DNA of 64,000 bases from Bacillota bacterium. GTDB lineage: Bacteria > Bacillota > Thermincolia > Thermincolales > UBA2595. The translations under genes were made by a program, and so were the position numbers. The stretch lies in assembly GCA_021847735.1 (NCBI GenBank), contig JAJZQD010000002.1, forward strand, positions 1 to 64,000, written 5' to 3'. Positions 1-64,000 of the stretch are shown here, in pieces. The notes under the pieces were generated by a model, which did not search any database, was not told the DNA's origin, and saw only the letters and a program-made list of their open reading frames with translations. Numbering within the stretch: position 1 is the stretch's first letter; each line of letters opens with the position of its first letter.

Positions 1-203
1 GACTCAACAGAAACGGCAGCAATGACCGGGCAGGTTGAAATGGCCAAACCCGCTGACTCAACAGAAACGGCAGCAATGACCGGGCAGGTTGAAATGGCCA
101 AACCCGCTGACTCAACAGAAACGGCAGTAATGACCGGGCAGGTTGAAATGGCCAAAACCGCCGACTCAACAGAAACGGCAGCAATGACCGGACAGGTTCA
201 AAG
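1..203 (+). repeat. 54-bp in-frame tandem repeat in fliK
   Basis: Units start at 1, 55, 109 and 163 (the last partial). Each encodes an 18-residue unit running MTGQVEMAKPADSTETAA, with substitutions only in later copies (P to T, A to V, E to Q). The array runs off the left edge, so total copy number is unknown. Near identity at DNA level indicates recent expansion or homogenisation. Confidence 0.95.
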
Positions 204-1647
204 CCGCTTTGGCGAAAACCCAAAAACAGTGGATGCGGTGGACGTCAGTAACTTCAGTAACTTCAGTAACTTCAGTAACTTCAGTAACTTCAGTAACTTC
301 AGTGATAACTTGATGCTAGCAGTTCTGTTGTTGGGAAAAAACCTGCTGGGAACACTGGCCACCGGTACAGAGACTGCTTCGGGCCAGGGATTTGCTGACG
401 ATGGGTCCGGGGAAGGTTTACTTGGGCAGTTAATGGCGCTATTACAGGGGATGGGGCTTATAGACGGTGGAACCGTTCAGAGTATTGACCAGGGGGTGAA
501 CAACCCGGTCAGCGGTCTTTTACAGGACTTATCACCCCAACAAAATGCAGACATCGGTGCCATCACAGGTATTCTGACCGATTTTGAGGGAAGCAACTAT
601 GGGTTTAACGGGCAGTTGAGCAAGAGATTACAGCAGCTTGTCCTGCAGTTAACCAAGGGCGGTGACCTGCCTTCCGAAATGCAGGGGTTAGAAGCTCTGA
701 TACGTTCACAATTACAGGATAACCCGGGCCTTTCAGCCAAGGATTTCTTGAATAGGTTGGCGGAAGCGATTGCAAAATTGGTTGAAGATTCGCCGCAATT
801 GACGAATATGTCAAAAAAAGGCCAGGCCCCTATTGAAGGACAGATGGTGAACCAGAGTCAATTGACTGTTAAAAGTGAGGCTGGAGAACAGGGCCCACGC
901 GCTGTCAAGGGCCAGCCTGAGACCGAAGCCCAAATCAGTCCCGCCAGTCCGTCAGGGACTAGGGAAACTGCCGGTAAACAGTTGGAAAGCGGCAATTCCG
1001 GTTCCGATGAACAAAAGACGGTCAACACTAAACCCACCACTGGACAAGGTGAATCAGTGAAGAATGTTGCTGACAGCAATCACAACATTCTGGGTGTCAG
1101 GATTAATAGCACCGAACCGCAATTGGTGAATATCCAGAATGATGCCCGAATCCAGCAAGGTGTTGTTCAGACCGCTAACACCCCGGAGCAGCCTGCCCAT
1201 ATTCCCAGAATGACCCAGTTCATCTTTGGCCAGATAGCCCAAAAAGCTAAACTCGTGATTTCTCCAGGGGCAACGGAAATGCATATTCAGCTAAAACCGG
1301 ATTTTCTGGGTAAATTAAATCTAAGTATCAGCTCGGAAAACGGGTTGGTGACAGCGAAGTTTAACGCTGAAAGTTATCGAGTCAAAGAGATTATTGAAGC
1401 AAACCTTGGTGCCCTCAAGAGTAACCTGGCAGAGCAGGGAATCAAGGTAGATCAGCTGATTGTAAATGTCGGGACACAAAAGGATTTTTCGGGGTTCAGA
1501 GAACGGGAAGCTGCCTTTTACAACCATTCAGACAAAGGTAACAGGGTAGTATTAGGTGACGAGGAATTCAACAAGATGTTCCCGGCAGAACTTGAAGCAA
1601 ATGCCGTCCGTGCATATTACGGAAGCTCGGTTGATTTTACAGCGTAG
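1..1647 (+). CDS. fliK: Flagellar hook-length control protein FliK (5' partial)
   Basis: FliK is the secreted molecular ruler that sets hook length and triggers the export specificity switch through FlhB. The reading frame is open from base 1, so the true start lies upstream; the first internal ATG is at 22. The C-terminal export-switch domain (Flg_hook) spans about residues 420-485 counted from that ATG, beginning near MHIQLKPDFLGKLNL. The N-terminal part is low complexity: 18-residue tandem repeats, then six Asn-Phe-Ser triplets, then a Gln/Ser/Thr-rich middle, as expected of a ruler. It precedes flgD; the flgD ribosome binding site overlaps its stop codon. The identification rests on the C-terminal domain and on position. 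Confidence 0.88.
   Translation, partial: DSTETAAMTGQVEMAKPADSTETAAMTGQVEMAKPADSTETAVMTGQVEMAKTADSTETAAMTGQVQSRFGENPKTVDAVDVSNFSNFSNFSNFSNFSNFSDNLMLAVLLLGKNLLGTLATGTETASGQGFADDGSGEGLLGQLMALLQGMGLIDGGTVQSIDQGVNNPVSGLLQDLSPQQNADIGAITGILTDFEGSNYGFNGQLSKRLQQLVLQLTKGGDLPSEMQGLEALIRSQLQDNPGLSAKDFLNRLAEAIAKLVEDSPQLTNMSKKGQAPIEGQMVNQSQLTVKSEAGEQGPRAVKGQPETEAQISPASPSGTRETAGKQLESGNSGSDEQKTVNTKPTTGQGESVKNVADSNHNILGVRINSTEPQLVNIQNDARIQQGVVQTANTPEQPAHIPRMTQFIFGQIAQKAKLVISPGATEMHIQLKPDFLGKLNLSISSENGLVTAKFNAESYRVKEIIEANLGALKSNLAEQGIKVDQLIVNVGTQKDFSGFREREAAFYNHSDKGNRVVLGDEEFNKMFPAELEANAVRAYYGSSVDFTA
250..303 (+). repeat. 9-bp microsatellite-like repeat (aacttcagt x6) in fliK
   Basis: Six perfect copies of a 9-bp unit encode Asn-Phe-Ser six times. 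The repeat is in frame, so copy-number change would alter FliK length by three residues per unit without a frameshift. Confidence 0.95.
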
Positions 1648-1660
1648 GAGGTGATTTTAA

Positions 1661-2314
1661 GTGGCAGTAAACGGAGTCAGCAACAGTGGGCAACAGGCCG
1701 TAACTGATAGTGTTAAAAAAGTCATGGGGAAAGACGATTTTCTTAAACTTCTGATAACCCAGCTAAAATATCAGGACCCGCTGGAACCCACAGACAATAA
1801 GGATTTTATAGCTCAGATGGCCCAGTTCAGCTCACTGGAACAGATGACGAACATGACCGATAGCGTGCAAAAACTGACCGGGATGCAGGAATCGACATTA
1901 AGGGAACTGACGGTGGGACAGGCCGTGAACCTTATCGGGCATACGGTAAGCGCGGTTACACCGGTGGATAATGTCACCGGGAAAATCAATACCGAAGGTA
2001 CGGCGCTGTACTCGGGGGCAGATAAGACGACGATGGTACTGGCAGCCTTAGCCAAAAACACTCCAGTGACAATATTGGGCAAGGAAGGTAGTATGACCCA
2101 GGTCAAACTTGCCAATGGTGCCACGGGTTATGTGGAACAGACTTCCCTTACACCAGATGAAATCCCCAGAATTATCGGTGTGGCGACAGGCATGAAAATT
2201 GTTGACGGAGTGCCAAATGTAATAATTAACGGAAAGGATATTCCGCTCAGTTACGTTGAAGAAGTCAACATTACCTTACCTGTAACGGGTGGCGATGCGG
2301 CAAGCACACCGTAA
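1661..2314 (+). CDS. flgD: Flagellar hook capping/scaffold protein FlgD with an SH3-like insert
   Basis: FlgD caps the growing hook and directs assembly of FlgE subunits. GTG start with AGGAGGTGA about eight bases upstream. Residues about 25-70 carry the typical FlgD N-terminal signature (DDFLKLLITQLKYQDPLEP, then QFSSLEQMTNM). The last 45 residues match the short C-terminal segment of Firmicutes FlgD (VDGVPNVIINGKDIPLSYVEEV-like). Between them, residues about 104-166 look like a bacterial SH3 domain: an alternating beta pattern, KNTPVTILGKEGSMTQVKL, and ending GYVEQTSL. That insert is not part of the minimal FlgD plan. The gene lies between fliK and a flagellar operon protein, as in other Firmicutes. 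Confidence 0.93.
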   Translation: MAVNGVSNSGQQAVTDSVKKVMGKDDFLKLLITQLKYQDPLEPTDNKDFIAQMAQFSSLEQMTNMTDSVQKLTGMQESTLRELTVGQAVNLIGHTVSAVTPVDNVTGKINTEGTALYSGADKTTMVLAALAKNTPVTILGKEGSMTQVKLANGATGYVEQTSLTPDEIPRIIGVATGMKIVDGVPNVIINGKDIPLSYVEEVNITLPVTGGDAASTP

Positions 2315-2363
2315 GCCTACAGGAAGTTGTCCGGTAGTTAAGGCACAAGGAGGTGCGAATTAA

Positions 2364-2750
2364 ATGGTAGACAAAATATTTTACCCACAGCCTATTGTAC
2401 CGGTAGGTCCATCCAAAGAGATAGGTAAACCGCAGAGGTCGGGTCAAATCAGCCAGACTCCGTTCAAAGAAGTTCTGGAAAGTCAAATTGCAGCAGGTGG
2501 AATCAAGTTTTCCGCCCACGCCGAAGCGAGGCTTGCTTCCAGGAATATTCAACTAACCCCGGCGGAGTTGGCCAAGCTCAGCGTGGCCGTTGAACAGGCC
2601 GCCCAAAAGGGTTCCCGGGATTCTCTCATCATGATGGACAAAATGGCTTTTGTGGTAAGCGTGAAGAACAAAACAGTGGTTACGGCAGTCGATGATGCCA
2701 GTATGAAAGAACATGTATTTACCAACATCGACAGTGCGGTAATTATTTAA
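2364..2750 (+). CDS. Flagellar operon protein, TIGR02530 family
   Basis: A small soluble protein of 128 residues always found between flgD and flgE in Firmicutes fla operons; its molecular role is not established. The family pattern is visible: IKFSAHAEARLASRNI followed by LAKLSVAVEQAAQKGSRDSLIMM and AFVVSVKNKTVVTAVD. ATG start with AGGAGGTG about eight bases upstream. No signal peptide or membrane segment is seen. Assignment is by sequence pattern and by position. Confidence 0.85.
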   Translation: MVDKIFYPQPIVPVGPSKEIGKPQRSGQISQTPFKEVLESQIAAGGIKFSAHAEARLASRNIQLTPAELAKLSVAVEQAAQKGSRDSLIMMDKMAFVVSVKNKTVVTAVDDASMKEHVFTNIDSAVII

Positions 2751-2844
2751 GGGCTGGACCTCTGACAAGGAAGCCCTTGGGCTGTAGAACGATTGATACG
2801 GCCCAAACCTCGGGAAAAAATTGAGTTACGGAGGTTGATATTTT

Positions 2845-4086
2845 ATGATGCGTTCAATGTTTAGCGGTGTTGCAGGTTTACGAAACCACCAATTCCGCAT
2901 GGATGTTATCGGAAACAACATTGCCAACGTGAATACCGTTGGCTTCAAAAAAAGCAAAGTTACTTTTCAGGATATGTTGAGTCAAAATATTCGAGGCGCC
3001 TCATCTCCCCAGGGAGGGAAGGGCGGCACTAACCCCCAGCAGGTCGGACTTGGTATGACCGTGGGCAGCATTGACACTATACATACCCAGGGCAGTTCGG
3101 AGATGACCGGAAAAACCACAGATGTGATGGTAAACGGTGACGGTTTCTTCGTGGTAGCCAATGGAACCAACAATTTTTACACCAGGGCCGGGAACTTCGA
3201 CTTTGATACAGCGGGGAATTTGGTAAACCCTAACGGCCTGAAGGTACAGGGGTGGACAGCTAATGCGGCAACCGGAGTTATTGACACCACTCAGCCCCTC
3301 GGCGGAATCACCATCCCGAGAGGGATGTCTCTACAACCTAAGGCTACTACAACAGCAACCTATGCCAACAACTTGGATGCCAACGCAGCCGCCGGTACAG
3401 TAGTTTCTACCAGTTTAGAGGTTTTTGATTCCCAGGGCAGGTCCTATAATGTACCGATTAATTTTACCAAAGACCTGGCAGGTAACCAGTGGGCAGTAGA
3501 CGTTCCCGCGGTTCCCGCGGGGATGACTGGGGCAGCCGTAACGGCCGGGGGCCCTATCACGTTTAACGGGGCAGGCGCGTATACGGGCGGAAGTCCGGTA
3601 ACTGTACAGGTGACATACGCAGCCGGGGGGCCTACCACTCCCCAGAATATTGTTATCGACATGACCAGCCTGACCCAGTTTGCCACGACCTCCAATGCCG
3701 CTCCGAGAATCCAAAACGGCTATTCCTCGGGTTCTCTGACCGGGTATTCAATTGACAAGTCGGGCATGATTACCGGTTTGTTCTCTAACGGCCAAACCCA
3801 GCAATTGTCCCAGATAGCGCTGGCCAACTTTAACAACCCGGGCGGGTTGGTGAAGAGCGGGGACAACTTGTACGTGTCGACCAACAACTCCGGGACTCCC
3901 CAGATTGGGGTCGCTGGCTCCAGCGGCCGGGGAGACATCTCTCCCGGAACCCTGGAGATGTCCAATGTTGACCTGTCCCAGGAGTTTACTGACATGATTA
4001 TTACCCAGAGAGGCTTCCAAGCCAATTCACGGATCATTACTACTTCGGACGAGATGCTGCAGGAACTCGTTAACCTGAAACGGTAA
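2845..4086 (+). CDS. flgE: Flagellar hook protein FlgE
   Basis: FlgE is the structural subunit of the hook, exported by the flagellar type III system and polymerised under the FlgD cap. The N-terminus (MFSGVAGLRNHQFRMDVIGN, then NIANVNTVGFKKS) is the rod/hook-family motif, and the C-terminus (VDLSQEFTDMIITQRGFQAN) is the matching FlgE/F/G coiled coil. The middle, residues about 100-340, is the variable hook domain. Length (413 aa) is normal for a Firmicutes hook protein. ATG at 2845 is followed directly by a second ATG at 2848; GGAGG lies 10-14 bases upstream. Confidence 0.95.
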   Translation: MMRSMFSGVAGLRNHQFRMDVIGNNIANVNTVGFKKSKVTFQDMLSQNIRGASSPQGGKGGTNPQQVGLGMTVGSIDTIHTQGSSEMTGKTTDVMVNGDGFFVVANGTNNFYTRAGNFDFDTAGNLVNPNGLKVQGWTANAATGVIDTTQPLGGITIPRGMSLQPKATTTATYANNLDANAAAGTVVSTSLEVFDSQGRSYNVPINFTKDLAGNQWAVDVPAVPAGMTGAAVTAGGPITFNGAGAYTGGSPVTVQVTYAAGGPTTPQNIVIDMTSLTQFATTSNAAPRIQNGYSSGSLTGYSIDKSGMITGLFSNGQTQQLSQIALANFNNPGGLVKSGDNLYVSTNNSGTPQIGVAGSSGRGDISPGTLEMSNVDLSQEFTDMIITQRGFQANSRIITTSDEMLQELVNLKR

Positions 4087-4166
4087 TTTAACCTGAGAGC
4101 AGTCAAACAGGGAGACGGGGCAGGGACTATCCCTCCCCCCTCCCCACACTGAAAGAAGGGGTTTAT

Positions 4167-4406
4167 ATGATTAGGGTTACCCGCATGAATGGTTTGGAGT
4201 TTGTTGTTAATGCGGAGTTGATAGAGTTTGTTGAGTCTACTCCCGATACGGTTCTGACCCTGACGACCGGCAAAAAGTTTGTACTAAAAGATTCTTTGCA
4301 GGATGTGGTAGACAAAATAATTGCCTATCGCAAGGACATTGGCACCAAAATTATTTACCAAAGTGCTCCGGCAAATGAGCAGAGCCTGGAAAGATGTGAT
4401 GAATAG
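4167..4406 (+). CDS. flbD: Flagellar protein FlbD
   Basis: Small conserved protein (79 aa) of Firmicutes fla operons; its role is not well defined. It has the family start MIRVTRMNGLEFVVNAELIE and the beta-rich core TPDTVLTLTTGKKFVLKDS. AAGGGG lies about six bases before the ATG. A GC-rich stretch without genes (4087-4166) separates it from flgE. Its stop codon (4404-4406) overlaps the ribosome binding site of fliL. Confidence 0.9.
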   Translation: MIRVTRMNGLEFVVNAELIEFVESTPDTVLTLTTGKKFVLKDSLQDVVDKIIAYRKDIGTKIIYQSAPANEQSLERCDE

Positions 4407-4419
4407 GGGGCAAATATCT

Positions 4420-4923
4420 ATGGCTGAAGAGAACATTGAAGTTCAAGAGGTTCAGAAAAAACCGCTAAATTTAGGGATGATCAAAATAATAGTAGCTGGG
4501 GTTGCTGTCATCATATTAGCGGCAGGGATGTCTTTTGCTGTGGCAATGTTTGCGGCTAAAACGTTCTCAAAAAGTGAGCCGGCCAAAGGTGATGGGTTTG
4601 GTAAGGTAAAAAGCGAGACGATTGGAACGACCTTTGATGCCGGAGAATTTATTACCAATCTTGCCAGTGAAGGCGGCAACCGGTTTATTAAGGTGAAGAT
4701 AGTTTTTGCCTTCCCGGATCCCAAGGTTCAGGAAGAGATAGTGAATAAACTTCCCGAAATTCAACATACGGTCAACAGCACGCTGCGCCAGCAGAGTGCA
4801 GAATCACTGTCAGAACCAAAAGCGATGGAGAAACTGTCGGATATGCTGAAAAAGAATGTTAACGCGTTACTGGTTAAGGGGAATATTACCAATGTGTATT
4901 TTACCAGCTTTGTTGTTCAGTAG
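4420..4923 (+). CDS. fliL: Flagellar basal body-associated protein FliL
   Basis: Single-pass membrane protein that associates with the stator units around the flagellar motor. The open frame begins at 4321, but that would overlap flbD; ATG 4420, preceded by AGGGGG at good spacing, gives the usual length of 167 aa. A short cytoplasmic N-terminus is followed by one membrane helix (about residues 25-50, IIVAGVAVIILAAGMSFAVA), then the periplasmic-type domain with GTTFDAGEFITNLA and FIKVKIVFAFPDPKV. Confidence 0.9.
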   Translation: MAEENIEVQEVQKKPLNLGMIKIIVAGVAVIILAAGMSFAVAMFAAKTFSKSEPAKGDGFGKVKSETIGTTFDAGEFITNLASEGGNRFIKVKIVFAFPDPKVQEEIVNKLPEIQHTVNSTLRQQSAESLSEPKAMEKLSDMLKKNVNALLVKGNITNVYFTSFVVQ

Positions 4924-4947
4924 ACCGGCATTGGAGGTGATAACGAA

Positions 4948-5949
4948 GTGAGCGAAATTCTCTCCCAAGAGGAAATTGATGCGCTGTTGTCGGCACTGTC
5001 TCCGGGAGACGCCAAACCGGAACAGACCAAGAAAGGCCCGGAAGAACCCCCTAAAAAGATCAGAGTGTATGACTTCAAACGACCTAACAAGTTTTCCAAG
5101 GAACAGATTCATACCCTTCAGGCTATCCATGAAAACTATGCACGTCTACTTGCCACCTACTTTTCCGGTAACCTTCGCTCGGTGGTGCAATTATCGGTTC
5201 ACTCAGTGGAACAGCTTACATATGACGAGTTCATCCGATCACTGCCCAACCCTACAATACTAAGCATTTTTCAGATGGATCCCCTTGAGGGAAATGCTAT
5301 TATGGAAGTTAACCCGGCAATCATCTTTACCATAATAGACAGGCTGTTCGGCGGACCGGGCGAGGCACCTGAAAAAATCCGGGACCTTACCGATATAGAG
5401 CGGACAATTATTGAAAAAGTCGTTAACCGCATCTTGGATATCCTGAGAGAGGCTTGGGAAAATATAATCCAGTTCAAACCCAAGCTGGATATTATAGAAA
5501 CCAACCCGCTCTTTACCCAGATTGTTTCTCCCTCAGAAATGGTTGTTCTTATTTCGTTTAGGACCCAGTTTGGGGACAATGAAGGTTTAATAAATTTATG
5601 TATTCCGTTCATTGTTCTCGAACCGATAATAAACAAACTTTCCGCTCATTTCTGGTTTGCCGGCACGGCAAAAGAAGCTACCCAGGAAAGTATTCAGCGC
5701 ATCAAGCACCGGATAGAAAAAGCCGTTGTTAATGTATCTGCCGTTCTGGGCAAGGCAACGATAGAAGTCAAGGATATGCTGGAACTGCAATCCGGTGATG
5801 TTGTTTTGCTGGACAGCAAGGTTAACGACCCGATAGAAATCATGGTAGGTACAAAGCAGAAATTTCATGCCAGGCCAGGTGTTATTGGCAGTAAAACTGC
5901 CGTCCAGATTGTTTCCGTTCTAAAGGAAGGAGATGAAGAAGATGAGTGA
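4948..5949 (+). CDS. fliM: Flagellar motor switch protein FliM
   Basis: FliM is the C-ring protein that binds phospho-CheY and transmits the switching signal. The N-terminal EILSQEEIDALLSAL is the CheY-binding peptide. A middle CheC-like domain (about residues 45-230) and a C-terminal SpoA/FliN-like domain (about 250-325, DMLELQSGDVVLLDSKVNDP) follow. GTG start with GGAGGTGA seven bases upstream. The last 8 bases overlap the start of fliY, indicating translational coupling of the two C-ring subunits. Confidence 0.95.
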   Translation: MSEILSQEEIDALLSALSPGDAKPEQTKKGPEEPPKKIRVYDFKRPNKFSKEQIHTLQAIHENYARLLATYFSGNLRSVVQLSVHSVEQLTYDEFIRSLPNPTILSIFQMDPLEGNAIMEVNPAIIFTIIDRLFGGPGEAPEKIRDLTDIERTIIEKVVNRILDILREAWENIIQFKPKLDIIETNPLFTQIVSPSEMVVLISFRTQFGDNEGLINLCIPFIVLEPIINKLSAHFWFAGTAKEATQESIQRIKHRIEKAVVNVSAVLGKATIEVKDMLELQSGDVVLLDSKVNDPIEIMVGTKQKFHARPGVIGSKTAVQIVSVLKEGDEEDE

Positions 5950-7186
5950 AGGTGTTCTGTCCCAGGAAGAAATAGATGCCCTGTTGAGATCTGATGCGCT
6001 GCCTTCAGAAATTGCAGAAGAAACCCCTGTACAGGCGGGGCCGCCGGCTGCGGTAACTGCAGGTATGGGCGGAGATCTTAATGAAATTGAAAAAGATGCT
6101 GTCGGGGAAGTCGCAAATATTGTCATGGGTTCTGCTGCAACGGCTTTATCCACTTTGTTGGGTAAAAAGGTTGAAATAACCACCCCTGTTGTCCAGTTAA
6201 CTGACCCGGACAGGTTTAGGCAGGACTATCCGTTACCTTACTTGCTGGTAAACGTGGAGTACGTGGTTGGACTTACGGGATCAAATGTCCTTATTATCAG
6301 GGATCAGGATGCCCGGGTGATGGTGGACCTGATGATGGGCGGCGATGGCCAGGATCCGCCACCTGAACTGGGGGAAATTCACCTGAGTGCTATCAGCGAG
6401 GCCATGAACCAGATGATGGGCTCAGCTTCCACAGCGATGTCCACCATTCTCAAGGAACGGGTTGAAATTTCTCCGCCAACGGTTGAATCCGTTAATTTTG
6501 CCACCGATGAATTAAAGGGTACCGTGGGTATGAAGGGGCAAACCCTTGTCAAGGTATCCTTCAGGATGATTATTGAAGATCTGGTGGATAGCGAGATTAT
6601 GCAGTTGATTCCCCTGGAGCTGGGCAGACGGATGGTTAAAAACCTTATGAATCAGATGGATGCTATCCCATCGGTTGAAATGACACCTGAAATTGATACC
6701 TTTAGTATTCCGGACAGCCTCCCTGTTCAGCAGCCGGTTGCTCCGGCGCCTGCCCAGGTTGCAGCATCTGCCGAACCAATGGAAATACACCAGCCCGGTT
6801 CCCATATGTTTGAGGCCCCCAGACCGGTTCCGACCGGACTTGCAAGAGTGGCGCCAGGCGGTGCCGGGGTTCCCGTACAACCTGTCCAGTTTGCACCCCT
6901 GCAGTCTAATTTCCAGCCTAAGGAAATAGCCAACATTGAGCTTATCATGGATGTTCCCTTACAGATAACCGTGGAGTTAGGGAAATCCAGAAGAACAATA
7001 CGTGAAATACTGGCTCTGGGGCCTGGGTCAGTAGTGGAGTTGGATAAGCTGGCAGGTGAACCTGTTGACCTTCTTGTCAACGGCAAATTGTTGGCCAAGG
7101 GGGAAGTTGTTGTTATTGACGAGAATTTTGGAATCAGGATTACAGACATAATTTCTCCAATTGAGAGAGTAGCGAACTTACAATAA
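5942..7186 (+). CDS. fliY: Flagellar motor switch phosphatase FliY
   Basis: FliY combines a CheC-type CheY-P phosphatase domain with a C-terminal FliN/SpoA domain in the motor switch of Gram-positive bacteria. The N-terminal GVLSQEEIDALLRSD repeats the CheY-binding peptide of FliM. Residues about 45-240 are the CheC-like domain, with both phosphatase-type segments (EIEKDAVGEVANIVMGSAAT and LSAISEAMNQMMGSAST). A Pro/Ala-rich linker (about 255-320) leads to the SpoA domain (about 330-410). An ATG at 5933 has no room for a ribosome binding site; ATG 5942, nine bases after GGAG, is preferred. Confidence 0.93.
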   Translation: MSEGVLSQEEIDALLRSDALPSEIAEETPVQAGPPAAVTAGMGGDLNEIEKDAVGEVANIVMGSAATALSTLLGKKVEITTPVVQLTDPDRFRQDYPLPYLLVNVEYVVGLTGSNVLIIRDQDARVMVDLMMGGDGQDPPPELGEIHLSAISEAMNQMMGSASTAMSTILKERVEISPPTVESVNFATDELKGTVGMKGQTLVKVSFRMIIEDLVDSEIMQLIPLELGRRMVKNLMNQMDAIPSVEMTPEIDTFSIPDSLPVQQPVAPAPAQVAASAEPMEIHQPGSHMFEAPRPVPTGLARVAPGGAGVPVQPVQFAPLQSNFQPKEIANIELIMDVPLQITVELGKSRRTIREILALGPGSVVELDKLAGEPVDLLVNGKLLAKGEVVVIDENFGIRITDIISPIERVANLQ

Positions 7187-7205
7187 TAACAAAAGGAGGT
7201 CACAC

Positions 7206-7568
7206 ATGGGAGCGCGTATTCTCATTGTTGACGATGCAGCCTTTATGCGTATGATGATTAAAGACATTCTAAGTAAAAACGGCTATCAAATTGTGGGGGA
7301 AGCCGAAAACGGTAAGGTAGCATTGGAAAAATATAAGGAACTCCATCCGGATTTGACAACCATGGATATAACAATGCCGGAGATGGACGGTATTACCGCC
7401 GTTAAGGAGATTAGAAAGGCTGATTCCAAGGCAAATATCATCATGTGCAGCGCCATGGGCCAACAAGCAATGGTAATTGACGCCATTCAGGCCGGGGCAA
7501 AAGATTTCATTGTCAAACCTTTTCAGCCTGACCGTGTATTGGAGGCTGTACGTAAGGCATTGTCCTAA
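7206..7568 (+). CDS. cheY: Chemotaxis response regulator CheY
   Basis: Single receiver domain (120 aa) that carries the phosphoryl signal from CheA to FliM. The acidic pocket is visible near the N-terminus (LIVDDAAFMR), the phospho-acceptor is Asp54 (TMDITMPEMDG), Ser/Thr is in MCSAMG, and Lys104 is in the conserved FIVKPF motif. AGGAGG lies eight bases before the ATG. It follows fliY directly, as in Bacillus. Confidence 0.96.
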   Translation: MGARILIVDDAAFMRMMIKDILSKNGYQIVGEAENGKVALEKYKELHPDLTTMDITMPEMDGITAVKEIRKADSKANIIMCSAMGQQAMVIDAIQAGAKDFIVKPFQPDRVLEAVRKALS

Positions 7569-7594
7569 CCCGGGGGACGAAAGGGGTCAATTTA

Positions 7595-8200
7595 ATGAAC
7601 TACAGATTAACCAGGCCTATGTCGCTTCTTGCTGCTGGGATATGCTGGTATATTATATTACCGGTACAAACTGTTCTGGCCGCCTCAAAGGAATTGAACC
7701 TTGATACTGTTTCTGATCCCCGGGTTACCCCAATGCCCAGCATGTTTACCCTTTTCTTAAGACTTATTGTTAGTTTGGTTATTATTGTGGGCCTTGCATA
7801 CCTGACTATGAAACTCCTGCGCAAAAACATGCAGGTTTTGTCCAGGGCAGCAAATATTAAGGTTTTAGACCAATACGCATTTAGTTTCAATAAAGGAGTG
7901 TATATTACACAAATTGCCGGTAGGGTATATGTTCTGGGAGTCACTGACCATAACATCAACCTGATTACGGAAATAACTGACCAGGACGTGGTCGAAGATA
8001 TTGTGGCACTGGCGAAAGCGAAAGAGATGGAACCTATTATTCCACCCAGTGTTTTTCAGCGCATCTTACCAGGTTTATTTAACCAAAGGGTTTCCGGTGA
8101 CCGTTCCTTTAATGCCCACATTCAAAAACAGATTAAGAAGCTTCATTCAATAGTTGAAAACCGCGGGAGCAGTTCCCGGGAGGATGACAGGAATGAATAG
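7595..8200 (+). CDS. fliO: Flagellar biosynthetic protein FliO
   Basis: FliO supports assembly of the FliP export-gate ring. The 201-aa protein has a signal-like hydrophobic segment at residues about 8-30, a Ser/Thr/Pro-rich loop, and a second membrane helix (about 50-70, [20 protein letters not shown]). This is followed by the FliO/FliZ cytoplasmic domain with the pattern [19 protein letters not shown]. The sequence is divergent, as is usual for FliO, so position directly before fliP is important evidence. The end overlaps the fliP start by 8 bases. Confidence 0.85.
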
Positions 8201-8972
8201 GAAACAGAAGACCTACTTTATTACGGCCTCCATTGGTGTGATTGCGGCGGCCGGTTTGGTTTTATTTGCCAAATCCGTATCTGCTGCCCCGACCATTCCT
8301 ATACCCGCTGTCAACATAGGTGTGGGAAATGCCAATAATCCCAAAGAGATGGTAAACAGTCTGCAGATAGTTTTTCTGTTAACAGTGCTGACTCTGGCGC
8401 CTTCAATACTTGTGATGATGACTTCGTTTACCCGGATAGTAGTTGTTCTTTCCTTTTTGCGAAGTGCCATGGCAACCCAGCAAACTCCGCCCAACCAGGT
8501 GATTGTCGGGATGGCACTGTTCCTTACATTTTTCATTATGGCTCCTACCTGGTCCCAGGTGAACCGGGACGCACTGCAGCCTTATATGCAGGCAAAGATT
8601 ACCCAGGAGCAGGCTTATGACAAAGCAATAACTCCTATCAGGGATTTTATGTTTAAACAGACCAGGGAAAAAGACCTGGCATTGTTTGTTAGGCTTGCCA
8701 ATATCAAACGACCAAAAACATATGATGATGTACCTACATATGTTTTAATTCCCTCCTTTGTTATCAGTGAGTTGAAAACTGCCTTCCAGATAGGTTTTAT
8801 TCTGTTTATCCCTTTTATAGTCATAGATATGGTGGTGGCCAGTTCACTTATGTCTATGGGTATGCTGATGCTTCCACCTATGATGATATCATTACCCTTT
8901 AAGATACTGCTGTTTGTTATGGTGGACGGGTGGCACCTGTTAATACGTTCACTAGTTATGAGTTACCGGTGA
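8193..8972 (+). CDS. fliP: Flagellar type III export protein FliP
   Basis: Core subunit of the flagellar export gate. The family pattern is strong: [40 protein letters not shown], and [20 protein letters not shown], with membrane helices at both ends and a signal-like N-terminus ending near VSAAP. In-frame ATGs lie at 8154, 8184 and 8193. Only 8193 has a well-spaced GGGAGG (9 bases), giving 259 aa, close to other FliP proteins. It overlaps fliO by 8 bases. Confidence 0.95.
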
Positions 8973-8985
8973 AAGGAGACCAGAC

Positions 8986-9255
8986 ATGAGTGCAGATACA
9001 GTAATATATTTGGGTAGAGAAGCACTGTTTACCGTTTTGCTGGTTTCGGCACCGATACTTGGAAGCAGTTTGCTTATTGGGATTTTGATCAGCCTGTTCC
9101 AGGCAACCACGCATCTTCAGGAGCAAACCCTGACCTTTGTACCTAAGATTGTTGGGGTCTTGGCTGTTATCGTTTTATTTGGCTCCTGGATGATGAATGT
9201 GATGTTATCTTACATGTCAAATCTTTATATTAACATGAACTCTTTTGTTAAATAG
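8986..9255 (+). CDS. fliQ: Flagellar type III export protein FliQ
   Basis: Small two-helix export-gate subunit, 89 aa. The conserved segments are LVSAPILGSSLLIGILISLF and QATTHLQEQTLTFVPKIV. AAAGGAGA lies about nine bases before the ATG. Gene order fliP-fliQ-fliR is intact. Confidence 0.95.
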   Translation: MSADTVIYLGREALFTVLLVSAPILGSSLLIGILISLFQATTHLQEQTLTFVPKIVGVLAVIVLFGSWMMNVMLSYMSNLYINMNSFVK

Positions 9256-9276
9256 AAGTGAAAGTAGGGCATATTT

Positions 9277-10056
9277 GTGGATTTTTTCGGTCAAATTGCC
9301 TCAAAAATAGATGTCTTTATGCTAATTTTAGCAAGAGTAGGGGGAATTTTTTTAATTGGTCCGGTATTTAGCAACCGGGTAATCCCAGGGCAGGTAAAGG
9401 CATTATTGACCTTTGTTTTATCAATGATTCTGTTTACAGGCCTGCATTTAAAGACCCCGGTTATCCCCACGAAGTTAGGCCCTTATACGTTATATCTGGT
9501 GAGTGAACTGATTGTCGGCCTGATAATAGGGTTTGTAGCTCAGATGACTTTTGCGGCAATCCAGTTTGCCGGGCAATCTGTTGATATGCAAATGGGTTTC
9601 GGGATAGTAAACGTCATTGACCCGGTTTATGGAACCCAGGCCCCGTTAGTCGGTTCATTCCAGAACCTGCTGGCCCTGTTGTTGTTTCTGACCACCAACA
9701 GCCATCATTATATGTTGGCCGCGCTTTTTCAAAGTTACGAAAAAATACCCATTTTTGGCCTGACAGGTGGAAAAGAGGCCAGTCAGATGATGATAGATTT
9801 GTTTGGCAATATGCTTGTTACCGGGTTAAAATTAGCCATACCTGTTGTGGGTGCCCTTTTTGTGGCTGAAATGGCCCTTGGGATGATATCAAGGACTGTC
9901 CCCCAGATGCAAGTCTTTTTTGTAGCGATACCGGCCAAGATTATTTTAGGGTTTATTTTGCTTATTGTTGTTCTTCCTGTTTACATAGCTACCCTGCAGT
10001 ATTTATTCGAAGGGAACTATCAGGATACACTGAGGCTATTCAAAATACTGGGCTAA
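9277..10056 (+). CDS. fliR: Flagellar type III export protein FliR
   Basis: Polytopic export-gate subunit of 259 aa with about six membrane helices. Typical FliR segments are visible: LARVGGIFLIGPVFSNRVIP near the N-terminus, FAGQSVDMQMGFGIVNVIDP in the centre and LGMISRTVPQMQVFFVAIP towards the end. The start is a GTG with a weak ribosome binding site (GTAGGG); no better in-frame start is seen nearby. Confidence 0.94.
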   Translation: MDFFGQIASKIDVFMLILARVGGIFLIGPVFSNRVIPGQVKALLTFVLSMILFTGLHLKTPVIPTKLGPYTLYLVSELIVGLIIGFVAQMTFAAIQFAGQSVDMQMGFGIVNVIDPVYGTQAPLVGSFQNLLALLLFLTTNSHHYMLAALFQSYEKIPIFGLTGGKEASQMMIDLFGNMLVTGLKLAIPVVGALFVAEMALGMISRTVPQMQVFFVAIPAKIILGFILLIVVLPVYIATLQYLFEGNYQDTLRLFKILG

Positions 10057-10067
10057 GAGGGACCAAA

Positions 10068-11168
10068 ATGAAGGATTTTCGGCTCAATAACTTCATAATA
10101 GACCTCCAGCTCTTCGCCGAAAAGACCGAGAAACCAACAACCAAGAAAAGACAAGAGGCCGCTGGCAAGGGGCAGGTGGCCAGGAGTCCTGAAATAAATT
10201 CGGTTGTGGTACTATTGGCCACTTTCCTGATTATAAAAGCTTTAACTCCCTATATGATAGCAGAGTGGACTTCCCTGACAGGCAACCTGTACCAGATGTT
10301 TACCGCCGAAAATTTTAATATTGATTATGGGACCCTTCAGGTCATTTTTGTGACGGTTACAGTATCGTCCCTGAAAATCTTAACGCCCATTTTGGGAGTG
10401 TCCCTTTTAGCCGGTCTGGTGGCGACTTATTTTCAGATTGGATTCCGTTTTGATACGTCTGCCATAATGTTTAACCTCGACCACATCAACCCTGTCGCTG
10501 GGCTAAAACAAATGTTTTCGCCCCAATCCCTGGTAGAGTTGATTAAATCTGTTCTTAAAATGCTGATAATTGGGTATGTTGCTTACTCGGAGTATTCAAA
10601 AGAGTTTATGAAATTTACCCGGCTGAGCGATATGAACCTACAGGCCTCTTCAGCCTACATTGGGACTGTAACTTTAAATGTTGTATTTAAAATAATCTTG
10701 TGGCTGGTTATTCTGGCTGTGGCAGACTACATTTTCCAAAAAATACAGCTTGAGAAGAAGTTAATGATGTCAAAACAAGAAATAAAAGACGAATATAAGC
10801 GCCAGGAAGGGGACCCTCAGCACAAGGCTAAAATTAAGCAAAAGCAGAGGCAACTGGCTATGGCCAGGATGATGCATGCTTTGCCAAAAGCCGATGTAGT
10901 AATAACCAACCCCACCCATTTTGCGGTGGCATTACAGTATGATTCCAGTGTAATGGGCGCACCGGTAGTAATAGCTAAAGGCCAGGACAGGATAGCCCTG
11001 AAGATTAAAGAAGTTGCCAAAGAACACAACATAGTAATCGTTGAAAACAAACCTCTGGCCCAGTCATTGTTTCACAGCACCGAACTGGGAGATGCGGTTC
11101 CCGCTGAACTCTTCCAGGCCGTTGCTGAAGTACTGGCCTTTGTTTATAAGCTGAAAGGCAAAATCTAA
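10068..11168 (+). CDS. flhB: Flagellar export switch protein FlhB
   Basis: FlhB controls the change of export substrate from hook to filament proteins. The N-terminus includes LQLFAEKTEKPTTKKRQEAA, followed by four membrane helices and the cytoplasmic autocleavage domain. The NPTH cleavage motif is at residues 281-284 (VVITNPTHFAVAL), with cleavage expected between Asn281 and Pro282. Length (366 aa) is normal. fliR ends 11 bases before its ATG. Its partner FliK is at the left end of the window. Confidence 0.96.
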   Translation: MKDFRLNNFIIDLQLFAEKTEKPTTKKRQEAAGKGQVARSPEINSVVVLLATFLIIKALTPYMIAEWTSLTGNLYQMFTAENFNIDYGTLQVIFVTVTVSSLKILTPILGVSLLAGLVATYFQIGFRFDTSAIMFNLDHINPVAGLKQMFSPQSLVELIKSVLKMLIIGYVAYSEYSKEFMKFTRLSDMNLQASSAYIGTVTLNVVFKIILWLVILAVADYIFQKIQLEKKLMMSKQEIKDEYKRQEGDPQHKAKIKQKQRQLAMARMMHALPKADVVITNPTHFAVALQYDSSVMGAPVVIAKGQDRIALKIKEVAKEHNIVIVENKPLAQSLFHSTELGDAVPAELFQAVAEVLAFVYKLKGKI

Positions 11169-11196
11169 CGACCAACTACAGTAGAGGAGGACAAAT

Positions 11197-13263
11197 ATGG
11201 CGTCTGAACAGGTTGCCACTATGAAATGGTATAAACACAGTGACATTATTGTGGCGGCCGCAGTCATGGGCATGGTTGTAATGATGGTTATTCCCGTGCC
11301 AACGTTTTTGCTCGACCTTCTCCTGACGATAAATATAACATTTTCATTGATAATCCTGCTGGTTAGCATGTACAACAATGAACCTTTACAGTTTTCGTCT
11401 TTTCCTTCATTGCTGCTGATTATGACTATTTTTAGGCTGTCCCTTAATGTCAGTTCCACCAGACTTATTTTACTTAACGGGTTTGCCGGGGAAATAATCA
11501 ACCAGTTTGGCCAGTTTGTTATCGGGGGAAACCCTGTTGTAGGTTTTGTAATCTTTCTAATCTTGGTAGTCATCCAGTTTATTGTCATCACCAAGGGCGC
11601 CGAACGGGTAGCAGAAGTTGCGGCCAGATTCACCCTTGACGCAATGCCTGGTAAACAGATGAGTATTGATGCGGATTTAAACGCCGGTCTTATCACCGAC
11701 AAGGAAGCTATAGACAGACGCCGGAGAATCCAGGGAGAAGCCGACTTTTACGGGGCTATGGACGGTGCCTCAAAGTTTATCAAGGGTGACGCTATTGCCG
11801 CTATTATTATAGTTATCATAAATATTATCGGCGGTTTCACCATAGGAATTTTACAACGAAAATTGTCTCTTTTAGAGGCATTGAACACATATACACTTTT
11901 AACTGTCGGTGAAGGTTTGGTGGCTCAGGTTCCGGCCTTATTGATATCTACTGCCACCGGTATTACCGTAACCAGGGCTGCCTCTACGGATGTAAACCTT
12001 GGGCAGCAATTTACCAGCCAATTGTTGAGCAGGCCCCGGGCTTTAGCTATTGCTTCAGCCGCTCTTGCCATTATGGCGCTTTTGGGAATGCCGCTGATTC
12101 CTTTTCTGACAATGTCAGCAGTCCTGGGAATCCTGGCATTTGTAACAAAGAAAGCGCAGGACCAGCAGAAAATTAAAATGATAGAGCAGGCTCAAGATGA
12201 CGAAGTTGAGGAAATCAGAAAACCCGAAAATGTTATTTCCCTACTTCAGGTTGATGTCCTTGAGTTAGAGATGGGTTATTCCCTCATTCCACTGGTAGAT
12301 GTTAATCAGGGGGGAGACCTTCTCGACCGGGTGGTAATGATTCGCCGCCAGTGTGCTCTGGAAATGGGAATTGTGCTGCCTCCCATCAGGATGAGGGACA
12401 ACATGCAGCTAAAACCCAATAGTTACATTATTAAAGTCAAAGGGGTGGAAGTAGCAAAAGGAGAGCTAATGCTTGACCATTTCCTGGCTATGAGTTCGGG
12501 GCTGATTGAAAACGGTGTCCAGGGTTTTGATACTGTGGAACCTGCCTTTGGTCTGCCTGCCAAATGGGTTTCTGCCAACCTCAGGGAACAGGCGGAACTG
12601 GCTGGGTACACAGTGGTAGACCCGTCCTCGGTTATTGCCACCCACCTTACAGAAATAATAAAGAGCTTCGCTCACGAGGTACTTGGCAGGCAAGATGTGC
12701 AAAACCTACTGGATCATGTCAAAAAAACTCACCCAGCTGTGGTGGAGGAACTCGTTCCCGGGTTGCTTACTCTTGGTGAGGTACAAAAAGTCTTGGCAGG
12801 GCTTTTGCGGGAAAGGGTGCCTGTCCGGGATATGGTCAGTATTCTGGAAACCCTGGCGGACAATGCCAGGGCGACCAAAGATACCGATATGCTTCTTGAA
12901 TATGTGCGGCAGGCCTTGGCCCGTAATATAGTCAAACAATATATAGATGCCGACGATACTCTTCATGTTATAACCCTTGATCCGGCAGTTGAACAGATTA
13001 TCAGGGATTCAATCCAGTACACGGACCACGGCTCTTATGTCGCCATTGACCCAGAGAAAGCCCAAGTAATCTTCAAAAGCCTTTCCGCCGCTGTTGAAGA
13101 GGTTAGTGGAAGGGGTCATCAGGCTGTCATCCTATGTGCTCCTGTGGTGAGAGTTTATTTCAAAAAACTGACAGAAAAACTTATTCCGGGCTTAGTGGTA
13201 CTTTCATATAACGAACTGGAAGGAAGAGTAAATGTCCAATCTCTAGGGGTGGTGAGTGTTTAG
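11197..13263 (+). CDS. flhA: Flagellar export protein FlhA
   Basis: Largest export-gate component; its cytoplasmic domain forms the nonamer that docks export chaperones. The N-terminal half has about eight membrane helices with the FHIPEP-family segments (FPSLLLIMTIFRLSLNVSST, ERVAEVAARFTLDAMPGKQM and the charged loop GLITDKEAIDRRRRIQGEAD). The C-terminal half (residues about 340-688) is cytoplasmic. AGAGGAGGAC precedes the ATG. Its TAG stop overlaps the GTG of flhF by one base. Confidence 0.96.
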   Translation: MASEQVATMKWYKHSDIIVAAAVMGMVVMMVIPVPTFLLDLLLTINITFSLIILLVSMYNNEPLQFSSFPSLLLIMTIFRLSLNVSSTRLILLNGFAGEIINQFGQFVIGGNPVVGFVIFLILVVIQFIVITKGAERVAEVAARFTLDAMPGKQMSIDADLNAGLITDKEAIDRRRRIQGEADFYGAMDGASKFIKGDAIAAIIIVIINIIGGFTIGILQRKLSLLEALNTYTLLTVGEGLVAQVPALLISTATGITVTRAASTDVNLGQQFTSQLLSRPRALAIASAALAIMALLGMPLIPFLTMSAVLGILAFVTKKAQDQQKIKMIEQAQDDEVEEIRKPENVISLLQVDVLELEMGYSLIPLVDVNQGGDLLDRVVMIRRQCALEMGIVLPPIRMRDNMQLKPNSYIIKVKGVEVAKGELMLDHFLAMSSGLIENGVQGFDTVEPAFGLPAKWVSANLREQAELAGYTVVDPSSVIATHLTEIIKSFAHEVLGRQDVQNLLDHVKKTHPAVVEELVPGLLTLGEVQKVLAGLLRERVPVRDMVSILETLADNARATKDTDMLLEYVRQALARNIVKQYIDADDTLHVITLDPAVEQIIRDSIQYTDHGSYVAIDPEKAQVIFKSLSAAVEEVSGRGHQAVILCAPVVRVYFKKLTEKLIPGLVVLSYNELEGRVNVQSLGVVSV

Positions 13264-14573
13264 TGAAGGTCAAGAGATATACCGCGGAAACTTTACAGGA
13301 TGCTATGCTCAAGGTAAAGATGGACCTGGGCAAGGATGCCGTTATCCTACACACAAGAAAATTCAAAGAGGGTGGATGGTTTTTCGGACTTTTTGGAAAG
13401 CAGATGTTTGAGGTTACTGCTGCCATTGAGGATGTTGTTCCTGTACCCCAGACAAATACGGTGACTGTGTCGCCAGCCGCAATTGCTGCAACGGCCGCAA
13501 TTGCAGCCACTGCCGCGGCCAGTGAAGAATCAGCCAGGCTGCAGACCTTTGCCAGTAACGCCAAGTCCCATCCTTTGGCCGGTGCAAGCAAGCCTCAGCA
13601 TTTTACCAAACCTGTAAAGGCCCGGCCTTTAACAAGCACCGCTGAACTTCAGCCTGTCGCAGTGCCAGTGGGTAATGATGAGGTGGAAGGTGCCGATTTG
13701 CGGGAAGAGATTCAGGAAATGAAAATGATGCTTAGCGAAGTTATGAACCAAATGGATGCTTCTCCGGATGTCAAAATCCTTCCGAAGCCTTTACAAAAAT
13801 ATCACCAGATATTAATTGACAATGATGTTGAGGACAAGTTGACCAAGAGAATCTTAAAAGATTTATTGAAGCAAATGCCTCAGGAAGATACAAATGACAG
13901 CGAGACCGTGAAAAAGTTACTGGAACAACATGTTTTAAGGATTTTGCGGAAACCGAAACCGATTTCTTTTAAAAGGCAGGGTCTCCAACAACAGTCCATC
14001 GCCTTGGTAGGCCCTACGGGGGTTGGTAAAACAACGACAATCGCCAAACTGGCTGCCACTTTTTCTATTGTTGACAAGAAGAAAGTAGCACTGATCACGG
14101 CTGATACATATAGAGTTGCAGCGGTTGAACAATTGAAGACCTATGGTGAAATCATAGGCATTTCGGTTGATGTGGTATATACCTATTTGGAATTACAGGA
14201 TGCAATCTCCCGGAATACTGACAAGGATCTCATACTGATTGATACAGCCGGGCGCAGTCACAGAAACAGTGAGCAAATGGTTGAGTTGAAGAGTTTTCTG
14301 GAAGTGGCTGAGCCGTCAGACGTGTTTTTAGTGTTAAGTGCCACTACAAGGTCTAAAGATATGACTGAAATAACCAACAGTTATTCTGATATACCGGTTA
14401 CTAAGTTGATTTTTACGAAATTGGATGAAACATCATCCTTTGGCGCAATTTTAAACGTTGTCAATAAGACTCAAAAGAGCCTTTCCTATGTCACTGTTGG
14501 TCAGAATGTACCTGATGATATCGAAGTAGCCGACCCAGTAAAAATAGTCAAAATGATTACAAGGGAGAGTTAG
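13263..14573 (+). CDS. flhF: Flagellar biosynthesis SRP-type GTPase FlhF
   Basis: Third SRP GTPase, which sets flagellar number and position and is stimulated by FlhG. The N-terminal B domain starts MKVKRYTAETLQDAMLKVKM; an Ala-rich linker (about residues 75-110) follows. The G domain has the P-loop GPTGVGKTTTIAKL from residue 250, then DTYRVAAVEQLKTYGE, DTAGRSHRN and TKLDET. GTG start overlaps the flhA stop (tagtg). flhG follows after 2 bases. Confidence 0.95.
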   Translation: MKVKRYTAETLQDAMLKVKMDLGKDAVILHTRKFKEGGWFFGLFGKQMFEVTAAIEDVVPVPQTNTVTVSPAAIAATAAIAATAAASEESARLQTFASNAKSHPLAGASKPQHFTKPVKARPLTSTAELQPVAVPVGNDEVEGADLREEIQEMKMMLSEVMNQMDASPDVKILPKPLQKYHQILIDNDVEDKLTKRILKDLLKQMPQEDTNDSETVKKLLEQHVLRILRKPKPISFKRQGLQQQSIALVGPTGVGKTTTIAKLAATFSIVDKKKVALITADTYRVAAVEQLKTYGEIIGISVDVVYTYLELQDAISRNTDKDLILIDTAGRSHRNSEQMVELKSFLEVAEPSDVFLVLSATTRSKDMTEITNSYSDIPVTKLIFTKLDETSSFGAILNVVNKTQKSLSYVTVGQNVPDDIEVADPVKIVKMITRES

Positions 14574-14575
14574 CC

Positions 14576-15460
14576 ATGCGTGATCAGGCCGAAAAACTTC
14601 GCGTATTGGCCAGAACCCTTAAGCACCAAGTAGAGTGTGAAATCAAGGGTACCCAGAAAAAAACAAGAATTATGGCAGTGACAAGTGGAAAGGGTGGAGT
14701 TGGTAAAACAAACTTTACAATAAACTTTGCTCTTGCCCTTATGTCATTCGGACAGAAAGTCATAATTTTAGATGCCGATTTAGGTCTGGCAAACATTGAT
14801 GTTATTTTGGGTATTAATCCCACTTATAACCTCTATCACGTGCTCAAAGGGGAAAAAAACCTTCAGGATGTCATTGTCACGGGCCCACAGGGGTTAAAGA
14901 TTATCGCCGGGGGTTCCGGGATCCAGGAGATGGCCAACCTGAGGCGCTGGCAAGTTGAGCAGTTTATTACCAAGCTTGAAGAACTTGAAGGAATGGCAGA
15001 TATTCTTATTATTGATACAGCTGCCGGGCTTTCCAGAAATGTGATGAGTTTTGTATTGGCGGCGGACGAAGTGATTGTTATTACAACTCCAGAACCCACG
15101 GCCATAACTGACGCTTACGGGCTGGTTAAGGCCATGACATCCAAAAGGAAACAGGGTGTGGTACACCTTGTGGTGAACAAAGTCGAAAACGCACAGGAAG
15201 CAGACATAACTGCCAGTAAATTATCAATAGTGGCAGAAAAGTTTTTAAAACTTGACATTGGCCATTTAGGCTTTATTCTTGATGACCCGGCAGTTTCAAA
15301 GTCGGTTAAGAGCCAGGAGCCTTTTCTTCTAAAGTACCCGAAATCACCGGCAACTGAATGTGTGCAGCGGCTTGCAGCTCAGCTGATGGATCAGGTTTAC
15401 TACCCCGAGCCGGGAGGTGTTAAGGCTTTCTTTGGCAAAATTGCTAAACTGTTTGGGTAG
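14576..15460 (+). CDS. flhG: Flagellar number regulator FlhG (MinD-like ATPase, YlxH)
   Basis: MinD/ParA-type ATPase that works with FlhF to control flagellar placement and number. The deviant Walker A motif SGKGGVGKTNF lies at residues about 37-47, Walker A' at ILDADLGLANIDVILG, and the switch II Asp at LIIDTAAGLSRNV. The N-terminal segment RDQAEKLRVLARTL is the FlhF-stimulating helix typical of FlhG. ATG start two bases after flhF. Confidence 0.94.
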   Translation: MRDQAEKLRVLARTLKHQVECEIKGTQKKTRIMAVTSGKGGVGKTNFTINFALALMSFGQKVIILDADLGLANIDVILGINPTYNLYHVLKGEKNLQDVIVTGPQGLKIIAGGSGIQEMANLRRWQVEQFITKLEELEGMADILIIDTAAGLSRNVMSFVLAADEVIVITTPEPTAITDAYGLVKAMTSKRKQGVVHLVVNKVENAQEADITASKLSIVAEKFLKLDIGHLGFILDDPAVSKSVKSQEPFLLKYPKSPATECVQRLAAQLMDQVYYPEPGGVKAFFGKIAKLFG

Positions 15461-15489
15461 CCAATAAGAGTTGAGAAAGGAGTGAAAGC

Positions 15490-16146
15490 ATGGGTGCATT
15501 TGATCCACTTAAAGTGAATCAGCCCCTTGAAATAGAGCTGCCAAATGATGGAAAGAACTGTTACCGGAGTAGGGTAGAAGCTTTGACTGTGGACAGAATT
15601 ACTGTGGCCTCTCCCCTAAAGGCGAGTTCAATTGTCCCAATTAGCCCCGGTACAATTGTCAAGCTAACTTATACTGACAATGTTGCGATATATACTTTTA
15701 CAACGGAGGTTATCTCTCAAAACTCCAAAGATCCGCCAACTGTTACCCTCGGTCCACCCTCTGATGTTAAACGGATTCAAAGACGTAACTTTGTAAGGTT
15801 AGATGAAAGGTTGGCAGTTACTTTACATAAACTTGATGACAACTATGCACCTTCTGGCGAGATTTTTGCCGGAATGACAGTTGACCTGAGTGGCGGTGGG
15901 ACAATGTTTGGGTCTAATACAATTCTCCAGATGGGGGACACCCTGGAAGCCATTGTTTACCTAGGGGAGAATGAAAGTATCAGAGCTGTCGGCAGGGTAG
16001 TTCGGTTTGTAGAAAACCCCGCTAAGGCTAAGGATAAATATTCGGTTGGCATGGAGTTCACTGTCATAGAGGAGACAGAAAGAGATAAAATTATAAGATT
16101 TATTTTCAATCGCCAGCGGGAATTAAGAAGAAAGGGACTTCTATAA
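15490..16146 (+). CDS. PilZ-domain flagellar brake protein (YcgR/YpfB-like)
   Basis: A YcgR-like protein of 218 aa. The N-terminal YcgR-type domain (about residues 1-95) has the beta-rich pattern PLKASSIVPISPGTIVKLTY. The C-terminal PilZ domain has the c-di-GMP binding motif RIQRRNFVR near residue 97 and the second motif DLSGGG near 137. Family members slow or bias the flagellar motor when c-di-GMP is high. Its place between flhG and cheB is common in Clostridia and ties this operon to c-di-GMP signalling, as does the riboswitch at 54.6 kb. GGAGTGA precedes the ATG. Confidence 0.9.
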   Translation: MGAFDPLKVNQPLEIELPNDGKNCYRSRVEALTVDRITVASPLKASSIVPISPGTIVKLTYTDNVAIYTFTTEVISQNSKDPPTVTLGPPSDVKRIQRRNFVRLDERLAVTLHKLDDNYAPSGEIFAGMTVDLSGGGTMFGSNTILQMGDTLEAIVYLGENESIRAVGRVVRFVENPAKAKDKYSVGMEFTVIEETERDKIIRFIFNRQRELRRKGLL

Positions 16147-16159
16147 GAGGTGGTAATAA

Positions 16160-17212
16160 GTGCAAGGGTATCGGGTAGTGGTAGTAGATGATTCAGCATT
16201 TATGAGAAGATTTATCAGTGACCTTTTGCATTCGGACAAAGACTTAAATGTAATTGCAACAGCAATTAACGGTATCGATGCCGTAGAAAAGGTCAAAACC
16301 TTAAAACCCGATGTTGTTACAATGGACATCGAAATGCCGGAAATGGACGGGCTAAATGCATTAAAAACCATTATGCAGGAATGCCCAACCCCGGTGGTTA
16401 TGTTGAGCAGCAGAACAAAAGTAGGGGCAGATGCCACCTTCAGGGCACTGGAACTGGGGGCCGTAGATTTTGTGGCCAAGCCCTCAGGCAACATTTCCCT
16501 CGACCTGGAAAAGATTCAGGATGAACTGGTCTCCAAAGTGAGGGTTGCAGCCCAAGCCTACCAAAGAGTTATAAGGTTAACTTTACCGGCGGAAAAAGCA
16601 GACCAAGACACCGTGGTTTCCAAAGGGGTATTGGGAATAAACCTTTTACCTCAAAAGATTGTAGCCATAGGTACCTCCACCGGAGGCCCGAGGGCTTTGC
16701 AAACGGTGTTATCCGGACTGCCGGGTAATATTATGGCAGGTTTCGCTATTGTACAGCATATGCCGGCGGGGTTTACCAAATCACTGGCGGAACGCTTAAA
16801 CAATATTTCTGAGTTGAGGGTGTCAGAAGCCTATGACGGAGATGAACTGTCAGCGGGCAGGGCATTGATAGCTCCCGGTGACAAACACATGAAAATCGAA
16901 CGGGTGGGAAGTTCCTTTTATGTCAAGCTAAGTGATGAACCGCCTGTCGGGGGGCTGCGCCCGTCAATTGATAAATTGATGGAATCACTGGTTGAGTGCG
17001 ATGTTCCGTTAGTGGGAGTTCTTTTAACCGGAATGGGACATGACGGGGTTGCCGGGCTTAAAAAGATTCAGGCTGCCAATGGATACACCATTGTAGAAGA
17101 CGAGTCTACCTGTATAGTGTACGGTATGCCGAGAGCCGCAATAGAAAGTAAATGTGTTGACCGGGTGGTACCGCTATCCTTGGTTTCACAAGACATCCTG
17201 AACCATTTATAA
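16160..17212 (+). CDS. cheB: Chemotaxis response regulator protein-glutamate methylesterase CheB
   Basis: CheB demethylates or deamidates chemoreceptors after phosphorylation by CheA. The receiver domain has phospho-acceptor Asp56 (TMDIEMPEMDG). The C-terminal methylesterase domain has the triad Ser173 (GTSTGGPRAL), His200 (VQHMPAGFT) and Asp295 (GMGHDGVAG). GTG start with AGAGGTGG upstream. No CheR methyltransferase gene is present in this window, so its partner must lie elsewhere. Confidence 0.95.
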   Translation: MQGYRVVVVDDSAFMRRFISDLLHSDKDLNVIATAINGIDAVEKVKTLKPDVVTMDIEMPEMDGLNALKTIMQECPTPVVMLSSRTKVGADATFRALELGAVDFVAKPSGNISLDLEKIQDELVSKVRVAAQAYQRVIRLTLPAEKADQDTVVSKGVLGINLLPQKIVAIGTSTGGPRALQTVLSGLPGNIMAGFAIVQHMPAGFTKSLAERLNNISELRVSEAYDGDELSAGRALIAPGDKHMKIERVGSSFYVKLSDEPPVGGLRPSIDKLMESLVECDVPLVGVLLTGMGHDGVAGLKKIQAANGYTIVEDESTCIVYGMPRAAIESKCVDRVVPLSLVSQDILNHL

Positions 17213-17242
17213 GTAGGGATATCACTGTCGGAGGTGAACGCT

Positions 17243-19315
17243 ATGGACATGACGCAATATCTGAACGTGTTTTTAGAAGAATCAAGGGAACATTTACAGA
17301 AATTGAATGAGTCGCTTTTGGATTTGGAAGGATCTCCGCAAAGCAGAGAAGTTCTGGATGAAATTTTCAGGTCGGCCCATACCTTAAAAGGTATGTCAGC
17401 AACTATGGGATTTACCGATGTGGCCGAACTGACTCACGAAATGGAGAATGTTTTACATAAACTGAGAAATGGTGAAATAAGCAATTCACCGGAAATTCTG
17501 GATATGCTCTTTAAGTGTGTCGACCTGTTAGACAGTATGGTTAATGACATCACAAACGGTGGGACTGGCAGCCTGCCCATAAACCATTTGGTGGCAAAAC
17601 TTAAGGACAGCGAAAACTTGCCAAAAACCGGAGGTAATCAATCCGGGGTAGGCGAACCGGTTGGCAAGCCTGTTGAGGAAAGTCGGGAAATCCAGGACAG
17701 ACCTGATAATATAGTAACTTCTTTTGAGTTTAATGAGTACGAGAAGAATTTGATTAAGCAAGCAATTGACCAGGGGTTTCAATGTTACCACTTGGTTGTC
17801 AATATAGACCCCCGCTGTGTAATGAAATCAGCCAGGGCGTTTATGATATTTAAGAACATGGAAGAAATCGGTGAAATTATCAAGAGTATTCCGTCCGTGC
17901 AGGATATAGAGGAAGAAAAATTTGATACCGGTTTTGACCTTATCGTTATTTCCCGGGAACCTCAGGAGGTTATCAGAAAAGGGCTAGTCACTATTACTGA
18001 GGTAGGCGAGCCGGATATCAAGCGAATAACAGAAGTATTTACAGCACCCGATACCTTTGAAGTGATAAAAGATGCCCCCCCAAACTGCCAACCAGTTAAC
18101 ACTAATCCTCCAGCCAAAACTGAAGCCCAAAAGGATACCCAATCCCCTGCCCAGGCAAAACCAAGAGCCAGTCAAACTGTGCGGGTTGACACAACAAGGC
18201 TGGACAGCCTGATGAATCTGGTAGGGGAGTTGGTTATCAATAAAACCAGGCTTGAACAAATAGGCAGATTTGCTCAATTACCGGATTTAACAGAGACGAT
18301 GGAGCAGATGGATAGGATTACTACCGACTTACAAAACGTTGTCATGAAAGTCCGGATGGTTCCGATTGACAGTGTTTTTAGCAGGTTTCCAAGAATGGTT
18401 AGGGATTTGGCCCGGGACCTTGGCAAAGAGATAGAATTGATAGTTGAAGGAAAAGAAACCGAACTTGACCGCACTGTTATTGACGAAATCGGGGATCCTC
18501 TGGTTCATCTTTTGAGGAATTCCATTGACCATGGTGTTGAAGAACCCGCGATTCGGCTTGCCGCCGGGAAAAGGGAACATGGTCGGGTGATTCTTTCTTC
18601 TCGCCACGAGGGAAACAATGTGGTAATTGAAGTAGAAGACGACGGGAAGGGGCTTGACCCCGAAAAGATCAAGAATAAAGCAATTGAAAAGGGCCTGCTG
18701 CTTCCTGAAGAAGCTCAGGACCTGGACGACTCTTCGGTTTACCGGTTGGTTTTGCTCCCTGGATTTAGCACGGCTGACAAGGTAACGGATGTTTCCGGCC
18801 GGGGCGTTGGCTTAGATGCCGTAAAAAATAAAATTGAGGCCCTTAGCGGCAGCATCCATATCGAAAGTGTGCCTGGTGTGGGCACAAAATTTAAAATTCA
18901 GCTGCCCCTCACTCTAGCCATTATTCAGGCATTACTAGTTTTATTGGAAAATGAAACGTATGCCATTCCGCTTAGTTTTATTGCCGAAACCACCAGCGTA
19001 ACTCCAGACCAGATAAACAATATTCAGGAGCAGGAAGTTATGCTTATTCGTGGAGATGTCCTACCACTGGTTAGGCTTCATAAGGTTTTCCAAGTCCCGC
19101 CTTCCGATCTTCCAAGAGAAGAAGAGATAAATATTGTTATTGTCCGTAAAGGGGATAAAAGGGTAGGTTTGATTGTTGATACCTTAGTGGGACAGCAGGA
19201 AATTGTTATTAAACCCCTGGGGAAATTACTGGGTAACATTCCGGTTATTGCCGGTGCTACAATTCTGGGAAATGGACAAGTATCGCTGATAATAGATGTT
19301 GCCAGCCTGTTTTAA
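17243..19315 (+). CDS. cheA: Chemotaxis sensor histidine kinase CheA
   Basis: Central kinase of chemotaxis, phosphorylating CheY and CheB. Domains in order: HPt (phospho-His46 in FRSAHTLKGMSATMG), P2 response-regulator binding region (about residues 165-275), linker, dimerisation helices (TTRLDSLMNLVGELVINKTR), HATPase (N box LVHLLRNSIDHGVEEP, then VEDDGKGLDPEKI and GRGVGLDAVK), and a C-terminal CheW-like domain. A GTG at 17234 also begins the frame, but GGAGGTGA is well spaced only for ATG 17243 (690 aa). Confidence 0.96.
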   Translation: MDMTQYLNVFLEESREHLQKLNESLLDLEGSPQSREVLDEIFRSAHTLKGMSATMGFTDVAELTHEMENVLHKLRNGEISNSPEILDMLFKCVDLLDSMVNDITNGGTGSLPINHLVAKLKDSENLPKTGGNQSGVGEPVGKPVEESREIQDRPDNIVTSFEFNEYEKNLIKQAIDQGFQCYHLVVNIDPRCVMKSARAFMIFKNMEEIGEIIKSIPSVQDIEEEKFDTGFDLIVISREPQEVIRKGLVTITEVGEPDIKRITEVFTAPDTFEVIKDAPPNCQPVNTNPPAKTEAQKDTQSPAQAKPRASQTVRVDTTRLDSLMNLVGELVINKTRLEQIGRFAQLPDLTETMEQMDRITTDLQNVVMKVRMVPIDSVFSRFPRMVRDLARDLGKEIELIVEGKETELDRTVIDEIGDPLVHLLRNSIDHGVEEPAIRLAAGKREHGRVILSSRHEGNNVVIEVEDDGKGLDPEKIKNKAIEKGLLLPEEAQDLDDSSVYRLVLLPGFSTADKVTDVSGRGVGLDAVKNKIEALSGSIHIESVPGVGTKFKIQLPLTLAIIQALLVLLENETYAIPLSFIAETTSVTPDQINNIQEQEVMLIRGDVLPLVRLHKVFQVPPSDLPREEEINIVIVRKGDKRVGLIVDTLVGQQEIVIKPLGKLLGNIPVIAGATILGNGQVSLIIDVASLF

Positions 19316-19329
19316 AGGGAGGAGAGGTA

Positions 19330-19767
19330 ATGGAAACCGAGATACAATTAGTTGCATGCGCCATTGAAGGCGAAGAATATGCCATAGATATCAGAAGCGT
19401 ACAGGAAATAATCAGGCTTCAGGAAATTACCCGGGTACCTCAGGCATCTTCCTTTGTGTCAGGCGTAATAAACCTTCGGGGTATGGTAATTCCCGTGATG
19501 GATATGAGGAGAAGGTTCGGCTTTCCTGGTAAGGTCCCCGACGAAACCACCAGAATAGTAATCATTAATTGGAACGGGTTACTGGTGGGGATTTTGGTTG
19601 ACAGTGTTTCAGAGGTAATCAGGCTGCCCCGACGGGATATTGAACAACCGCCCTCCTGTTCATCAAATGTCAATTCAGAGTTTTTTACAGGAATAGGCAA
19701 GTTGGGTTCCAGATTACTTATAATGCTTAACCTCGATAAAATACTGGGCATTAATTCCGATGTTTAA
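19330..19767 (+). CDS. cheW: Chemotaxis coupling protein CheW
   Basis: Scaffold that joins CheA to chemoreceptors. A single CheW domain of 145 aa with EEYAIDIRSVQEIIRLQEIT, the receptor/CheA contact region GVINLRGMVIPVMDMRRRFG, and VGILVDSVSEVIRLP. AGGGAGGAGAGG precedes the ATG. Located between cheA and cheC. Confidence 0.95.
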   Translation: METEIQLVACAIEGEEYAIDIRSVQEIIRLQEITRVPQASSFVSGVINLRGMVIPVMDMRRRFGFPGKVPDETTRIVIINWNGLLVGILVDSVSEVIRLPRRDIEQPPSCSSNVNSEFFTGIGKLGSRLLIMLNLDKILGINSDV

Positions 19768-19794
19768 AGATTGGGAGAGAGGAGAAGTACTGTA

Positions 19795-20406
19795 ATGCCT
19801 ACATTTGAAAACATTTCGGAGTTTCAGTTGGATGCCTTCCGAGAAATGGGTACTATTGGTGCTGGGAATGGAGCAACGGCACTTTCCCAGATGATGAACC
19901 GAAAAATAGGGATGACTGTCCCATCAATTAAGGTGCTGCCGTTTTCACAGGTGCCTGACGTCGTCGGCGGGCCGGAAAGGCTTGTGGCCGGGGTGTTTAC
20001 AACAGTCGAAGGTCCCGCGCCGTGTAATATGCTTTTCATGTTCCCTATAGAAAGCGCTATGTTTTTGGTAGGGACACTGACGAACCGCATCTATAAAGAT
20101 CAAATCGACGATATTGGTAAATCTGCCCTGGCTGAACTCGTCAATATTGTTACCGGTGCATACCTTAATTCTTTGGCGAGTTTTACAAACCTTAAGTTTA
20201 TGCCATCTGTGCCTGCCCTCGCCATTGATATGGCAGGTGCAATTTTAAACACGGTTTTGGCTCAGATCGGAATAGCCGGGGATAATGCTTTGCTTATGGA
20301 GACAGTATTTACTGAAATTGAGGAGAATGTAACCGGTCATTTCTTTTTATTACCTGAGTCAGGGTCTCTTGAAAAAATCATGGAGGCAATAGGAGTGATA
20401 GGCTAG
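19795..20406 (+). CDS. cheC: CheY-P phosphatase CheC
   Basis: CheC dephosphorylates CheY-P and regulates CheD. Both phosphatase helices with the E-x3-N pattern are visible: FREMGTIGAGNGATALSQMM near the N-terminus and ALAELVNIVTGAYLNSLASF in the middle. The frame is open from 19771, but ATG 19795 has GAGAGGAGAAG about ten bases upstream and gives the usual length (203 aa). Its stop overlaps the cheD GTG by one base, consistent with CheC-CheD complex formation. Confidence 0.92.
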   Translation: MPTFENISEFQLDAFREMGTIGAGNGATALSQMMNRKIGMTVPSIKVLPFSQVPDVVGGPERLVAGVFTTVEGPAPCNMLFMFPIESAMFLVGTLTNRIYKDQIDDIGKSALAELVNIVTGAYLNSLASFTNLKFMPSVPALAIDMAGAILNTVLAQIGIAGDNALLMETVFTEIEENVTGHFFLLPESGSLEKIMEAIGVIG

Positions 20407-20888
20407 TGGCGAAAATCATCAAAGTAGGAATGGCTGACCTTAATGTTGCTAAGCCTCCGGATGTCCTGCAGACCTGTGGGTTGGGTTCTTGTGTAGGTAT
20501 TTGTCTCTGGGATCCTTTAACAAAAGTTGGTGGGATGGCGCACATAATGTTACCTTCAAGCAGCCTGGGGAAATCTGGTAATGATGCGAAGTTTGCGGAT
20601 ACCGCAATACCCTGGCTGATTACAGAAATGAAAAAGAATGGAGCGGAGTCATTGCGGTTGATTTCAAAAATTGCCGGTGGGTCGCAAATGTTCGCCTTCT
20701 ATAGTGATAATGACATTATGAGGATTGGGGAACGAAATGTTGAGGCCACAAAAGCTGTTCTTAGTAAACTCAGGATTAGAATACTTGCCGAAGACACCGG
20801 GGGAAATTACGGTAGAACTATAGAGTTTCATACTGAGAGCAACCAACTTTATGTGAAGACCATCAATTTGGGTGAAAAGTATATTTAA
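20406..20888 (+). CDS. cheD: Chemoreceptor glutamine deamidase CheD
   Basis: CheD deamidates receptor glutamines and binds CheC. The catalytic Cys motif (TCGLGSCVGICLWDP), the following His (GGMAHIMLP) and the substrate-binding segment KIAGGSQMF are present. 160 aa. GTG start shares one base with the cheC stop. Confidence 0.95.
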   Translation: MAKIIKVGMADLNVAKPPDVLQTCGLGSCVGICLWDPLTKVGGMAHIMLPSSSLGKSGNDAKFADTAIPWLITEMKKNGAESLRLISKIAGGSQMFAFYSDNDIMRIGERNVEATKAVLSKLRIRILAEDTGGNYGRTIEFHTESNQLYVKTINLGEKYI

Positions 20889-20900
20889 GGAGGATCTCCA

Positions 20901-21353
20901 GTGACTGTCGGTAACAAAGGAATTTATGCTGCAATATTTCTTTTGGTTTTCCTCTTGATTTTAATAATCGGGGTCACGTCGGAGGTTTCCTTGTCCGCAA
21001 GTGTTAGCCGTGCGCTCTTATCAGGTCTGGCTTTTACGGCGTTTTTCTGGGCAGCAGGAAAGCTCATTAGTATATACGTTTTTCCTGAAACAAAGGAAGC
21101 AACGGATTTTACGGAGAGTGATATTTCGGCTGACACTTCTGAGATGTTTTTGGAAGCCAATTTGGGAAGTAATCTTGGAAACAATCTGGATTTCACTGTG
21201 TCTGAACCAGTTTCGGGTATAGTTGAAGAAATTCCCAAACAATTTACCCCTCTACCTGCTAAGCAAATTGATCCCCAGGTCAACAAGATAATCAACAGTG
21301 ACCCCCAGAAAGTGGCTGAAATAGTCAGGAAGATGGGTTTTGAAGATGAGTAG
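20901..21353 (+). CDS. Membrane protein of unknown function in the flagellar operon, FliF-like tail
   Basis: 150 aa, GTG start with AAGGAGGATC upstream. Two hydrophobic segments (about residues 8-28 and 33-60) are followed by an acidic, Asn/Ser-rich cytoplasmic region. The last 20 or so residues (DPQKVAEIVRKMGFEDE) resemble the C-terminal FliG-binding tail of FliF, which reads like D-P-x-x-V-A-x-x-I-R-x-W-L in known proteins. I do not recognise the family. It lies between cheD and fliA, so a role at the motor or the export apparatus is possible but unproven. Confidence 0.75.
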   Translation: MTVGNKGIYAAIFLLVFLLILIIGVTSEVSLSASVSRALLSGLAFTAFFWAAGKLISIYVFPETKEATDFTESDISADTSEMFLEANLGSNLGNNLDFTVSEPVSGIVEEIPKQFTPLPAKQIDPQVNKIINSDPQKVAEIVRKMGFEDE

Positions 21354-21373
21354 CCGAGTTACTGGAGGTAATT

Positions 21374-22165
21374 ATGAGTCCTAGTCTGGCAAAGTCCGAC
21401 TGCACCCCATTATGGGAACGCTATAAAGTTCATAAAGATTTTCAAGCCCGGGAATGTCTCATTTTGGAATACGCCGGGCTAGTTAAGTATGTGGCCGGTA
21501 GAATGGCAATTTCTTTACCACCCAATGTTGCTCAGGATGACTTAATCAGCTACGGTATATTTGGGCTTATCGATGCCATTGAGAAATTTGAGCCAGAGAG
21601 AAATATTAAGTTTGAAACATATGCTATTGCCCGTATCCGGGGCGCAATTTGGGATGGTTTGCGTTCGATGGACTGGGTTCCCTATTCGGTCCGCCAGAAA
21701 GCCAAAGAACTTGAACAAACCTATGCCAGGCTGGAGCACCAATTAGGCAGAGCCGCAACAGACGAAGAAATATGTGATTCCCTTAATATTAGTAAGCCGC
21801 AGTTTGCCCACCTCCTGGTAGAAACCAGTTTTTCATCCTTCCTATCGCTCGATGACCTCTGGAATATTGATAGGGACGGGGGGAACTCGGTTCGGATTAT
21901 AGAAACCATACGGGACGATAATGCTGAGGACCCCATGTCGATGGTTATGTTTGAAGAACAAAAACGGATATTAACTGATGCCATCAACAAACTGCCGGAT
22001 AGGGAAAAACTTGTGATAGCGTTATATTATTATGACGGGTTGACATTAAAGGAGATAGGTAAAGTGCTCGGGGTTTCAGAGTCAAGAATCTCCCAAATGC
22101 ATACAAAGGCAATTCTTAGGCTAAGGGGACGTCTAAGTAGAATAAAGAAGAGGATTCTCGAATAA
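21374..22165 (+). CDS. fliA: Flagellar/motility RNA polymerase sigma factor (FliA/SigD/WhiG type)
   Basis: Sigma-28 family factor that transcribes late flagellar and chemotaxis genes; its activity is normally held back by FlgM until hook completion. Region 2 shows DLISYGIFGLIDAIEKFEPE and FETYAIARIRGAIWDGLRSM followed by DWVPYSVRQKA, the hallmark of this family. Region 3 (ELEQTYARLEHQLGRAATDE) and region 4 (REKLVIALYYYDGLTLKEIG, then LGVSESRISQMH) follow. 263 aa. GGAGGTAAT lies just before the ATG. Confidence 0.95.
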   Translation: MSPSLAKSDCTPLWERYKVHKDFQARECLILEYAGLVKYVAGRMAISLPPNVAQDDLISYGIFGLIDAIEKFEPERNIKFETYAIARIRGAIWDGLRSMDWVPYSVRQKAKELEQTYARLEHQLGRAATDEEICDSLNISKPQFAHLLVETSFSSFLSLDDLWNIDRDGGNSVRIIETIRDDNAEDPMSMVMFEEQKRILTDAINKLPDREKLVIALYYYDGLTLKEIGKVLGVSESRISQMHTKAILRLRGRLSRIKKRILE

Positions 22166-22183
22166 AAGCAGGGGGGTGATTGT

Positions 22184-23854
22184 ATGTCAGATGGTTTTGG
22201 TAATAACACGGATATGGACCAGGTCTTAAAATGGGCCAATGACATGACTAATAAGCGCTCTAACGATTTAGTTAAGTTGGATTACAGAGATGATGGAGTT
22301 TATTTAGCTGTATTTTCTCCCCAAGCAGGGGAAAATCCCCAAAGTCCCGAACAGGTGGTCAAAGACATAGAATTACGTAAAATACAGAATCTGGACTTTT
22401 CGAAGGTGCGTCAAGCTGCCACGGAAATGAATGGGGTTCCGGTGTGTATTGCTCCTCCTCAACCGGAAACAAAACAGGACGGGTTGGTAAACCTTGAGCT
22501 AAACAACACGAAAATGGAAGCCTATCTTAGGGTATCCCCACCCGAGGGAGGGCAGCCGGTAACCAGGCAGGACATCGAAAATGCTCTGAAAGAAAAGAAT
22601 GTTATTTTCGGAATAAATGATGACATTATTGACAGAGCAGTAAATATGCAGATGGTCAGTGAGCCTCTCGTAATTGCCCGCGGGGCTGCACCGATTGACG
22701 GCGAGAATGCCAGGATTGATTTTAAGTTTACAACCGATGTGCTGCCAGGGAAACCTACGGAGATGGTGGACGGCAGGGTAGATTATTATAGCCTCAATTT
22801 GATTCAGAACGTTGAACAGGGTGAGGTTCTAGCCGTAAAAATTCCGGCCGGACAGGGGACCCCCGGTCGCATGGTGACTGGGGAAGAGGTACCGGCTAAG
22901 CCAGGAAAGGACATTCAATTGTCTATTGGTAAGAATGTTGAACTAAGGGAAAACAATTCCGTTGCCGTATCTACCGCCAATGGCCATGTGCTGCTGTCCG
23001 GAAACAAAATCAATGTTTCCAATGTGTACGAAGTCAAGGGAGATGTGGATTTTAATACCGGAAATATCGAATTTAACGGTACAGTAATTGTGAAAGGCAG
23101 TGTCCGGGAAGGTTTTAAGGTTATTGCCGAGGGCGATGTCGAAGTAATGAATACCATTGCTGACGGGGTTGTGGAGTGTACCGGAAACCTGAAGGTCAAG
23201 AATGGAATTGTTGGTAGAACCAAATCTAAGATAAAAGCGGGAGAGAGCGTCTTTACAAGGTTTATTGAAAATTCCTCAGTGGAATCCGGTGGTGACATCG
23301 TTGTAGGTGAAGCCATTATGCACAGTAAGGTGAGTGCTAAAAAATCAATTGTCGTGGGCGGAAAAGGAGTCATCGTGGGAGGAATATCGAGAGCCGGGGA
23401 AGAAATTAACTGCAAAATTGTGGGCTCTCCACTTGCAACTGTGACTGAATTAGAAACTGGCATCAACCCCGAACTGCGAAAGGAACACTCGGCTCTTATC
23501 AAAGAAAAACAGGCCAAAGAACAGGACTATGAAAAGGCCGAAAAGGCGGTTAAACTGTTAAATTACATAAAGGAAACTCAGGGAGAACTGCCTCCTGATA
23601 AGCTGGCCGTCCTGGTAAGGGTCAGCAGGATACAAATGCAGCTCGCTGAGGAGCTTGAACAGTTGAAGCAAAGTGTTGAAAACGTCGAATTCCAAATACA
23701 GCAGTCGGAACGCGGGCGGATTATGGTCCAGGGAGTAATCCATTCAGGAACTAAGGTTACAATTGGTTCGGCGTATATGCAAGTTCACGATGATTACAAC
23801 TTTGCGTGTCTGACAAAGGTCGGGGAGGATATTAAAGTTTCCTCCTACAGATAA
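22184..23854 (+). CDS. FapA-family (DUF342) protein, flagellar-operon paralogue
   Basis: 556-aa protein with the FapA/DUF342 architecture: an N-terminal region of about 110 residues particular to this copy, a middle domain with VDYYSLNLIQNVEQGEVLAV and GTPGRMVTGEEVPAKPGKD, a right-handed beta-helix of short repeats (about residues 280-420, for example NIEFNGTVIVKGSVREGFKV), and a C-terminal coiled coil and cap. FapA of Vibrio binds a glucose-PTS component, but the role in Firmicutes flagellar operons is unknown. It is strikingly similar to the protein at 59463-60902. GGGGGGTGA precedes the ATG. Confidence 0.88.
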   Translation: MSDGFGNNTDMDQVLKWANDMTNKRSNDLVKLDYRDDGVYLAVFSPQAGENPQSPEQVVKDIELRKIQNLDFSKVRQAATEMNGVPVCIAPPQPETKQDGLVNLELNNTKMEAYLRVSPPEGGQPVTRQDIENALKEKNVIFGINDDIIDRAVNMQMVSEPLVIARGAAPIDGENARIDFKFTTDVLPGKPTEMVDGRVDYYSLNLIQNVEQGEVLAVKIPAGQGTPGRMVTGEEVPAKPGKDIQLSIGKNVELRENNSVAVSTANGHVLLSGNKINVSNVYEVKGDVDFNTGNIEFNGTVIVKGSVREGFKVIAEGDVEVMNTIADGVVECTGNLKVKNGIVGRTKSKIKAGESVFTRFIENSSVESGGDIVVGEAIMHSKVSAKKSIVVGGKGVIVGGISRAGEEINCKIVGSPLATVTELETGINPELRKEHSALIKEKQAKEQDYEKAEKAVKLLNYIKETQGELPPDKLAVLVRVSRIQMQLAEELEQLKQSVENVEFQIQQSERGRIMVQGVIHSGTKVTIGSAYMQVHDDYNFACLTKVGEDIKVSSYR

Positions 23855-23872
23855 TGTTAGGTGGTGAAACAA

Positions 23873-24193
23873 ATGTCTTTGCGTTCTGTTGATATACAGG
23901 TGATGCTTCCCCAGGTGTCAGAGGTCAACCGGAACCAACCCGTCCAGAACCAGCAGGGCCAGACTCAACAGCAGCAATTTGCCGCGCAACTGCAAAAACA
24001 GTCCGAATTGCAGCGCCAACAGGTACAAAATACCAACAAATCAGAAGGCAATAAAGTTGATAAAGAGGCTAAGGGAAAAAGTCAGGCCCAAGGCGATGAA
24101 GGCAGCAAACGAGGCAAAGACAAGCAGGAAGATAAGGTCAAGGTAAATGTTAAAGATCCTGGTAAAGGGAACCTGCTGGACATTAAAATATAG
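23873..24193 (+). CDS. Small Gln/Lys-rich protein of unknown function
   Basis: 106 aa, very hydrophilic. It starts MSLRSVDIQVMLPQVSEVNR, then has a Gln-rich segment (about residues 22-60) likely to be helical or disordered, then a Lys/Asp/Glu-rich tail ending NLLDIKI. GTG codons at 23861 and 23864 are also in frame, but they form part of the ribosome binding site (AGGTGGTGA), so ATG 23873 is preferred. It lies between a FapA gene and a SwrB-like gene. I do not recognise a family; proteins of this type occur at this place in related fla operons. Confidence 0.7.
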   Translation: MSLRSVDIQVMLPQVSEVNRNQPVQNQQGQTQQQQFAAQLQKQSELQRQQVQNTNKSEGNKVDKEAKGKSQAQGDEGSKRGKDKQEDKVKVNVKDPGKGNLLDIKI

Positions 24194-24214
24194 TTTTTTC
24201 GAGGGTGTGAGGAA

Positions 24215-25036
24215 TTGGCTAATATTTTAATAATTGTAGGGATTGTTTTTGTGGCTTGGGCTTTTTGGACAGGCCGGGGGCAGTCTGCCGAGCAGCAAAA
24301 ACAGCTTCAGGAACTGAAACAGGTACGGGATGAACTTGTTGAAGTAAAACAGGAAGTCGGTACCTTGCTTGAAGAGCTGGAAACAGTGTCAGAAATGGTC
24401 GTAGAAGAGATATCTTCCAGGGTAGAAGAAGCCAGGAAATTGGAGAAAGAGGAGAAAACCCAGGATAATCATGAAGCTGAAACCGGTTTCCCAACTACCA
24501 ATGCAGGGGAGCCGGTGTCAGACGATTTAACGGGGGCAGGCCTTTCGAACCCTTTACCTCAGGGAGAGACAGAAGATACTCTGGACACCGAGGCGGAATT
24601 TGTTGCCAAAGACAAAGATATGGCTGAAGAGGACGGCGAAGACCTGGTTGAAGAGGACGGCGGAGACGCGGTTCAAGAGGATGACGAAGACGCGGTTGAA
24701 GTCGGTCATAAAAATTCAGCTGCCGGCGGTAAAGAAGATACAGTTCCCAAATCCGGTGATCATTCAAGTCTGTTGAAACAAAAAGCCGGTTCCAAAAAGT
24801 TGGATACCAGCAATACAATTATATTTCCCCGGCGGAAAGACAGTTTTGGTGATTTGAAGCCTGTGGCCGGCAACAGCGAGCCAGATGTAGAAATACCGCC
24901 CAAACACCAGATGGTTTATGCTATGGCTAAAATGGGTTATTCCGAAGAAGATATAGCCAAACAGATGAAAATCGGCAGGGGTGAAGTAAGGCTAATCCTT
25001 CAGTTGAAACGTAAAGGTGAAGAAGCAAATGCGTAA
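24215..25036 (+). CDS. SwrB-like membrane-anchored protein with C-terminal HTH-like motif
   Basis: 273 aa, TTG start with GTGAGG a few bases upstream. One N-terminal membrane helix (LIIVGIVFVAWAFW) is followed by a coiled coil (about residues 25-80), a long acidic segment with degenerate 9-residue repeats of the type EEDGEDLVE (about 135-165), and a C-terminal helix-turn-helix-like motif (AMAKMGYSEEDIAKQMKIGR then GEVRLILQL). In Bacillus subtilis the gene between sigD and rpsB is swrB (ylxL), which promotes flagellar assembly and swarming. Position, membrane anchor and coiled coil match; sequence similarity is weak, so the name is inference. Confidence 0.7.
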   Translation: MANILIIVGIVFVAWAFWTGRGQSAEQQKQLQELKQVRDELVEVKQEVGTLLEELETVSEMVVEEISSRVEEARKLEKEEKTQDNHEAETGFPTTNAGEPVSDDLTGAGLSNPLPQGETEDTLDTEAEFVAKDKDMAEEDGEDLVEEDGGDAVQEDDEDAVEVGHKNSAAGGKEDTVPKSGDHSSLLKQKAGSKKLDTSNTIIFPRRKDSFGDLKPVAGNSEPDVEIPPKHQMVYAMAKMGYSEEDIAKQMKIGRGEVRLILQLKRKGEEANA

Positions 25037-25532
25037 TTTTTTGAAAAAGGAATTTCTGTTGGGAATAGGGATAGGTTTTATTATCAGCGCTGTCCTGGTA
25101 TCGGTTTTTGGGACCGGGGTTTTAAGTGACGAAGAAATCATGGCCAGGGCCGCTAAACTTGGCATGGTTGTACAAACCCCGGCCACCGAAAGCAGTACTA
25201 ATAACGACAGTGCCGAAAAAAGCCCGACACCGGTTGCAAAGGTGAAAGAACCAGTACAGGAACCCGCCAAGGAACCATCCCAGGGTGAGGTTCCGGCCGT
25301 TCCGCAGCCCACCCACCAAAGCGTTTCTATTACTGTTACATCGGGGATGGGTTCTGAAGCGGTTGCCAGGGAACTGGAGGAAAAAGGCGCTATCAGGGAC
25401 CAGCATGAGTTTTTAAAAGTGGTTGACGAACATCATGCCCAGGCCAGGCTTCAAAACGGAACATTTAAGGTACCGGCCGGCGGGGACCTGGAAGAAATAT
25501 TGAAAATACTGACTGCAAGGAAAAGGGGTTAA
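25029..25532 (+). CDS. Short membrane-anchored protein with MltG/YceG-like N-terminal domain
   Basis: 167 aa from ATG 25029, which overlaps the preceding gene by 8 bases and has AAAGGTGAAG upstream. One membrane helix (about residues 10-30), a Pro/Thr-rich linker (about 55-95), then a domain of about 70 residues (SVSITVTSGMGSEAVARELE, then DQHEFLKVVDEHHAQARLQN and GTFKVPAGGDLEEILKILT). This resembles the LysM-like N-terminal part of MltG transglycosylases. The catalytic domain is absent, so the protein is probably not an active transglycosylase but may bind peptidoglycan. Last gene of the fla/che operon. Confidence 0.7.
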   Translation: MRNFLKKEFLLGIGIGFIISAVLVSVFGTGVLSDEEIMARAAKLGMVVQTPATESSTNNDSAEKSPTPVAKVKEPVQEPAKEPSQGEVPAVPQPTHQSVSITVTSGMGSEAVARELEEKGAIRDQHEFLKVVDEHHAQARLQNGTFKVPAGGDLEEILKILTARKRG

Positions 25533-25558
25533 GGCAGGAAAATGACCTGTCTTTTTTG
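25533..25558 (+). terminator. Rho-independent terminator of the fla/che operon
   Basis: Stem ggcagg (25533-25538) with cctgtc (25546-25551), one G-T pair, seven-base loop, followed by six T residues. It starts one base after the stop of the preceding gene. Confidence 0.8.
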
Positions 25559-25787
25559 TTATCCACGCTCCGTTCTATGCCTTTACAGAAGAATTTGATT
25601 GATAAAACGGCCACAGATGAATGCGGATGGAGATATAATCCGAAAGTTTGCGGATTGCCTTCCTCCTGCCTTCTCGGAGCCGTGAGGCATAGAGACGCTT
25701 TGCCACAGAGGCCAGAAGGTACAGCAAAAAACACAAAACAGTGGCATTCCGCCGTATAAAATCAGTTCAATAATATAATAATATTGG
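25559..25787. other. Gene-free intergenic stretch with dispersed-repeat-like motifs
   Basis: No convincing gene. The reverse strand contains atctgtggcc (within 25609-25620) and cctctgtggc (within 25701-25712), both of a kind I recall from intergenic dispersed sequences in many unrelated genomes. The stretch ends at the rpsB promoter. A 67-codon open frame here has no ribosome binding site and no family resemblance. Confidence 0.4.
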
Positions 25788-25816
25788 TTGCGTTCCCCAG
25801 TTTTTTATGTTAAAAT
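25788..25816 (+). promoter_or_regulatory. Sigma-A type promoter of rpsB
   Basis: -35 TTGCGT at 25788-25793, a 17-base spacer and -10 TAAAAT at 25811-25816, about 120 bases before rpsB. Good match to the housekeeping consensus at ideal spacing. Confidence 0.75.
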
Positions 25817-25848
25817 ATCGAATGGTGTTAAATACACACGTTTCTGGA

Positions 25849-25888
25849 TTTTTGTAGTGGTGCCATCGCAAGATGGAACTACAGAAAG
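25849..25888 (+). ncRNA. Structured 5' leader of rpsB (putative ribosomal protein leader)
   Basis: A two-part hairpin in the untranslated leader: an upper stem ccatc/gatgg closed by a GCAA tetraloop (25863-25876), an asymmetric internal loop (ggtg against a), and a lower stem tttttgtagt paired with actacagaaa with one G-U pair (25849-25888). It lies between the promoter and the rpsB ribosome binding site. Such leaders often allow a ribosomal protein to repress its own synthesis; that role here is inference. The pairing itself is directly visible. Confidence 0.55.
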
Positions 25889-25936
25889 ATGAATGGAACG
25901 GAGGACTAAAAACCGATAAGAGAGGAGGTGACTCCA

Positions 25937-26650
25937 ATGGCTGTAATTTCCATGAAACAATTATTGGAAGCCGGAGTTCACTTTGGTCACCAAACCCGTA
26001 GGTGGAATCCCAAAATGGCCGAGTATATTTTTACCGACCGAAACGGGATTTACATCATTGATTTACAGAAAACTGTCAAGAAAGTTGATGAAGCTTACTT
26101 CTTTGTAAGAGACTTAATCGGTGAAGGGAAAACCATTCTCTTCGTTGGAACAAAGAAACAGGCCCAAGATGCCGTGAGAGAAGAAGCCGGCCGTTGTGGA
26201 ATGTTCTATGTCAACCAGCGTTGGCTCGGTGGTACATTGACCAACTTCCAGACTATCAGAAGGCGCATCGACAGATTGCACGTTCTGGAGAAAATGGAAG
26301 CGGACGGGACGTTCCAAGTTCTGCCGAAGAAGGAAGTCGCTAACTTAATGCATGAAAAAGAGAAACTCGAAAAGTTTCTCGGCGGCATTAAGGACATGAA
26401 AAGCCTTCCCGGCGCATTATTCATAATTGATCCCAGGAAGGAACGGATAGCCGTTGCCGAAGCAAGGAAACTGGGGATTCCTATTGTAGCAATTGTTGAC
26501 ACAAACTGTGACCCAGACGAAATAGATTTAGTAATTCCCGGCAATGATGATGCTATCAGGGCAGTTAGATTATTAACAGCAAAGATGGCTGAGGCCGTAA
26601 TGGAAGGTAACCAGGGCAACGATGCCGAAGAGGCTGTTGTTGGAGAATAA
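25937..26650 (+). CDS. rpsB: 30S ribosomal protein S2
   Basis: S2 of the small ribosomal subunit, 237 aa. The N-terminus [20 protein letters not shown] is typical, as are [32 protein letters not shown] and [12 protein letters not shown]. The frame is open from 25928, but ATG 25937 follows GAGGAGGTGA at ideal spacing. It has its own promoter and leader, and is followed by a terminator-like hairpin before tsf. Confidence 0.98.
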
Positions 26651-26658
26651 AACAACGT

Positions 26659-26707
26659 AGGGTGACCTGGGGTAAATTGGAGCCCTTCAGTCACCCTTAT
26701 TTTTTTA
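26659..26707 (+). terminator. Attenuator-like terminator between rpsB and tsf
   Basis: Perfect 8-bp stem agggtgac (26659-26666) with gtcaccct (26690-26697), and a run of seven T residues at 26700-26706. Placed between two cotranscribed genes, it probably lowers tsf expression relative to rpsB. Confidence 0.75.
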
Positions 26708-26722
26708 AGGAGGAAAATTTTA

Positions 26723-27610
26723 ATGGTTACTGCTGCAATGGTAAAGGAACTGCGGGAACGTACCGGGGCCGGGATGATGGACTGTAAAAAAGCCCTGGGT
26801 GAAACTGAAGGAGACATGGAGAAAGCTACAGAATACTTAAGAGAAAAAGGCCTGGCCGCCGCGGCCAAGAAAGCCGGCCGGATTGCCGCAGAGGGTCTGG
26901 TTGTGGCTAAAGTAGCACCGGGAAATAAAAAAGCTGCTATGGTTGAAGTAAACTGCGAGACTGACTTTGTGGCAAACAATGATGAATTTAGAGCTTTCGT
27001 TGAGAAGATCGCCGATGCTGTTTTAAACAGTTCCCCTGCTACCGTGGAAGAATTGTTACAGGCCAAAAATGAATCAGGCACAATCGGTGACCTGGTAACG
27101 GAAAAAATCGCTAAAATAGGTGAAAATATCTCTGTCCGTCGTTTTGAATTGGTTACTACGCCAGAAGGGGCAGTTGAATCATATATCCATGGGGCCGGAC
27201 GGATTGGTGTATTGGTAGAGGTAACAGGAAGCGGTGCCAAATTGCTGGAGGTGGCTAAAGACATGGCCATGCAAGTTGCAGCTTCCAGGCCGGAGTTTGT
27301 CACCAGAGAGCAGGTGCCTGCCGAAACAGTTGAGAAGGAAAAAGAGATTCTAAAAGTTCAAGCTATGAATGAAGGCAAACCGGCAAATATTGCAGAAAAA
27401 ATGGTTGCCGGCAGAATTGAAAAATTCTTCAAGGATATTTGCCTGGTAGAACAGCCCTTTATCAAAGATCCTGATATGAATGTAAAGAAAATGCTTAACG
27501 AAAATCAGGTGGAAATATCCCGGTTCGTTCGTTTTGAAATGGGTGAAGGCCTGCAAAAGAGGGACAATGATTTCGCGGCTGAAGTCGAAGCAATGCAAAA
27601 GAAGTGTTAA
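26723..27610 (+). CDS. tsf: Elongation factor Ts
   Basis: Guanine nucleotide exchange factor for EF-Tu. 295 aa, the longer two-subdomain form. The N-terminal UBA-like domain ([20 protein letters not shown]) and the TDFVANN motif ([19 protein letters not shown]) are present. AAGGAGG precedes the ATG. It follows the rpsB attenuator and is followed by a strong bidirectional terminator. Confidence 0.98.
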
Positions 27611-27636
27611 GTTTGGCGGCTTGAGTTATAGGCATT

Positions 27637-27677
27637 TTGAAAAAGAGAGAACACTCAGAGTGTTCTCTCTTTTTCAA
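27637..27677. terminator. Bidirectional terminator after tsf
   Basis: 20-bp perfect inverted repeat: 27637-27656 (ttgaaaaagagagaacactc) and 27658-27677. The outer part is A/T-rich, so each strand shows a GC-containing hairpin followed by T residues. A run of 13 A residues follows on the + strand. Confidence 0.85.
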
Positions 27678-27752
27678 AAAAAAAAAAAGATTTTCCAAAA
27701 AGGATTTTCTTCTATCATGTAGAACACTATTCAGAGTAATAATGGGAGGTAA

Positions 27753-28486
<734 letters not shown>

Positions 28487-28487
<1 letters not shown>

Positions 28488-29041
28488 TGAAGGAAGTAGT
28501 CGGTGAAGCTGAAGAAAAGATGAAAAAGGCCATTGAAGTCTTGCGCAAAGATTTTGCTTCCATGAGGGCAGGGCGGGCCACACCGTCACTGCTTGATAAA
28601 GTGATGGTTGATTATTATGGCACTCCTACACCGATTAACCAGATGGCAAAAATATCTGTACCAGAGCCGCGTTTGCTCGTTATTCAACCATGGGATAAGA
28701 GCGGTATGGCGACTATTGAAAAGGCTATTCAAAAATCTGATTTGGGCTTAAACCCGAGTAATGACGGAATTGTAATTAGGTTGGCTATTCCCCAGCTCAC
28801 TCAGGAAAGAAGAAACGAGTTAGTGAAGGTTGCCAAAAAGAAAGCCGAAGAAACGAGAGTTGCCCTCCGAAATATCAGGAGAGACGCCAACGAACATTTG
28901 AAAGCCCTGGAAAAGGAAAAGCAGGTTTCCGAAGATGACGAAAAAAGGGCCCAGGATGATGTACAAAAGATGACAGACAAATACGTCAAAGAAGTCGAAC
29001 ATGTTTTGGAACACAAAGAGCAGGAAATTATGGAGGTCTGA
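28487..29041 (+). CDS. frr: Ribosome recycling factor
   Basis: Releases ribosomes from mRNA after termination, with EF-G. The three-helix/beta-barrel protein shows VLRKDFASMRAGRATPSLLD, VPEPRLLVIQPWDKS and IRLAIPQLTQERRNELVK. A GTG at 28484 is possible, but ATG 28487 (184 aa) fits the family and overlaps the pyrH stop by one base. Confidence 0.97.
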
Positions 29042-29050
29042 TGGGGATAC

Positions 29051-29275
29051 ATGGAGCCACCTGACGTAATAGGTTTGATCCTTGATGAAGCCTTGTCTGA
29101 GATCAGGGATAAAGGCTTTTTTATTGATAAAATATTAATAACAAAGCCTGTTAACGCGACAGAACCGTTGGGAATAGCCAGGGTTTTGCGCCTCTCCCCC
29201 GTTGGTGAGGCGGGACTCAAGGTTGTTGTTGCATTTCAGGATTACGGGAAAGGAGGTGTTCAATATGGCATATAA
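29051..29275 (+). CDS. Small PASTA-like protein of unknown function
   Basis: 74 aa, no signal peptide. The sequence [20 protein letters not shown], then a beta strand region, [15 protein letters not shown] and a final KVVVAF strand, follows the order of a single PASTA domain (P-D-V-x-G-x-x-x-x-E-A ... P-x-x-G). Such domains are usually extracellular on kinases or penicillin-binding proteins, so a lone cytoplasmic copy is unusual. It starts ten bases after frr and overlaps the ferredoxin gene by 11 bases, so the two are probably translated together. The domain call is a resemblance only. Confidence 0.6.
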
Positions 29276-29432
29276 GATAACTGACGAATGTGTGGCTTGT
29301 GGTACTTGTTTGGATACATGCCCGAACGGAGCTATTGAGGAAGGCGACATCTATAAGATTAAGGCTGACGAGTGCGCTGATTGCGGCGCTTGCGCCGAAG
29401 CCTGCCCCACAGGAGCAATTGTTGAAGAGTAA
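29265..29432 (+). CDS. 2[4Fe-4S] clostridial-type ferredoxin
   Basis: 55-aa electron carrier with two cluster motifs: [12 protein letters not shown] and [12 protein letters not shown] (CxxCxxCxxxCP twice). ATG 29265 has AGGAGGTG within the end of the preceding small gene. It sits between frr and uppS, where Bacillus has no such gene. A possible client in the neighbourhood is IspG (34636), an iron-sulfur enzyme that needs low-potential electrons, but this is inference. Confidence 0.93.
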
Positions 29433-29437
29433 TCAAT

Positions 29438-29469
29438 AAACCCCCTCGTTAAGGAGGGGGTTTGTTTTA
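29438..29469 (+). terminator. Rho-independent terminator after ferredoxin
   Basis: Stem ccccctc (29441-29447) with gaggggg (29454-29460), six-base loop, followed by tttgtttt. It ends the rpsB-side transcript before uppS. Confidence 0.9.
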
Positions 29470-29602
29470 GTATGGAGAAGTATTTAGAAGTGGCGTATTA
29501 TCAAAGGTTTCGATAGAAACTTTGGTTCTAAAGATGTAAAATAGATATATACGTATTAAACGGAACTATCCACATGGTGGTAACAACCTTGGGAGGCTAC
29601 AA

Positions 29603-30400
29603 ATGGTGCGCAAGTGGTTTAGTTTATGGAGAGTGCGCAATAATAAAAGCAGTTTGGAAAAAGTGGAGGAATTGTATAATTCCCTGGATATGGGGAAGTT
29701 ACCTACGCATATTGCTATTATTATGGACGGTAATGGCCGATGGGCAACACGCAGAGGGCTGCCGCGGGCTATGGGCCACCGGGCGGGCGTAGAGTCTCTC
29801 AGGGAAATAGTCAAAACCTGTTCGTCTTTGGGGATAGGGTATTTGACTGTTTATGCGTTTTCGACCGAGAACTGGAAAAGGCCGGCCATAGAAGTTAATA
29901 TATTGATGGACCTTCTGGTGGAATATCTCAATAAGGAAATTGAAGATTTGCATGAAAATAATGTCAGGGTGAGAGCTATCGGAAGAATTAACGAGCTGCC
30001 GGAAAAGGCAAGGGGGGCCCTCAATCAGGCTGAAAAACGGACAGAGGACAATGAAGGGCTTATCTTAAACCTGGCTCTAAATTACGGCGGCAGGAACGAA
30101 ATAACGGCTGCTGTGAAGCAAATGGCCTGTGATGTGGCGGTCGGCAAGCTTAACCCCGATGATATTGATGAGAATATAATTTCAAATTATTTATATACTG
30201 CGGGCATGCCTGACCCCGATTTGTTAATTCGCCCGTCGGGTGAACAGCGGATTAGCAATTTTTTGCTCTGGCAGGCAGCTTATTCGGAGTTTTGGTATTC
30301 TCCGGTACTTTGGCCGGATTTTCGTAAGGAACATTTGCTGGAAGCAGTGGTCGATTACCAGAACCGCCAAAGGCGATTTGGCGGACTAAAATCAAAATAG
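29603..30400 (+). CDS. uppS: Undecaprenyl diphosphate synthase (isoprenyl transferase)
   Basis: cis-Prenyltransferase making the lipid carrier for cell wall synthesis. The catalytic motif IIMDGNGRWATRRGLPRAMG (Asp in MDGN) and RPSGEQRISNFLLWQ are conserved. The 265-aa form has about 35 extra residues before the usual start. ATG 29603 has GGGAGG at good spacing, so the extension is probably real. Gene order uppS-cdsA-dxr-rseP follows. Confidence 0.96.
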   Translation: MVRKWFSLWRVRNNKSSLEKVEELYNSLDMGKLPTHIAIIMDGNGRWATRRGLPRAMGHRAGVESLREIVKTCSSLGIGYLTVYAFSTENWKRPAIEVNILMDLLVEYLNKEIEDLHENNVRVRAIGRINELPEKARGALNQAEKRTEDNEGLILNLALNYGGRNEITAAVKQMACDVAVGKLNPDDIDENIISNYLYTAGMPDPDLLIRPSGEQRISNFLLWQAAYSEFWYSPVLWPDFRKEHLLEAVVDYQNRQRRFGGLKSK

Positions 30401-30422
30401 TGGGGCCGGTGATACGGAAGAC

Positions 30423-31214
30423 ATGCTATTATACAGAGTTCTCAGTGCGTTGGTAGGCATACCGGTTATCCTGCTTTCAGTTTGGTACGGTGGGCTGCCA
30501 TTATCAGTAGTCATTTTAATCATTGCGGTGGTAGGTATTATTGAAATGTGCCGCCTCTGGAACAGGATGGATATCCACGCTTGGCTGCCGGGTGCCCTCG
30601 CCGGCGGGTTTGGGTTTATCATTTCCACCTATTATGAAGACAGGTACCTGTTTGAGTTTGCCCTTTTCCTGACATTGGCTGCCGGCATCATTTACCTGAT
30701 ATCTGTTTACCCGTCTTTTACCTTTACCGATTTGTCAGCGACAGTGTTTACACCTATATATGCCGGTTGGTTTCTGGCCCACATCATTTACCTCCGGCAG
30801 CTGCCTGATGGTTTTCATTTTGTTTTCTTAGTGCTGGCAGCTACCTGGTGTACTGATACATTTGCCTATTTCGTGGGCATAAATATTGGCAGGCATAAAC
30901 TTGCCCCTGTCCTTAGCCCCAACAAATCCGTTGAAGGCGCTTTGGGCGGAGTGGCCGGGAGTGTTGCGGTATCCCTTGTAATCGGGATAATCACACATAG
31001 GATTCCGGTTATACATTATATAGTGCTGGGTCTGTTGACTGGAATTATCGGTCAGGTGGGGGATCTGTTAGAATCTGCAGTAAAGCGGTCGGCCGGGGTT
31101 AAGGATTCCGGCAGGCTAATTCCCGGACATGGGGGAATGCTTGACAGGTTTGACAGCCTTTACCTAACGGCACCTATGGTATACTATTATATAAGGTTAT
31201 TTATTACGAACTGA
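30423..31214 (+). CDS. cdsA: Phosphatidate cytidylyltransferase
   Basis: Membrane enzyme making CDP-diacylglycerol for phospholipid synthesis. About eight membrane helices; the CDS signature near the C-terminus reads SAVKRSAGVKDSGRLIPGHG then GMLDRFDSL. Length 263 aa is normal. GGAAG lies just upstream of the ATG. It follows uppS by 22 bases. Confidence 0.95.
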   Translation: MLLYRVLSALVGIPVILLSVWYGGLPLSVVILIIAVVGIIEMCRLWNRMDIHAWLPGALAGGFGFIISTYYEDRYLFEFALFLTLAAGIIYLISVYPSFTFTDLSATVFTPIYAGWFLAHIIYLRQLPDGFHFVFLVLAATWCTDTFAYFVGINIGRHKLAPVLSPNKSVEGALGGVAGSVAVSLVIGIITHRIPVIHYIVLGLLTGIIGQVGDLLESAVKRSAGVKDSGRLIPGHGGMLDRFDSLYLTAPMVYYYIRLFITN

Positions 31215-31215
31215 G

Positions 31216-32292
31216 GTGGGCGCTCTGAGGCACCTGGTTAAAACTTTGATATACATAGGTTTGGGAACTGCGGTAGTCTATCTTTTACTGAAATATGTCG
31301 CTCCTATTTTTGCTCCCTTTATTATAGCCGTGTTTCTGACAATCTTTATTGAGCCCCTGGTCTTGTTCCTGCAGAAGAGAGGCCGGCTGCCGCGGGCGGC
31401 GGCAGTGGGGGTTGCCCTACTGGCTGTATTTGGCGGCTTGGGCTTGGTAGTAACATTTGCAGTAGCTAGATTGATTTCTGAACTTCTTCATTTATCGACT
31501 TTTCTACCGCAATATGTTGCCAATATAAAATCGGTGGTCCTGTCGATTCAAACCAGGGTCGAATCGTATTATTTCACTCTGCCTGCAGATGTCCTTGACT
31601 TTATTAACAGCAAAATTGCCGGTTCCGCTTACAGCCTGGACTCTATTTTGCAAAAAGCCCGGTTTTTTACCGGCAAGCTGCTTAACTTTCTACTGCAGCT
31701 GGTTTCATCAGTGCCGGTTTGGGTAATTCTAATCGTTATCAGCGCAATTGCCACATACTTTATGTCTAAAGACAAAAGGCTTATTGTGAATTACTGGTTG
31801 AAGGTCCTTCCTGAGCCGTGGGGGCGCAAAAGCCTGGATATTGCCAAGGACATATTTCAGGCTATTATTAGCTATGTAAGGGCCCAGATGATTTTAATCT
31901 CTATTACAATGCTGCAAAGCCTGATTGGCCTTTATATTATCGATGCCCCGTACGCTTTGTTGATGGGCCTGATCATTGGCCTGGCCGATTTAATTCCGGT
32001 CTTGGGCCCCAGTTCGATATACCTGCCCTGGATTACCTGGGAGTTTATTACCGGTGACACCGCTTTTGCGGTAAAGTTATTAATCCTTTATGCTGTGGTT
32101 TTGATAGTCCGGCAGGTTCTGGAGACAAAGATTGTCTCCAGTTCGATGGGGCTGCACCCACTGGCTACCCTGATGGCCATGTATGTGGGGTTGCAGCTTT
32201 TAGGGCCGTTAGGTGTTATCGCAGGCCCGCTGTTTATCATTACCTTAAAGGCCCTTGCTTCAGCTGGGCTTATTGGGTGGAAAGAGAGTTAA
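31216..32292 (+). CDS. AI-2E family permease (YtvI-like)
   Basis: 358-aa polytopic membrane protein of the AI-2E/YtvI exporter family. Hydrophobic segments flank a soluble region (about residues 85-150). Family motifs in the C-terminal half include ALLMGLIIGLADLIPVLGP and GLQLLGPLGVIAGPLFIITL. The start is uncertain: GTG 31216 gives this length, but its ribosome binding site is poor, and GAGGTGG at 31213 would better suit a non-ATG start 10-20 bases downstream. The substrate is unknown; Bacillus YtvI is sporulation-related. Confidence 0.8.
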   Translation: MGALRHLVKTLIYIGLGTAVVYLLLKYVAPIFAPFIIAVFLTIFIEPLVLFLQKRGRLPRAAAVGVALLAVFGGLGLVVTFAVARLISELLHLSTFLPQYVANIKSVVLSIQTRVESYYFTLPADVLDFINSKIAGSAYSLDSILQKARFFTGKLLNFLLQLVSSVPVWVILIVISAIATYFMSKDKRLIVNYWLKVLPEPWGRKSLDIAKDIFQAIISYVRAQMILISITMLQSLIGLYIIDAPYALLMGLIIGLADLIPVLGPSSIYLPWITWEFITGDTAFAVKLLILYAVVLIVRQVLETKIVSSSMGLHPLATLMAMYVGLQLLGPLGVIAGPLFIITLKALASAGLIGWKES

Positions 32293-32342
32293 CCAGTATT
32301 TTAAGTGTTTTTGCTGCATAGTATCATATAGGAGAAGGCACA

Positions 32343-33512
32343 ATGAAAAAAAGAATAGCTGTTTTAGGGAGTACCGGCTCTATCGGCTGCCAGACCCTGG
32401 AAGTGATTGACAGGTTTCCTGATCAATTTGAGGTAACAGGCCTGGCCGCCGGGGCTAATTTGGATAAGCTGGCCCGGCAGGTGGCAAAGTACAGGCCCAG
32501 GGTAGTGAGCATTGGAAGAAGTGAAGATATACCCGCGTTTCGGGCTATGATTCCGGGGGAGGTTGCTTTAACGGCCGGGGTCGATGGCATGGTTGAAATC
32601 TCAGTGGCAGAAGAAACCGACCTTGTTGTTACCTCCGTCACCGGGACACTGGGTTTAATTCCTACAGTAGAGGCTATCAAGGCCGGTAAAGACATAGCCT
32701 TGGCCAACAAGGAAACCCTGGTAGCCGCCGGGGAACTGGTCATGGCGTTGGTAAGGGAAAAGGGTGTCAGGATTTTGCCGGTGGACAGTGAGCACTCGGC
32801 AATTTTTCAGTGTCTTGACGGGAGAAAACGGGAGCAGATTAGCAAGCTGATTCTTACCGCTTCCGGGGGGCCTTTTGTAAATAAATCCCTGGAAGAACTA
32901 GCCACGGTTACAGTTCAAGATGCTCTAAGACACCCGAACTGGTCCATGGGGCGCAAAATCACCGTTGATTCCGCCACATTGATGAATAAAGGCCTTGAGG
33001 TGATAGAGGCCAAGTGGCTTTTTGGTGTTGAGTTGGACAATATTGAGGTTGTAACCCACCCGCAGAGTATTATTCACTCCATGGTGGAGTTTGTTGACGG
33101 GTCCGTAATAGCCCAAATGGGTATCCCTGACATGAGGATTCCCATTCAGTATGCCCTGACATACCCGGAAAGGCAGGTAAACGATTTCCCCAAACTCGAT
33201 TTGCTGGCTGTCAGGGAACTCAGTTTTCGGAGCCCAAGAACCGGGGATTTCCCCAGTTTAAGCCTGGCTTTTGCAGCGGGTAGAACGGGAGGGACGATGC
33301 CCGCAGTAATGAATGCCGCTAATGAGCTGGCTGTGGCCATGTTCCTGGAAGGACGAATCGGCTTTACAGATATCCCGGTCCTGGTTGAAAAGGTGATGGC
33401 TAACCACACCTGTAAACCTTCGCCGAATATGCAACAGATATTACAGAGTGATAGCTGGGCCCGAGAAGAAGCCAAACGGTATGCGGGCTCGTCTATATTG
33501 AAGAAGGTGTAA
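32343..33512 (+). CDS. dxr: 1-deoxy-D-xylulose 5-phosphate reductoisomerase
   Basis: Second enzyme of the MEP isoprenoid pathway. The NADPH-binding GSTGSIGCQTLEVIDRFP, the substrate/metal region LPVDSEHSAIFQCLDG and HPNWSMGRKITVDSATLMNK are conserved. 389 aa. AGGAGAAGG precedes the ATG. ispG, another MEP gene, lies two genes downstream. Confidence 0.97.
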   Translation: MKKRIAVLGSTGSIGCQTLEVIDRFPDQFEVTGLAAGANLDKLARQVAKYRPRVVSIGRSEDIPAFRAMIPGEVALTAGVDGMVEISVAEETDLVVTSVTGTLGLIPTVEAIKAGKDIALANKETLVAAGELVMALVREKGVRILPVDSEHSAIFQCLDGRKREQISKLILTASGGPFVNKSLEELATVTVQDALRHPNWSMGRKITVDSATLMNKGLEVIEAKWLFGVELDNIEVVTHPQSIIHSMVEFVDGSVIAQMGIPDMRIPIQYALTYPERQVNDFPKLDLLAVRELSFRSPRTGDFPSLSLAFAAGRTGGTMPAVMNAANELAVAMFLEGRIGFTDIPVLVEKVMANHTCKPSPNMQQILQSDSWAREEAKRYAGSSILKKV

Positions 33513-33514
33513 AG

Positions 33515-34624
33515 ATGGCGGAAAAGATTATGTATTTACCATATGCGTTACTAGTATTTGGGCTCCTGGTTCTATTTCATGAAGTTGGACATTTTACTGT
33601 TGCCAAATTAGTGGGGGTCCAGGTTTATGAATTTAGTATCGGTTTCGGACCGCGCCTGGCCGGGTTCAGAAGGGGAGAGACCGCCTACAATTTACGGGTT
33701 GTACCCCTTGGTGGTTTTGTGCGAATGGCCGGAATGGACCCCGAAGAGGACCAGAGAGAGGCGGCCAAGATAGCTGAAGGCAAAGAAGTAAACGATACCG
33801 GGGCGCCCGTAGAGGGTGATTCCCCTTCTGTTATCAACCCCAAGCGCAGTTTTATGCATAAAAGCGTGCCAAAGAGGATGGCTATTATCGTGGCAGGACC
33901 CTTAATGAACTTTATGCTGGCGATTTTGTTGTTTTCGATTAGCATTTCGGCCTTCGGCCTGCCGCTAAATAAGAACATAGTCGGCAGGGTTTTGGAAGGG
34001 AAACCTGCGGCAGTTAAGGGCATCAAACCTGGGGATGTCATAGAAAAAATCAATAACACGCCGGTCAAAACCTGGGAAGACATTGTCAATATTATCCATA
34101 AAAACCCTGGTAAGCAAATTAAGCTCCAAATCAAGCGGGGTGGGGAAACCAAGGTGTTTCAGATTGTCCCGGAAAAGGACCGGGAAAATCAGAGGGGCCT
34201 CATTGGAATCGAATATGCCACACAAAAGCCCGGATTCCTGGTATCCCTTAAATTGGGTATTATTAAGACTTACGAGGTGCTCAGGCTGACTGTTACCTTT
34301 ATAGGGAAAATGCTGGCCCGGCAAATGCCGGTACAGTTAAGCGGCCCGGTCAGAATTACCAATGAGCTGACCAAGGCGGCAGAAATGGGGTTTATTACCC
34401 TTATTAACATTGCCGGCTTTCTAAGTATTCAGGTTGGGCTGTTCAACCTTCTGCCCATTCCTGCCCTGGACGGGAGCAGGCTGATGTTTTTGGGCCTGGA
34501 AGGTGTCAGGGGGACTCCTATTGACCAGTCGAAGGAAAACTTTATCCACTTGGTGGGTTTAGCCCTGCTTTTGCTGCTGATGGTGGTTATCACTTATCAG
34601 GATATCGTTCAGATGTTGAGTTAG
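33515..34624 (+). CDS. rseP: Site-2 type RIP metalloprotease RseP/RasP
   Basis: Intramembrane zinc protease that cleaves anti-sigma factors and signal peptide remnants. HEVGH at residues 22-26 in the first membrane helix, one PDZ domain (about 155-240), and the second metal site [12 protein letters not shown] (about 311-322). The cytoplasmic loop at about residues 75-115 ([20 protein letters not shown] onward) is somewhat longer than in Bacillus RasP. It starts 2 bases after dxr. Confidence 0.95.
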
Positions 34625-34635
34625 GAGGTGGGGGT

Positions 34636-35709
34636 TTGCAAAGACGTTTGACGAGGCAAATATTTGTCGGAAATGTACCTGTCGGTGGTAATGCCCCCAT
34701 TTCCGTTCAGTCTATGACAAATACGGACACACGGGATGTCAGTGCCACGGTGGCCCAAATAAACCGGCTGGTCCGGGCAGGTTGTGAAATAGTAAGGGTA
34801 GCAGTGCCGGACAGCACTGCTGCTGACGCATTGGGGCCTATTAAAACGGCGAGTTCCATTCCGGTGATTGCCGACATCCATTTTGACTACAGGTTAGCCT
34901 TAAAGGCTATAGCAAACGGGGTGGACGGGCTGCGGCTGAACCCTGGGAACATCGGGGATGCCGGTAAGGTTAAAGAGGTTGTCAGGGCGGCCAGGGAAAG
35001 CAAAGTTCCCATCCGCATTGGGGTTAATGCCGGTTCCCTGAACAAAGCCATCCTCGAAAAATACGGTGGGATTACCCCGGCAGGGTTGGTAGAAAGTGCC
35101 CTGGAACATGTAAGAATACTCGAAGAAAATGATTTTAACGATATTAAGATATCCCTCAAGGCTTCTGATATACCGTTAATGCTGGAGGCCTACCACCTGA
35201 TTTCCGAACAGGTGGATTACCCACTGCACATAGGGGTGACTGAGGCCGGCACTCCCAAGACCGGGACGATAAGGTCAGCTGTGGGAATAGGGGCTCTCTT
35301 GAGCCGGGGGATCGGCGATACCCTCCGGGTATCCCTTACAGGAGATCCGGTGCAGGAAGTCGGTGTCGGGTTTGAAATACTTAAGTCCCTTGATTTAAGG
35401 CGGCGGGGGCCGACCATAGTTTCCTGCCCTACCTGCGGCAGGACGGAAATCGAACTGATAAAAATTACTGAGGAAGTTGAAAAAAGGATAGAGCATTTAA
35501 AAGAGCCAATCAAGGTGGCTATTATGGGCTGCGTGGTCAACGGACCGGGCGAAGCCAGGGAGGCCGATGTTGGGATTGCCGGCGGCAAAGGGGTTGGGCT
35601 GTTGTTTAAGAAGGGACAAGTTGTCAGGAAAGTCCCTGAAGCCGATCTGGTTGAAGAGCTTTTAAAAGAAATAGGTTTGATGACTGGAAAAGGTTCTTTG
35701 GAATCTTAA
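34636..35709 (+). CDS. ispG: 4-hydroxy-3-methylbut-2-en-1-yl diphosphate synthase
   Basis: Iron-sulfur enzyme of the MEP pathway. The cluster ligands are Cys264 and Cys267 (SCPTCGR) and Cys299 ([11 protein letters not shown]). The N-terminal barrel shows [15 protein letters not shown] and [17 protein letters not shown] start with TTAGGAGGTG upstream. 357 aa. Needs reduced ferredoxin or flavodoxin; a ferredoxin gene is at 29265. Confidence 0.97.
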
Positions 35710-35794
35710 TTTTTTGCCATATTAATTAACCCAGAAAGTGGTTATTATAGAAGAAGATTTAATCTTCATTGTTTTGACAGGGGAGGTTGTTGTT

Positions 35795-37522
35795 ATGAGA
35801 GTATCGGAACTTTTGGCCCCAACCCTCAGGGAGGTACCGGCCGAAGCGGAGGTAATAAGTCATGTTTTAATGTTCAGGGCCGGGCTAATCAGAAAAGCGG
35901 CTTCAGGGGTCTATATTTACCTGCCTTTAGGGTACAGGGTAATGAAAAAGGTTATGCAGATAGTGCGTGAGGAGATGGACAAAAAAGGCGGACAGGAACT
36001 GATGCTGCCTATAATCCAGCCTGCCGAACTCTGGATGGAATCAGGGCGCTGGGACGTTTACGGGGACGAATTGTTCAGGCTCAAGGATCGCCACGGCCGG
36101 GAATTTGCCCTGGGGCCGACCCATGAAGAGATAATCACCGACCTGGTAAGAGGGGAAGTCAGGAGTTATAAACAACTCCCGCTTCTTTTGTACCAGATTC
36201 AGAACAAATACCGGGATGAGCGGAGACCGCGTTTCGGCTTGATGCGCGGGCGGGAATTTATTATGAAAGACCTGTATTCCTTTGACAAGGACGATGCCAG
36301 TCTGGATGTAAGCTACCGTAAGATGTATGAAGCCTATTCAAGAATTTTTACCCGCTGCGGCCTCAAGTACAGGCCGGTGGAAGCCGATCCGGGTGCTATC
36401 GGCGGCAGTGGGGGAACCCACGAATTTATGGTTATGGCAGATTCGGGGGAAGCCGCCATTGTCTATTGCCACAACTGTAATTATGCAGCCAATGTGGAAA
36501 AGGCGGAAGCGGTGGTAACAGATGCCCCCTCAGGTGAGGATATGCTGGCTCTCCAGGAGGTGTCGACACCCGGGGTCAGGACTATTGCAAATTTGGCAGA
36601 GTTTCTGAATACCGGGGCTGACCGGTTGATTAAGGCCCTGGTGTATCAGACCGAGGTTGAGACAGTAGTAGCTCTAGTGAGGGGTGACCGGGAACTAAAT
36701 GAAATAAAACTGCAGAATGTCTTGGGAACCCAACAGCTGTTTATGGCTGACGAGCGGACCGTGACGGACCTGACCGGGGCAGCTACGGGGTATGCCGGGC
36801 CGGTCAACCTGAAAGGTGCCCGCATCATTGCCGACAAAGAAGTGACTTTGATGAGAAATGCTGTCACAGGCGCCAATAAGACCGACGCGCATCTCATTAA
36901 TGTAAACCCCGGAAGGGATTTCACACCTGACGAGGTGGTAGATATAAGGTTAGTCCGAGCAGGGGAACCGTGCCCGAGGTGCCTGGGAGAACTGGTGGAA
37001 GCCAGGGGAATCGAAGTAGGGCAGGTGTTCAAGCTTGGTACCAAATACAGTAAAGCCCTGGGGGCAAAATTCCTGGACGAAAACGGCAGGGAACAGTTGA
37101 TGGTCATGGGATGCTACGGAATCGGAGTCAGCCGGACCGTGGCGGCGGCCATAGAACAGAACCATGACAATGACGGGATTATCTGGCCCATGCCGATAGC
37201 CCCTTACCATGTCATTGTTGTCCCGGTTAGCACCAAGGATGAAGAGCAGATGAAACTAGCCTTGAACCTGTATGACTCTCTCCGGGAAGCAGGCATAGAG
37301 GTTGTTATTGACGACAGGAACGAACGCCCGGGTGTCAAATTCAAAGATGCTGACCTTATCGGATACCCCCTGAGGGTAGTGGTCGGGTCCAAGGCCCTGG
37401 AGGAAGGTACTGTTGAAATTAAGTATCGCAGGAACGGAAATGTGCACACTGTTAAACTGGAGGGGGCCGTCCAGTTTATTAAGAAGATTGTTGAAGATGA
37501 GATTGCCGAGCATACTCCATAA
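35795..37522 (+). CDS. proS: Prolyl-tRNA synthetase (bacterial type with editing domain)
   Basis: Class II aminoacyl-tRNA synthetase, 575 aa from ATG 35795, which has GGGGAGG at good spacing; the open frame extends 19 codons further upstream without support. Motif 2 ([20 protein letters not shown]) and motif 3 ([20 protein letters not shown]) are visible. The INS editing domain lies between them (about residues 230-385), and the anticodon-binding domain is C-terminal ([11 protein letters not shown] onward). Confidence 0.97.
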
Positions 37523-37570
37523 ACCGCCCGAATATTTATGTACCAGCGCGGTGAAAAGGGAGGAACCTTT

Positions 37571-38200
37571 ATGAAAACAGCAGTGATTATTCCAGCATAC
37601 AACGAAGAACGCACTGTTGGAGAAATTATCGAAGTTGTAAAACAGGTACCATTTGTAAATGAAACTATTGTGGTCAGTGACGGGTCTACTGATAACACTG
37701 CAGAGGTTGCCGAATCCCGCGGGGCGAAAGTAATCGCCCTACCGGAAAACCTGGGCAAGGGAGGGGCAATGATGGTCGGGATCAACAATACCGAGGCTAA
37801 TGTGGTATTGTTCCTGGATGCTGACCTGATTGGGCTCCAACCCGGGCATGTGGTTGACCTTTTACTGCCGGTGTTGGAAGGCCGGGCCGAAATGACTGTG
37901 GGAATTTTTGAACAGGGCCGGTTGGCTACAGACCTGGCCCAGTTTTTTGCACCCTATTTGTCGGGGCAGAGAGCGGTAAAGAAAGACTTATTTTTACACT
38001 TGTCCGACCTGGAGATGACCAGGTTTGGGGTGGAAGTAGCACTGACGAGATTTGTAAAAACAGCAGGAATATCTGTGGTTGAGGTCGAATTGAAAGATAT
38101 GACCCACATAATGAAAGAGGAAAAATTGGGGATTATCCGCGGCTTCCTGGCCCGGCTGAAGATGTACTGGGAGATTGCCAAATGTGTCGGGAAGGGGTAA
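37571..38200 (+). CDS. Family 2 glycosyltransferase
   Basis: 209-aa GT2 enzyme with the start AVIIPAYNEERTVGEIIEVV, the SDGSTDNT motif and the metal-binding LFLDADLIGL. The C-terminus has no membrane helix, so it resembles short dolichyl/undecaprenyl-phosphate sugar transferases. ATG 37571 has AAGGGAGGAA upstream; the frame opens earlier without support. It is followed closely by a GT28-type enzyme, suggesting joint glycolipid or envelope sugar synthesis. Donor and acceptor are unknown. Confidence 0.85.
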   Translation: MKTAVIIPAYNEERTVGEIIEVVKQVPFVNETIVVSDGSTDNTAEVAESRGAKVIALPENLGKGGAMMVGINNTEANVVLFLDADLIGLQPGHVVDLLLPVLEGRAEMTVGIFEQGRLATDLAQFFAPYLSGQRAVKKDLFLHLSDLEMTRFGVEVALTRFVKTAGISVVEVELKDMTHIMKEEKLGIIRGFLARLKMYWEIAKCVGKG

Positions 38201-38210
38201 TTTGCCGGGT

Positions 38211-39341
38211 ATGACCAAAGACCGTGTTCTTATTTGCACACATTCCGCCGGTTTTGGACACCGGAAGGCTGCGGAAGCATTAATTGAAGCCTTTCGGACG
38301 ATAAGTCCTGAAACCGGAGTTTATATCATCGACCCTTTTGAATTTGCCAGGCCTTACTTAAACAAACTTTTGATACATATTTATCTGAAGATACTTAAAA
38401 GGGCCCCTTATATTTACCGGATGCTTTATGAAAAGGGCGAAAGGTCTGACCGTGATAGGCATGGATACAGCTTCCTATGGAAGTTGATTATTAATCAGGC
38501 ATTTTATCAAAAACTGGACTTATTGGTTGAGGAAATTCGGCCAACTGTCATTTTATGTACCCATCCTTTTGCCGCAGTGGTCATGAGCAGGTGGAGGGAG
38601 CGAAAAGGTGCTGTTACGCCGGCTATTACCGGGCTAATCACAGATTACACTGTTCATCCTTTTTGGAAGGGCCTCAACCTGGAAGGGTATTTTACGGCCT
38701 CCCCTGACCTGCTGCCTGATATTACAGATGGGGGTATCTCCGGGGAAATGGTCTGGGCTACGGGAATTCCCGTCAGCAGGAAATTTGGCCGGGTTGCCGG
38801 GAAAAAGCGGGTTAGGCTTGACCTTGGTTTGAACCCATATCTGAAAACAATACTGGTGATGGGCGGGGGTTTTGGGTTAGGTGACCTGGACGAGGTTGTA
38901 AAGTGTATCGGTTCATCTGACCTAAAAGTCCAGCTGATGGTTGTAACCGGGATAAATACCGGGCTTCAAAAAAGGCTAAAGAAGCTAATAGCGGATTTGG
39001 GGATACCTGTAAAGGTGTTCGGGTTTGTGGACAACATACCGGAGTTTATGGCTGCCGCGGATATAATTGTCAGTAAGCCGGGCGGGATAACAGTTGCCGA
39101 GGCGCTGGCCGCCAAGTTACCCATTATAATTTGGAAACCTATCCCCGGCCAGGAAGTCAGGAACGCGTCCTTTCTTGTAAAAAAGCGTCTGGGCAGGCAG
39201 GTCAATGACGGGACAGATCTGATTGCTGCTGTCAAACAGCAGCTTGATTTACAGCAGAGCGCCCGGCTGGAACTGACTGCTTTAAACAGGTTGGCTGCCA
39301 GGAATATTGCCGGTATTGTAATAGAAGCCTTTATGAGTTAA
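38211..39341 (+). CDS. MGDG synthase/UgtP-like glycosyltransferase (GT28 family)
   Basis: 376 aa. The N-terminal MGDG-synthase domain shows HSAGFGHRKAAEALIEAF; the C-terminal GT28 domain shows VMGGGFGLGDLDEVVKCI, VFGFVDNIPEFMAAADIIVS and KPGGITVAEALA, which bind the UDP-sugar. Family members transfer glucose or galactose to diacylglycerol; this is the likely but unproven role. ATG 38211 is used; TTG 38202 is an alternative that sits closer to the GGAAGGGG ribosome binding site. Confidence 0.85.
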   Translation: MTKDRVLICTHSAGFGHRKAAEALIEAFRTISPETGVYIIDPFEFARPYLNKLLIHIYLKILKRAPYIYRMLYEKGERSDRDRHGYSFLWKLIINQAFYQKLDLLVEEIRPTVILCTHPFAAVVMSRWRERKGAVTPAITGLITDYTVHPFWKGLNLEGYFTASPDLLPDITDGGISGEMVWATGIPVSRKFGRVAGKKRVRLDLGLNPYLKTILVMGGGFGLGDLDEVVKCIGSSDLKVQLMVVTGINTGLQKRLKKLIADLGIPVKVFGFVDNIPEFMAAADIIVSKPGGITVAEALAAKLPIIIWKPIPGQEVRNASFLVKKRLGRQVNDGTDLIAAVKQQLDLQQSARLELTALNRLAARNIAGIVIEAFMS

Positions 39342-39354
39342 AGGGGGTGCATGG

Positions 39355-40029
39355 GTGCCGAATTTTAATGAAATCGACATTATAGTACGGATAATCTTGT
39401 CATGTGTTTTGGGCGGAATTATTGGCCTGGAGCGGGAAAGCCTGAACAAGTCCGCCGGCTTCAGGACCCACATCCTGGTGTGTGTAGGGTCGGCATTGAT
39501 CATGATAGTATCCCAGGAAATGTATAACACGTACCACAACCAAACCTCCCTTGACCCGGCCAGGATAGCTGCCCAGGTGGTAAGCGGCATAGGTTTTTTG
39601 GGTGCCGGCACCATTATGCGGGAAGGCGCTACGGTCAAAGGTCTTACTACTGCCGCGACCCTTTGGGTGGTAGCCGGGGTCGGATTGGCTGTCGGGGCAG
39701 GTTTTTTTTTCCCGGCCCTGGTGACCACAGGTGTTATATTCCTTTCCCTGATATACCTCGGCAAAGTTGAAAAGCTTATGGCAGGGCAGACTCATGTCTC
39801 TGTACTTATCATCACCGCAGAGAACAGGGTCGGTCAGTTGGGACGGGTAGGTTCATTTCTGGGGGAACACAAAATACTTATTCTTAATATCCAGATGAGA
39901 CAACTGAGAGACGACAACAAGGTAATGTTCGAAATCGACATCAAGACACCGACGGAAATCGATATGAATGAAGTGTTGTACGAACTCTCGGATATACCGG
40001 GCGTGAACCAGGTGGAACTGGCAGAATAG
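39355..40029 (+). CDS. MgtC/SapB family membrane protein
   Basis: 224 aa, GTG start with AAAGGGGG upstream. Four to five N-terminal membrane helices with the MgtC pattern LGGIIGLERESLNKSAGFRT, GSALIMIVSQ and VSGIGFLGAGTIMREG, followed by a C-terminal ACT-like domain (about residues 145-224). MgtC proteins are linked to growth at low magnesium and to modulation of the F-type ATPase; the role here is not known. Confidence 0.88.
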   Translation: MPNFNEIDIIVRIILSCVLGGIIGLERESLNKSAGFRTHILVCVGSALIMIVSQEMYNTYHNQTSLDPARIAAQVVSGIGFLGAGTIMREGATVKGLTTAATLWVVAGVGLAVGAGFFFPALVTTGVIFLSLIYLGKVEKLMAGQTHVSVLIITAENRVGQLGRVGSFLGEHKILILNIQMRQLRDDNKVMFEIDIKTPTEIDMNEVLYELSDIPGVNQVELAE

Positions 40030-40055
40030 CACCTATCGGATTCGGGGGGAAGAAA

Positions 40056-43000
40056 TTGTCATTTATATCCTCTTTACCTGAGCCAGACACAGAACGGCAT
40101 CAAGCCGTTCTACATTTTTGCAATTACATAGAAAAGTCCTCTCAGCCGGATGAATTCAAAGAGGTTATGAAGCGGGGACAGATTGTTCGAGTAGAAATCA
40201 GTACTTCGGCTAAAAAGTGGTGTGTTCACCTTTTGTTGGACAGGTTTGTTAGCAAAAGGCCACTTGATGAACTGGCCAGGGAAGTGGCTGCGGACATTCC
40301 GGAATTGGAAGAAATGGAGTTCCTGGTCAGGTACAGTATCCCAGGGATGTCAACGGAGCAGCTGCTCCAGCAGTGTTGGGACGATATCCTTTATACCGTA
40401 GGTAAAAACCATCCGGCTCTTTCGGGCTGGCTGGTATCTGCCTCCAAAAAGCTGAAGGGGAAAAACCTGCAGTTGTTTGTAAAGAGCCAGGTGGGCGGGG
40501 AAATTATCACCCAGCAACAGGTACCGGCCCAGATTGCTGACCTCATCAGGCAGTGGTTGGGGGAAGAATTGTATGTTAGCGTACATGTGCTTGAGGAAGA
40601 CGAATGTGAACATGCTAACTGGGTTTCCCAGCAGGAAGCGGAATTTGTCAAAGCCTTGCTGACTCAGCAGGCTGAGAGATTGGACGATTCCAAGGAAACG
40701 GTCAAAGACCGGCCGGCGGAAAATACGGTTCAGCATTCCAAGCCGGGAGGGCAAAACGGTTTTCGCAGGAAAAAAGCCAAGGGGCCGGAGCCTGGGGCTC
40801 TGATGGGCCGGATGATTTCCGAAAGCCCAGTGACCATAGAAAATATTACTGAGGAAGAAAAGAGCATTTCTGTCCAGGGACGGGTTATCAAGCTCGATAT
40901 TCGCCAGTTGAAAAGCGGGCGAAACCTGGTCAGTTTTGATATTACCGACCTCACCGACAGTATAACCGTAAAGTTTTTTGAAGATGAAAAAGGGGAAGCC
41001 AGGGTTTCCGAATCACTTAAATTAGGGATGTGGGTCAAAGTCCGGGGACCTGTGCAGCAGGACAGGTTTTCCCAGGAACTGACCATGATGGCTTACGATA
41101 TTGTCATTGCCGAATTTGAGGTTAGGGCAGACACCGCTGAGGAAAAGAGGGTGGAACTCCATCTTCATACCAAGATGAGCGCAATGGACGGGATTACCGG
41201 GGTCAGCGAAGCAGTTAGTACTGCGGCCAAATGGGGCCATCAGGCAGTGGCCATTACGGACCACGGAGTTGTCCAGGCTTTTCCTGATGCTTATGAAACC
41301 GGCAAAAAGCACGGCATCAAGGTTATCTACGGCATGGAAGGATACCTGATTGACGACGGTGTACCCATAGTAATCAAATCTCACCAGGGCCTTTTGGCTG
41401 AAGAGGAATTTGTGGTTTTTGACCTGGAGACCACAGGTTTTTCCCCAAACGTAAATGAAATTATCGAGATTGGGGCCGTAAAAATCAAAAACGGTCAAAT
41501 GACCGACCGCTTTGCCAGGTTTGTCAGGCCGCAGAACGGAATCCCTGTGGAGGTCCAGCGGCTTACGGGCATAATCCCTGAAATGGTGGCTGAGGCAGAG
41601 GGTATAGGCCGGGTACTGCCTGAATTTATGGAATTTGCAGGCTCTTCAACTTTGGTAGCCCACAATGCCCAATTTGATTTGGGATTTCTCCGGGTTAACC
41701 TTATGCGGGAGCTTAACCAAGGCATAAACAACCCGAGCGTGGACACCCTCGGTCTGGCCAGGGCATTACTCCCCAACCTCAAAAATCACAAACTGAAGAG
41801 CCTGGCGGAAGAATTCAGCATCCCGCTGGAAAAACACCACCGGGCTGCTGATGACGCCGAAGCCACTGCTGCGATATTGATGAAACTCATGGAAATGCTG
41901 CCGTCCCGAGATATAACCCGCCTTAATCAGGTTAACAGCCTGGTAAAACATATTAACCTTGACAAACTAAGACCCAGCCATATTGTGCTTTTGGTCCAAA
42001 ACTACACGGGCCTGCAGAACCTCTACCGGTTGGTAACCATGTCACACCTCAACTACTTTTACCGCCACCCGAGGATTCCCCGCAGTGAACTTGTGAAAAG
42101 ACGCGAAGGGCTGCTTGTGGGTTCAGCCTGCGAGGCAGGAGAGCTTATCAGCGCTTATCTGGATGGGGCCGGTGGAGAAAAACTTGAAGAAATTGCCTCG
42201 TTTTATGACTACCTGGAAATCCAGCCTACCGGAAATAATGAGTTCCTGATCCGCCAAGGGCGTGTCGATGGAGTCGAAGCCCTGAGGCAGATGAACAGGG
42301 ACATTATGGAACTGGGCAGGAAACTAAAAAAGTTGGTGGTAGCCACCTGTGACGTGCATTTCCTTGATCCTGCGGACGGCCTGTTCAGGAAGGTGCTTTT
42401 GGCCGGACAGGGCTACGAGGACGTAAACGACCAGGCCCCCCTATATTTCAGGACCACCGCGGAAATGCTGGAGGAATTCTCCTACCTTGGTGCGGACAAG
42501 GCCAGGGAAGTGGTTGTTACCAACCCGCGGCTTATCTCAGACCAGATAATGGGAATCAAACCAATGCCCGACGATTTCTTTCCCCCCAAGATTGAGGGAG
42601 CCGAGGAACAGATAACAAGCATGACCTGGAGCAAGGCCAAGTCTATCTACGGTGAGCAGCTTCCCGAGACAGTCCGCAAGAGAATAGACAAGGAACTTAA
42701 CTCTATAATCGCCAACGGTTTTGCAGTTTTGTACCTGATTGCTCATAAGCTTGTCAGAAAATCAAATGAGGACGGGTATCTGGTCGGTTCCCGGGGTTCA
42801 GTTGGCTCGTCCTTTGTCGCCACTATGACAGGTATAACCGAGGTTAATCCGCTGCCGCCGCATTACATATGTCCGGTCTGCAAACACAGTGAATTTATTG
42901 AGGACGGCTCCTTCGGCTGCGGGGCAGACTTGCCTGATAAAGATTGTCCGAAATGCAGTGTCAGGTACAGGAAAGACGGCTTTGATATCCCCTTTGAGGT

Positions 43001-44450
43001 ATTTCTGGGGTTTGACGGGGACAAGGTTCCCGATATTGACCTAAACTTTTCAGGGGATTACCAGCCCAGGGCCCACAAGTATACAGAAGAACTCTTCGGT
43101 GAGGGTCATGTCTTCCGGGCGGGCACAATAGGTACCATAGCTGATAAAACCGCCTACGGTTTTGTACAAAAATACCTGGATGACCGTGGAATGAGAAAAC
43201 GGAAACCGGAAATGGACCGCCTCATCGGGGGATGTACCGGGGTGAAAAGGACCACGGGGCAGCATCCGGGGGGTGTCATGGTTATCCCCCGCGATATGGA
43301 CGTCCACGATTTTACTCCTCTCCAGTACCCGGCAGATGACAAAAAATCCGGCATAGTGACGACTCATTTTGACTATCATTCAATTTCCGGCCGGATTGTT
43401 AAGCTCGATATCCTCGGCCACGATGACCCCACGGTTATTAAAATGCTGGAGGATTTAACAGGAAAAAATGCCAAAACCATACCCCTGGATGAGCCTGAAA
43501 CCATGAAATTATTTTCGAGCGTGGAGGGCCTAGGGGTTACCCCTGAGCAGATCAGGTCGAACATGGGGAGCTACGGGATTCCGGAGTTCGGTACAAAATT
43601 TGTCCGCCAAATGCTGGAGGACACCAAGCCCACAACTTTTTCCGAACTTGTCAGGATATCGGGTTTTTCTCACGGGACCGATGTCTGGCTTAACAACGCC
43701 CAGGACTTTATTCGCCAGGGAGTGTGCAGGCTGTCTGAAGCCATCTCTGCCCGGGATGATATTATGATTTACCTTATCTATAAGGGGCTGGAACCGAAGC
43801 GGGCCTTCAAAATCATGGAGGGAGTACGCAAGGGAAAAGGCGTCAAACCGGAAGACGAGGAGTACATGACAGAACACAAAGTGCCCGGGTGGTACATAGA
43901 GTCCTGTAAAAAGATTAAATACATGTTCCCCAAAGCCCACGCAGTGGCTTATGTGATGATGGCTTACCGGATAGCATACTTCAAGGTCCACTATCCCGAG
44001 GCTTTTTATGCGACCTACTTTACGGTCCGGGCCGATGAATTTGATGCCGATATAGCGGTTCAGGGCAGCCATCTTGTTTGCCAGATGATTGAAGAAATTG
44101 AGGGCAAGGGGAATGATGCCTCCACTAAGGAGAAGAACCTTCTGACCATCCTGGAAGTGGTCCTGGAAATGTGGGAACGGGGTATCAAGATGACCCGTGT
44201 CAGCTTAGAGGACTCCCGGGCTGCGCGATTTCTTATCACCGAGAACGGTTTACTCCCGCCTTTTGCGGCTCTGCAGGGTTTGGGTGAGACCGCTGCCAAA
44301 AACATCGTCAGGGCCCGCAGGCAGAAAAAGTTTACTTCAGTTGAGGATTTAAGAATCAGGGCCAAACTTAGTAAGGCTGTGATTGAGATTATGATGAACC
44401 ATGGCTGTCTTAACGGTTTGCCTGAAACTGACCAGATGGTATTGTTTTAG
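40056..44450 (+). CDS. polC: DNA polymerase III PolC-type alpha subunit
   Basis: Replicative polymerase of low-GC Gram-positives, 1464 aa. Domains in order: N-terminal region (1-230), OB fold (about 255-350), PHP domain starting VELHLHTKMSAMDG (near 370), an inserted DEDDh proofreading exonuclease (VVFDLETTGFSPNVNEIIEI, Asp456 and Glu458, to about 615), the rest of PHP, then palm/fingers with KVPDIDLNFSGDYQPRAHKY and a Cys-rich zinc site (CPVCKHSEF ... CPKCS). TTG start with GGGGGAAG upstream. In Bacillus rimP follows directly; here 16 kb of other genes intervene. Confidence 0.98.
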   Translation: MSFISSLPEPDTERHQAVLHFCNYIEKSSQPDEFKEVMKRGQIVRVEISTSAKKWCVHLLLDRFVSKRPLDELAREVAADIPELEEMEFLVRYSIPGMSTEQLLQQCWDDILYTVGKNHPALSGWLVSASKKLKGKNLQLFVKSQVGGEIITQQQVPAQIADLIRQWLGEELYVSVHVLEEDECEHANWVSQQEAEFVKALLTQQAERLDDSKETVKDRPAENTVQHSKPGGQNGFRRKKAKGPEPGALMGRMISESPVTIENITEEEKSISVQGRVIKLDIRQLKSGRNLVSFDITDLTDSITVKFFEDEKGEARVSESLKLGMWVKVRGPVQQDRFSQELTMMAYDIVIAEFEVRADTAEEKRVELHLHTKMSAMDGITGVSEAVSTAAKWGHQAVAITDHGVVQAFPDAYETGKKHGIKVIYGMEGYLIDDGVPIVIKSHQGLLAEEEFVVFDLETTGFSPNVNEIIEIGAVKIKNGQMTDRFARFVRPQNGIPVEVQRLTGIIPEMVAEAEGIGRVLPEFMEFAGSSTLVAHNAQFDLGFLRVNLMRELNQGINNPSVDTLGLARALLPNLKNHKLKSLAEEFSIPLEKHHRAADDAEATAAILMKLMEMLPSRDITRLNQVNSLVKHINLDKLRPSHIVLLVQNYTGLQNLYRLVTMSHLNYFYRHPRIPRSELVKRREGLLVGSACEAGELISAYLDGAGGEKLEEIASFYDYLEIQPTGNNEFLIRQGRVDGVEALRQMNRDIMELGRKLKKLVVATCDVHFLDPADGLFRKVLLAGQGYEDVNDQAPLYFRTTAEMLEEFSYLGADKAREVVVTNPRLISDQIMGIKPMPDDFFPPKIEGAEEQITSMTWSKAKSIYGEQLPETVRKRIDKELNSIIANGFAVLYLIAHKLVRKSNEDGYLVGSRGSVGSSFVATMTGITEVNPLPPHYICPVCKHSEFIEDGSFGCGADLPDKDCPKCSVRYRKDGFDIPFEVFLGFDGDKVPDIDLNFSGDYQPRAHKYTEELFGEGHVFRAGTIGTIADKTAYGFVQKYLDDRGMRKRKPEMDRLIGGCTGVKRTTGQHPGGVMVIPRDMDVHDFTPLQYPADDKKSGIVTTHFDYHSISGRIVKLDILGHDDPTVIKMLEDLTGKNAKTIPLDEPETMKLFSSVEGLGVTPEQIRSNMGSYGIPEFGTKFVRQMLEDTKPTTFSELVRISGFSHGTDVWLNNAQDFIRQGVCRLSEAISARDDIMIYLIYKGLEPKRAFKIMEGVRKGKGVKPEDEEYMTEHKVPGWYIESCKKIKYMFPKAHAVAYVMMAYRIAYFKVHYPEAFYATYFTVRADEFDADIAVQGSHLVCQMIEEIEGKGNDASTKEKNLLTILEVVLEMWERGIKMTRVSLEDSRAARFLITENGLLPPFAALQGLGETAAKNIVRARRQKKFTSVEDLRIRAKLSKAVIEIMMNHGCLNGLPETDQMVLF

Positions 44451-44462
44451 CGGGGTTTTGAG

Positions 44463-45572
44463 GTGACAGTATTGACAAAGACGAGAATTCGGGAATTGGA
44501 CACCTTTAGGGGACTTGCCTTCGCGGCTGTGGTATTGCAGCACACCATCGGCATCTACAACCAGCGGGGAGGGTTCACTACCTTTGATAAGTGGCTTGCG
44601 GCCGGTTTGTTCAGTGCAGCCAAGTTCGCGGTACCGGCCTTTGTCTTTGTCACTGGCCTGGTGCTTTTCTATAATTACTACGACAGCCTGAATTATCCCG
44701 GGTTTATAGTAAAACGCTTCACCGAGGTCGGTATCCCTTATTTGGCCTGGAGCCTCTACTATACCAGCTTTTACACCAGAAGATGGCCTGTTACACCGGA
44801 TTACTTTAAGGTCTATGTGAAGAATATCCTGACGGGAAAAGGCGGCTACCATCTTTGGTTCATTGTTCTGATTATGCAGTTTTATATTTTGTTTCCGGTC
44901 TGGCGTTATCTTTTTCAGCTGGCCGGCAGACTTCTCAGGTCTTCGGCCAGTAAATGGGCCGTCCTGGCTGCGGCGGGTTTCTTCTACCTATGGTTGGTCG
45001 TATGGGCTTATTCAACGCAATTCAGTACCCAAAATCCCGTTTTGCTCAGCATTCTCAAATACCGTGACCATATTTCTTTGTTATGGTATCTGTATTTTAT
45101 GATTGGAGGCGTAGCAGGCCTCAACCTTAAAAAGTTTCGCAGTTTGCTTAAGCCCTTAACGATACCGGCTTTGTTGACCTATGTCGTACTTTTTTATTAT
45201 TTCACCCACCTTATGGCCGGGGGCGACAGTTGTATCAGCCTGAAGTATGCAGGCTCTTTTACACCGGCAATGGTAATCTTCTCTGTGGCCACAATTCTGC
45301 TATTCTACCGACTGGCAATTACCCTGTCTGACAAAGTCCACTTTTTCGATACCCTGGGCAGGTATTCCCTCGGGGCGTATCTGGCCCATGCCGCGGCGCT
45401 GAATTGGACAACTCTGGCAGTCATATACCTGACCCCTGGTGCAGGGATTACCCTGCACCTGTTACTCACCTTTATCCTGACTGTGCTGATATCATTGGTC
45501 CTTACAATGCTCCTAAACCGTCTGCCCCTGGGAAATTTCCTGACAGGCAGGGTAAGAACGAAAACGGGATGA
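44463..45572 (+). CDS. Membrane acyltransferase, family 3 (OafA/YrhL-type)
   Basis: 369 aa with about ten membrane helices and no soluble extra domain. The N-terminal signature RELDTFRGLAFAAVVLQHTI includes the R-G and His residues typical of acyltransferase_3 proteins, which transfer acetyl or succinyl groups to surface sugars. GTG start with TTGAGG just upstream, 12 bases after polC. The substrate is unknown; nearby glycosyltransferases make an envelope glycan or glycolipid plausible. Confidence 0.82.
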   Translation: MTVLTKTRIRELDTFRGLAFAAVVLQHTIGIYNQRGGFTTFDKWLAAGLFSAAKFAVPAFVFVTGLVLFYNYYDSLNYPGFIVKRFTEVGIPYLAWSLYYTSFYTRRWPVTPDYFKVYVKNILTGKGGYHLWFIVLIMQFYILFPVWRYLFQLAGRLLRSSASKWAVLAAAGFFYLWLVVWAYSTQFSTQNPVLLSILKYRDHISLLWYLYFMIGGVAGLNLKKFRSLLKPLTIPALLTYVVLFYYFTHLMAGGDSCISLKYAGSFTPAMVIFSVATILLFYRLAITLSDKVHFFDTLGRYSLGAYLAHAAALNWTTLAVIYLTPGAGITLHLLLTFILTVLISLVLTMLLNRLPLGNFLTGRVRTKTG

Positions 45573-45624
45573 AAAGAGCCCAACGAACAGCAAACCTTCA
45601 GCGCTGATTAAAAGGGGTGGTTTT

Positions 45625-46356
45625 TTGAAGAAGCTAATAGAAGAGTTTATTACAAAGCGGGTTTCAGACGCAAACCCGTCCATCTACAGAAAGCCTCTTA
45701 TCGGTTATTCCCCGGCGGATGATGAAATATTTACCTCATTAAAGACAGTGGTAGGGGAGCAGCATTTACTACCGGTGGATTTATTACCCGGTGCCAAAAC
45801 GGTGCTGGCCTTTTTCGTTCCCTATAAAAAAAGTATTGTGGATGGAAACAGGAGCGGGGTTTCCGCATCCTGGGAATGGGCCCAAACTTACGCCTGTACC
45901 AATAACCTGATTAATGAAATATGCCGGGGATTAAACGAGCTCCTTATAGGACACGGCGTAAAAATGGCCTGGCTGTTTCCAACTTATAATTTCGATAAAG
46001 AAAAGCTTATGGCTGACTGGTCCCACAAGCATGTGGCCTATGCCTGCGGTTTGGGCCAATTCGGCCGGAACCATCTCCTGATCACCTCCAAGGGTTGTGC
46101 CGGTCGGTTTGGAACAGCAGTGCTTGATGTACCGCTGGAACCCAGTCCGAGACCGGAAACAGTGCATGCCTGTCCCGGGAATAAGTCCTGTGATTTCTGC
46201 ATAAAAAAGTGCCCTGTAGGGGCACTAAACCAAGCTAAATTTGCCAGACACGAATGCTACCGCCAATGCCAGGCCAATGACAGCCTGTTTCCTGATATTG
46301 AGTGCGTAGAAGTGTGCGGGAAATGCTCTACAGGACCGTGCGCATATATCGAGTGA
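45625..46356 (+). CDS. QueG-related iron-sulfur protein
   Basis: 243 aa, TTG start. The N-terminal part resembles epoxyqueuosine reductase QueG (LPGAKTVLAFFVPYKKSI, VAYACGLGQFGRNHLLITSK and GCAGRFGTAVLDVPLE). The C-terminal part has a cluster motif CPGNKSCDFCIKKCPVGAL and further Cys residues (ECYRQC, ECVEVCGKCSTGPC). It is shorter than classical QueG and may be a different reductase of that family. The last two bases before the stop and the TGA stop itself are the first bases of the 119-bp repeat at 46352, so the natural C-terminus may have been altered. Confidence 0.75.
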   Translation: MKKLIEEFITKRVSDANPSIYRKPLIGYSPADDEIFTSLKTVVGEQHLLPVDLLPGAKTVLAFFVPYKKSIVDGNRSGVSASWEWAQTYACTNNLINEICRGLNELLIGHGVKMAWLFPTYNFDKEKLMADWSHKHVAYACGLGQFGRNHLLITSKGCAGRFGTAVLDVPLEPSPRPETVHACPGNKSCDFCIKKCPVGALNQAKFARHECYRQCQANDSLFPDIECVEVCGKCSTGPCAYIE

Positions 46357-46470
46357 ACTCGTTCAGCTAAAGCTGAACATCGAAACTTCAGTGGGGGACT
46401 CTACCCCCACTGAAGCAGAAAAGTGGAAACTCCACATTATAGAAGGTGGAGTCTTGGAATTGGGATAAAC
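46352..46470 (+). repeat. Hairpin-rich dispersed repeat, copy 1 (119 bp)
   Basis: Differs from the copy at 58973-59092 by one G deletion and one A/C substitution. It contains three hairpins: ttcagct/agctgaa, cttcagtggggg/cccccactgaag, and actccacatt/aaggtggagt (one mismatch in this copy). It begins at the stop codon of the QueG-like gene and ends six bases before the stop of the convergent EamA gene. The layout recalls structured ends of IS200/IS605-type elements or their non-autonomous relatives; no transposase is present. Confidence 0.9.
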
Positions 46471-46476
46471 ATAATT

Positions 46477-47376
46477 TTACTGGATGTCCGCATTTTTTAT
46501 TTTCTCGGTTCTGCTGAATTTTATAAAGATATACAGACCGATTATTATGATTGAGGCCGCAACAATCTGGCGCGGGGAAGGGTGTTCCGCCAGGAAGACC
46601 GAGGCCCAGACGATAGCCCCTACAGGTTCGCCAAGTACGCCAATAGCGACTACCGAGGCCTGAACGTATTTCAGCACCCAGTTGAACACCGTATGGCCGA
46701 AGATAGTACAGACAACGGCAAGGCTAAAAAACAGCAGCCACTCCCGCGGTGGGTAAGGGTAAAAGGATTTGCCTGCCAGAACGACCACTCCGGCAAGGGC
46801 CAGACTGGCGCTGCCGTAAGCGAGGAAGGTATAAACGGAGAGACTCAACCTGGTTCGCAACCGGCGGCCGATGATAAGATAACCTGAGATGGCCACCGCG
46901 CCTACCAGGGCCAGGATGTCACCCTCAAGGGCCCGCCCGCCAAAATGAAAATCGGCGGCCCCTATCAAAATACTGCCGAGTAACGCGATAGCGCCTCCTA
47001 TCATAGCCTTAGTCCCGATTTTTTCCTTAAACAGAAGGAAGGAACCGATAACCACCCAAATTGGCTGGGTGGTTACCAATACAACGGAACTGGCTACACT
47101 GGTGTATCGCAGGGAAATGAACCAGGTAATAAAATGAGTGGCCAGAAAAAGTCCGCTCAATACTCCCAGAAATAAATCACGTAGGGGAATTCGGCGTAGT
47201 TCTTGGGTCTTTTCCCGCCAGGCGAAGGGCAATAGGATCAGGAAGGTAAGAAAAAGACGGTAGAAGGCAATGACAAAGGCATCGGCCTGGGACAATTTTA
47301 CAAACAATGATGAAAAGGAAACGGCAATGACGCCAAAGAAAACGGCCAGATACGGATTAAATTTTGCGTCTTCCAT
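46477..47376 (-). CDS. EamA/DMT-family transporter
   Basis: 299 aa with ten membrane helices formed by two EamA repeats; the first reads VFFGVIAVSFSSLFVKLSQA, with LGVLSGLFLATHFITWFISL, and the second begins near GDILALVGAVAISGYLIIGR. Drug/metabolite exporters of this type move amino acids or other metabolites. It lies downstream of the liv operon on the same strand, separated by a nested palindrome, so it may be cotranscribed at a low level. The substrate is unknown. Confidence 0.88.
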   Translation of the reverse strand: MEDAKFNPYLAVFFGVIAVSFSSLFVKLSQADAFVIAFYRLFLTFLILLPFAWREKTQELRRIPLRDLFLGVLSGLFLATHFITWFISLRYTSVASSVVLVTTQPIWVVIGSFLLFKEKIGTKAMIGGAIALLGSILIGAADFHFGGRALEGDILALVGAVAISGYLIIGRRLRTRLSLSVYTFLAYGSASLALAGVVVLAGKSFYPYPPREWLLFFSLAVVCTIFGHTVFNWVLKYVQASVVAIGVLGEPVGAIVWASVFLAEHPSPRQIVAASIIIIGLYIFIKFSRTEKIKNADIQ

Positions 47377-47400
47377 TGCATTTCACCACACCTAAATGAT

Positions 47401-47420
47401 AAGCGCGGTTTCCCGCGCTT
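47401..47420. repeat. Short perfect hairpin upstream of the EamA gene
   Basis: aagcgcgg (47401-47408) pairs with ccgcgctt (47413-47420) around a four-base loop. It sits just before the larger palindrome at 47422. No T-run follows on either strand. Confidence 0.6.
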
Positions 47421-47421
47421 C

Positions 47422-47523
47422 AGGCTGTTGAAAAGCATCGTCTAGCATTGTCACCGGCTTCACCAGTACGCCCTGCGGCACTGGTGAAGCCGGTTTCGCG
47501 CTATACTCGCTTTTGAACAGCCT
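47422..47523. repeat. Nested inverted-repeat element (102 bp, MITE-like)
   Basis: Outer arms aggctgttgaaaagc (47422-47436) and gcttttgaacagcct (47509-47523) pair with one mismatch; inner arms accggcttcaccagt (47453-47467) and actggtgaagccggt (47480-47494) pair perfectly. The whole lies between livF and the EamA gene, both leftward. It could be a small mobile element or an RNA structure separating the two genes. Confidence 0.75.
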
Positions 47524-47532
47524 ATAATATAT

Positions 47533-48246
47533 TTAAGCTGTACCCAGGTAAGCCTCCCTGACCATCTCGTTGTTGCGGAGGTTTTCCGCAGTGTCGTGGA
47601 GGACAATCTGGCCTGAAACAATTACATAGCCCCGGTTGGCGACATGCAGGGCCTGGTTGGCGTTTTGCTCCACCAATAGAATGGTTGTGCCCTGGTGGTT
47701 AAGCTCTTTAATGATTTCAAAAATCTGTTCCACAAGAAGTGGGGCCAGACCCATAGAAGGTTCGTCCAGCAGCAGAATCTTTGGCTGCATCATCAATGCC
47801 CGGCCAATAGCCAGCATCTGCTGTTCCCCGCCACTTAAGGTGCCGCCTTTTTGGCTGAGGCGTTCCTTAATCCGGGGGAACAGTACCATAACCCGTTCAA
47901 GGCTTTCTTTAAACTGCTGCCTGTTCTTTGAGACATATGCTCCCATCTCCAGGTTCTCCAAAACCGTCATCCGGGGGAAAATCCGGCGGCCTTCTGGTAC
48001 ATGCCCGATGCCTTTCTGTACAATCACATGGGGCGGTAGTTTCCCGACCGATTCCCCGGCAAACAGGATACTTCCTTTAGAGGCCTGAACGATACCGGAA
48101 ATGGTTTTTAAAGTAGTGGACTTGCCGGCTCCATTAGAACCGATCAGGGTAACGATTTCGCCCTGGCCAACGGTCAGGGATATGCCCTGTAACGCTTTGA
48201 TAGCCCCGTAACCTGAATAAACCGTATCAAGCTGCAATAATGCCAA
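47533..48246 (-). CDS. livF: Branched-chain amino acid ABC transporter ATP-binding protein LivF
   Basis: Second ATPase of the leucine/isoleucine/valine importer. Walker A GSNGAGKSTTLKTISG, signature LSGGEQQMLAIGRALMMQPK, Walker B ILLLDEPSMG. The open frame continues to 48300, but a TTG at 48246 with AAGGGGG six bases upstream gives 237 aa and a normal LivF N-terminus (ALLQLDTVYSGYGAIKALQG). It begins within a base of the livG stop. Confidence 0.93.
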   Translation of the reverse strand: MALLQLDTVYSGYGAIKALQGISLTVGQGEIVTLIGSNGAGKSTTLKTISGIVQASKGSILFAGESVGKLPPHVIVQKGIGHVPEGRRIFPRMTVLENLEMGAYVSKNRQQFKESLERVMVLFPRIKERLSQKGGTLSGGEQQMLAIGRALMMQPKILLLDEPSMGLAPLLVEQIFEIIKELNHQGTTILLVEQNANQALHVANRGYVIVSGQIVLHDTAENLRNNEMVREAYLGTA

Positions 48247-48247
48247 T

Positions 48248-49036
48248 TTAGGCCCCCCTTTCGTCGTGCTCTGCGGCACCCGGGCCAAGGTAGGCCTCAA
48301 TGACCTTGGGGTCTTTACGGACCTGGTCCGGTGATCCGCTGGCGATATTGACCCCGTAGTCCAAAACAGTCACTGTATCGGAAATCCCCATAACCAGGTG
48401 GATATCATGCTCGATTAGCAAAATACTGAGACCCAAGTCGTCCCGGATACGGCGGATAAAATCCTTCATACCCACTGTTTCCTTAGGGTTCATCCCGGCC
48501 GCTGGCTCATCCAGCAGAAGAACTTTGGGGTGGCTGGCCAGCGCCCTGGCTATTTCCAGTTTGCGCTGTGCACCGTAAGGCAGGTTTTTAGCTAATTCGT
48601 TTTCTTTGCCCTTTAAGCCAACATAGGTTAAGAGTTCAAAGGCCCTTTGCAGAGCGGCTTCTTCTTCGTGCCTTACTTTGGGGGTTTTTAGCAAAATGCT
48701 TATAAGGTTTTCCTTAAGATTGGTATGCATGCCGACGAGTACATTCTCGACAGCAGTTAGATTAGCAAACAGCCGGATATTCTGAAAGGTCCTTTTGATT
48801 CCCCTGCTGGCAATCTGTTCGGGTTTTAAACCCAATAAGCTTTTCCCGTCAAGGTTCAGGCTTCCTTCCTCGGGCTGGTAGATGCCGGTTATCACATTGA
48901 AAAATGTGGTCTTACCTGCCCCGTTGGGTCCGATAAGGCCCGCTATCTGGCCCTTCTCCAGGGCAAAATCTACCTTACATACAGCAACTAATCCGCCAAA
49001 TCGTTTGGTTATCCCTTTAGCTTCAAGCAAAGCCAT
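48248..49036 (-). CDS. livG: Branched-chain amino acid ABC transporter ATP-binding protein LivG
   Basis: First ATPase of the importer, 262 aa. Walker [17 protein letters not shown], Walker [13 protein letters not shown], and the LivG-type end [20 protein letters not shown]. The signature segment [20 protein letters not shown] has YGAQ in place of SGGQ, as is usual in LivG. ATG 49036 with GGGGAGGAG upstream is preferred over the TTG two codons earlier. Confidence 0.94.
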
Positions 49037-49038
49037 AC

Positions 49039-50283
49039 TCAACTCTCCTCCCCTTTGGCCGGCCGGTCTGCCTTTTCTTCAAGAAGTTCCATTTCCCGGC
49101 GTTTTGCCGGTATTAATCCTTGGGGGCGGAATATCATCATAACCACCAGAATCAAACCAAAGACCAGGCGCTCAAATTTAGCAGGTTCCAGCTGTGTGGG
49201 AATGTTCAGGATTCCACTGTCTCTCAACTGGGCCAGAAACTCGGAGAAGGATTTCAACACCTGGGATTGAAGCATTACGACCGCCGTTGCACCCACAATG
49301 GCACCAGGAATACTGCCCATACCGCCCAGGATGACCATAGCCAGCACCCCGATAGACTCCATAAAGGTAAAACTGGAAGGGTCAATAAAAGTCTGCTTGG
49401 CGGCAAAAACGACTCCCATCATCCCGGCGAAGGATGCACCGATGGCAAAAGCCATTAATTTTGTGCGCAATAGGGGAATACCCATAGCCCTGGCGGCCAC
49501 CTCGTCCTCACGGATAGCAGCCCAAGCCCGTCCGATTCTGGAATGCTCCAGCCGGCGGGTAACAAAAATAACAAAGAAAACGATACCCATAACAATAAAA
49601 TAGTAGTAAATAGGCTTATTCAAGGTAAAACCGAAAAGGGCGGGCGGCTGTATTGGTGTAATCCCTTTAGGGCCGTTGGTAATGTTCACAGGCTTGTCCA
49701 GATTGTTAAAAATAATCCTGATAATTTCCCCAAAGCCAAGGGTTACAATAGCCAGGTAGTCACCCCTAAGCCTCAGGGCTGGCAACCCGAGAAGAATCCC
49801 GGTTATTCCCGCAGCTAAAAGACTTAACGGCAGAAACACCCAAAACCATTCCCCGGCCAGGGGAAACTTGGCAAAATGAATAAAATTGCCTGCCTGGTCT
49901 GAAGCAAAAATTGCGTAGATATATGCCCCTGTGGCATAAAAAGCTACATAGCCCAAATCGAGTAAACCGGCAAAACCAACTACAATATTTAGTCCCAAAG
50001 CCAAGGCCACGTAAATCCCGACCTGGGTGGCCACATTCATATAATAAAGGTTGAATGAACCGATAATTGGCATCAAAACAAGTGTCCCAATAAGGACAAA
50101 GAAAAGTTTCGCTTTTGTGGAAAGAGGCAAGTAGTATACCAAAAGCACGGAACCGATAAAGAAGAGGAATGCAAACAGGGAACGGGGAACTACCGAAACT
50201 GTGAGGGCGGCGCCTCCCATAGCCAGCAGCGCCACCAGGTAACTCATCCAGGGTTTAGTTAGCATTGATTTAAACTTATCCAC
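49039..50283 (-). CDS. livM: Branched-chain amino acid ABC transporter permease LivM
   Basis: Second permease of the importer, 414 aa, about ten membrane helices. Typical segments: LGLNIVVGFAGLLDLGYVAF, LRLRGDYLAIVTLGFGEIIR and TRRLEHSRIGRAWAAIREDE (the coupling region). GTG start with GGAGGTGAG upstream. The stop lies just before the livG start. Confidence 0.93.
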   Translation of the reverse strand: MDKFKSMLTKPWMSYLVALLAMGGAALTVSVVPRSLFAFLFFIGSVLLVYYLPLSTKAKLFFVLIGTLVLMPIIGSFNLYYMNVATQVGIYVALALGLNIVVGFAGLLDLGYVAFYATGAYIYAIFASDQAGNFIHFAKFPLAGEWFWVFLPLSLLAAGITGILLGLPALRLRGDYLAIVTLGFGEIIRIIFNNLDKPVNITNGPKGITPIQPPALFGFTLNKPIYYYFIVMGIVFFVIFVTRRLEHSRIGRAWAAIREDEVAARAMGIPLLRTKLMAFAIGASFAGMMGVVFAAKQTFIDPSSFTFMESIGVLAMVILGGMGSIPGAIVGATAVVMLQSQVLKSFSEFLAQLRDSGILNIPTQLEPAKFERLVFGLILVVMMIFRPQGLIPAKRREMELLEEKADRPAKGEES

Positions 50284-50296
50284 GCCCGCTCACCTC

Positions 50297-51256
50297 CTAA
50301 ACCTTGTCTCTGACTACTTCACCAAGCAGTCCGGATGGTTTAAAAATGAGAACGGCGATAAGGATTACAAAGGCAAAAACATCCTTGTATTCTGCCCCCA
50401 CGACGCCACCGGTGGCCATACCGAGGTAGGCGGAACCCAGGGTTTCAAAAAGGCCAAGGAGTACGCCGCCGACCATCGCGCCGGGAATATTCCCGATGCC
50501 TCCGAAAACCGCGGCAGTAAAAGCCTTTAAGCCAAGAATAAAGCCGATATAGGGGTGGATTAGAGAGTACTGCATGCCAAAAAGCACTCCTGCTGCACCG
50601 CCGAGGGCCGGCCCGATGAAAAAGGTTAAGGAGATAACTCCATTGACATTAACCCCCATTAAACTGGCAGTTGTCGGATCCTGAGCGACAGCCCGGAGAG
50701 CCTTGCCCATCCTGCTTTTCTGTACAAATGCAGTGAGGGCAACCATCATTCCAAGGGCGGTTACAATAACAATCAGGGTTTTGACCGGGACGTTGACATT
50801 TTTAGTCAAATGCAGGTTTTGGCTAAACAGTGTCGGGTAATTAACATAAAAGGCATTGTGCCACAACCCTTCCACCAGACGAACTACGTCCTGCAGGATA
50901 AAAGAGACGCCGATTGCGGAGATGAGGGGAACAAGCTTGCCCACATTTCTCAATGGCCTATAAGCAACTCTTTCAATTGCAACTCCCAAGAACCCACTTA
51001 AGACAGCACCGACGATAAGGGCAACAAGTAAGGCTAAAAGAGCGGGCATGGTGTTTAAAACACCGGCAGATTGTAAGAAAAGCAGGGTTTCCGCCCCTAC
51101 AAAAGCACCAAACATGAATATTTCACTGTGGGCAAAATTGATGAACTCCAGGATGCCGTAAACCATGGTATAACCTAAAGCGACCACAGCGTACACAAAA
51201 CCGAGGGTTAGTCCATCAATAACAACTTGGGGCAGCATTGACCAGAATTGTTCCAC
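50297..51256 (-). CDS. livH: Branched-chain amino acid ABC transporter permease LivH
   Basis: First permease of the importer. Segments TLGFVYAVVALGYTMVYGIL, FINFAHSEIFMFGA, SRMGKALRAVAQDPTTASLM and KAFTAAVFGGIGNIPGAMVG are typical. GTG 51274 begins the open frame but would place the ribosome binding site inside the gene; GTG 51256, eight bases after AAAGGGG, gives 319 aa and is preferred. Confidence 0.93.
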   Translation of the reverse strand: MEQFWSMLPQVVIDGLTLGFVYAVVALGYTMVYGILEFINFAHSEIFMFGAFVGAETLLFLQSAGVLNTMPALLALLVALIVGAVLSGFLGVAIERVAYRPLRNVGKLVPLISAIGVSFILQDVVRLVEGLWHNAFYVNYPTLFSQNLHLTKNVNVPVKTLIVIVTALGMMVALTAFVQKSRMGKALRAVAQDPTTASLMGVNVNGVISLTFFIGPALGGAAGVLFGMQYSLIHPYIGFILGLKAFTAAVFGGIGNIPGAMVGGVLLGLFETLGSAYLGMATGGVVGAEYKDVFAFVILIAVLIFKPSGLLGEVVRDKV

Positions 51257-51299
51257 TTCTTCGACCCCTTTCACCAGAAAAGTTTGCTAAACAACAATA

Positions 51300-51320
51300 G
51301 GGCGGGCCATAGACCCGCCC
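51300..51320 (-). terminator. GC-rich hairpin between livJ and livH
   Basis: Perfect stem gggcggg (51300-51306) with cccgccc (51314-51320), followed on the minus strand by a T-rich but interrupted tail (tattgttgttt). It probably acts as a partial terminator or RNA stabiliser that keeps the binding protein in excess over the membrane parts. Confidence 0.6.
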
Positions 51321-51349
51321 ATCGTTTTTAACCGAATCTTTTGCTATTC

Positions 51350-52540
51350 CTATTTTTCACCGATTAGTTCACCAGGGTAGGTCTCGCCTTTGAATTCGAA
51401 GAAGTAAACCTTGGCGTTTTTGTTGTCACCTTTGTCATCAAAGGTGACAGTAGTGGCAATACCTTTAAAATCTGCGGTTTTACGGATTTCCGCGGCTACA
51501 TCCTGACGGGCGGGCATTTTGCCCCCGTTGGCTTTGAGAAGGTTTTCTATACCGTTTAAGGCCACCAGAGCGGCATCATAACCGTACGCTGAATAGGATT
51601 CTACGTTTTTGCCAAACTTTTGTTTGTACTGCTCGGCCCACGCTTTACCTTCAGCTGTCTTAGTAATGTCAGTTGCGGCAGTGGTGTAGATCAAGCCGGT
51701 AATGTTTTTACCTGCAATCTTGACGATTTCAGAGCTGTCCAGACCGTCGCCGCCCATATATTTGGCAGTAATACCTTTTTCACGGGCTTGTTTGACCATA
51801 ATTCCGGCCTCAGGATACATCCCGCCAAAATAAATCATGTCAGGCTTAAAAGCCCCTACCTTGGTCAAAACAGCACTGAAATCAACTTCACCGGCGGTGA
51901 TGCCTTCATAACCAACCACTTTAAGACCAAGTTTTTCGGTTTCCTTCTTAAATTCGTCAGCCAAGCCTTGACCGTAAGCAGTTTTGTCATGAATGACAAA
52001 CACGGATTTCACGCCAAGCTTGTCTTTGGCATAGCCGGCGCCGGCGGGTCCCTGTACATCGTCCCGAACGCAGATCCGGTTGACGGTCGGCAGCCTGCGG
52101 TCAGTGACTTTGGGGGCGGTGTTAGCCGGTGATACCATGGCTAGATTCCCCGTGTTATAAACCTCGGAGGAGGGGATCGCAACTCCCGAGTTGTAATGCC
52201 CGATTACAGCAAGGATACTGGGGTCTGCGATAAGTTTTTCAGCAACAGAGACGCCCATCTTGGGGTCTGCCTGGTCATCCTGGGGAGCCAGTTCCAATTT
52301 GAATCCCAGCTTCTCAAATTCAGCTTTTTTCTCTTCGAGAGCCATTTGGGCCCCAAGCTTAATGGATTCGCCCACAGCGGCCTGAGCACCGGACAAGGGG
52401 CTCGAGGTGGCAATTTTAATTACCTTGCCCGCGTCTGCAGCTTGCTTTTCGCCTTCAGTGGTTTTTGCCCCGCCGCAGCCTGATACTATTAGGGCCATAA
52501 TCATGAGCAGGGAAGCAACAAGCAAAAGTTTTCTTTTCAT
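51350..52540 (-). CDS. livJ: Branched-chain amino acid ABC transporter substrate-binding lipoprotein
   Basis: 396-aa extracytoplasmic binding protein. The lipoprotein signal peptide ends LIVSGCGG, with the lipidated Cys at residue 22. The Leu/Ile/Val-binding fold shows IKIATSSPLSGAQAAVGESI, AVIGHYNSGVAIPSSEVYN, and KSVFVIHDKTAYGQGLADEF. AAGGAGGTCAC precedes the ATG. First gene of the leftward livJHMGF operon; ligand preference among amino acids cannot be read from the sequence. Confidence 0.93.
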   Translation of the reverse strand: MKRKLLLVASLLMIMALIVSGCGGAKTTEGEKQAADAGKVIKIATSSPLSGAQAAVGESIKLGAQMALEEKKAEFEKLGFKLELAPQDDQADPKMGVSVAEKLIADPSILAVIGHYNSGVAIPSSEVYNTGNLAMVSPANTAPKVTDRRLPTVNRICVRDDVQGPAGAGYAKDKLGVKSVFVIHDKTAYGQGLADEFKKETEKLGLKVVGYEGITAGEVDFSAVLTKVGAFKPDMIYFGGMYPEAGIMVKQAREKGITAKYMGGDGLDSSEIVKIAGKNITGLIYTTAATDITKTAEGKAWAEQYKQKFGKNVESYSAYGYDAALVALNGIENLLKANGGKMPARQDVAAEIRKTADFKGIATTVTFDDKGDNKNAKVYFFEFKGETYPGELIGEK

Positions 52541-53010
52541 CTAGTGACCTCCTTAGATTAATGTGATAACTTTTTAGATAAATTTTCTTTCACACCGGTG
52601 TTTCTGAGACCACCCCCTAAAAATTTTTTCTGAGGGTCTTAGTTGCAAGTTGTTTTTTACACTTAAAAGCCTGGAGATTCACAAAAGACTGTTCCAGGCT
52701 TCGGTGCCTTGAAATAATATCCTGACCAACCATATTCTGTGTAGGGTGAAGGTAATATTCGGCAAGGAACGGCGATAATCCTTCTCACTATAATATATTT
52801 TTATTATTAATGTCGTTATTTTACTGCAGTTTTTAAGCCCTCAAGTTACAACTGCTCAGGAGGCCCTGTAAAACCGGGCTAGGGGGGTATTATGCTAAAA
52901 ATTAAAGGAATATGGTAAATAATGTCGAATTGTGGAAAGCATGAATCAAAAGGCTGTACACCTCTTAGCTTTGGCCGAACGGACAAGGCATTATTTTCTG
53001 GGGGGAGAAC
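52541..53010. other. Divergent intergenic region between livJ and the PP2C gene
   Basis: No gene. It holds an 8-bp perfect stem agcctgga/tccaggct (52668-52700) that on the minus strand is followed by tttt, a perfect TATAAT (52796-52801) without a good -35, AT-rich DNA (52795-52825), and a Spo0A-box-like site (52923). Leaders and promoters of both divergent units must lie here, but I cannot place them with confidence. Confidence 0.5.
52923..52929 (+). promoter_or_regulatory. Spo0A-box-like site upstream of the PP2C gene
   Basis: TGTCGAA, an exact 7-base 0A box, 82 bases before the phosphatase start. A 7-mer occurs by chance several times in a window of this size, so support comes mainly from the second intergenic site in the same cassette (54549). 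Confidence 0.4.
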
Positions 53011-54513
53011 ATGACATTACGCCGAAAAACATTGATTATTATCGGACTTACACTGGTTACCCTAATGAGTGTGCTTTTTGTAATGTTTCGCAACATAAGC
53101 GTAAAATACTATTTCCTTTATCTCCTGACAAGCGGCCTGGTGTTCGGCTTAGCAGTCTTGTATCTTTTGGAAAGAGTGGTGCTGTCCCGGCTTGGCCGCC
53201 TCAGTAAAGATGTTAACCGTATTGGCGCGGGGGGTAACCTTGCGGCCCGGGTTTCTATTGACGGCGATGATGAATTGTCCAGTCTGGCCGGTTCGGTAAA
53301 CGGAATGCTGGAGGCGTTGGAGCGGTCACAAAACGAGTTGTTTAACCAGAGGGCTGCAGAGGAGGAATTAAGGGAAAGTGAAGAGCGATTCCGCCGGCTG
53401 GTGGAAAATGCCCCTCTGGGCATCCTGGTTCTGGACCTTCAGGGGACAGTAACAACGGTTAACCCGAGTTTGGTTAAAATCTTGGGGCCGCCGTCGGAGG
53501 ATTGGGTCGTAGGTATCAATTTGCTTACTTATCCGCCCTTTTCTCAATCCGGAATATCTGACAGTATCCGCCAATGCATGGAAACCGGGGGGATAGTCAT
53601 TTCCGAGCATGCTTATATATCCAAAGGGGGTAATTTTGTTTGGCTGTGTATCTACCTGACCCCTTTGACACGTGCCGGGGGGAAAATTACCGGCGTACTC
53701 TTACTGGTTGAAGATATCACCGAGCGGAAAAAGGTTGAAGAGGAACTTCTGCAAAAGGATCGCAGGATACAGAAAGAACTACAATTGGCCAGCACTATCC
53801 AGTCAAGCCTGTTTCCCATTAATTTACCCCAAGTCCCGGGAGTTACCCTGGCGGCTACTGCGGTATCGGCGAATGAAGTCGGAGGGGACTATTGCGACTT
53901 ATTTATCAACAAATATAACAAGCTGGGGATTGCCATCGGGGATGTAATGGGCAAGGGGGTTCCGGCGGCGTTATTTGTTGCCATGACCTATGCCGTTGTG
54001 CGAAATTATGCTTTAGAAACCGAACAACCAAGCGCAGTGGTAAATCGTGTAAATAGAGTTCTGTTTCCGCAGTTGGAAAATGCCCAGCAGTTCATTACCT
54101 TTTTTTACGCCCTTTACGACCCGCAAACCAGGGAATTGGTCTATACCAATGCCGGTCATAATCCTCCTATAGTCTACCGGGCTTCCACGGGAGAATGTGA
54201 AACTCTTGAGGTGAGAGATTATTTCATGGGAGGTATTCTGGAGGCAGAGTACAGGGAAGGAAAAACTATGCTTAATCCGGGAGACGTGGTACTTTTTTAT
54301 ACGGACGGACTGAAGGAAGGCAGGAACAAAGAAAAAGAGCAGTTTGGTATGGAACGGATAACCCAAAATCTTAAAGTAAACCACATTTATGACCCGGCAA
54401 GTATTCAGGAAATAATCTCCTGTGAGTTTAGCGAGTTCCTGGACGGAGAACTGCCTTTGGATGACGTGACGATGATAGTCATCAAAATTGATGAAATCCG
54501 GGTTTTTGCTTAA
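53011..54513 (+). CDS. Membrane HAMP-PAS-PP2C (SpoIIE/RsbU-type) phosphatase
   Basis: 500 aa. Two membrane helices (about residues 7-27 and 33-52), a HAMP linker (about 52-105), a PAS domain (about 118-240), and a PP2C serine phosphatase (about 255-498) with NEVGGDYCD, GDVMGKGVPAALFVAM, NAGHNPPIVY, FYTDGLKEGR and LDDVTMIVI, so the metal-binding Asp residues are intact. Such phosphatases dephosphorylate STAS anti-anti-sigma proteins; a STAS gene lies at 59112. There is no extracellular sensor between the two helices, so the input is likely through PAS. GGGGGGAG precedes the ATG. Confidence 0.9.
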   Translation: MTLRRKTLIIIGLTLVTLMSVLFVMFRNISVKYYFLYLLTSGLVFGLAVLYLLERVVLSRLGRLSKDVNRIGAGGNLAARVSIDGDDELSSLAGSVNGMLEALERSQNELFNQRAAEEELRESEERFRRLVENAPLGILVLDLQGTVTTVNPSLVKILGPPSEDWVVGINLLTYPPFSQSGISDSIRQCMETGGIVISEHAYISKGGNFVWLCIYLTPLTRAGGKITGVLLLVEDITERKKVEEELLQKDRRIQKELQLASTIQSSLFPINLPQVPGVTLAATAVSANEVGGDYCDLFINKYNKLGIAIGDVMGKGVPAALFVAMTYAVVRNYALETEQPSAVVNRVNRVLFPQLENAQQFITFFYALYDPQTRELVYTNAGHNPPIVYRASTGECETLEVRDYFMGGILEAEYREGKTMLNPGDVVLFYTDGLKEGRNKEKEQFGMERITQNLKVNHIYDPASIQEIISCEFSEFLDGELPLDDVTMIVIKIDEIRVFA

Positions 54514-54548
54514 AATTGCAGAAAGCCAGCAGGATAAATGGTAGAAGT

Positions 54549-54555
54549 TGTCGAA
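54549..54555 (+). promoter_or_regulatory. Spo0A-box-like site upstream of the riboswitch
   Basis: TGTCGAA within ttgtcgaaaa, a good match to the extended 0A box. A possible -10 (taaaat, 54585-54590) has no recognisable -35 at proper distance; the box would lie near -45, a place from which Spo0A activates sigma-A promoters in Bacillus. Regulation is inference. Confidence 0.5.
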
Positions 54556-54612
54556 AACACTAGCTAAATGCAGATTGTGAAAAATAAAATAATGTCTCCG
54601 GGGAGACTGGAA

Positions 54613-54720
54613 AATGGTAAACTTTCCGAAAGGAAAGGGCACAAAACTACGGGTCTAAGGTAGTTTGGCGGACCTGACCAAGAGCCGCCGAACACTGCTA
54701 TGACAGCCGGGTTACCCAGA
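54613..54720 (+). ncRNA. Cyclic di-GMP-I riboswitch (GEMM-I)
   Basis: The sequence follows the GEMM-I plan. The closing helix P1 is ggtaa (54616-54620) with ttacc (54712-54716). Next is a short stem tttcc/ggaaa capped by a GAAA tetraloop (54623-54636), then the conserved core gggcacaaaactacgggt and ctaagg (54637-54660), a variable hairpin ggcgg/ccgcc (54667-54689), and finally acagccgggttacc. This matches the Vibrio Vc2 aptamer order of AAAC, GAAA loop, GCAAAGCC-like, GGxCTAA and GGGGTTACC. The P1 3' strand abuts a possible antiterminator (ccagaa 54716-54721 with ttctgg 54734-54739). Confidence 0.85.
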
Positions 54721-54727
54721 AAGGAAA

Positions 54728-54765
54728 AACCTGTTCTGGTTGAAATATGCCCGAACGGGTTTTTT
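54728..54765 (+). terminator. Riboswitch expression-platform terminator
   Basis: Stem aacctgttc (54728-54736) with gaacgggtt (54753-54761), one G-U pair, followed by a T-run (54760-54765). It overlaps the 3' arm of the proposed antiterminator, so the two are mutually exclusive. Ligand-stabilised P1 should favour the terminator, predicting reduced expression at high c-di-GMP. Confidence 0.8.
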
Positions 54766-54791
54766 AAACGTACACAAAGAAGGTGACGCCC

Positions 54792-56927
54792 TTGAGTAAA
54801 TATAACGTGAATTTGTTGGTTTTTGATGCCAGTATTTTCGTTTCTGGCTTTTTTCTCCTATTTCATTACCTGCCTTCACCGGATATTCAAAATTGGGTTC
54901 CCGTCATTTTGTTTTCGGCAGCAGTATTGTCTTTGGCTTTACTTAAGACCTGCCTTCCCTCCGAGGAATCATTTTCCTTTGAAAACGTCATGATTATCGC
55001 CTATGTCCTGACTTACGGCTTTAGTGGGACCTGGGTTGCGGCTATCGCATTCACGGGATATGCCTTACTGAAAAGAACATCCCTTTTGGAAGCTGTATTT
55101 TCTGTGAGCAGTTTCATTATCGCGGTCTGGGGTGCGGCAGCCATTTTTACCGCTACGGGCGGAGTTTTCGGTAATTTGAGTTTATCTGAGAATTATATAC
55201 CGTTATTGTGTTTTTTGTCATCGTACCTTCTCTTCGTTTTCGGGTCAAAGGCGGTACATAATTCCCTCCTTTTGGATAGACCTTTGGAAATGGTCAACCT
55301 GCTTAAAGATGAAAGCTCTGTCACACTGCTAGTGGTAATTGACGGAGTGGTTGCCACATTACTGTATCAAGGCGTCGGGATAGCCGGAATAATTATTGTT
55401 TTAATGCTTACAGCCGGAATCTTGAAAATACTCAGAATTTATTTTCATTCCGAACGAAAGTACGTAAAAACTGTGGAGACTTTTTTGACCGTCACAGAGA
55501 ATAAGATCCCGCATTTTCGCGGCCACTCGGAACGGGTTGCCAAATCTTGCCAGATGCTGCTCAACTGTATGCGGGTCACCAGAGAGGAGCGCGGTATCAT
55601 CGAATATGCCGCCTTACTTCACGATATAGGTAAGCTCGGAATGCCGGAAAAACTGCTTAGGATCCACAGTTACCTGACGAGCGAGGAGGTCCAGTGTCTA
55701 GAGGGCCATCCCGAGATTGGCAGAAAACTTGTTCAGCAGATTACAGGTTTGGATAAAGTAGCGGAGCTAATACACTGTCATCATGAAAAATACAACGGAG
55801 AAGGATATCCCCGGAAATTGGCAAAGGAAGAAATACCTTTCGGAGCCAGGGTAATTGCCGTTGCCGACATGTTTGACAACCTGGTTTATCGTGTCGGACT
55901 GCGGTTTCAACAAGCCTGTACAGAGCTTAAGAATATGGCCGGGTCGGACCTTGACCCCGAAATTGTGGAAGTATTTTTAAAGGTGATACTGGACAACAGC
56001 CAGGTTGCTGCTACCCATGAATCCGGCCGCATAACGGACCGCCTGGAGGATAAAACCAAAGATATAGTTGAACAGTTAAGGTATTACCTGGATAAGTCTT
56101 GGGTCCTTGGTACCCTGCACATGAGTTATATAGTTCTATATGAGAATAACGAAATTAAAAACCTTGGTACGGGGGTCATTCCCCACTCCATTAAAAACTA
56201 CCTGGCGGACTATGTCCAAAAGGGTCTGGATATTGGGACCTGCCACAAGGAGTTTATTATTGACGCGGTTTCTGCCAAAATATTTAATGCCTATTTTATG
56301 CCTGTTTCCACAGACTCCTGTTTAATCACGGTTTTTGACATGACGGAAGTTTTAAAAACCGAAAGAGACCGGGAAGAAGGGGAACTAAAAATTTATCGCG
56401 ATGTAATTTTGGCCGTAACCCAGGGTAAGTTACTCCTTACTTTTGGTGAAGAAATTAATAACTACATTGATGAAAGCTTAATCCACAGCGAAATGCGGTT
56501 GTATGAGCCCCAGGACGTGGCCAGGGCCAGGTCCATGGTCAAGGGTATTTTGGATACGGTGCCACTATCAGGCCAGCGAAAGTCGCAAATGATACTTTGT
56601 GTATCTGAAGCCGCAACAAACGTTATAAAACACGTGGGAGAGGGAAAAGTTGGGGTAAGTCTTTTGGACAATGCAGTGCGAATTATTATTCAGGACAACG
56701 GACCGGGAATTGATATTTCTCAGCTCCCCCAGGTGACCCTGAGAAAAGGTTATTCCACCAAGCTTTCCCTGGGGTTTGGGTTTACTATCATGCTGGATTT
56801 TCTGGATAGGCTAATTATGTCTACCAAAGAAGGAACTATTGTAGTATTGGAAATGGCTTTCAATCCGGAGAAGAAACCGGTTGAAACGCCGAATAGAGAA
56901 GAGGTGGCTCAAGGAGATGTCAGTTGA
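54792..56927 (+). CDS. Membrane HD-GYP / HATPase (RsbW-like) signalling protein
   Basis: 711 aa from TTG 54792, which follows GAAGGTGA at good spacing; GTG 54783 is an alternative. About six to seven N-terminal membrane helices (1-215). The HD-GYP domain (about 235-395) has His245, His277-Asp278 (HDIGKLG), HHEKYNGEGYP (GYP at 338-340) and ADMFDNL, so metal ligands look intact; such domains degrade c-di-GMP. A domain of unknown type follows (400-560). The C-terminus (570-700) is a GHKL ATPase of the RsbW/SpoIIAB type with CVSEAATNVIKH, DNGPGI and GYSTKLSLGFGFTIM. I know no standard protein with this exact order. It overlaps the next gene by 11 bases. Confidence 0.85.
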   Translation: MSKYNVNLLVFDASIFVSGFFLLFHYLPSPDIQNWVPVILFSAAVLSLALLKTCLPSEESFSFENVMIIAYVLTYGFSGTWVAAIAFTGYALLKRTSLLEAVFSVSSFIIAVWGAAAIFTATGGVFGNLSLSENYIPLLCFLSSYLLFVFGSKAVHNSLLLDRPLEMVNLLKDESSVTLLVVIDGVVATLLYQGVGIAGIIIVLMLTAGILKILRIYFHSERKYVKTVETFLTVTENKIPHFRGHSERVAKSCQMLLNCMRVTREERGIIEYAALLHDIGKLGMPEKLLRIHSYLTSEEVQCLEGHPEIGRKLVQQITGLDKVAELIHCHHEKYNGEGYPRKLAKEEIPFGARVIAVADMFDNLVYRVGLRFQQACTELKNMAGSDLDPEIVEVFLKVILDNSQVAATHESGRITDRLEDKTKDIVEQLRYYLDKSWVLGTLHMSYIVLYENNEIKNLGTGVIPHSIKNYLADYVQKGLDIGTCHKEFIIDAVSAKIFNAYFMPVSTDSCLITVFDMTEVLKTERDREEGELKIYRDVILAVTQGKLLLTFGEEINNYIDESLIHSEMRLYEPQDVARARSMVKGILDTVPLSGQRKSQMILCVSEAATNVIKHVGEGKVGVSLLDNAVRIIIQDNGPGIDISQLPQVTLRKGYSTKLSLGFGFTIMLDFLDRLIMSTKEGTIVVLEMAFNPEKKPVETPNREEVAQGDVS

Positions 56928-58977
56928 GGGATTCGTTATCACTGAAGGTAACACTGTACAGGAAGCGGTTAGCAAAGCGCTTAGGATGCTGCAGGTTAAA
57001 AAAGAGCAGACCACAATAGAAATCATCTCAGAAGGAAAACAGGGTTTCCTTGGGGTGGGCTCCAGGCTTGCCAAAGTTAAGGTTTCCATTAAAGAAGACG
57101 CCAAGGCCGAACTTGAACTGACTGACATATTGGTTGACCTACATATTAGGGATGAATCCCTGGCTGCGCAATATTCGCCTAAAGTAACCGACAAAATGAC
57201 AGGGGTGGCCGCAGTTGTCAACGGTAAAGTAGTTGTTACCGATCCTTCGGATTTGGGAAGTTACGCTATTTTAAAACCAGGCCGAAATATGAGGTTAATC
57301 ATCAACGGACAAGAGACTGTAGAAGAAACACCGGTTTCCGAAGGGGATATGATACAAGTAGAATTGGTCGATGAAAAGCCGGTTTCTTCGCTGGAGTTGA
57401 CTGTTGCAGATAATAAGCTGGAGGCTTTACTGAGACTGGTTAGCCAGCCGGGTGCCACATACAGGTTAATGGATCAGGCTGAAACAAATAAATTACTGTT
57501 GCAGATAGAGGTTGCAGAAATAATTGAATCACCTCCGGTTACGGTAGAGGATGTAATTAGGTTTTTACAGGAAAAGAATGTCGTAAAAGGTATACTAAAT
57601 GCAGGAATTCAACAGGTGTTGGAGAATCAAAATGGCAAGGAAGGGTTTCCAGTAGCCCGGGGCTTAAAACCAGAGGACGGTATCGATGCATATATTAGGC
57701 TCCCCTTCCTGGATGACGCGAAAGAAGACGAAGAAGAACCGTTATTTAACCACCATCAGATGGTGTCTGTTAGTCCGGGTGAGGTCGTTGCCATCAAAGT
57801 GCCTAAACAAATAGGACGCGACGGCTGGGCCGTTACCGGGGAGCCAATTCCGGCAGCTTTGCCTAAAGATTGTGAAATGTGCATTAAGAGCGGATGTGAG
57901 TTCACGGGGGATGGGGAAATGGTAGTGGCAACAATTGCCGGCCGGCCCGGGACAGCGAATATCGGCAACAAGACTTTTGTTCATGTGGACCCGGTTTATG
58001 AAGTCAAGGATGTTGACCAGACCATCGGAAACATAAAATTTGCCGGAGACGTCCTGGTAAGGGGAAGTGTCCGGGATGGATACAAGATTGAAGCTGACGG
58101 AAATATTGAGGTATTTGGTGATGTCACCAGGGCTGCAATAACCGCCGGGGCCAGTGTTACTATTCACCAACAAGCCCTTGGGAGCATCATTACGGCAGGG
58201 GGAAGGGCCGCTTTATACTCTTCGATTTTGCCCGGTTTAAAGGAAACGGGGGAGATGTTGAATAATGTGCGCGCGGTGGCAGAGCAGCTTAAAAGTGTTC
58301 CCGCTTTTAAGACATCTGACCTGCGGGCCAAGGGTGACGGCCCGTTAATTCAACTGCTGCTCGATTCAAAATTCAATGTCCTGCCGCAAACAGTCTCGGA
58401 ATTGTCCGAAACAATGCTGGGCTCCAAGCAAACAGTTCATGAACAGGTATTGGATTGTGTCAATCTTTTACAGAAGGATTTATGCGGGCTGGGATCGGTA
58501 AATATAGAAAGTGTTGATTATCTCCAAAGGCTAAAAGAATGTGTAGACCTGGTTGTCGGTCTGATTAACGATAGTATAAGAAAAGAAGACTGCATTAAGG
58601 TTAAATATGTTCAAAACTGTACTCTCCAATCAAGCGGAGATGTAATAATTGAAGGCCAGGGATGCTACATATCTACCGTTACGGCCGGAGGAGAAGTGAT
58701 TGTCTCAGGAAATCCCGGGGTTGCCCGGGGCGTAAAAGTAGTCTCCAACGGTAACGTAACTGTAAAAGAACTTGGTTCGGATTTTGACACCCAGACTTCT
58801 GTGGCGGTTAACTGTAACAGCAAGGTTTCGGCAGGGTTAATACATCCCAATGTCACAGTAAAGGTAGGCGGGGATAAATTCAGGGTCGATAATCTGTACA
58901 AGAACTTTGACGCCTATATTAACTACGAAGGCCAACTTGTTGTTGACAAGCTATTGACCGGCGAAAAGCGCCAGTGA
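56917..58977 (+). CDS. Jag_N-FapA (DUF342) fusion protein
   Basis: 686 aa from ATG 56917; the open frame extends upstream, but this ATG has GAGGTGG nine bases before it. The first 50 residues form a Jag_N domain (TVQEAVSKALRMLQVKKEQT, then EGKQGFLGVGSRLAKVKV). FapA-type domains follow (GRDGWAVTGEPIPAALPKD, NIKFAGDVLVRGSVRDGYKI), a helical region (about 450-560), and a second beta-helix stretch to the end. It is less similar to the other two FapA proteins than they are to each other. Its stop codon is supplied by repeat copy 2, so the original end may have differed. Confidence 0.85.
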   Translation: MSVEGFVITEGNTVQEAVSKALRMLQVKKEQTTIEIISEGKQGFLGVGSRLAKVKVSIKEDAKAELELTDILVDLHIRDESLAAQYSPKVTDKMTGVAAVVNGKVVVTDPSDLGSYAILKPGRNMRLIINGQETVEETPVSEGDMIQVELVDEKPVSSLELTVADNKLEALLRLVSQPGATYRLMDQAETNKLLLQIEVAEIIESPPVTVEDVIRFLQEKNVVKGILNAGIQQVLENQNGKEGFPVARGLKPEDGIDAYIRLPFLDDAKEDEEEPLFNHHQMVSVSPGEVVAIKVPKQIGRDGWAVTGEPIPAALPKDCEMCIKSGCEFTGDGEMVVATIAGRPGTANIGNKTFVHVDPVYEVKDVDQTIGNIKFAGDVLVRGSVRDGYKIEADGNIEVFGDVTRAAITAGASVTIHQQALGSIITAGGRAALYSSILPGLKETGEMLNNVRAVAEQLKSVPAFKTSDLRAKGDGPLIQLLLDSKFNVLPQTVSELSETMLGSKQTVHEQVLDCVNLLQKDLCGLGSVNIESVDYLQRLKECVDLVVGLINDSIRKEDCIKVKYVQNCTLQSSGDVIIEGQGCYISTVTAGGEVIVSGNPGVARGVKVVSNGNVTVKELGSDFDTQTSVAVNCNSKVSAGLIHPNVTVKVGGDKFRVDNLYKNFDAYINYEGQLVVDKLLTGEKRQ

Positions 58978-59092
58978 ACTCGTTCAGCTAAAGCTGAACA
59001 TCGAAACTTCAGTGGGGGGACTCTACCCCCACTGAAGCAGAAAAGTGGAAACTCCACCTTATAGAAGGTGGAGTCTTGGAATTGGGATAAAC
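58973..59092 (+). repeat. Hairpin-rich dispersed repeat, copy 2 (120 bp)
   Basis: Same orientation as copy 1 at 46352, with only two differences over 120 bases. Hairpins: ttcagct/agctgaa (58983-58998), cttcagtggggg/cccccactgaag (59008-59037), and a perfect actccacctt/aaggtggagt (59051-59074). It begins at the stop codon of the Jag_N-FapA gene and ends 20 bases before the STAS gene. This copy keeps the perfect third palindrome, so it may be closer to the ancestral form. Confidence 0.9.
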
Positions 59093-59111
59093 TGGAAGAG
59101 GGTGGGACTTA

Positions 59112-59423
59112 ATGTTAGACGTGCAAGTTTCAACTGACGGCAAAAACAAAATCTTGAGACTGGTTGGAGAACTGGACATTGCCACTGTTGACAGGTTTAA
59201 GAAAAGTGTGGATGAAGCCCGTGAGGATGTTAGTGGCATGATTTTGGACATGGCTAAATTGGGTTTCGTTGATTCTACCGGGGTTGGCGGACTATTGAAT
59301 GTGGTAAAGAGTCTCAGGAAAGACAGTGTCGAAGTTAAAGTATGCAATGTTTCGGCTGAGGTATACGAAGTTTTTGACCTCTTGGGGCTGCCCATGCTGT
59401 TGGGTAAAGAAATTTTTGAATAA
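59112..59423 (+). CDS. STAS-domain anti-anti-sigma factor-like protein
   Basis: 103 aa, a single STAS domain of the SpoIIAA/RsbV type: LRLVGELDIATVDRFKKSVD, then MILDMAKLGFVDSTGVGGLL with the phosphorylatable Ser55 in the DST motif. Such proteins are phosphorylated by RsbW-type kinases and dephosphorylated by PP2C phosphatases, which are encoded upstream at 54792 and 53011. AGAGGGTGG precedes the ATG. The sigma factor or other target is not in the cassette. Confidence 0.92.
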   Translation: MLDVQVSTDGKNKILRLVGELDIATVDRFKKSVDEAREDVSGMILDMAKLGFVDSTGVGGLLNVVKSLRKDSVEVKVCNVSAEVYEVFDLLGLPMLLGKEIFE

Positions 59424-59462
59424 TGTTTGTGTATTTTGACAGCCATTTAGGGGGTGGACAAA

Positions 59463-60902
59463 ATGGCTCCAGGAGATTTTATCGATGAGTTATTGGCCAA
59501 AAATCAACCTGTAAATGTTGAAATAAGTCGAAATAAGATGGAAGCCTATCTAAAGGTCTACTCACTGGGAGGAGGCCAACAAATTACCGGGCAGGATATC
59601 GAAGCCGCTTTAAGAGAAAAGGGCGTGATTTATGGTGTGCTGGAAGAAATTGTTGATAAGGCCGTCAGCCTACAGCATTTCAGCGAACCCATCACTGTTG
59701 CCAGGGGTTCCGAGCCTATCCCCGGAGAGGATTCAAAGATTGATTTTAAGTTTAATACTGATGTAGTAATAGGAAAACCGATTGAAATGATGGATGGCCG
59801 GGTGGATTTTTACAATCTCAACCTTATTCAGAATGTGGAGATTGGGGAGGTACTCGCGGTTAAAACACCGGCTTCTAAAGGAACCCCGGGTTACACGGTT
59901 ACCGGCGAAGAGGTTCCGGCCAAACCTGGAAAAGATTTTCTTTTAAAGCCTGGTAAAAATGTACAAATGGTTGCAGGTGATAATATAGGTTATAAGCCCA
60001 GCGCCATAGTTGCCGTGTCGGCCGCACAAGGCCGCGTAATGCTTACCGGTAACAAAATCACCGTTTCCACAGTCTATGAAGTTGACGGAGATGTGGATTT
60101 CAACACGGGAAATATTGAATTTAACGGGAGCGTAATAATCAAAGGGAGTATCAGGGAAGGTTTTAAAGTTGTGGCGAATGGCGATGTGGTTATCATGAAC
60201 ACTATATCTGACGGGATAGTTGAGTGTACCGGGAATGTTAAAGTCAAAAGCGGCATTGTCGGCAGAAGCAAAACGAGGATAAAAGCGGGAGAAAGTGTTT
60301 TCGCCAAGTTTATAGAAAACTCCACCGTTGAGGCTGCTGAAGATATTGTGGTCAGTGAAGCCATCATGCACAGCAGGGTAAGCGCCGGAAAATCCGTGGT
60401 AGTCGGTGGCAAGGGTGTTGTAGTCGGAGGCTTGATCAGGGCCGGTGAAGAAATAAAATGTAAAATAGTGGGTTCACCCCTGGCAACTGCAACTGAGTTG
60501 GAGGCCGGGATAAATCCTGTGCTGCGTAGGGAATATTCCAAGCTCATAAAGGAAAAGGAGTCAAAGGAAACTGACCACGATAAAGCTGATAAAGCCATAA
60601 AACTCTTAAAGCGCATGCAGTATACCCAAGGGGAGATGCACCCGGATAAGCGTGCCCTTCTTATACAGGTTACTAAAGTACAGGTTGCCCTTACCAAGGA
60701 TTTAGAGGCACTAAACGAGTCCATAAAGAACATCGAATTTCAGATGGTACAATCTAACCGCGGCCGCATAACGGTGCAGGGAACAATCTATCCGGGAGTG
60801 AAGGTAACCATCGGATCGTCTTCAGTACAAATCCACGACCCTTACCCATTTGTCTGCTTTACAAAACACAATGGAGAAATAAAGATTTCCCCGTATAAAT
60901 AA
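59463..60902 (+). CDS. FapA-family (DUF342) protein, cassette paralogue
   Basis: 479 aa from ATG 59463 (AGGGGGTGG upstream; GTG 59454 is part of the ribosome binding site). It matches the FapA protein at 22184 almost throughout, for example VDFNTGNIEFNGSVIIKGSI and IMHSRVSAGKSVVVGGKGV, but lacks its first 100 or so residues. The C-terminal coiled coil (about residues 355-425) and cap are kept. Last gene of the cassette, followed by a terminator. Function unknown; proximity to the STAS gene suggests a role in its pathway. Confidence 0.88.
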   Translation: MAPGDFIDELLAKNQPVNVEISRNKMEAYLKVYSLGGGQQITGQDIEAALREKGVIYGVLEEIVDKAVSLQHFSEPITVARGSEPIPGEDSKIDFKFNTDVVIGKPIEMMDGRVDFYNLNLIQNVEIGEVLAVKTPASKGTPGYTVTGEEVPAKPGKDFLLKPGKNVQMVAGDNIGYKPSAIVAVSAAQGRVMLTGNKITVSTVYEVDGDVDFNTGNIEFNGSVIIKGSIREGFKVVANGDVVIMNTISDGIVECTGNVKVKSGIVGRSKTRIKAGESVFAKFIENSTVEAAEDIVVSEAIMHSRVSAGKSVVVGGKGVVVGGLIRAGEEIKCKIVGSPLATATELEAGINPVLRREYSKLIKEKESKETDHDKADKAIKLLKRMQYTQGEMHPDKRALLIQVTKVQVALTKDLEALNESIKNIEFQMVQSNRGRITVQGTIYPGVKVTIGSSSVQIHDPYPFVCFTKHNGEIKISPYK

Positions 60903-60916
60903 GATGTAATAATGAT

Positions 60917-60950
60917 GGGGCTGTCCGAAAGGGGCAGTCTCTTTACTTTT
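60917..60950 (+). terminator. Terminator after the signalling cassette
   Basis: Stem ggctgtcc (60919-60926), GAAA loop, ggggcagtc (60931-60939) with two G-U pairs and one bulged G, followed by a T-rich tail (tctttactttt). Confidence 0.6.
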
Positions 60951-60976
60951 ACTATTGACCTACACAGATTCTTGTC

Positions 60977-61005
60977 TTGCCAACCTTTGCTATATATGTT
61001 ATACT
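60977..61005 (+). promoter_or_regulatory. Sigma-A type promoter of the rimP-nusA-infB operon
   Basis: -35 TTGCCA at 60977-60982, a 17-base spacer and -10 TATACT at 61000-61005. It leaves a leader of about 150 bases before rimP. Confidence 0.8.
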
Positions 61006-61051
61006 ACTTACGATGCGATTTAATTGATGCTTAACCCGGAAAGGTATTTGT

Positions 61052-61072
61052 AGAGTGGGGCAACCCCACTCT
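61052..61072 (+). promoter_or_regulatory. Leader hairpin upstream of rimP
   Basis: Perfect 9-bp stem agagtgggg (61052-61060) with ccccactct (61064-61072), three-base loop, followed by only three T residues. I recall similar hairpins before rimP in other Clostridia. It could be an attenuator responding to NusA, the product of the operon; this is inference. Confidence 0.55.
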
Positions 61073-61164
61073 TTCGCGTTCCAGAGGGCTAAACTGCTCA
61101 AAGTATAAGCGGAGAGCATAGATGGTACAATAGTTAATATGAAGATATACGGGGAGTGAAGGCT

Positions 61165-61626
61165 ATGGGAAAAACCAGGACCGAGGATATTGTTTGGGAG
61201 ATGGCAAAACCTGTAGTAGATTTCTTAGGCCTCGAATTGGTAGATGTTGAGTACATAAAAGAAGGGGGATCGTGGTTCCTGAGGATTTTTATTGATAAAC
61301 CCCAGGGTATTACCCATGACGATTGCCAGGCAGTATCAAAAAAACTGGGTGAACTGCTTGATGAAAGGGATTCCATACCCCAGTCGTATATACTTGAAGT
61401 CTCCTCTCCGGGAATTGAACGGCCTCTTAACAAACCCGAAGATTTTGTAAAGTTTCGTGGGTACAAAATACGGGCTTCGACTTTTTCGCCGGTTGAAGGG
61501 CAGAAGGAATTCGTTGGTGAATTAGAGGGTGTTGAGGATAACATATTGAGCATTAATGTAAAAGGCAAAAAGGTTACCCTGCCTTTTGGGACGGTAGCTA
61601 AAGTTAGATTGGAAGCTGATTTCTAG
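61165..61626 (+). CDS. rimP: Ribosome maturation factor RimP
   Basis: Assists 30S subunit assembly. 153 aa with MAKPVVDFLGLELVDVEYIK, FIDKPQGITHDDCQAVSKKL and LEVSSPGIERPLNKPEDF, all typical of the family. ATG 61165 follows GGGGAG by about ten bases; GTG 61156 overlaps that site. First gene of the nusA-infB operon. Confidence 0.95.
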   Translation: MGKTRTEDIVWEMAKPVVDFLGLELVDVEYIKEGGSWFLRIFIDKPQGITHDDCQAVSKKLGELLDERDSIPQSYILEVSSPGIERPLNKPEDFVKFRGYKIRASTFSPVEGQKEFVGELEGVEDNILSINVKGKKVTLPFGTVAKVRLEADF

Positions 61627-61660
61627 ACAAATGAAAATTAGAGGAGGTTAGTTTAAAAAA

Positions 61661-63181
61661 ATGAATACGGAGTTCATCGAAGCTTTGGAGGAACTCGAAA
61701 GAGAAAAAGGTATTGCCATTGAGATACTCCTGGACGCCCTGGAAGCTGCTTTGATTTCTGCTTACAAAAGGAATTTCGGTTCCTTACAGAATGTTAGAGT
61801 GAGTATTGACAGGTCAACGGGGGAAATCAAGGTTTATGCCAGGAAAACTGTTACAGAAAGTGTGGAAGACGACCGTAGTGAGGTTTCTTTGGAGGCAGCG
61901 AGGGATAAGGACCTGAGATACGAGTTGGGGGACATCTTGGAAGTAGAAGTAACTCCAAGAGATTTCGGACGTATTGCGGCCCAGACTGCCAAGCAGGTGG
62001 TCGTACAGAGAATCCGTGAAGCCGAAAGGGGCATTATTTACGAAGAGTTTTCCAACCGGGAAGGTGACATAGTTACAGGCATTGTGCAAAGGCAGGACCA
62101 AAAGAATATCTACATAGACTTAGGTAAGACAGAAGCTATTCTTGGGCCCACCGAACAAATCCCTGGTGAAGAATATAAGCATGGTGACAGGTTAAAAACG
62201 TACATAGTTGAAGTTAAAAAGACGACCAAGGGACCTCAAATACTTGTTTCCAGGACACACCCCGGCCTTTTGAAAAGGCTTTTTGAGCTTGAGGTACCTG
62301 AGATTCACGACGGTATTGTTGAGTTAAAATCAGTGGCCCGTGAAGCCGGGGCACGCTCTAAAATTGCCGTTTATTCACGGGATGAGAATGTTGATCCCGT
62401 TGGAGCCTGCGTGGGGCCAAAAGGGATGCGGGTACAAACTATCGTTCACGAACTCAAGGGCGAAAAAATAGATATAGTGAAATGGCACCAGGAGTCGGCG
62501 AAATTTGTTGCCAATGCTTTGAGCCCCGCAAAAGTAGTTGATGTTGCTATATTCGAAGATCAGAAAATAGCAAGAGTGACTGTGCCGGATTACCAACTGT
62601 CGTTGGCCATTGGCAAAGAGGGTCAAAATGCCCGCCTGTCTGCAAAATTGACAGGTTGGAAAATTGATATCAAGAGTGAAACCCAGGCCGAAGAGCTTAG
62701 GCTAAATGACGAGTATGCCGACCAGGGTGATGAATACTCAGAAGATGAATACTATGAGGATGATTACGCCCCAGAAGATTACGACGACAGTGAGTATGAG
62801 GATGGTGACTGGGGTGAGGACGGAGAAGAATATCAGGATTACGAATACGAGCAGGACGGCGAAGAACACGAAGAGGGCGAACCCGGGGACGACCAATACG
62901 CCGACGAAGGGGAATACGACGAGGAATATTACGACGAAGAATATTACGACGATGTAGACGAAAGCGCCGGCCAGTTACCGGATAACACAGAAGAGTGCGA
63001 AGAGCAGGAAGATATTGTTCTGCCGGAACCGGAACCGGAGGAAGAATCCAAAGGCAAGGGTAAGAAAGCCAAAAAGAAAACCGAAACCGCCAAAAAGGCT
63101 ACCAAAGCGCCGGGTAAACGCAAGACGTTGTCGGTTGAAGAAGTAGGCGAGTTTTTGGAAGAGTTGGAAGAAGACAAGTAA
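61661..63181 (+). CDS. nusA: Transcription elongation/termination factor NusA with long acidic tail
   Basis: Modulates RNA polymerase pausing, termination and antitermination. The N-terminal polymerase-binding domain begins IEALEELEREKGIAIEILLD; an S1 domain (about residues 135-200, GDIVTGIVQRQDQKNIYIDL) and two KH domains (GPKGMRVQTIVHELKGEKID and AIGKEGQNARLSAKLTGWKI) follow, ending near residue 345, where many Firmicutes NusA proteins stop. Here about 158 further residues follow: an Asp/Glu/Tyr-rich stretch (about 349-455), a Lys-rich stretch (about 463-487) and a short acidic end. AGAGGAGG precedes the ATG. Confidence 0.96.
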   Translation: MNTEFIEALEELEREKGIAIEILLDALEAALISAYKRNFGSLQNVRVSIDRSTGEIKVYARKTVTESVEDDRSEVSLEAARDKDLRYELGDILEVEVTPRDFGRIAAQTAKQVVVQRIREAERGIIYEEFSNREGDIVTGIVQRQDQKNIYIDLGKTEAILGPTEQIPGEEYKHGDRLKTYIVEVKKTTKGPQILVSRTHPGLLKRLFELEVPEIHDGIVELKSVAREAGARSKIAVYSRDENVDPVGACVGPKGMRVQTIVHELKGEKIDIVKWHQESAKFVANALSPAKVVDVAIFEDQKIARVTVPDYQLSLAIGKEGQNARLSAKLTGWKIDIKSETQAEELRLNDEYADQGDEYSEDEYYEDDYAPEDYDDSEYEDGDWGEDGEEYQDYEYEQDGEEHEEGEPGDDQYADEGEYDEEYYDEEYYDDVDESAGQLPDNTEECEEQEDIVLPEPEPEEESKGKGKKAKKKTETAKKATKAPGKRKTLSVEEVGEFLEELEEDK

Positions 63182-63206
63182 ATGCCCTGATAAGGAGGGG
63201 TTAACC

Positions 63207-63491
63207 TTGAAAATAAAAAAAATCCCTATGAGGATGTGCTTGGGTTGCCAGGAAATGAAACCTAAGAAGGAACTTATCAGGATAGTAAAAACCCCGGAAA
63301 ATGTTATTGATATCGATCCCATAGGTAAACGTGCGGGCCGCGGGGCATATATTTGCCCCAGTGAAGACTGCCTTCGTAAGGCAATAAAGGCAAAACGAGT
63401 GGAAAAGGCTTTTGGACAGCCAGTTCCACCTGAAATAGTTGACAGACTGAAAGAACGGTTGGTGAGCTATGGTGTCCCGAAAGGGGTATGA
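63207..63491 (+). CDS. rnpM: RNase P modulator RnpM (YlxR)
   Basis: 94 aa, nucleic acid-binding YlxR family. Conserved segments RMCLGCQEMKPKKELIRIVK and GKRAGRGAYICPSEDCLRKA. TTG start with AAGGAGGGG eight bases upstream. It overlaps ylxQ by 23 bases. Confidence 0.94.
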   Translation: MKIKKIPMRMCLGCQEMKPKKELIRIVKTPENVIDIDPIGKRAGRGAYICPSEDCLRKAIKAKRVEKAFGQPVPPEIVDRLKERLVSYGVPKGV

Positions 63492-63789
63492 TTTTCTCGG
63501 TATAGCCCAGCGAGCAGGGTGCATTCAATCAGGAGATGCAGCCTCCGAAGCAGTGATAAAAAAGGGCAAAGCAAAACTTGTATTGTTGGCTGCGGACGCT
63601 TCGGAAGGAACTAAGGAACGTTTTATTCATTTGTCGGAATTTAAGAAAGTGCCGTGGGTTGAAGGTGGGCAGAAACTACACCTTGGCTGTTCTCTTGGCA
63701 AATCACCGAGGTCAGTGGTAGTTGTTACTGACGAGGGATTTTCCAAGAAACTGCATCAACTCTTTGTTGGGGAAGAGGAGGATTTCTAA
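63469..63789 (+). CDS. ylxQ: L7Ae-family RNA-binding protein YlxQ
   Basis: 106 aa, L7Ae/L30e/S12e fold: YDFLGIAQRAGCIQSGDAAS, KGKAKLVLLAADASEGTKER and GCSLGKSPRSVVVVTD. Believed to bind kink-turn RNA; its cellular role is uncertain. Start ATG 63469 lies within rnpM; GTG 63472 is also possible. Confidence 0.92.
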   Translation: MVSRKGYDFLGIAQRAGCIQSGDAASEAVIKKGKAKLVLLAADASEGTKERFIHLSEFKKVPWVEGGQKLHLGCSLGKSPRSVVVVTDEGFSKKLHQLFVGEEEDF

Positions 63790-63825
63790 CCCGGTTAGAA
63801 ATTCGAAAAAACGGGGGTGAAATTG

Positions 63826-64000
63826 ATGGGTAAGATTCGCGTATACGAATTAGCTAAAGATTTGGGACTGGAAAGCAAGGAATTAATAGCGCAGCTCGCC
63901 AGTGTAGGGGTAAGCGTTAAAAACCATATGAGTACCCTTGAAGATGATGAGATTGCCAAAATCAGGAGTACGAAAAAGGCTGAAAGACAAGGGGTAAATG
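63826..64000 (+). CDS. infB: Translation initiation factor IF-2 (3' partial)
   Basis: N-terminal 58 codons only; the window ends inside the gene. The IF-2 N-terminal subdomain is clear: [20 protein letters not shown], then [30 protein letters not shown] lies before the ATG; a TTG one codon upstream is less likely. Confidence 0.93.

Follow-up and report, generated by a model that had tools for sequence, protein, structure and literature searches.

Among the main decision systems of bacteria are partner switches of the RsbW/RsbV/RsbU type and the second messenger c-di-GMP; to our knowledge, few direct links between the two exist. In C. difficile, the flgB operon is preceded by a c-di-GMP-I riboswitch that acts as an OFF switch. 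At the protein level, the E. coli phosphodiesterase PdeL is repressed by high c-di-GMP, and the resulting positive feedback leads to steep switching; HD-GYP proteins have been proposed as possible players in circuits of this type (PMC5052742). According to its abstract, work on the RmdB/RsiG-sigmaWhiG system of Streptomyces links a c-di-GMP phosphodiesterase to anti-sigma control (PMC13232838). The fapA gene, which is also relevant here, sits with flagellar and sigma28 genes in other bacteria (PMC11607428).

The window analyzed here, by which we mean the whole 64-kb stretch of DNA, contains a locus in which several of these elements are combined. As a whole, the locus is probably explained by a canonical c-di-GMP-I OFF riboswitch that heads an HD-GYP/partner-switch operon with positive feedback. 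An initial annotation of the sequence had described the leader and the first gene downstream. It overlooked the partner-switching operon with its FapA, STAS, and adjacent SpoIIE genes, as well as the conservation of the riboswitch association across many families. The following features were assigned:

53011-54513, + strand: HAMP-PAS-SpoIIE (PP2C-type) phosphatase, directly upstream of the leader on the same strand
54607-54720, + strand: c-di-GMP-I (GEMM-I) riboswitch aptamer (Rfam covariance models and aptamer alignment)
54607-54610, + strand: 5' strand of P1, CUGG, pairing with CCAG at 54716-54719
54716-54721, + strand: 5' strand of the antiterminator, CCAGAA, overlapping the 3' strand of P1 and pairing with UUCUGG at 54734-54739
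54728-54765, + strand: intrinsic terminator hairpin, then a run of U
54734-54739, + strand: 3' strand of the antiterminator, UUCUGG, within the 5' arm of the terminator
54783-56927, + strand: head-gene protein with a membrane part, HD-GYP, PAS-like, and HATPase_c_2 (RsbW/SpoIIAB-like) domains (Pfam, residues, and model)
56881-58977, + strand: Jag_N-FapA (DUF342) protein (Pfam), with a likely start inside the frame at about 56917
59112-59423, + strand: STAS protein of the anti-sigma-factor-antagonist type, with a DSTG motif (predicted phospho-serine site)
59454-60902, + strand: second FapA protein

In an Rfam search of the whole 64-kb window, the single match above any gathering score was RF03167 (c-di-GMP-I-GGC) at 54607-54720 on the + strand, with 63.6 bits and an E-value of 1.1e-12. 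In a genome-wide search, the same aptamer was scored by RF01051 at 72.7 bits (E 2.0e-14) against a gathering cut-off of 35 bits; this is the covariance-model check that the initial annotation had called for. The complete GEMM-I aptamer reported there at 54613-54720 is therefore present, but its start lies at 54607, as the 5' strand of P1 (54607-54610) had been missed. Alignments place the key residues G20, A47, and C92 at 54616, 54643, and 54715. We take these to be the ligand contacts of the canonical c-di-GMP set, and c-di-GMP is the predicted ligand. A47 and C92 are invariant among 25 aligned aptamers, and G20 is found in all but two. The window aptamer also has a long extra hairpin within P3, at about 54656-54701.

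Other GEMM-I aptamers occur in the same genome. An A at position 20 marks the cGAMP-type (GEMM-Ib) aptamers of Geobacter. This residue is found in a tandem GEMM-I pair before a transglutaminase-like gene (L009:1501-1580 and L011:1501-1582; C89:2680-2927), and the remaining aligned aptamers of the genome carry G there. Tandem c-di-GMP-I riboswitches before transglutaminases have been reported in Bacillota (PMC12452182). Further aptamers precede an HD-GYP-like gene (L008; C16:34437-34519) and, as judged by eye, an EAL/HDOD-type gene (L003; C50:14745-14829), so the window is not the only place in this genome where c-di-GMP enzymes come under a riboswitch.

The expression platform of the window leader is built from overlapping helices. 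P1 (CUGG:CCAG) and the antiterminator (CCAGAA:UUCUGG) both use 54716-54719, while 54734-54739 is common to the antiterminator and the terminator; through these shared strands, the antiterminator is mutually exclusive with the other two. The coordinates given previously for the antiterminator and terminator are correct, and the mutual exclusivity is borne out by the shared strands. With the aptamer core fixed, the antiterminator beats P1 by 4.1 to 2.5 kcal/mol for transcript ends at 54739-54754, and P1 with the terminator beats the antiterminator by 8.8 kcal/mol at transcript end 54765. As the minimum-energy structure of the full-length leader contains the terminator, read-through depends on kinetics. 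The energy profile predicts a kinetic transcriptional OFF switch, and the layout fits one, with the terminator lying beyond the aptamer and competing with an antiterminator for which P1 supplies a strand.

Taken on its own, the 6-bp antiterminator complementarity of the window is of only modest significance (shuffle p 0.027; 0.063 by duplex energy). It gains weight because homologous loci likewise pair the aptamer 3' strand with the terminator 5' arm. In 18 of the 21 leaders compared, the conserved 3' strand of the aptamer, GG(C/U)UGCC, forms a duplex of 7-16 bp with the 5' arm of a hairpin further downstream, which in most cases has a U-rich tail; the duplex has a shuffle p of at most 0.02 in about 16 module leaders. 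The pairing was not seen in the remaining three leaders of this comparison (L126, L150:6373, L151). The window leader serves the same purpose with a different sequence. The leader most likely shuts off transcription at high c-di-GMP; the sign predicted at the outset, termination with c-di-GMP bound, is backed both by the energetics and by homologous operons, whose leaders follow the same scheme.

The start of the head gene is more likely TTG 54792, which is preceded by the ribosome site AAAGAAGGTGA, because GTG 54783 falls inside the ribosome-binding sequence. Pfam recovers the two domains previously attributed to its product, HD_5 with 119.5 bits (E 1.7e-34) and HATPase_c_2 with 39 bits against a cut-off of 27.4. 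The GHKL ATPase motifs N, G1, and G2 are present, and E..TN..KH, DxGxGI, and GxGF are invariant in the kinase alignment. SpoIIAB and RsbW are the NCBIfam relatives of this ATPase, which scores far below the cut-offs of both equivalogs. In the HD-GYP domain, the residues checked for metal binding and family signature (H, HD, K, H, HH, GYP, R, D) are all intact, and the HD...HHE..GxGYP motif of HD-GYP phosphodiesterases is present together with the metal residues; phosphodiesterase activity is hence predicted. Nearly all HD-GYP proteins that occupy the head position in the family likewise retain the metal-binding residues. An AlphaFold model of the whole protein is of low confidence (mean pLDDT 60) and was left out of the fold comparisons; its secondary structure agrees with the domain layout.

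On the basis of their domains, the window genes (HD-GYP-HATPase, FapA, STAS, and adjacent SpoIIE) are predicted to be parts of a partner-switching module. The SpoIIE phosphatase upstream of the leader is a probable partner of the module that lies outside riboswitch control. A terminator-like hairpin (60917-60941) follows the second FapA gene.

To locate the module elsewhere, a profile was built from the C-terminal 298 positions of the kinase in 15 sequences, five of which come from riboswitch-bearing loci, a mild bias. It matches 41 of the 399 genomes of the phylum, and the recurring gene order around the matches is (HD-GYP)-HATPase-STAS-SpoIIE-STAS-FapA; FapA is a constant partner of the module. 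Kinases that are not fused to HD-GYP mostly start with a CxxC...CxxC motif and a beta-rich domain, for which Pfam gave no match. The structure predicted for this N-terminal domain has a pLDDT of 81, and its top Foldseek matches in the PDB are almost all PilZ domains (those of BcsA, PA0012, Alg44, YcgR, and MrkH), with probabilities of up to 1.0, but a best E-value of only 2.2e-3 and a TM of 0.46. In an alignment of 16 sequences, the PilZ ligand motifs RxxxR and [DN]xSxxG are only partially resembled, with no clear RxxxR. A PilZ-like fold in most non-fused kinases is therefore only suggested by the modelled structure, as the classical ligand motifs are incomplete.

GEMM-I aptamers at module loci were located with a covariance model derived from 25 aptamers. 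Clusters were defined as containing at least three module genes, and aptamers were counted if they lay on the same strand, either inside the cluster or upstream within 1.5 kb. By this definition, a c-di-GMP-I riboswitch accompanies 28 of 48 clusters, which represent 13 of 20 families. In 25 clusters, including that of the window, no more than 500 nt separate the aptamer from the head gene, with ten supplied by a single family (f14); about 0.04 would be expected by chance, given that the carriers counted have on average 3.3 GEMM-I aptamers per Mb. The association has P < 1e-50 when relatedness is ignored and, counted by family (12 of 20), is still below 1e-20. In the loci examined, aptamers from independent families were confirmed with Rfam. 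Named carriers of the module with a nearby aptamer include Thermanaeromonas sp. MAG, Desulfallas sp. Bu1-1, Brevibacillus migulae, and a Clostridia MAG.

The riboswitch is not obligatory for the operon. L065, which has the full-length protein most similar to that of the window (59 % identity), contains an operon of this type with no riboswitch nearby. In total, 20 of the 48 clusters have no riboswitch nearby, among them L065 and the loci with the nearest synteny (L066-L068), which indicates that the element has been gained and lost. At the matching locus of three genomes from the same family as that of the window (G005, G007, G008), the kinase has neither an HD-GYP nor a PilZ-like domain and no riboswitch was found. 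A conserved sigma factor or motility operon as common neighbor was considered and rejected, as the flanking reading frames of eight loci, inspected by eye, show no shared neighbor. At one riboswitch-headed module, transposase-like reading frames split the kinase and STAS genes (L130:9460-10729), a natural disruption. No description of the riboswitch-module association was found in the papers searched; most subscription journals were outside this search, and absence from the literature is not proven. The recurrence of the association in at least a dozen families points to a decision module for 'low c-di-GMP' that is widespread and reinforces itself.

Three other explanations of the locus were weighed. 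The RNA could be a GEMM-I variant for another ligand, either of the c-di-GMP-I-GGC class or of the cGAMP type (GEMM-Ib), given that RF03167 ranks first by E-value for the window and several module leaders. The name 'GGC' refers to the variant-defining residue, G at position 47 in the model consensus. However, the window aptamer has A at this site (model position 37), the residue that is invariant in the 25-sequence alignment, its bit score is higher with RF01051, and position 20 is G rather than the A expected of cGAMP-type aptamers. Both specificities were rejected on these two residues, and a different ligand is very improbable. The Rfam label is nominal for the window aptamer, since its three contact residues form the canonical set, and on module leaders in general 'GGC' should not be taken as a predicted change of specificity. 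RF03167 also beats RF01051 by E-value on A47 aptamers at L069, L070, L110, L120, and L150, so the GGC class may be overrepresented in automatic annotations. It is somewhat less improbable, though still quite unlikely, that the element is an ordinary homeostatic or ON switch through which c-di-GMP raises expression of the phosphodiesterase operon. For an enzyme that degrades the messenger, a textbook circuit would have negative feedback, and some other GEMM-I members are ON switches. Here, however, the competing helix uses the P1 strand, the 5' arm of the terminator is not part of the aptamer and so cannot be blocked directly by the ligand, and homologous leaders repeat the same layout.

The remaining alternative concerns the protein. 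As the initial annotation had argued from the OFF sign, the HD-GYP domain might mainly signal, acting as a c-di-GMP-responsive regulator of the fused kinase with no significant catalytic role. In non-fused relatives, the kinase does carry a predicted PilZ-like domain, which is non-catalytic, in the corresponding position, and some distant relatives have a second HD-GYP in the operon that lacks the HDxGK lysine and has its last aspartate replaced by A (L134:4087-5256, L136:9267-10340, L139:2393-3475, L140:2910-4079, and L142:6655-7818). Judged from these residues, the second copies are likely receptor-only proteins beside an intact one. In contrast, the window HD-GYP and nearly all of those in head position keep their metal-binding residues, which disfavors a degenerate, signal-only domain in the window and leaves the earlier argument unsupported. 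Nor is an inference from sign against catalysis needed, because PdeL shows that an active phosphodiesterase repressed by c-di-GMP is a known type of circuit; by this analogy, OFF control of the phosphodiesterase would be coherent as positive feedback. A regulator without catalysis is thus unlikely, although it is the least improbable of the three alternatives.

Under the preferred explanation, an OFF riboswitch before an active phosphodiesterase operon, the 3' strand of P1 and two adjacent A's (54716-54721) would pair with the emerging 5' arm of the terminator in the ligand-free RNA, and RNA polymerase would read through. Bound c-di-GMP would hold P1, the terminator would form, and the operon would be off. 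Since low c-di-GMP would thereby raise the enzyme that lowers it further, the circuit would feed back positively, and the kinase/STAS/phosphatase switch would be made in the same state. The kinase, which would phosphorylate the STAS protein, would be coupled to c-di-GMP through its fused HD-GYP domain here and perhaps through the PilZ-like domain in most relatives. FapA may be the output, possibly acting on motility or the cell surface. More tentatively, and with odds slightly against it, these parts (riboswitch, HD-GYP, kinase with HD-GYP or PilZ-like domain, STAS, SpoIIE, and FapA) may constitute a widely distributed bistable c-di-GMP module of Bacillota that commits cells to a low-c-di-GMP state via a FapA output. 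If so, the same messenger would be read at both the RNA level and the protein level. By placing a c-di-GMP-degrading enzyme and a kinase with a c-di-GMP-related domain behind the same c-di-GMP riboswitch, a conserved operon of this kind would allow bistable second-messenger control to be studied in a compact system, and it would offer a first way into FapA/DUF342 proteins that are not encoded in flagellar operons. Relatives exist in named organisms, for example Desulfallas and Brevibacillus.

As described in their abstracts, the Streptomyces RmdB/RsiG-sigmaWhiG (PMC13232838) and P. aeruginosa SiaABCD (PMC8457831) systems share with this module a tie between c-di-GMP metabolism and anti-sigma or partner-switch control; they have other protein architectures, belong to different phyla, and no riboswitch is mentioned in these abstracts. 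In common with RsbU/RsbV/RsbW and SpoIIE/SpoIIAA/SpoIIAB, a HATPase kinase, a STAS antagonist, and a PP2C phosphatase are encoded together. The module differs from those systems in that its kinase is fused to an HD-GYP or predicted PilZ-like domain, FapA is part of the operon, and no sigma factor was recognized by eye in the flanks of the eight loci. The window leader has the same aptamer, key residues, and intrinsic terminator as known c-di-GMP-I riboswitches such as the one before the flgB operon of C. difficile, and the OFF sign is predicted here. Whereas those switches govern flagellar or adhesin structural genes, the window leader precedes a phosphodiesterase/partner-switch/FapA operon. 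With the trigger phosphodiesterase PdeL, it would share the repression by c-di-GMP of the synthesis of its degrading enzyme, and hence positive feedback; the window locus pairs riboswitch control at the RNA level with an HD-GYP protein, in contrast to PdeL, which pairs control at the protein level with an EAL enzyme.
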